Positions 1 through 6,216 of a DNA stretch of 6,216 bases are shown piece after piece. Every line of letters starts with the position of its first letter. Positions within the stretch are counted from its first letter, which is position 1. Made by a program: the position numbers and the translations under genes. The stretch lies in assembly GCA_948468465.1 (NCBI GenBank), contig CAOKJJ010000246.1, positions 1 through 6,216 of the forward strand. The letters run 5' to 3'. The DNA comes from an uncultured Eubacterium sp. GTDB taxonomy: Bacteria > Bacillota_A > Clostridia > Lachnospirales > Lachnospiraceae. Under the pieces are notes generated by a model, which worked only from the letters and a program-made list of their open reading frames with translations, was not told the DNA's origin and did not search any database.

Positions 1-688
1 TCACAATCTCCAGCAATTCTTTACTCATGCTAACATCTCCCATCCATTCTTTTAAGATCTGAATATTTGCCCTGAATGCTACTTCAAGAACAGCTTCTGC
101 ATATTCCCTGTCCAGTTTTCCAGTAAGCTGCCGCATTTGCTCCATTAGATTTTGTAAATCCTGCTTTTCCAGCTTTCCTGACAGTGCCCTGAGCCAGACG
201 TGCAGTTCTGGCTTTAGTTCTTTTGTAACGACAATCTGGGCTGGAAATAGTATATTGCCCGTGATGTAATAGATGCCTTTAAAGGGGCTTGATACCTGAT
301 AACCGTGTTCCTGAAAATACGCAAACAGACCGGACGGTTTATTATCACGGACAAATGTCATGGTTATATCGTTTTCGGCAATGGCGTCAACCGTTTTGCC
401 GTAGGATTTATAGAGGCAGGCATAACCTTCCACTTTGAAAAAGACGTCTATGTTCAGGCTGTCAACAGGGTCTTTGTATTCTATAATGTTATGGCCCCTG
501 AAAATGCAGCCGATTTCATTGTTGATGGACAGGTCTGCCTGATTTTTTGTGATCAGAAGGTCTATGGCCAACGGCTTCATGTTCAGGTTATATTCCCTGT
601 CGAATCTCAGGCTGTCCCGGCAGTCAGCCATTTCCAAATTCATGGCGGCAATAAATGCCGGATGCCACTGTATTTTTGTATTACTCAT
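1..688 (-). CDS. PD-(D/E)xK-fold protein, C-terminus outside window (partial)
   Basis: The frame is open from an ATG at 688 down to the left edge, giving 229 residues with no stop, so the gene is cut by the window and not broken. The start has AAAGGAG (696-702) seven bases before it. Residues about 40-75 carry a PD-(D/E)xK-like core: D43 in 'IDLLI', then E70-Y71-K72 in 'HNIIEYKDP', with E58 on the preceding helix. This matches a restriction-endonuclease-like nuclease fold; no signal peptide or membrane segment is seen, so it is probably cytoplasmic. The rest (about 110-215) is alpha-helical and charged. I recall close relatives as common multicopy proteins in Lachnospiraceae, often with misleading names, but I cannot name a tested function or substrate. 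It is transcribed away from the Rpn gene and has its own promoter. The presence of a gene is near certain; the fold is likely; the role is unknown. Confidence 0.8.
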   Translation of the reverse strand, partial: MSNTKIQWHPAFIAAMNLEMADCRDSLRFDREYNLNMKPLAIDLLITKNQADLSINNEIGCIFRGHNIIEYKDPVDSLNIDVFFKVEGYACLYKSYGKTVDAIAENDITMTFVRDNKPSGLFAYFQEHGYQVSSPFKGIYYITGNILFPAQIVVTKELKPELHVWLRALSGKLEKQDLQNLMEQMRQLTGKLDREYAEAVLEVAFRANIQILKEWMGDVSMSKELLEIV

Positions 689-713
689 ATGAGAACTCCT
701 TTATCGTATATCG

Positions 714-742
714 ATTATAGCATATTTTTTGTGATGTTACAA
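714..742 (-). promoter_or_regulatory. Sigma-A type promoter of the leftward PD-(D/E)xK gene
   Basis: Reading the minus strand, TTGTAA (737-742) is followed by a 17-base spacer and a perfect TATAAT (714-719). The -10 is extended by TG one base upstream (TGCTATAAT). Transcription would start near 707, leaving about 20 bases of leader that contain the AAAGGAG ribosome binding site. This is the best -35/-10 pair in the window. No operator-like repeat is evident around it. Confidence 0.75.
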
Positions 743-862
743 ACTTTATTGCATATTTGTTTTTATAGTAATATCAAATTGGCAGTTTTAGCACGCCCGT
801 GTTCTACAAAAATTATACAAAACTGCTGGCTGGAAATCTTTCTATGGGAGCCGCGGGATTGA

Positions 863-1042
863 ATGTACACTGCCGGCAGGCAGAACCTTCTGGCGGGCTG
901 CTTTGCCCTGGACGCTGTCCTTAAGGAAATAAAAACCGGGGACTGGAAGTCTTCCGGCATACAGCGGGTAGTGCTGAAGACAAGGGACAATTATCTGTAC
1001 CAGGGGGGCTGGCGGGCGTCTTTTCATATGGGAGATGCATGA
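863..1042 (+). pseudogene. Possible 5' remnant of an RNase H-like gene (59-codon fragment)
   Basis: A 59-residue frame starts at ATG 863 and stops at 1042. The ribosome binding site is weak (GGGAG at 846-850, 12 bases away). Residues about 16-48 line up without gaps with the middle of RNase H1-type domains: 'ALDAVLKEI' resembles the conserved A-E-L-x-A-V segment, a Trp and a Gly follow at the usual spacing, and 'VVLKTRDNYLYQG' resembles the V-x-I-x-T-D-S-x-Y-V strand. The catalytic Glu and Asp positions are replaced by Ala and Arg, so the product would not be an active RNase H. The natural continuation lies in another frame from 1035. I infer a decayed gene; the family match is from memory and tentative. 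A short real gene of unknown function is the alternative. Confidence 0.4.
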
Positions 1043-1319
1043 GTGGATGGTCAAAAACGACGGCACAATTACGGAAAGGGCGAACCGGGACCTCTGGGAA
1101 GACATGGCGGATACCCTGAATGAGTATAGAGACAGAGGCATGAAAGTGGCGGCGCAGTTACTTCACCAGGAGAAATACCCTATCCTCAGTACGCTTGAGG
1201 CAAACCCGATTACGCTTGCGCTGGAGGCGTCAAATGGGACAGACCTTATGAAAGACAGATGGTTTGAGGAAACTTTCGGGGGTGCTGGCAAAAAATGCTG
1301 GCCGGAAGCCGGGGCATGA
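1035..1319 (+). pseudogene. Possible 3' remnant of the same RNase H-like gene (94-codon frame)
   Basis: This frame overlaps the previous one by 8 bases (ATGCATGA) in a different phase and runs 94 residues. It opens with 'MHEWMVKNDG' and 'ANRDLWEDM', which matches the W-x(n)-N-R-D-L-W signature of RNase H1 domains, followed by a helix and 'RGMKVAAQLL', where those proteins have G-x-x-V-x-F-W. The last third ('LSTLEANPITLAL' onward) shows no recognisable C-terminal active-site Asp segment. The ATG has GGAG directly against it, which is poor spacing, so independent translation is doubtful; translational coupling through the overlap is possible. Both fragments in order suggest one ancestral protein split by a frameshift between about 1003 (a run of six G) and 1040. 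A two-protein coupled pair is the alternative. Low to moderate confidence. Confidence 0.4.
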
Positions 1320-1355
1320 ATTTTGTAAATTTGTGTGGCTGCCTTTTGGAAAGTA

Positions 1356-1364
1356 TGGTACAAT
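1356..1364 (+). promoter_or_regulatory. Extended -10 promoter before the Rpn nuclease gene
   Basis: TGGTACAAT gives an extended -10 (TG, one base, TACAAT at 1359-1364). The hexamer 17 bases upstream (TGGCTG, 1336-1341) is a poor -35, which extended -10 promoters tolerate. Transcription would begin near 1371, just before the AGGAG at 1375-1379. The position is upstream of the Rpn gene with no terminator between. Confidence 0.5.
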
Positions 1365-1384
1365 GACTGGTAACAGGAGCGGGC

Positions 1385-1438
1385 ATGTATGATGGAAAAT
1401 ATAAAAAGCGTCATACAGCAGCGGCCGTGCATGGCTAA
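1385..1438 (+). CDS. Possible 17-residue leader peptide before the Rpn gene
   Basis: ATG 1385 is preceded by AGGAG (1375-1379) with five bases between, and the frame ends at TAA 1436-1438. The peptide MYDGKYKKRHTAAAVHG is basic and has no run of one amino acid, so it is not a classic amino-acid attenuator. Its last codons and stop lie inside the GC-rich hairpin at 1421-1452, so a ribosome here would melt the 5' arm. It could instead be a chance ORF whose ribosome binding site serves the in-frame ATG at 1389 of a longer Rpn form. No homologue is known to me. Confidence 0.3.
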   Translation: MYDGKYKKRHTAAAVHG

Positions 1439-1452
1439 TCCTGTGCGGCCGT
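1421..1452 (+). other. GC-rich RNA hairpin in the leader of the Rpn gene
   Basis: GCGGCCGTGCA (1421-1431) can pair with TGTGCGGCCGT (1442-1452) over 11 base pairs, three of them G-U, with a 10-base loop. The core is two direct copies of the self-complementary CGGCCG. No T run follows (CCTGTTCC), so it is not an intrinsic terminator. It ends about 30 bases before the AGGAGG of the Rpn gene, so a role in translation control or RNA stability is possible but unproven. Confidence 0.45.
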
Positions 1453-1493
1453 CCTGTTCCAAAGAAGATACAGCCAGATACAGGAGGAAGATC

Positions 1494-2333
1494 ATGAAAA
1501 AACTACGGTACACTTTTAAAACTGACACGCTGTTCAAGATGCTGTTTGTAAAGTATCCGGAACTTTTGAAGGAACTGGTTGCAGAACTTCTCGGGATTCC
1601 GCTGGAAAGCATTGAAACGTTTACCATAAAGAATCCGGAAATGCCGCCGGAAAACCTTGGCGACAAGTTCTGCAGGCTGGATATCAATATGACAGTGAAC
1701 GGCCAGCAGGTCGACCTAGAGGTGCAGGTCAGCAATGAGGGCGATTACCCGGAGAGGGTGATGTACTACTGGGCGAGGGAGTTTTCATCAGCGCTGCTTA
1801 CCGGGCAGGGCTATTCAGCACTGCCGCGCACAATCGTTATCAGTATTATAGATTTTCCACTGTTTGAATGTGAAGAATACCATTCTTTCTTCCAGCCGCT
1901 AGAAGCCACGCGCCATACACTGCTGTCGGATAAAATGGGGTTCCATTTCTTTGAGCTTCCAAAGCTGCCGGATGATGCAAACCAGGAGGATATGCTGCTG
2001 CTGTGGCTTTCGCTGTTCAAGGCGGATACGGAAGAAGAACTGGAAAGGATTAAGGGAATGGAGGTGCCAGTTATGAGCCAGGCGATCAATGCTTATTATA
2101 CGATTACGGCTTCGTCAGAGTTCCGTGAGAAAGAACGGCTCCGGGAAAAAGCAAGACACGATGAGGCACAGGCATTGTATAATGCAAGACGAGAAGCAAA
2201 ACGGGAAGCAAGACGTGAAGAGAAATTTGAAATTGCAAGGAAGCTTATTAAGCGTAACAGACCAGTTAGTGAAATTGCAGAAGATACAGGACTAATGTAT
2301 GAGGAAATAGAGCAGTTACGTATCAGGATGTGA
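1494..2333 (+). CDS. Rpn-family recombination-promoting nuclease / putative transposase
   Basis: The product has 279 residues, usual for this PDDEXK_2 group. The ATG at 1494 is chosen because AGGAGG (1482-1487) lies six bases before it and the conserved N-terminus 'YTFKTDTLFKMLF' begins right after; in-frame ATGs at 1389 and 1392 would add about 35 unconserved residues. The catalytic core is visible: D63 in 'CRLDINM' and E76-V77-Q78 in 'VDLEVQV', the D...(D/E)xQ variant typical of Rpn proteins. It is followed by 'YPERVMYYWAREF' (85-97). Residues about 205-260 form a highly charged helix of Arg/Glu/Lys, and the end (about 261-275, 'VSEIAEDTGLMYEEIEQL') resembles a small helix-turn-helix tail. 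Members are cytoplasmic DNA endonucleases linked to RecA-independent recombination and, in E. coli, to toxicity and phage limitation. It is a single gene ending at a strong hairpin. An internal start is described separately. Confidence 0.88.
   Translation: MKKLRYTFKTDTLFKMLFVKYPELLKELVAELLGIPLESIETFTIKNPEMPPENLGDKFCRLDINMTVNGQQVDLEVQVSNEGDYPERVMYYWAREFSSALLTGQGYSALPRTIVISIIDFPLFECEEYHSFFQPLEATRHTLLSDKMGFHFFELPKLPDDANQEDMLLLWLSLFKADTEEELERIKGMEVPVMSQAINAYYTITASSEFREKERLREKARHDEAQALYNARREAKREARREEKFEIARKLIKRNRPVSEIAEDTGLMYEEIEQLRIRM
2073..2333 (+). CDS. Candidate gene-within-gene: C-terminal Rpn short form (intragenic antitoxin type)
   Basis: An in-frame ATG at 2073 (residue 194 of the Rpn protein) is preceded by GGAGGTG (2060-2066), a seven-base match to the anti-Shine-Dalgarno, with eight bases between GGAGG and ATG. 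That is as good as the site of the main gene. The product would be 86 residues, starting 'MSQAINAYYT', made of the charged helix and the C-terminal helix-turn-helix-like tail, and lacking the nuclease core. A second in-frame ATG at 2058 has AAAGGA (2044-2049) eight bases before it and would give 91 residues. In E. coli, rpn genes are reported to encode such a short C-terminal protein from an internal start, and it blocks the toxic full-length nuclease. Applying that here is inference. The purine-rich GGAGGTG also encodes Met-Glu-Val, so chance cannot be excluded. Confidence 0.5.
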   Translation: MSQAINAYYTITASSEFREKERLREKARHDEAQALYNARREAKREARREEKFEIARKLIKRNRPVSEIAEDTGLMYEEIEQLRIRM

Positions 2334-2343
2334 TCAGGCACAC

Positions 2344-2391
2344 AGGGCTTGGAATATATAATTGTTATAATTCCAGGCTCTGTTCTTAATT
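2344..2391 (+). terminator. Probable terminator hairpin after the Rpn gene
   Basis: AGGGCTTGGAAT (2344-2355) pairs with ATTCCAGGCTCT (2370-2381). The stem continues inward as TATAA/TTATA around a TTG loop, with one bulged A, giving 17 base pairs including two G-U. The following GTTCTTAATT is only moderately T-rich, so release may be imperfect. It begins 10 bases after the Rpn stop codon. Confidence 0.65.
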
Positions 2392-2527
2392 CAAGAGTAA
2401 TGATTAAGCTGCCAGATGTCGGCATATGTTTTTTTGATCTGCTCTATTGATAGTGAATAGATAACGTATAACTAGTACAGCATTGCAGAAATTAGAGTAT
2501 GTGACTGCTTTGGGCGTTTGCGTCAGC
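2382..2527. other. Gene-free spacer with weak hairpins
   Basis: This is the first part of the 340-base gap between the Rpn and GH94 genes. I see no convincing ORF or tRNA. TGCC/GGCA (2410-2413 and 2421-2424) with a run of seven T at 2429-2435 is a weak second terminator candidate. TCTATT/AATAGA (2443-2448 and 2456-2461) is a six-base inverted repeat with a seven-base loop and no assigned role. Confidence 0.4.
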
Positions 2528-2556
2528 AATCTGATATTTTTCTATGGAATCTGATA
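2528..2556 (+). promoter_or_regulatory. Direct repeat AATCTGATA x2, candidate AraC-family operator
   Basis: AATCTGATA occurs exactly at 2528-2536 and again at 2548-2556, 20 bases start to start, close to two helical turns. AraC-family activators typically bind two direct half-sites about 20-21 bases apart, with the downstream one touching the -35. Here the second copy overlaps the candidate -35 at 2555-2560. An AraC-family gene lies at the far end of the GH94 gene. The repeat is seen; the binding is inferred. Confidence 0.5.
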
Positions 2557-2583
2557 GAAGTAGCGCCGTAAAATGAGTAAAAT
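2555..2583 (+). promoter_or_regulatory. Candidate activator-dependent promoter for the GH94 gene
   Basis: TAAAAT (2578-2583) is a five-of-six -10, with TAGAAG (2555-2560, three of six) 17 bases upstream. A poor -35 abutting the AATCTGATA repeat fits a promoter that needs an activator. It would give a leader of about 85 bases. A competing -10 lies at 2636-2641. Confidence 0.35.
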
Positions 2584-2632
2584 AGCAATATCGTTCACAG
2601 AAACGTTGATCCGGCCGGGGTTGCTGCAACAA

Positions 2633-2641
2633 TGATACAAT
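2633..2641 (+). promoter_or_regulatory. Alternative extended -10 close to the GH94 gene
   Basis: TGATACAAT contains TG, one base, and TACAAT (2636-2641). The hexamer 17 bases upstream (2613-2618, GGCCGG) does not resemble a -35. Transcription would start near 2648, inside the inverted repeat at 2640-2654, leaving about 25 bases before the ATG. The palindrome GTTGCTGCAAC (2620-2630) sits just upstream and could be an operator. Confidence 0.3.
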
Positions 2642-2654
2642 AACAAAATGTTAT
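2640..2654. repeat. Inverted repeat ATAACA-AAA-TGTTAT before the GH94 start
   Basis: ATAACA (2640-2645) and TGTTAT (2649-2654) are perfect inverted arms around AAA. It overlaps the alternative -10 and ends six bases before the AAGGAGG ribosome binding site (2661-2667). It could be a repressor site or a weak RNA hairpin; with a three-base loop and AT-rich stem, a DNA site is more likely. Confidence 0.4.
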
Positions 2655-2673
2655 AGAAAAAAGGAGGAATTAG

Positions 2674-5394
2674 ATGCAGAGCATACATTATATAGATCAG
2701 GATGGGACATTTTCTATCGAGCAGCCGGAAAATTACAGTTATCTGTATTTTCCGATTGCCGGGGAGGATGGTTTAAAAAGCTCGGTAACACCGAATCTGG
2801 GAGGAGACATAAAGATCAACCAGAACGCATTTCTAATGGAGCCAGTCAGTGTGGAAAATCTGCATAATAACCGTTCCGGCAGAAATTTCTGGTGCAGGAT
2901 GGCGGATGGCTGCTGCTGGTCTGCCGTTGGGGCATCCGCAGAGCAGGAGAGCAGAAAATTTACAGATAAACAGGATGCAAGTGTGCTGCGCGCAGGACTG
3001 ATGTGGCATACGGTGACAAGAAAATCTGTGCGGCATACGCTGGAAGCAGAAGTGACGTCTTTTGTGCCGCTGGAACATCCGGCGGAGGTTATGCGGGTTA
3101 CGCTGCGCAATACGGGAAGTGAAGCGCTGACACTGACGCCTGTGGCGGCTGTGCCGATTTTTGGCAGAAGCGCGGACAATATTCGTGACCACAGGCACGT
3201 GACATCGCTGCTGCATCGAATTTGGACGACGGATGACGGCGTCTACGTCCGCCCGGCACTGTCGTTTGACGAACGTGGTCATCGGAAAAATGAGCTGATT
3301 TATTTTGTATGTGCAGCCGGCGCGGACGGGCAGAAACCGTGTGGGTTTTATCCGGTGACGGAAGATTTTATCGGTGAAGGCGGCAGTTATACAAATCCGC
3401 AGAAGATACGGGAAAATGCTGCTGGCGAAGCTGCCGGATACCGGACAGAGGGGAAAGAGGCCGTAGGTGGTATCCGTTTTGATGAAATCTGCATTGCGCC
3501 AGGAGAACGAGCTGAATATACGGTCGTTATGGGCATTACGGACAGGGAGGAACAAATCGGGGAAATTATGGATGCGTTTCGGACAGCAAAGCAGGTAGAT
3601 GCTGCGTTTTGCCAGATGAAGCAGTACTGGCAGGAAAAAGTAAATGTCCGCTACCATACAGGAAGCTGCACGTTTGACCGGTTTTTAAGATGGGTAAGCT
3701 TCCAGCCGCTGTTAAGGAGAATTTATGGCTGCTCGTTCCTTCCGTACCACGATTATGGCCGGGGCGGCCGGGGCTGGCGGGATTTGTGGCAGGACTGCCT
3801 GTCGCTGCTGATGATGGATCCGGGCGGCGTGCGTCAGATGATCGTGGATAACTGCGGCGGTGTACGCGTTGACGGTACAAATGCTACGATTATTGGATCC
3901 GGGCAAGGGGAATTTATTGCAGACCGCAATGGCATTGCGCGTGTCTGGATGGACCATGGGGTATGGCCGTTTATGACGATCCGGCTCTATATAGACCAGA
4001 CTGGGGATGTGGAGATTTTAAGGGAAAAGGCTGTATATTTTAAAGACGAGCAGATAAAGCGGGGCTGTGGGTTGGATACGCATTGGGACAGCACGTATGG
4101 CGTACGGCAGAAAAACCAGAACGGGGAAATTTATGAAGGAACCGTGTTGGAGCATTTGCTGCTGCAGATGTTGTGTGCTTTTTATGAGGTCGGAGAGCAC
4201 AACCATATTCGCCTGCGTGGCGCGGACTGGAATGATGCTTTGGATATGGCGCCGGACCGTGGTGAAAGCGTGGCGTTTACGTGTGCGTATGCAGGAAACC
4301 TGATGCATCTGGCGCAGATGCTGATGCAGTTGTCTGAACGGTTTGGCTGGAAGCAGGTAGAGTTTATGGAAGAGATGGGTGTGCTGCTACAGGATGAAGC
4401 AGAGGTCTATGACAGTATTTCGGTAAAACAAGAGCTTTTACGGCAGTATGTGCAGACAGTCAGCCACCAGGTCAGCGGCAGGCGTATGTCTGTGGATGTA
4501 AATGAGCTGGCGGAAAACCTAAGGCATAAAGCAGAATGGATGCAGGAGCATATTCGCAAAACGGAGTGGATACAAGGGGATCAGGAAGGTTGGTTTAACA
4601 GCTACTACGATAATCATGGAAATGCCGTTGAGGGGTATTGCGGCCAGGGTGTGCGGATGATGCTGACTGGCCAGGTGTTTGCGGTAATGAGCAAAACCGC
4701 GGATGACCAGCAGACAAGGCAAATCTGTAAAAGCGCGGATCGGTATTTATATGATGCAAAAGCAGGGGGATACCGTCTCAATACGAATTTCAACGAAGAA
4801 AAATATGATATGGGAAGGATGTTTGGGTTTGCCTATGGGGAAAAAGAAAACGGGGCAGTCTTTTCGCATATGACTGTAATGTACGCAAATGCGTTGTATC
4901 AAAGAGGATTTGTAAAAGAAGGATTTCGTGCGCTGCAGACGCTGGCGGATACGGCGATGGACTTTGCGGTAAGTAAAATCTATCCGGGCATTCCGGAATA
5001 TTTTAACCGGGACGGAAGAGGGATGTACCATTACCTGACAGGCGCAGCGAGCTGGTATATGCTTACAATGGTAACGGAAGTGTTTGGGGTGCGTGGAGAG
5101 ATTGGCGATCTTCTCATACAGCCGAAGCTGTTAAGCGGGCAGTTTGATGAACAAGGCTGTGCAGGTATTGCGCTGACATTTGCAGGCCAATGCTTTGAGA
5201 TAACGTTTGATAATCCGCACAGGCTGTCCTATGGGGAATATGAGGTACACGACGCTGTCTGCGATGGCACATGCCTGGCTGTAAACGGTGCGTCTGCGGT
5301 TATGGAAAGAAGCCGGATCCAACAACTCCAGGACGGCGTACATAAGATCCGGGTTACGTTGGGAAGGCGCCAGCCAAGCGGCGGCACACAGTAA
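2674..5394 (+). CDS. GH94 family inverting glycoside phosphorylase (beta-glucan disaccharide type)
   Basis: This complete 906-residue gene starts six bases after AAGGAGG (2661-2667). GH94 enzymes use inorganic phosphate to split a beta-glycosidic bond, releasing alpha-sugar 1-phosphate with inversion. Domains follow the family order: N-terminal beta-sandwich (about 1-290), linker helices (about 295-340), an (alpha/alpha)6 barrel (about 340-805) and a C-terminal beta domain (to about 895). The general acid is D518 in 'RGADWNDALD'. Phosphate-site residues are visible as R369 in 'GWRDLWQD', H732 in 'FSHMTVMYANALY', and T789-G790 in 'YLTGAASW'. No signal peptide is present, so it acts in the cytoplasm on an imported sugar. 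The substrate is not certain: cellobiose and chitobiose enzymes are about 800 residues, and this length is closest to laminaribiose (beta-1,3) phosphorylases of about 910. No transporter is in view, and a convergent AraC regulator follows six bases later. Confidence 0.9.
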   Translation: MQSIHYIDQDGTFSIEQPENYSYLYFPIAGEDGLKSSVTPNLGGDIKINQNAFLMEPVSVENLHNNRSGRNFWCRMADGCCWSAVGASAEQESRKFTDKQDASVLRAGLMWHTVTRKSVRHTLEAEVTSFVPLEHPAEVMRVTLRNTGSEALTLTPVAAVPIFGRSADNIRDHRHVTSLLHRIWTTDDGVYVRPALSFDERGHRKNELIYFVCAAGADGQKPCGFYPVTEDFIGEGGSYTNPQKIRENAAGEAAGYRTEGKEAVGGIRFDEICIAPGERAEYTVVMGITDREEQIGEIMDAFRTAKQVDAAFCQMKQYWQEKVNVRYHTGSCTFDRFLRWVSFQPLLRRIYGCSFLPYHDYGRGGRGWRDLWQDCLSLLMMDPGGVRQMIVDNCGGVRVDGTNATIIGSGQGEFIADRNGIARVWMDHGVWPFMTIRLYIDQTGDVEILREKAVYFKDEQIKRGCGLDTHWDSTYGVRQKNQNGEIYEGTVLEHLLLQMLCAFYEVGEHNHIRLRGADWNDALDMAPDRGESVAFTCAYAGNLMHLAQMLMQLSERFGWKQVEFMEEMGVLLQDEAEVYDSISVKQELLRQYVQTVSHQVSGRRMSVDVNELAENLRHKAEWMQEHIRKTEWIQGDQEGWFNSYYDNHGNAVEGYCGQGVRMMLTGQVFAVMSKTADDQQTRQICKSADRYLYDAKAGGYRLNTNFNEEKYDMGRMFGFAYGEKENGAVFSHMTVMYANALYQRGFVKEGFRALQTLADTAMDFAVSKIYPGIPEYFNRDGRGMYHYLTGAASWYMLTMVTEVFGVRGEIGDLLIQPKLLSGQFDEQGCAGIALTFAGQCFEITFDNPHRLSYGEYEVHDAVCDGTCLAVNGASAVMERSRIQQLQDGVHKIRVTLGRRQPSGGTQ

Positions 5395-5400
5395 TATGTT

Positions 5401-6141
5401 TCACCAGGAAGTACGGTAAAATTTGTCACGGTATTTTTTGGGAGTCAAACCGACCGATTTTTTAAAAGTCTGGATAAAATGGCTTTGTGAGGAAAAAGCC
5501 AGATAATTTGCAATTTCGATCAGACTGTAATCGGAATATTTCAAAAGATGCTGGGCTTTTTCGATCTTTTTTTCGCTGATATAGGTGCTGATTGCCACAC
5601 CAAGCTCTTGTTTAAACAGCCGTGATAAATAACTGGTGGACAGGCCTGTATAATCTGCAAGCTCTTCGATGGTAAGGCGGCTGTTCAGGTGGCTGTAAAT
5701 ATAGTCCATACAGCGGATAACGGGTTTTGAAATCACACTTTCTTTTTTCAAGAGCAGCATTTTGCCTGTATAATCCAAAACCATGCTGTCATGCAGCTTG
5801 CAGATGGCCGGGATGGATGTACAGGCATCCATTTTTAATATATAGAAATCACTCAGGCGGTACGCCTGTTCCAATTCCATACCAGCCTCCACGCAGTGGC
5901 GGACAATCATCGCGACCGTTACGACAAAATGATATCTCATGTTAGTAAGCGGGTCAGGAGAAAGTACACCCATGCCATTCGGGCTTGCAAACGTATTCTG
6001 GAGGCAGTTTTCCTGCACAAAATTAATATCGCCAGAGCTGACGGCATGGTAAAACGCATATTCTTCTTCTAATGGGCGGTGCGCAAGGCAGTCTTCGGCG
6101 GCCAGAAGCTCCTGCTGCTGCCATTCTTTTTGCAGATCCAT
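5401..6141 (-). CDS. AraC-family transcriptional regulator
   Basis: The product has 246 residues from the ATG at 6141, chosen because AGAAAGGA (6148-6155) lies six bases before it; the frame stays open upstream to an ATG at 6198, which lacks such a site. Residues about 156-181 ('LTIEELADYTGLSTSYLSRL') are the first AraC helix-turn-helix and about 205-238 the second, ending in the family hallmark 'GLTPKKYR'. The N-terminal half (about 1-135) is alpha-helical, not a cupin, and has the 'NMRYHFVVTVAMIVRHCVEAG' and 'AYRLSDFYI' segments I associate with a Clostridia subgroup; its ligand is unknown. It probably activates the GH94 gene, which it faces tail to tail, through the AATCTGATA repeat upstream of that gene. 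No copy of that repeat is seen in the 75 bases upstream of this gene, and no clear promoter is visible before the window ends. Confidence 0.9.
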   Translation of the reverse strand: MDLQKEWQQQELLAAEDCLAHRPLEEEYAFYHAVSSGDINFVQENCLQNTFASPNGMGVLSPDPLTNMRYHFVVTVAMIVRHCVEAGMELEQAYRLSDFYILKMDACTSIPAICKLHDSMVLDYTGKMLLLKKESVISKPVIRCMDYIYSHLNSRLTIEELADYTGLSTSYLSRLFKQELGVAISTYISEKKIEKAQHLLKYSDYSLIEIANYLAFSSQSHFIQTFKKSVGLTPKKYRDKFYRTSW

Positions 6142-6216
6142 ATTCATTCCTTTCTGAACATTAGAGCGTGTTTGAAAAATCATTCCTGCCATCTGCATTC
6201 CCCACTTTGCGTGATA

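Follow-up and report, generated by a model that had tools for sequence, protein, structure and literature searches.

Could a gene for a putative toxic nuclease also contain, in the same reading frame, the gene for the protein that restrains it? The question is raised by an rpn gene lying in a stretch of 6,216 nucleotides from an uncultured Eubacterium sp., which was analyzed at its full length and is referred to here as the window. We consider it likely that this locus is a gene within a gene, in which the full-length nuclease, RpnL, would be translated from position 1494 and a short form, RpnS, from an ATG at 2073 preceded by GGAGGTG at 2060-2066, with RpnS binding and inhibiting RpnL.

The rpn Gene and Its Surroundings

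The elements of the rpn gene and its neighbors in the window are the following.

1482..1488, plus strand: AGGAGGA, ribosome-binding site of full-length rpn (6-nt Shine-Dalgarno match, suitable spacing to ATG 1494)
1494..2333, plus strand: rpn gene, full-length nuclease RpnL, 279 amino acids (PF12784 PDDEXK_2, 143.5 bits; TIGR01784, 151.6 bits)
1680..1682, plus strand: D63, presumed active-site residue (aligned as D in 80 of 81 genes and as a gap in one)
1719..1727, plus strand: E76-V-Q78, presumed active-site motif (E76 and Q78 in 81 of 81)
2060..2066, plus strand: GGAGGTG, internal Shine-Dalgarno sequence (GG(A/G)GG in 77 of 81 genes)
2073..2075, plus strand: ATG, internal start of RpnS at residue 194, in frame with the rpn open reading frame (ATG in 77 and GTG in 4 of 81)
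2073..2333, plus strand: short form RpnS, 86 amino acids, presumed antitoxin, an in-frame open reading frame
2184..2220, plus strand: 12-nt tandem repeat found by TRF, 3.1 copies, corresponding to the 4-residue repeats of the long helix
2331-2333, plus strand: stop codon TGA of the rpn open reading frame
2-688, minus strand: open reading frame running off the window edge, with a good ribosome-binding site and no Pfam, NCBIfam or PADLOC match
1035-1319, plus strand: open reading frame with no Pfam, NCBIfam or PADLOC match
2674-5394, plus strand: GH94-family gene downstream of rpn, with a good ribosome-binding site
5401-6198, minus strand: AraC-type regulator downstream of rpn, convergent with the GH94-family gene; likely start at 6141 (minus strand)

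The score of the window protein against TIGR01784, the model of the Rpn family, is to be compared with a cut-off of 52.1 bits and covers residues 9-275, and the Pfam PDDEXK_2 match ends at residue 229. The roles given to D63 and E76-V-Q78 are presumed from the active sites of PD-(D/E)XK nucleases. No model of PADLOC-DB matches either the window protein or E. coli RpnA, and no Rfam family reaches its cut-off anywhere in the window. Among solved structures no sequence relative of the window protein was found (best E 0.33); Foldseek gave no significant match for it, and 7th0 was not among the matches of the VIA comparison.

Eight of the 247 ATG triplets present on both strands of the window have a Shine-Dalgarno match of at least 6 nt at suitable spacing. 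Three of them, 1494, 2674 and 688 (minus strand), begin predicted genes, and 6141 (minus strand) is a likely start of the AraC-type regulator; the other four, at 1735, 2058, 2073 and 3725, are internal. The original prediction had singled out 2058 and 2073 within the nuclease gene. The sequence bears out GGAGGTG at 2060-2066 with its in-frame ATG at 2073, as well as the lengths announced, 91 codons from ATG 2058 and 86 from ATG 2073, both in frame. The additional pair proposed upstream exists, with AAAGGA at 2044-2049 standing 8 nt before ATG 2058, but neither of its elements is conserved. The short form had moreover been said to contain only a charged helix and the C-terminal tail; both are included, but it also takes in helix 192-206 and 36 residues at the end of the PDDEXK_2 match.

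In a single sequence, the Shine-Dalgarno could be there by chance, because the peptide MEVPVM permits it, and it is conservation that decides. Other local signals are few. Between 1300 and 2700, no promoter for a short internal transcript was found on the plus strand, the sole sigma-70-like site being on the minus strand; in this the window gene differs from E. coli, where such a promoter exists. Around the internal start, the predicted RNA structure (-7.8 kcal/mol, z +1.33, with 186 of 200 shuffles folding at least as well) would be, if anything, weaker than chance.

Codon-Level Conservation of the Internal Start

Homologous loci were retrieved from GTDB genomes starting from an alignment of 29 proteins, and the best 80 of 146 relatives were kept. 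As the search patterns were taken from residues 3-64, the region of the internal start did not steer the choice of loci. Together with the window gene, they form a codon alignment of 81 sequences, whose record titles refer to Lachnospiraceae, Oscillospiraceae, Treponema, Synergistales and others, many of them metagenome bins with labels that may err.

Throughout this set, GG(A/G)GG is found at codons 189-191 in 77 of the 81 genes, most of which read NNG-GAG-GTR or NNG-GGG-GTG. Taken as seven bases, the site is GGAGGTG in 41 genes, GGGGGTG in 16, GGAGGTA in 15 and another GG(A/G)GG form in 5, with departures in 4; the GGGGG variants would still be able to pair with the anti-Shine-Dalgarno via G-U wobble. 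Codon 194 is ATG in 77 genes and GTG in 4, so that each of the 81 genes has an in-frame start at a fixed distance from the site. The loss of the Shine-Dalgarno or the start in homologues that keep the protein, which would have spoken against an internal gene, is therefore rare: it is limited to the four departures from GG(A/G)GG, and none of the 81 genes lacks ATG or GTG at codon 194. Furthermore, residue 189 varies among M, L, T, S and W and residue 190 among E, G and K, while the bases at codons 189-191 stay.

This constraint was quantified by a third-base test, in which the 81 genes were thinned to 70 representatives (below 85% nucleotide identity) and each third base was set against synonymous codons sampled according to the codon usage of the gene concerned. 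Of 274 columns, the two highest scores are those of codon 190 (z 13.9) and codon 191 (z 11.8), against a column mean of 1.4, and in three-codon averages 189-191 is the highest (10.8), followed by 115-117 (7.3). At codon 189, the third base is G in 70 of 70 genes, though the residue is L, M, T, S or W. The codons chosen differ from those used for the same amino acids elsewhere in the same genes: E190 is GAG in 50/50 cases (974/2262 elsewhere), G190 is GGG in 17/19 (196/803), L189 is TTG or CTG in 40/40 (1258/2349), and V191 is GTG or GTA in 64/67 (452/983). As a separate observation, the third base of codon 116 is biased to C (z 11.4, third of the 274 columns), a bias that is unexplained; residues 114-116 correspond to window positions 1833-1841.

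Because related genes share codons, changes were also counted by parsimony on a FastTree tree of the 70 genes. The third base of codon 189 shows 0 changes against 15 amino-acid changes and that of codon 190 shows 2 against 12, with 10 third-base changes at codon 191; over 246 columns the median is 23, and apart from codons 189 and 190 the minimum is 9. The replacement of M194 by V (GTG) adds little, since it happened only once on the tree. The expectation that GGAGG and ATG 2073 would be kept more strictly than coding demands has thus been put to the test, and the tally, the third bases and the tree all clearly agree with it. At the level of the nucleotide sequence, the internal ribosome-binding site and start are under selection. 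Since they are kept even where the protein changes, and by analogy with E. coli, the rpn gene would very probably also make a short protein from its internal start.

The same comparisons make it very improbable that initiation takes place at ATG 2058 (91 residues) or at TTG 2175 (52 residues) instead of ATG 2073. TTG 2175, behind GATGAGG, was favored for its alignment: it encodes residue 228, which a profile alignment of modest confidence (probability 72) places opposite M244 of E. coli RpnA. Its 52-residue product resembles the 49-residue short form of RpnA, and GAGG lies 8 nt before it. It was nevertheless rejected, because homologues do not keep the codon, which is also TTA, CTG, CTC, CTT or ATT and whose third base changes 19 times on the tree; residue 228 is, in addition, inside a long predicted helix. 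ATG 2058 was discarded as well, given that only 26 of the 70 representatives have ATG as codon 189, the others having TTG (29), CTG (11), ACG (2), TCG (1) and TGG (1).

The Internal Start in the Wider PDDEXK_2 Family

When all loci except that of E. coli were considered, 6 loci from viral contigs being pooled with them, 208 open reading frames matched a model built for this analysis, 192 of them full length. Thinning below 75% protein identity left 98 genes, 46 of them window-like (at least 45% identity, window gene included) and 52 others. In these 52 distant genes the peptides at the junction differ (EEFAM, EEIAM and others). Nonetheless, a Shine-Dalgarno match of at least 5 nt followed by an in-frame start occurs at residues 180-194 in 32 of the 52, as compared with 11.4 (sd 2.6) in 200 synonymous shuffles, of which the highest gives 18. 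By the same criterion, residues 195-209 give 10 against 3.6 in the shuffles (max 8), and residues 210-224 show no excess (8 against 5.0, max 10).

One might argue that MEVPVM merely happens to spell a Shine-Dalgarno sequence and a start codon. Indeed, synonymous shuffles of the 46 window-like genes still give both in 14.8 of them. The observed number is, however, 30, with a maximum of 22 in 200 shuffles and GGGGG uncounted, and together with the third-base test and the tree counts these shuffles refute a chance origin, which we regard as exceedingly improbable.

The frequency of the feature depends on its definition. A strict one (ATG and Watson-Crick Shine-Dalgarno only) finds it in 25/46 window-like and 42/52 other genes. 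A lenient one, which admits GGGGG or GGGGT as Shine-Dalgarno and GTG or TTG as starts at residues 175-225, finds it in 43/46 and 47/52, as a count without shuffle control. It is absent even under the lenient definition from 3/46 and 5/52 genes (L047, L055, L043, L112, L159, L217, L192 and L111).

Shine-Dalgarno-like sequences within genes have also been proposed to cause ribosome pausing. The motif could accordingly be a pause site at which ribosomes slow down once the nuclease part has been made, with no initiation, an explanation that we hold to be highly unlikely. A pause requires neither a start codon nor a frame, and an in-frame start is found at fixed spacing in all 81 aligned genes. Moreover, in the wider set, which includes other subfamilies, the 98 genes have 146 Shine-Dalgarno-like 5-mers at residues 175-225, and an ATG lies 4-11 nt beyond them in frame in 78 cases and out of frame in 9; for the 365 such 5-mers elsewhere in those genes, the corresponding numbers are 13 and 23. 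This excess of in-frame ATGs fits initiation, not pausing.

As for the distribution of the family, a sample of 249 genomes from the phylum of G001, the genome that carries the locus closest to the window, includes 49 with PF12784 matches, and tblastn found 5 phage records and 168 plasmid records, all below 60% identity. Altogether, it appears reasonably likely that intragenic antitoxins are general and selected in the PF12784 branch of Rpn. The Shine-Dalgarno and start would be mobile within about 45 residues of the nuclease/tail junction and embedded in unrelated peptides, their position and the surrounding protein drifting while a start is kept, and the antitoxin would be longer than the E. 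coli type by an extra helix.

The Predicted Short Form, Its Repeats and Free-Standing Copies

An AlphaFold run on 71 sequences (mean pLDDT 90, lower, 75-84, at residues 211-230) places M194 after a loop, near the start of helix 192-206. RpnS would consist of most of this helix, a long helix (208-253) and two short helices. The 4-residue repeats begin at residue 231, 37 residues after M194. In the 120 homologues listed of 2460, the QAL anchor and the helix motif that follows it are separated by 6, 10, 14, 18, 22 or 34 residues in 120/120, values that are all 2 mod 4 and correspond to steps of 4 residues. Hypervariation of 4-residue repeats is already known for RpnS, as described by Zhong et al. 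(PMC10327210).

The ends of the proteins vary too. Homologues P0001-P0120 include nuclease cores that are nearly identical and yet carry, past the repeats, several distinct types of tail of ~30 residues, which suggests tail swapping. The genome G001, in turn, has 21 PF12784 matches in all, and its contig C2 (111763-121083) carries a tandem array of seven near-full-length matches and one short C-terminal one; the array loci L082, L086, L089, L092, L095, L104 and L107 have differing numbers of 4-residue repeats.

Short proteins resembling RpnS also exist on their own. Among 120 listed of 443 short database proteins, 64 start at residue 194, a weak support because gene finders favor strong ribosome-binding sites. 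On a Megamonas funiformis plasmid (L115), an rpn gene is directly followed by a short RpnS-like open reading frame with a Shine-Dalgarno and ATG at the matching place. In L133, from a 6.7-Mb genome related to G001, the match to the window begins at 2048, 12 bases before the Shine-Dalgarno, and GGAGGTG and ATG are kept. The closest locus, L001 (contig CAJTCR010000012.1, Eubacteriaceae genome), is 99.3% identical over window positions 1-5330, and a one-base deletion around its position 3007 (window ~1520), near codon 10, breaks the long frame and leaves the RpnS part open; this deletion may be real or an assembly error.

From 20 chosen loci, short RpnS-like frames were collected, 11 of which are distinct and reach the tail uncut by an edge; eight of these have a Shine-Dalgarno-like site (by a loose pattern) and an in-frame start, and L196, L124 and L126 do not. 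The Shine-Dalgarno and short frame are kept with a broken or absent long frame in L118, L123, L133 and L001/L117, and parts of the short form are lost in L122, L124, L125 and L142. Decayed genes thus show no selective retention of RpnS, some copies keeping the short form and others losing it.

Comparison With Known Rpn Systems

E. coli RpnA (PF04754, Transposase_31) and the window protein (PF12784) belong to different Pfam families, but both match TIGR01784. They have in common a PD-(D/E)XK-type nuclease (presumed for the window protein), an in-frame internal ribosome-binding site and ATG before a C-terminal helical part, and variation in 4-residue repeats. In RpnA of E. coli K-12 (L081), AAGGAG precedes M244, the short form spans 49 residues to the end of the protein, and the chain of 7th0 corresponds to residues 244-292. 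The predicted short form of the window is longer, at 86 residues, and the profile alignment would put its start some 34 residues upstream of that of RpnA.

RpnS is known in E. coli from the work of Zhong et al. (2023; PMC10327210), where the short form of RpnA is an antitoxin. The original prediction presented a Gram-positive case as an extension of this idea, a step that the same authors had already taken with a C. difficile rpn gene. Like the window gene, for which a short form is predicted, that gene is Gram-positive and has a short form; once cloned in E. coli, it gave an RpnS that was lost on mutating its predicted ribosome-binding site and iTIS. In the available text of that work, the case for a broadly conserved short form is built on E. 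coli genes plus one C. difficile gene, and repeats begin 8-20 residues after the short-form start. In the window gene, they begin 37 residues after it, outside that range, which makes this short form a variant. Free-standing short forms also have a precedent there in YpaA/RpnE(S) of E. coli, to which L115 and L133 are comparable, although these two are members of the PF12784 branch, with homology that sets in near the internal Shine-Dalgarno.

By analogy with E. coli, RpnS likely restrains a toxic RpnL. Translation from 1494 would yield the 279-residue nuclease, and translation from the internal ribosome-binding site (2060-2066) and ATG 2073 the 86-residue RpnS, formed by helix 192-206, the repeat helix and the helical tail. 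RpnS would pair through the repeat helix with the matching stretch of RpnL, as in E. coli RpnA, keeping the nuclease off until the balance is upset, as phage infection does in the E. coli work. By the same reasoning, we infer that the pair would limit phages.

It is also conceivable, but unlikely, that the short protein is made and has a main role other than that of antitoxin, either as a structural partner that completes the nuclease or as a DNA-binding regulator with a helix-turn-helix-like tail. The former has a precedent in Cas11d of the Cascade complex (cited in PMC10327210).

The Proposed Internal Gene as a Possible Family Trait

Within the literature searched, to which the supplement of Zhong et al. 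and most subscription papers did not belong, neither a codon-level test nor an upstream start was found for the PF12784 branch, and the codon-level evidence for selection and the longer RpnS from an upstream start are apparently new. The rpn genes, long labeled as transposases, are widespread. Codon-level selection on the internal ribosome-binding site across the taxa listed above would establish an internal gene of this kind as the norm in the PF12784 branch, and the evidence for the internal start would tell annotators where the short protein begins. Furthermore, the third-base screen offers a simple way to seek other hidden in-frame starts. Finally, the shifted start raises the question of what the extra helix would contribute to the specificity of the antitoxin.
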